Shown here one piece after another: positions 1 to 7,854 of a stretch of DNA of 7,854 nucleotides (position 1 is its first letter; each line of letters starts with the position of its first letter). The notes below the pieces were generated by a model, which did no database searches, had not been told where the DNA came from, and saw nothing but the letters and a program-made list of their open reading frames with translations. The position numbers were made by a program, and so were the translations under genes. Origin of the DNA: Candidatus Bipolaricaulota bacterium (GTDB lineage: Bacteria; Bipolaricaulota; Bipolaricaulia; UBA7950; UBA9294); contig JAGYNL010000148.1 of assembly GCA_018399865.1 (NCBI GenBank), positions 1 through 7,854 of the forward strand, written 5' to 3'.

Positions 1-708
1 CTTCTCCACAAAGACACCCTTGACAGTTGCACTTGGAAGTTGAACCCAAGAGATGTCCTGAGGATCCAGCCGGTGTTTATCGGTAGCGGCCCTTCGGATC
101 CAGACGCTACTGGAACCGCATTCAATACGCTAATGAACCACGCCCATGATATTTGGAACCGCTGCGGGAGTGTTCGCTGCATCAAGTTTGCTGTTAACGA
201 TCCAATCTATGTGAATAACAGCGCTTATCGCGTACTCGACAACTCCTCTGAGGCAGCTAATCTAAGAGGAGAGGTCAACGTGACCAACGCTGTTGAGGTT
301 TTCGTTGTCGACCGAGTGTCCACAAGCGTTGCCTGCTTGTGGGGAGGCGGGGCATGCTTCTCCTCGGGAACAGCTTCGGCAAAGATTATGAGCTGCGATC
401 AGCAGATGGCCGTGCCATGCCCCTGCCCAAGTGCCTGCACAGGATTCTGTCCCTGCGGAGCCTGTCTATGTGGAGCAATCAGTCACTGTCACCTTGCCCA
501 CGAGCTGGGTCACGCACTGAACCTCGCGCATCCACCCGGGCCAAGCGGAGGCCTTGCCGCCACTACAGTCAACTCGAACATGGAGCCCAGTGGCTTTTGC
601 TGCGACAATCCCGATATGCAAAGCGCTAAGAACTGCCGCAATGCTAGTAACCCTCTCTTATCCGTGCTTCTTAGTATCTGTGATGGCAGCCCTGACATCA
701 ATGACTAA
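1..708 (+). CDS. Metzincin-like zinc metalloprotease, 5' end outside window
   Basis: The frame is open to the left edge, so the TTG at 40 is not a convincing start and the true N-terminus, including any signal peptide, is upstream. Numbering from codon 40, the active-site helix is HELGHALNLAH at residues 154-164 (nt 499-531). It carries three candidate zinc-binding His (154, 158, 164) and the general base Glu155. Met181, in an NSNMEPSG stretch 17 residues downstream, is a plausible Met-turn. Both features define the metzincin clan (matrixin/reprolysin-like). The usual Gly of HExxHxxGxxH is Asn161, a residue that can take the same backbone turn. Residues 127-144 hold seven Cys in a CPCPSACTGFCPCGACLC pattern, with another Cys at 150 and about 17 in the visible protein, suggesting a secreted, disulfide-bonded enzyme. 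The exact family cannot be assigned and the substrate is unknown. The gene ends with TAA and a hairpin follows. Confidence 0.75.
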   Translation, partial: LLHKDTLDSCTWKLNPRDVLRIQPVFIGSGPSDPDATGTAFNTLMNHAHDIWNRCGSVRCIKFAVNDPIYVNNSAYRVLDNSSEAANLRGEVNVTNAVEVFVVDRVSTSVACLWGGGACFSSGTASAKIMSCDQQMAVPCPCPSACTGFCPCGACLCGAISHCHLAHELGHALNLAHPPGPSGGLAATTVNSNMEPSGFCCDNPDMQSAKNCRNASNPLLSVLLSICDGSPDIND

Positions 709-733
709 GTAGTCATAGGCTGAAAGATTAATC

Positions 734-761
734 ACGGGGCTCCATGTAGGTAGAGCCCCGT
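734..761 (+). terminator. Hairpin, likely terminator of the metalloprotease gene
   Basis: A perfect 9-bp inverted repeat (ACGGGGCTC at 734-742, GAGCCCCGT at 753-761) encloses a 10-nt loop, 25 bp after the protease stop codon. GC-richness and position fit a transcription terminator. No clear T-run follows (TGCTCAGTT), so it may be weak, or may instead stabilise the mRNA 3' end. Confidence 0.5.
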
Positions 762-830
762 TGCTCAGTTAGATACTGCCTATCTACCGCTTCAATGGCG
801 CCCTTGATACTCCCCAAACACCTACGGGTC

Positions 831-1136
831 CTAGAATGGATGCTGTAGTAACGTGATACCTGGGACTACAGCGATCGTCTCGCCATTTTTACGTGTGAGG
901 AGACTTCTTTCTATGCTGTCAGGACACTCCATAAACTGGCGAAGTGCTCCCCGTGTGTGATTGATGCGTTGCTCTCGCAACACCTTTCCCTCCTTGTCTT
1001 GCACTAACGCCCATGTGTAGTGCTTGTGTGAGTCAAAAGCGATATACTCCCGCTGTGCGCCTCCTTGCGGCGTGTGCCACGGTTTTCCTACCGACAGCTT
1101 ACCACGCCGTCGCCACGGAGGCGCGCTTTCATAACA
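831..1136 (-). pseudogene. Decayed N-terminal fragment of an IS110-family transposase
   Basis: On the minus strand a frame is open from 1136 to a TAG at 831-833 (about 100 codons) with no credible start codon. Its middle, nt 1049 to about 915, reads EYIAFDSHKHYTWALVQDKE, then GKVLREQRINHTRGALRQFM. This resembles the N-terminal RuvC-like (DEDD) domain of IS110/IS116/IS902 transposases, with the first catalytic Asp of FDSHKH at 1032-1034. After about 50 recognisable residues the match stops, where the family normally continues with a VAVE...NWYW-type segment, and the frame ends in unrelated sequence. The C-terminal catalytic-Ser domain is missing. Family assignment is from recalled motif similarity. 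It is clearly too short to be functional. Confidence 0.55.
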
Positions 1137-1137
1137 T

Positions 1138-1154
1138 CACATACCCCATTTTCT
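1138..1154 (+). repeat. Candidate left end motif of the Y1 element
   Basis: CACATACCCCATTTTCT is close to the reverse complement of the element's right ends. Reversed, the second copy at 6268-6282 reads CACATACCCTATTTC, nearly identical apart from one substitution and one T indel. It lies 81 bp upstream of the transposase ATG and abuts the IS110 remnant. Confidence 0.45.
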
Positions 1155-1218
1155 GTCCTTAATCAAGCAGATCTCTCGTGCTATTCTCTTGTTTGGTCAT
1201 CTCTGGTACACTACGTAC

Positions 1219-1875
1219 ATGGCTCGCATAGCTCGGGTCGTTGTGCCCGGTACACCGCACCACGTCACGCAACGCGGAGTAAGACGGATGGATGTATTCT
1301 TTTCCGATGATGACCGGCGTGCCTATATCAGATTCCTTTCGGAGCAGGGCAAACGGTTCGGTCTGCGCTATCTTGCCTGGTGTCTAATGACAAACCACGT
1401 ACATCTCATCGTCATACCGGAGACGCAAACAAGTCTGGCAAAAGGCATCGGCGAGGCCCACAAACGATACACGCGTATGATCGACTTCCGTGAAGGCTGG
1501 CGCAGCTACCTTTTCCAGGGACGCTTTTTCTGGTGCCCACTTGAAGAATCCTATGCAATTGCTGCAATTCGCTACGTTCTTCGCAATCCTGTTCGTGCCA
1601 AGATCGTCACGCAGGCTTGGTCATACCGTTGGTCAAATGCCGTGTGGCTTGTGGGTGACAAAGAAGACGACCCGCTCGTGAAAGGATCTTCATTATTCCA
1701 GGAGGTTGATAACTGGCGGGACCTTCTTTCTGTTGACCCTGATGAATCAAATAACATTCGGCTTAACACGACGACTGGTAGACCAATAGGGGATAGAACT
1801 TTCGTGGAGAGTGTGGAACAGTTGACTGGACGCACTCTTCGCGTGCACGAGGCTGGCCGCAGGCCGGATAAATAA
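1219..1875 (+). CDS. REP-associated/IS200-like Y1 transposase
   Basis: A 218-residue single-strand DNA transposase of the Y1_Tnp (TnpA_REP/RAYT-like) family. The N-terminus MARIARVVVPGTPHHVTQRG matches the usual family start, so ATG 1219 is preferred over an upstream TTG at 1189, which would add ten atypical residues. The HUH metal-binding motif is MTNHVHLIV (His60, His62). The catalytic Tyr is Tyr84 in AHKRYTRM, followed by a YLFQGRFFW segment and RYVLRNPVRA at about 118-127, all characteristic. The C-terminal tail TGRPIGDRTFVESVEQLTGR is typical of the longer RAYT-like subgroup. Length is normal and all core residues are present, so the protein could be active. No good Shine-Dalgarno sequence precedes the ATG. 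The permease fusion begins 54 bp downstream in the same direction. A decayed relative of this gene's 3' half lies at 6058-6258. Confidence 0.9.
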   Translation: MARIARVVVPGTPHHVTQRGVRRMDVFFSDDDRRAYIRFLSEQGKRFGLRYLAWCLMTNHVHLIVIPETQTSLAKGIGEAHKRYTRMIDFREGWRSYLFQGRFFWCPLEESYAIAAIRYVLRNPVRAKIVTQAWSYRWSNAVWLVGDKEDDPLVKGSSLFQEVDNWRDLLSVDPDESNNIRLNTTTGRPIGDRTFVESVEQLTGRTLRVHEAGRRPDK

Positions 1876-1890
1876 GGTATGTGTCCCCGG
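1789..1890 (+). repeat. Direct repeat copy A: 3' end of Y1 transposase plus right terminus
   Basis: About 100 bp, covering the last codons of the transposase and the terminal GGTATGTGTCCCCGG (1876-1890), match 6184-6289 in the same orientation with scattered substitutions and small indels. A short hairpin (GGCC-GCA-GGCC, extended to 1853-1867) lies just before the stop codon. It is not conserved in the second copy. Homology ends at about 1889, marking the element boundary. Confidence 0.7.
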
Positions 1891-1929
1891 AATAATGAAG
1901 CTACAGGAAGCAGGCTTGCTATCATATCG

Positions 1930-4900
1930 ATGCCGCTTGTTGAGAGAAGCGTCCTGATAGTTCTTGTTGGATTAGTAACGATCTGGTTTACTCTCTTTGC
2001 GTTAGATCTTGCCCGGGGCACGCCAGCCGTGCAGGCCCTAAACCAGGCTGGGCAAGGATTCGTCGACTACATTACGAACCTTATACACGGAGATCTTGGC
2101 AAGACATCGTCCGGAGGGCCAACCTCTCTTAGAAGACCTGTTTCCTGTGTACTGGCCGAAACCCTTCCTCGGAGCATAGGGCTTCTGGGTATCACGATGG
2201 GTGTCTCTATGTTGGTCGGAATCTTTGTCGGCATTCTAGCAGCAACATCTGCCGGTCGGTTTGGCTCTTCTGTTATACTTGTCTTGTCTACCCTTGGAGT
2301 CTCAATACCCAGTTTCTTTCTTGCTCTGCTTTTTCAGATGCTGGTTGTCAAGATAACGCGAACGTTCGGGTACTCAATTCTGCCAACGGGCGGGTTCGGA
2401 TGGGATGGACATTTCGTTCTTCCAGCAATGGTTCTTGCAGCTCGTCCTCTAGCTCAGATCGCCAGGATAACCTACCTCAAAACCCGGGAGACCATGGACC
2501 AAAACTTCGTTAGGACAGCCCTCTCCAAGGGCTTGAACATCGGAGCTCTTCTAAGGCGGCACATAGCACGGAACATTGCTATCCCTGTTCTTACAACAGC
2601 AGCTGTGTCCCTGCGGTTTGCCCTGGGAGGCCTGCCTATTGTTGAAGCTTACTTTGGCTGGCCGGGAGCAGGACTTAAGCTTCTGCGGGCTATCTCGAAT
2701 CAGGATGATAATCTTACGGTGGCACTCCTTCTTTCTCTGGCCTTGTTCTTCATCATAATACAACTCTTCCTAGAAGCTTCATACCGCCTTTTTGATCCGC
2801 GCGTAGGCGAGATAGCTCACATGCGTAACGAGCAGCGCCCATCAATCCGAGGCGCGGCAGCAGCAATGACGGATATCTTTTCATCCCTCATGGAGCACAC
2901 AATGGGCTGGCTTCGATACGTAGGGCAGTCAATTCGTAGATATCATCCAGCATGGCCGACTTTCCAGCTGCCTTCTCATCGCTATAAGCAGGGCTTACGG
3001 CACTTGCTTAAGAGGCTAAACATCCCTCTTCTTGTTGGAGGTTCGCTGTGCCTTGGTTTACTTGTGGTTATTTTTTTCGGATCACGCCTAGCGCCACATG
3101 ATCCTTACCGTCTTGTAGGGCTTGAGAAGGTTGATGGAACGTGGATGGCTCCTCCTTTTGAGCCGAGCAGGCGCTTTCCTTGGGGAACAGATGCCCTTGG
3201 GCGTGGCCTGTTAAGCCTTATTCTTACCGGCGCTCAACAAACTCTATTCTTAGCATCCGTAGCAGTCGCGTTCCGGATGCTTATTGGAACTGTACTAGGC
3301 ATAGTGGCTGGATGGTGGCGGGGGTCACTCTTGGATCGAGCGATCACGGGGCTTGCCCAGACGATCAAGCCATTCCCAATTGTGCTTTTAACCATGCTGA
3401 TCATACTTGCCGTTGGCATCCGCCAGGGTGTATTGCCCTTTGTTGTAGGTCTATGTGCCGTCGGCTGGGGTGAGCTGGAACAGTTCATCCGCGCTGAGGT
3501 TATGGCTCTTCGCTCACGCCCCTTCGTGGAAAGCACGAAGGCCATGGGAGCAACAAGCCCACATATACTAGCTTTTCACATCTTCCCTCATCTGGCTCCA
3601 TCCCTCATGGCGCTCCTGGCAATGGAGTTTGCAGGTGTCTTGATACTGCTTGCTGAGCTCGGTTTTCTGGGCATATTCCTCGGTGGCGGAGCATATATGG
3701 AGATGGAGATGTTCAAACCTCCGCTTCACTATTCCGATGTCCCAGAGTGGGGATCGCTTCTCGCCAATTTTCGTCAGGCGGCTCAGTCTAAGCCTTGGCT
3801 AGGGATCTATCCATCACTTGCCATATTCGTCTCTGCTCTAGGCTTCCAGCTTATGGGCGAGGGTATCCGGCTGGAGATCGAACGTGGTCACATCTTCCTG
3901 AAGCGAATTCTCAATCGGTATACCCTTACGATAGGGGCTATCGCCGCGCTGATTCTGTATCTTCTCTCAGGTAATCTCGGATCAGGTGCTCTTTATAGGC
4001 AGTATGCCAACCAATTCGATGTCGATGCAGCAATGTCTCATGTATCCTTTTTGACGCAGGCAGAGCTGGGAGGTCGAGAGGTTGGCACACCAGGCGCTGA
4101 GGCTAGCGCAGACTGGATTGCGGATACTTTCGACGGTCTTGGCCTGCAAGCGATTGGTCAAGACAATAGCTATTTCCTGGAGACATATGGCGGGGTAGAG
4201 CGCCTAACCGGGATTCCTGTTCTGGAGCTAAGTGATGAAGGTCCGCCTCTCCAATATACAGAGGATTTTGCAGAATACGTCGACCAGTTCCGCTGCCTTG
4301 GCGAGGTAGAAGGCCGGATTCGATTTGTCTCATTCGGGGAGTCTCCGTCTTGGGGCAGAATGGATGTCAGCAGCTTTAGAAATTTCGATCTATCCCAGGA
4401 TGTGATTATGGTTCTATCGCCCGAGGAAGCTGAGTTACTGTCACTAAGGGAGTGTGCGGGTGTCCTCGTGGTGGCAAATGATCCTGATATGATAAGGAGA
4501 AGCTCAATCCTTTCTCCTGAAAGTAGGGTGGGAATAAGCCTTAGCTCCGTATCAGCATCCGAAGACCGCCCCTCGTTCTGGATATCAGAAGAGATAGCCG
4601 AACGCATACTTGCAGGATCAGATTTCACCCTGGACCAACTCCGCAAGCGCGTTCCCGAGATCGATGCACGTGATCCTCTAACGTTTGTTCTTCCATCCTC
4701 TGCTCATATGAAAGCCACAGGAAAGATAGAGCAGGATCTGGAGATTAGGCACGTGATAGGCTGGATTCCCGGGCTCAAAGGGAACCCGCGCGATCAGATG
4801 GACGACAAGGTGATAGCGATCCTGGCTCAGTACGATACCGCTCCTTCCCGCCCTGGATCCGGGGCAAGTCAGGGGGCAAATAACAACGCTAGCGGTATCG

Positions 4901-5421
4901 CCGTGCTGCTTGAGGTGTGCCGTCTCTTGACTCAGACAGAGTATTGGCCCAATAGAAGTTTCCTGGTCGTCGCAAGAAGCGTCACCGGGTGGAACGGCGG
5001 AGAACTGCGCGTTGAGCCAGACGCACAGTGGTTCCTAGATCGATCATCCCTTCCAGCTCAGTTCTTCGATATTGAAGCTGTATTGCGCTTGCGCGGGCTT
5101 GGGACAGGCACATCATCCAGTTTGGCCGTTGAGACCTCAGGTGGTATGCGCCTGTCTAACCTCCTGCGATCCTCCGCATCTAGTATGGGCGAACGTATGG
5201 CTGTGGTAGAAACACCGACTGATCTAAGCACCCTCTTTTCAGGTAAGTCCATCATGGAAAACGCAGATGCAGCACCGGAAGCAATACTATCTTGCCAGGG
5301 ATGGCAAGAAGCAACACAGCCATCAGACCCGTTTGCAGCAGTTACCCCAGAAAATTTGGGCAGAGCAGGCAGAGTTGCTTCTTTCGCCGCGATGATCCTA
5401 GGCCGCGAAGCAAGATACTGA
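1930..5421 (+). CDS. Fused DppB-DppC-type ABC permease with C-terminal M28 peptidase-like domain
   Basis: A 1163-residue fusion (numbered from ATG 1930). Residues 1-296 form a DppB-type permease: first membrane helix at about 8-28, a HGDLGK periplasmic motif, and the EAA loop VRTALSKG...HIARNIAIP at 192-219. A basic cytoplasmic linker (about 297-363) leads to a DppC-type permease: first helix at about 365-386, the periplasmic signature PWGTDALGRG at 417-426, and the EAA loop FVESTKAMGATSP at 532-544. One further helix (about 665-683) would export the rest. From about 697 the chain resembles an M28 aminopeptidase with a possible PA-like insert (about 760-905). Its metal ligands look replaced: Q967 for His (AQYDT), N985 for Asp (GANNNASG), S1017/V1018 for Glu-Glu, R1055 for Asp, and no C-terminal His (TQPSD at 1129-1133). 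An upstream ATG (1879) adds 17 atypical residues encoded by the transposon end. No ATPase or binding-protein gene is adjacent. The substrate is probably a peptide, by family only. Confidence 0.87.
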   Translation: MPLVERSVLIVLVGLVTIWFTLFALDLARGTPAVQALNQAGQGFVDYITNLIHGDLGKTSSGGPTSLRRPVSCVLAETLPRSIGLLGITMGVSMLVGIFVGILAATSAGRFGSSVILVLSTLGVSIPSFFLALLFQMLVVKITRTFGYSILPTGGFGWDGHFVLPAMVLAARPLAQIARITYLKTRETMDQNFVRTALSKGLNIGALLRRHIARNIAIPVLTTAAVSLRFALGGLPIVEAYFGWPGAGLKLLRAISNQDDNLTVALLLSLALFFIIIQLFLEASYRLFDPRVGEIAHMRNEQRPSIRGAAAAMTDIFSSLMEHTMGWLRYVGQSIRRYHPAWPTFQLPSHRYKQGLRHLLKRLNIPLLVGGSLCLGLLVVIFFGSRLAPHDPYRLVGLEKVDGTWMAPPFEPSRRFPWGTDALGRGLLSLILTGAQQTLFLASVAVAFRMLIGTVLGIVAGWWRGSLLDRAITGLAQTIKPFPIVLLTMLIILAVGIRQGVLPFVVGLCAVGWGELEQFIRAEVMALRSRPFVESTKAMGATSPHILAFHIFPHLAPSLMALLAMEFAGVLILLAELGFLGIFLGGGAYMEMEMFKPPLHYSDVPEWGSLLANFRQAAQSKPWLGIYPSLAIFVSALGFQLMGEGIRLEIERGHIFLKRILNRYTLTIGAIAALILYLLSGNLGSGALYRQYANQFDVDAAMSHVSFLTQAELGGREVGTPGAEASADWIADTFDGLGLQAIGQDNSYFLETYGGVERLTGIPVLELSDEGPPLQYTEDFAEYVDQFRCLGEVEGRIRFVSFGESPSWGRMDVSSFRNFDLSQDVIMVLSPEEAELLSLRECAGVLVVANDPDMIRRSSILSPESRVGISLSSVSASEDRPSFWISEEIAERILAGSDFTLDQLRKRVPEIDARDPLTFVLPSSAHMKATGKIEQDLEIRHVIGWIPGLKGNPRDQMDDKVIAILAQYDTAPSRPGSGASQGANNNASGIAVLLEVCRLLTQTEYWPNRSFLVVARSVTGWNGGELRVEPDAQWFLDRSSLPAQFFDIEAVLRLRGLGTGTSSSLAVETSGGMRLSNLLRSSASSMGERMAVVETPTDLSTLFSGKSIMENADAAPEAILSCQGWQEATQPSDPFAAVTPENLGRAGRVASFAAMILGREARY

Positions 5422-6057
5422 ACTTCGGGTCTGCATCAAGACAAGACAGCCCCGATCCGTTGAGCCAAGCAACCTCTTGAGCAATGAGGAGCCTTGTCTG
5501 CTTAGAGCTTCAAAGTATATAGTTTCAGAGCACAAGAAGATTGCAAGGGCAGTATGCATTTCTAAAGCCAGCAGTACTTGAAGAACACCAAAGGAGACCA
5601 AATAACAAAGCCGAATATTATGGGAATTCTCAGATCAAGCCTATCGGAGTTGTTCAGACAGCAAGCGATATACACAAGATGGACATTGTAGGCGTCCGGC
5701 ACCGCTTCGCAACGATCAGGTCCTCAATTGATAACTGCATGGAAGGCAGGAGCTACAAGCGATAGACATAAGCGACATCTCTTCCGAAAATGCATCTCTG
5801 CCAAGCCACAGTCAAGGTAACAGCAATCGGAGCTGCGCCCATTTGTGCCTTCATAGAAGTCCCGACAGCAAGAAGACTATATGGAGTGTTCACCCGCAAG
5901 GTTGCCAAAGGCTATAAGAAGGTCTAGGATCACATTGAACAGTGGATCGATATGTCTGTTCTCAAATAGGAGAGGAGCTTTGATTCTTCGGCGATATTAT
6001 GAGTGCTTTGCTCGCATGGATGTTCCTGAGTGACTGCAGGATACATGCATCCCGTCA
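5422..6057. other. Gene-poor stretch with no convincing coding region
   Basis: About 640 bp after the permease fusion. The open frames here are short (at most about 74 codons), are broken by stops in every frame and resemble no family I recognise. One frame is open from 5857 to a TGA at 6031 and continues in phase into the transposase remnant at 6058-6255. This could be the degraded 5' part of that element, but I cannot align it to the intact copy. No terminator with a clear stem and T-tract, tRNA or CRISPR-like repeat was seen. Confidence 0.5.
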
Positions 6058-6258
6058 ATGGAGAAACTGATTAGTGGTGCACGAATGGTAGTCAGCAAAA
6101 TCGTTTCCGGTCTTCGAAATGCCGTTCGGACTGGGATCTTAGGAGAGGCGGGTTCCTCTTTAAGCAATAATCCGCAGGTCCATGGGGATGATAGATCCTT
6201 CGTGGAGAGCGTGGAACCGTTAACTGGACGAACTCTTCCGCTTGCACAAGGCTGAGCG
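6058..6258 (+). pseudogene. Decayed second Y1 transposase, 3' part only
   Basis: A 65-codon frame whose second half is related to the transposase at 1219-1875. GLRNAVRTGIL (from nt 6109) aligns with VLRNPVRAKIV of the intact protein, and GDDRSFVESVEPLTGRTL (from about 6187) with GDRTFVESVEQLTGRTL. The roughly 40 residues between these blocks in the intact protein are reduced to about a dozen here, implying an internal deletion. A 1-bp difference near the end shifts the frame so that it stops early (TGA 6253-6255). The HUH motif and catalytic Tyr are absent, and the in-phase upstream frame carries a TGA at 6031. It cannot encode an active transposase. It marks an older insertion of a related element whose left end I could not find. 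Confidence 0.68.
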
Positions 6259-6289
6259 GAAATCAGAGAAATAGGGTATGTGTCCCCCG
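6184..6289 (+). repeat. Direct repeat copy B: decayed transposase 3' end plus right terminus
   Basis: Same orientation as 1789-1890. The core TTCGTGGAGAG, GTGGAAC and ACTGGACG blocks and the terminal GGTATGTGTCCCC (6275-6287) are shared, with substitutions between them. Similarity ends at about 6289, and the opposing gene's stop codon lies at 6296-6298. The element therefore inserted immediately beyond the 3' end of that gene without disrupting it. Confidence 0.7.
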
Positions 6290-6295
6290 ATTTAA

Positions 6296-6778
6296 CTATA
6301 GCTTGTAGCCTATTGTGCGCAGGAAGGTCTTTCGTTTTTCGACATCGACCTCGGTTTCGATACCTTTCGGTGAGTAGCCATCGATGACGCCAAGGATTCC
6401 ACTCCCCTGGTCGCTTTGGGCAACAATCACCTGCACCGGATTTGCTGTAGCACAGTAGATGCGGCAGACCTCCGGTACTTCTTTGATTCGGTTTAGTATG
6501 TTTACCGGAAAGGCTCCATCTAGGAAGATGACAAATATGTGCCCAGCACCAATTTCCTGAGCATTGGCAACCGCTAGCTGTGTGAGATCATCGTCTGTAC
6601 CAGAACGACGAACTAAACAGGGCCCGGAGGCTTCGTTAAACGCTAGTCCAAACTTAATGCCTGGAACAGATGTGACCAAGGCTTCGTGAAGGTCCTCCAC
6701 GGACTTGATGAAATGCGTCTGGCCAATAATCAGGTTTAGCTCTTTTGGGTTCTGGATTTGGACAAGTTTAAGTTCCAT
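6296..6778 (-). CDS. DUF355 family protein (adenosine-specific kinase-like)
   Basis: A 160-residue soluble protein matching the compact DUF355 (Adenosine_kin) family along its whole length. Visible conserved blocks are GQTHFIKSVEDLHEALVTSV (residues 19-38), PGIKFGLAFNEASGP (39-53), an IGAGHIFVIFLDGAFPVN segment, EVCRIYCATANPVQVIVA, and GILGVIDGYSP near the C-terminus, ending in GYKL. Members have been annotated as adenosine-specific kinases from structural and binding work on archaeal homologues. The physiological reaction in bacteria is, to my knowledge, poorly established. The ATG at 6778 is chosen because it starts the usual MELKLV N-terminus and has a strong AGGAGG six bases upstream. An alternative start at 6817 would add 13 atypical residues. 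It lies 52 bp downstream of hisS on the same strand and is probably co-transcribed with it. A transposon remnant begins just beyond its stop codon. Confidence 0.9.
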   Translation of the reverse strand: MELKLVQIQNPKELNLIIGQTHFIKSVEDLHEALVTSVPGIKFGLAFNEASGPCLVRRSGTDDDLTQLAVANAQEIGAGHIFVIFLDGAFPVNILNRIKEVPEVCRIYCATANPVQVIVAQSDQGSGILGVIDGYSPKGIETEVDVEKRKTFLRTIGYKL

Positions 6779-6784
6779 ATACTT

Positions 6785-6790
6785 CCTCCT
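6785..6790 (-). promoter_or_regulatory. Strong Shine-Dalgarno site of the DUF355 gene
   Basis: AGGAGG on the minus strand, 6 nt from the ATG at 6776-6778. It fixes the start as the MELKLV methionine rather than the longer frame from 6817. Such a strong site inside the short hisS intergenic gap fits efficient separate translation within one transcript. Confidence 0.8.
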
Positions 6791-6830
6791 TATGCAAGCC
6801 GACTCATCAAACCACAAAAGCAGATGCCCA

Positions 6831-7854
6831 TTAAAATCCCCCGACTGCCTTAATTATCTGTTCAGCGCTTAGGTCTATTTCGGTCTCGCTTCCGGTATCC
6901 ATCTGTTTTATTCTTCCTTTCTTGGTTGCAGCTTCATCATCCCCAAGAACTAGTAGGTAGCGAGCACGAAGTGTGTTTGCCTGTGCCATCTGTTTTCGCA
7001 GGCTTCGTCCTCGGTAGTCAAGATCAACCGACAGACCCTCACTACGAAGATCTTTTGACAACTTGAGAGCAAGCATTTTACCCACCTCTCCCAGGGTAGC
7101 GAAAAATAGGTCAAGTCGCTTATCTAGGGCTTGCTGCTGGCGCTCTTCTAGCACCAGGATCAGCCGCTCCATTCCACCAGCGAAGCCGACCGCGGGTGTA
7201 TCCGGACCTCCGATCATCTTTACAAGGTCATCGTATCTTCCTCCTCCAAGCAGGGCATCCTGTGCTCCTAAATCCTTGGAGACAAGCTCGAACACCGTCC
7301 GTGTGTAGTAATCTAACCCTCTTACTAAGTGTGGATCGACTTGGTAATCTAGATCAAGTTGGTCAAGTAGCTTCTTGACCTCTTCGAAGTGTTTGGCGCA
7401 ATCATCGCATAAGTACTCGGCACTTCCCGGGGCATCAACGATATAGGGCTGGCAACTGCTGTTTTTGCAGTCAAGTATTCTAAGAGGATTGTCCTGATAG
7501 CGGCGCTGACAATCATCGCACATGGAATTTATGTGGGGAGCAAAGTACTCGCGCAGTGCGTCTTTATACCTTATGTGGTCTTCCCCACAGCCAATGCTAT
7601 TTAGCCGCAATGACAATCCGCCAAGGCCTAAGTTGTGCATCAGGCTCCAGGCAAAGCTGATTACCTCTACATCCAATGCAGGATCAAGGGAACCGATGGC
7701 TTCCACGCCATACTGGTGAAACTGGCGGCTGCGCCCTTTTTGCGGCTTTTCATAACGAAACATCGGTCCAATGTAGTAAAGCTTCTGAAATGGATCCTGG
7801 GTCGCCATTCCATGCTCCACATAGGAGCGAACAACGGAGGCTGTTGCTTCCGGG
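6831..7854 (-). CDS. hisS: Histidyl-tRNA synthetase, N-terminus outside window
   Basis: Class II aminoacyl-tRNA synthetase that charges tRNA-His in the cytoplasm. The visible 340 residues run to the right edge in frame, starting within a PEATASVVRSYVEHGM segment. About 80-90 N-terminal residues, including class II motif 1, are missing from the window. Motif 2 is seen in YYIGPMFRYEKPQKGRSRQFHQYGVE (nt about 7710-7785). The histidine-specific signature LVRGLDYYTRTVFE lies at about 7287-7328, and motif 3 is GGGRYDDLVKMIGG followed by AVGFAGGMERL. A Cys-containing insert (CDDC...DCKNSSC...CDDC) is common in many bacterial HisRS and may bind metal. The C-terminal anticodon-binding domain, with DYRGRSLRKQMAQANTLRAR, is intact and ends with VGGF and TAA. 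The GTG at 7820 is internal and is not the start. The DUF355 gene follows 52 bp downstream. Confidence 0.97.
   Translation of the reverse strand, partial: PEATASVVRSYVEHGMATQDPFQKLYYIGPMFRYEKPQKGRSRQFHQYGVEAIGSLDPALDVEVISFAWSLMHNLGLGGLSLRLNSIGCGEDHIRYKDALREYFAPHINSMCDDCQRRYQDNPLRILDCKNSSCQPYIVDAPGSAEYLCDDCAKHFEEVKKLLDQLDLDYQVDPHLVRGLDYYTRTVFELVSKDLGAQDALLGGGRYDDLVKMIGGPDTPAVGFAGGMERLILVLEERQQQALDKRLDLFFATLGEVGKMLALKLSKDLRSEGLSVDLDYRGRSLRKQMAQANTLRARYLLVLGDDEAATKKGRIKQMDTGSETEIDLSAEQIIKAVGGF

What the first reader, a model, noticed from the sequence alone, without database searches (positions are those of the whole stretch)
1930..5421. Single-gene fusion of both dipeptide-type permeases and an M28 peptidase-like domain
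DppB and DppC homologues are normally separate proteins that form a heterodimer. Here they are joined head to tail through a roughly 65-residue cytoplasmic linker, and one extra membrane helix then exports a roughly 465-residue peptidase-like domain. The topology is consistent: two six-helix permeases end in the cytoplasm and one added helix puts the last domain outside. A transporter carrying its own tethered peptide-handling domain suggests substrate capture or processing coupled to import. I do not know of a described system with this layout, though similar fusions may exist unreported in environmental genomes.
Basis: partly seen in the sequence, partly recalled or inferred. Interest (0 to 1): 0.8.

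Follow-up and report, generated by a model that had tools for sequence, protein, structure and literature searches.

The report
Peptide importer with built-in dead aminopeptidase
One bacterial gene carries both membrane halves of a peptide-type importer plus a tethered outside domain that looks like an aminopeptidase but has lost its metal site; it belongs to a group of importers that may have replaced the usual free-floating peptide catcher by built-in outer domains.

Summary
The fusion is real. Window ORF 1879-5421 (likely start 1930) encodes DppB-like, DppC-like, anchor helix and M28-fold ectodomain in one frame. It is not unique: 361 proteins match its permease part (best 120 listed); those with names are Bipolaricaulota, Chloroflexota or a 'Thermotogota' bin.

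Three things go beyond the finding. (1) The M28 domain is a pseudo-peptidase: in 110 of 110 long family proteins (window included) the first zinc His, zinc Glu and zinc Asp are replaced or gapped, and none keeps the EE pair. (2) The DppB half lacks the scoop region that enters the binding protein in E. coli: TM1 start to GDLG is 47 residues in 101 of 104 measured, typically 66 in ordinary DppB. (3) The sister branch of its DppC carries a beta-propeller at the same place.

Most likely: a Dpp/Opp-type importer whose tethered dead aminopeptidase is a built-in receptor or lid, with ATPases supplied in trans. Architecture and dead site are shown at sequence level; the receptor role is inferred. Peptide processing is not supported.

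The parts
1879..5421 (+). Whole ORF, 1180 aa (from 1930: 1163 aa): DppB-like + linker + DppC-like + anchor helix + M28-like ectodomain
1930..2811 (+). DppB-like permease half (residues 18-311); BPD_transp_1 best stretch residues 114-309
   Evidence: solved relatives by profile include DppB and OppB chains
2014..2088 (+). TM1-to-GDLG segment (residues 46-70), part of a stretch about 19 residues shorter than in ordinary DppB: the scoop-motif region is missing
   Evidence: no PF19300 match
2509..2574 (+). DppB coupling (EAA/'RTA') motif, residues 211-232, kept
2812..3012 (+). Linker between the two permease halves (residues 312-378), variable in sequence and length
   Evidence: low pLDDT
3013..3888 (+). 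DppC-like permease half (residues 379-670)
3673..3747 (+). Enlarged external loop of the DppC half (residues 599-623, GFLG to PEWG)
3916..3981 (+). Extra membrane helix anchoring the ectodomain (residues 680-701), preceded by a basic stretch
3982..5418 (+). M28-fold ectodomain (residues 702-1180) with an insert at about 4174-4689 where M28 enzymes such as YwaD carry their PA domain (assignment of the insert is inference)
4828..5094 (+). Remains of the metal site: Q984 for His, N1002 for bridging Asp, residues 1034-1038 (SVTGW) for the EE motif, R1072 for zinc Asp

Best explanation
The gene encodes the complete membrane part of a Dpp/Opp-type ABC importer in one chain. Its outer face has been rebuilt: the DppB scoop that works with a soluble DppA-type binding protein is gone, the DppC half has a longer outer loop, and DppC is continued by an anchor helix and a tethered M28-fold ectodomain without a working metal site. 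I propose that the dead aminopeptidase is the built-in receptor or lid, binding peptide termini or a peptide-bearing partner in its re-modelled pocket and handing substrate to the DppB/DppC pore, while DppD/DppF-type ATPases encoded elsewhere in the genome power it through the retained coupling motifs. Shown: architecture, missing scoop, dead site, clade. Inferred: receptor role, peptide as substrate, ATPases in trans.
For: Fold and topology. Metal site: 0-3 of 6 positions kept in 110 long family proteins, window included, and replaced consistently rather than at random: in 70 less redundant sequences His1 is Q in 64 and zinc Asp is R in 62, against a median majority frequency of 0.57 per column. 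Scoop region: 47 residues in 101 of 104 measured fused proteins (119 given) against 66 in 11 of 18 correctly anchored ordinary DppB rows, range 65-89; none of the 22 DppB halves of the family listed is among the 141 PF19300 matches in the same 22 genomes. In E. coli the scoop (residues 32-62) occupies the DppA cleft and seals the cavity; its deletion leaves about a quarter of the ATPase activity and the authors read it as inefficient transport (PMC12136057, passages including the abstract, and one whole section, read). Coupling motif kept in DppB (R[TML]A..KG in 115 of 120). Dpp-type ATPases (PF08352) in 22 of 22 genomes, and directly upstream in locus L001. Same tethering plan in OpuA: SBD joined to the TMD by an anchoring helix and a short linker (PMC11065425, passages read).
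Against: No ligand, transport or interaction data. E. coli DppB without its scoop still works in part with DppA, and point mutations in the scoop loop leave uptake intact, so a missing scoop does not prove that no soluble binding protein is used. L001 and L021 sit beside a binding-protein gene (SBP_bac_5 in L001; its relative in L021), and in G009 an SBP_bac_5 gene lies on the same contig about 14 kb away. The gene is usually an orphan, so ATPase partnership is unproven. The strict DppC coupling regex matched only 87 of 120. One Chloroflexota subgroup keeps Asp, Glu and His and could still bind one metal. A Glu stands at the catalytic position in 94 of 110 by the alignment, though not in the window.
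Confidence: 0.47

Rival explanations
1. The transporter still uses a soluble SBP_bac_5 binding protein; the tethered dead aminopeptidase is a docking platform, cap or regulator that replaced only the scoop's sealing function.
For: Binding-protein gene next to L001 and L021 and 14 kb away in G009; 9-13 SBP_bac_5 matches in each of four genomes searched; E. coli DppB without scoop keeps part of its activity with DppA.
Against: In the better assembled genomes G105 and G116 no SBP_bac_5 match lies on the contig of the fused gene. The missing scoop is a part that contacts DppA.
Confidence: 0.28
2. Receptor or transceptor rather than bulk importer: the ectodomain senses an outside ligand and the permease scaffold passes the signal, perhaps through N-terminal or neighbouring TPR proteins.
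For: Orphan genes, different ectodomains at one place (M28, beta-propeller), TPR domains in P0052 and P0060 and a TPR gene between dppF and the fused gene in L001.
Against: Coupling motif of DppB kept in 115 of 120; DppC half close to a transporting fold; no signalling domain in the window protein.
Confidence: 0.13
3. One reading: the M28 domain is an active peptidase that trims peptides for import.
For: M28 fold and Pfam score over the cut-off; fully equipped M28 proteins lie near split relatives in L019 and L020.
Against: Metal site incomplete in 23 of 23 permease-joined copies (1-4 of 6 positions) and in 110 of 110 (0-3 of 6), the two sets overlapping; EE pair absent in 110 of 110.
Confidence: 0.07
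4. Assembly artefact or pseudogene.
For: A transposase element abuts the 5' end; single record, no own genome held.
Against: Open frame with 57-65% identity to 12 relatives over the full alignment and the same layout in other assemblies.
Confidence: 0.02

Closest known systems
DppABCDF / OppABCDF (type I peptide ABC importers)
   Different: Single chain; scoop region missing; enlarged DppC outer loop; extra helix and ectodomain; ATPase and binding-protein genes mostly not alongside
OpuA and GlnPQ (importers with covalently joined binding domains)
   Same: Extracytoplasmic domain covalently joined to the membrane domain; in OpuA through an anchoring helix and short linker (PMC11065425, passages read; for GlnPQ, PMC8025302, only the start of the abstract in the listing)
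   Different: Their joined domain is a substrate-binding domain and their membrane domains are of other families (recalled); here the domain has an M28 or propeller fold
M28 aminopeptidases with PA insert (2ek8, YwaD/BSAP 6hc6, PaAP)
   Different: Metal ligands and EE pair lost
Non-catalytic M28-fold ectodomains: transferrin receptor 1, nicalin/nicastrin
   Different: Eukaryotic; not part of a transporter (recalled)
DppC-beta-propeller permeases of Chloroflexota (annotated 'PQQ-binding-like beta-propeller repeat protein')
   Same: Sister branch by DppC core; extra domain at the same place; enlarged outer loop in 104 of 104 measured, 123 given; shortened TM1-GDLG segment in the one DppB partner measured (55 residues, L034)
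   Different: PQQ_2/BamB-like propeller instead of M28; DppB not fused in the four loci examined; no description found in the papers searched

Membership tests
Dpp/Opp-type ABC importer permease | Two BPD_transp_1 permease domains of the DppB and DppC kinds | tested here: met
   the 25 NCBIfam models shown are all under their own cut-offs
Dpp/Opp-type ABC importer permease | Coupling (EAA) motifs for the ATPases | tested here: met
   DppB R[TML]A..KG in 115 of 120; DppC strict pattern in 87 of 120, the window's own reads VESTKAMGA and is missed by it
Dpp/Opp-type ABC importer permease | DppB N-terminal region with scoop (PF19300) | tested here: not met
   no PF19300 match at E 0.1; segment 47 vs typically 66 residues; none of 22 family DppB halves among 141 matches
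Dpp/Opp-type ABC importer permease | Encoded with ATPases and binding protein | tested here: not met
   none in the 7.9-kb window; Dpp-type ATPases directly beside the fused gene in 1 of 22 loci, L001; the list was cut and several loci end close to the gene
Dpp/Opp-type ABC importer permease | ATP-driven peptide uptake | not testable with these tools
   needs reconstitution
Peptidase family M28 | M28 fold and profile score | tested here: met
Peptidase family M28 | Five metal ligands and catalytic Glu | tested here: not met
   window keeps 1 of 6 positions in one alignment and 0 of 6 in the other; of 110 long family proteins, window included, none has His1, zinc Glu or zinc Asp and none the EE pair
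Peptidase family M28 | Peptidase activity | not testable with these tools
   assay needed
OpuA/GlnPQ-like importers with joined binding domain | Extracytoplasmic domain tethered to the permease by an anchor helix | tested here: met
   comparison
OpuA/GlnPQ-like importers with joined binding domain | Tethered domain has the substrate-binding-protein fold | tested here: inconclusive
   the domain matches the M28 fold along its length; a fold not listed there is not formally excluded

The most novel reading that the evidence does not exclude
A clade of peptide-type ABC importers has given up the soluble binding protein: it lost the DppB scoop and evolved exchangeable built-in receptors on DppC (a dead aminopeptidase in one branch, a beta-propeller in the other), so that a former peptidase's active-site pocket now serves as the peptide-binding site of a transporter.
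Probability: 0.36. Interest if true: 0.82.

Novelty: new variant of a known kind. Interest (0 to 1): 0.6.

Why it matters
Type I peptide importers depend on delivery from a separate or joined binding protein. An environmental clade that lacks the DppB scoop and carries non-SBP folds instead would make the question 'can the binding protein be replaced?' directly testable, would show enzyme-to-receptor conversion inside a transporter, and would clarify annotations that call such proteins PQQ-binding-like repeat proteins or simple permease subunits.

Tried and rejected
Own-genome search: none held. Single-sequence scan of genome contigs: 8 pattern matches, no relative; the alignment scan gave 22 loci. 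Viral contigs: none. Rfam on the window: no match. Conserved gene neighbourhood across the set: not found; of 20 neighbours scanned (TPR, amidohydrolase, MacB/FtsX, HlyD, VIT/VWA, subtilase, propeller, RibD, aminotransferase, SBP_bac_5, FKBP, Rce1-like, beta-lactamase-like, creatininase, PfkB, radical SAM; 4 without a family) no kind recurs, but near relatives do share neighbours: L002 with L004 (two downstream genes), L010 with L012 and L014 (upstream MacB/FtsX gene), L015 with L016 and L002. Active peptidase: rejected at sequence level. Of the hits with inner stops, L026 was checked and is an ordinary DppB-DppC gene pair end to end; the others that stop before the M28 part were taken as the same and not counted. 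G140, counted as a member, has one stop inside. The catalytic Glu could not be placed uniquely: searches align it differently, so I rely on the EE pair and the other ligands. In one search, 29 of 42 DppB-like frames could be measured; 7 were anchored too late by my script (at the Arg after TM1) and dropped, 4 rows are two propeller or split partners seen twice each, 18 remain (two of them one gene). 15 of 119 rows, 1 of 120 and 19 of 123 rows and 16 of 26 ordinary DppC gave no measurement. The canonical rows included at least one spurious frame (L055) and were replaced. A first attempt at ordinary DppC loops found none. Of 361 and 500 protein matches (500 may be a cap) only the best 120 each were listed and used. 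Paper searches: searches gave 0 papers; others gave 110, 6 and 37, of which 15, 6 and 8 were listed, none of them evidently on this layout.

Full report

Is it one gene? Yes. A search with the M28 part gave the window and 12 relatives of 53-64% identity in that part, all with both Pfam domains; a search with the permease part gave 361 matches, best 120 listed, 110 of them, window included, longer than 1100 aa. Organism names given by sources are Bipolaricaulota, Chloroflexota (Anaerolineae, Promineifilaceae and others) and one 'Thermotogota' bin; most listed proteins bear none. A scan of one genome per species gave 22 loci: 3 Bipolaricaulota, 1 labelled Myxococcota, 18 Chloroflexota-type. Eighteen loci have the DppB-DppC-M28 order in one frame (L009 twice), L014 is incomplete at its DppB end, and L019, L020 and L021 have DppB as a separate gene and DppC joined to the M28-like part, which is cut by the contig end in L021. 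Among relatives, 3 of 60 of G002 and, by rows that reach the M28 part plus split G166, 18 of 101 of G009 have it at E 1e-60, so it is patchy.

The dead site. With three fully equipped separate M28 proteins as yardsticks (L019, L020 first domain, L040), 110 of 110 long family proteins lack His1 (Q in 101), zinc Asp (R in 98) and zinc Glu (gap in 110); they keep 0-3 of 6 positions, the window 0, and none has the EE pair. In the locus set, which overlaps this one, the 23 permease-joined copies keep 1-4 of 6, the window 1, by another alignment. A subgroup (L007, L009, L011, L013, L015-L018) keeps Asp, Glu and His, and L008, L010, L012 and L014 keep four positions; these could still hold a single metal, as glutaminyl cyclases do (recalled). 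So metal binding is not excluded there. The replaced residues are conserved: in 70 less redundant rows His1 is Q in 64 (88th percentile of columns) and zinc Asp is R in 62 (84th). I read this as a pocket kept for a new use; it is inference.

The missing scoop. In E. coli DppB, residues 32-62 between TM1 and helix alpha3 form a scoop that occupies the cleft of DppA and seals the cavity (PMC12136057, passages including the abstract, and one section, read). Deleting it leaves about a quarter of the ATPase activity, read by the authors as inefficient uptake; point mutants of its loop still take up the dipeptide. In the family the distance from the start of TM1 to the GDLG motif is 47 residues in 101 of 104 measured proteins (others 48 or 51; 119 given). 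In 18 correctly anchored ordinary DppB rows (two of them the same gene; from the loci fetched from these genomes and G053) it is 65-89, 66 in 11. PF19300, the Pfam model of this N-terminal region, has 141 matches in the 22 genomes but none at the 22 DppB halves of the family listed. The DppC half has a longer outer loop: FLG to PEWG spans 17-23 residues plus PE in 119 of 119 measured (120 given), against 8 plus one in 10 of 10 measured ordinary DppC (26 given).

A wider clade. Hits to the DppC half in relatives of G009 opened on a second architecture: DppC followed by a PQQ_2/BamB-like beta-propeller, in one case followed by DUF885 (L033-L036), with a separate DppB-like gene upstream; the one such DppB measured has a TM1-GDLG segment of 55 residues (L034). 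A search gave 500 such proteins (perhaps a cap), best 120 listed. The DppC-core tree of 75 rows of my choosing, with the loop columns removed, separates ordinary DppC (22 rows, 100/99) from the ectodomain-bearing DppC; within the latter, propeller (10 rows, 100/99) and M28 branches (43 rows, 98/94) part; the split M28 forms lie at the base of the M28 branch and the DppB-DppC fusion forms one group (38 rows, 93/70, only moderate); the window's 12-row clade (100/100) lies inside Chloroflexota-type sequences. Rooting is on the ordinary DppC, two of which have long branches. I read this as: outer face rebuilt first, ectodomain chosen or swapped, DppB fused later in the M28 branch, then transfer to Bipolaricaulota.

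Partners. Dpp-type ATPases (PF08352) occur in 22 of 22 genomes and 12 of 12 in a second set that shares G009, G013 and G017 with the first. They lie directly beside the fused gene only in L001: binding protein, dppB, dppC, dppD, dppF, a TPR gene, then the fused gene; in G133 a pair lies about 6 kb away on the other strand. The list was cut and several loci end near the gene, so others may be missed. L009 has another ABC ATPase about 4 kb upstream without the Opp-type motif, not followed up; further ATP-binding proteins near propeller or M28 loci were not identified. In the single-contig genome G145, with a propeller form, all five listed DppDF-type pairs sit near other permease genes and the nearest is about 90 kb from the propeller permease. 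Binding-protein genes: beside L001 and L021, 14 kb away on the same contig in G009, on other contigs in G105 and G116. ATPases in trans are therefore the simplest reading, unproven.

Mechanism. Best reading: the tethered ectodomain replaces the soluble binding protein or at least its lid role. OpuA shows that a binding domain joined to the membrane domain by an anchoring helix and short linker works (PMC11065425, passages read). What is shown: architecture, missing scoop, enlarged loop, dead site, clade. What is inferred: peptide as ligand, receptor role, ATPases in trans. The main doubt is whether a soluble binding protein is still used; the E. coli scoop-deletion result keeps that open.

Literature. 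Searches of the held library for fused permease/M28, DppB-DppC fusion, propeller-permease and Anaerolineae or Bipolaricaulota peptide transport gave nothing evidently on this architecture (listings only, some cut). Most subscription journals are not held.

Noticed in passing
window 1189-1875 and 6190-6290: REP-associated tyrosine (Y1) transposase gene directly upstream, and a diverged partial copy of its 3' end (88% over 49 nt, 77% over 52 nt) ending in the same GTATGTGTCCCC tail 4.4 kb downstream, so the fused gene lies between two copies of the element end. The upstream tail supplies the ATG at 1879.
   Followed up: partly
window 1-708: Incomplete ORF with HELGHALNLAH, a metzincin-like zinc motif (recalled), Cys-rich; no Pfam or NCBIfam match for 40-708.
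   Followed up: no
window 5422-6189: About 770 bases without an ORF of 80 aa or more, between the fused gene and the partial element copy.
   Followed up: no
L035:915-4919: DppC joined to a beta-propeller and then to a full DUF885 domain (474 bits) in one 1334-aa frame.
   Followed up: partly
L020:13845-18611 and L019:8859-10439: Separate M28 proteins near the split DppC-M28 genes: the one in L019 and the first domain in L020 keep all six active-site positions, the last domain in L020 keeps three.
   Followed up: partly
P0052, P0060, P0127; L001:5109-5570: TPR domains in some M28- or propeller-type fusions, and a TPR gene between dppF and the fused gene in L001.
   Followed up: no
L009:5712-13255: Two fused permease-M28 genes in tandem in Ornatilinea apprima strain P3M-1.
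   Followed up: no
L003:9908-13432: A contig labelled Myxococcota carries a copy inside the Bipolaricaulota-type clade: misbinned contig or further transfer.
   Followed up: no
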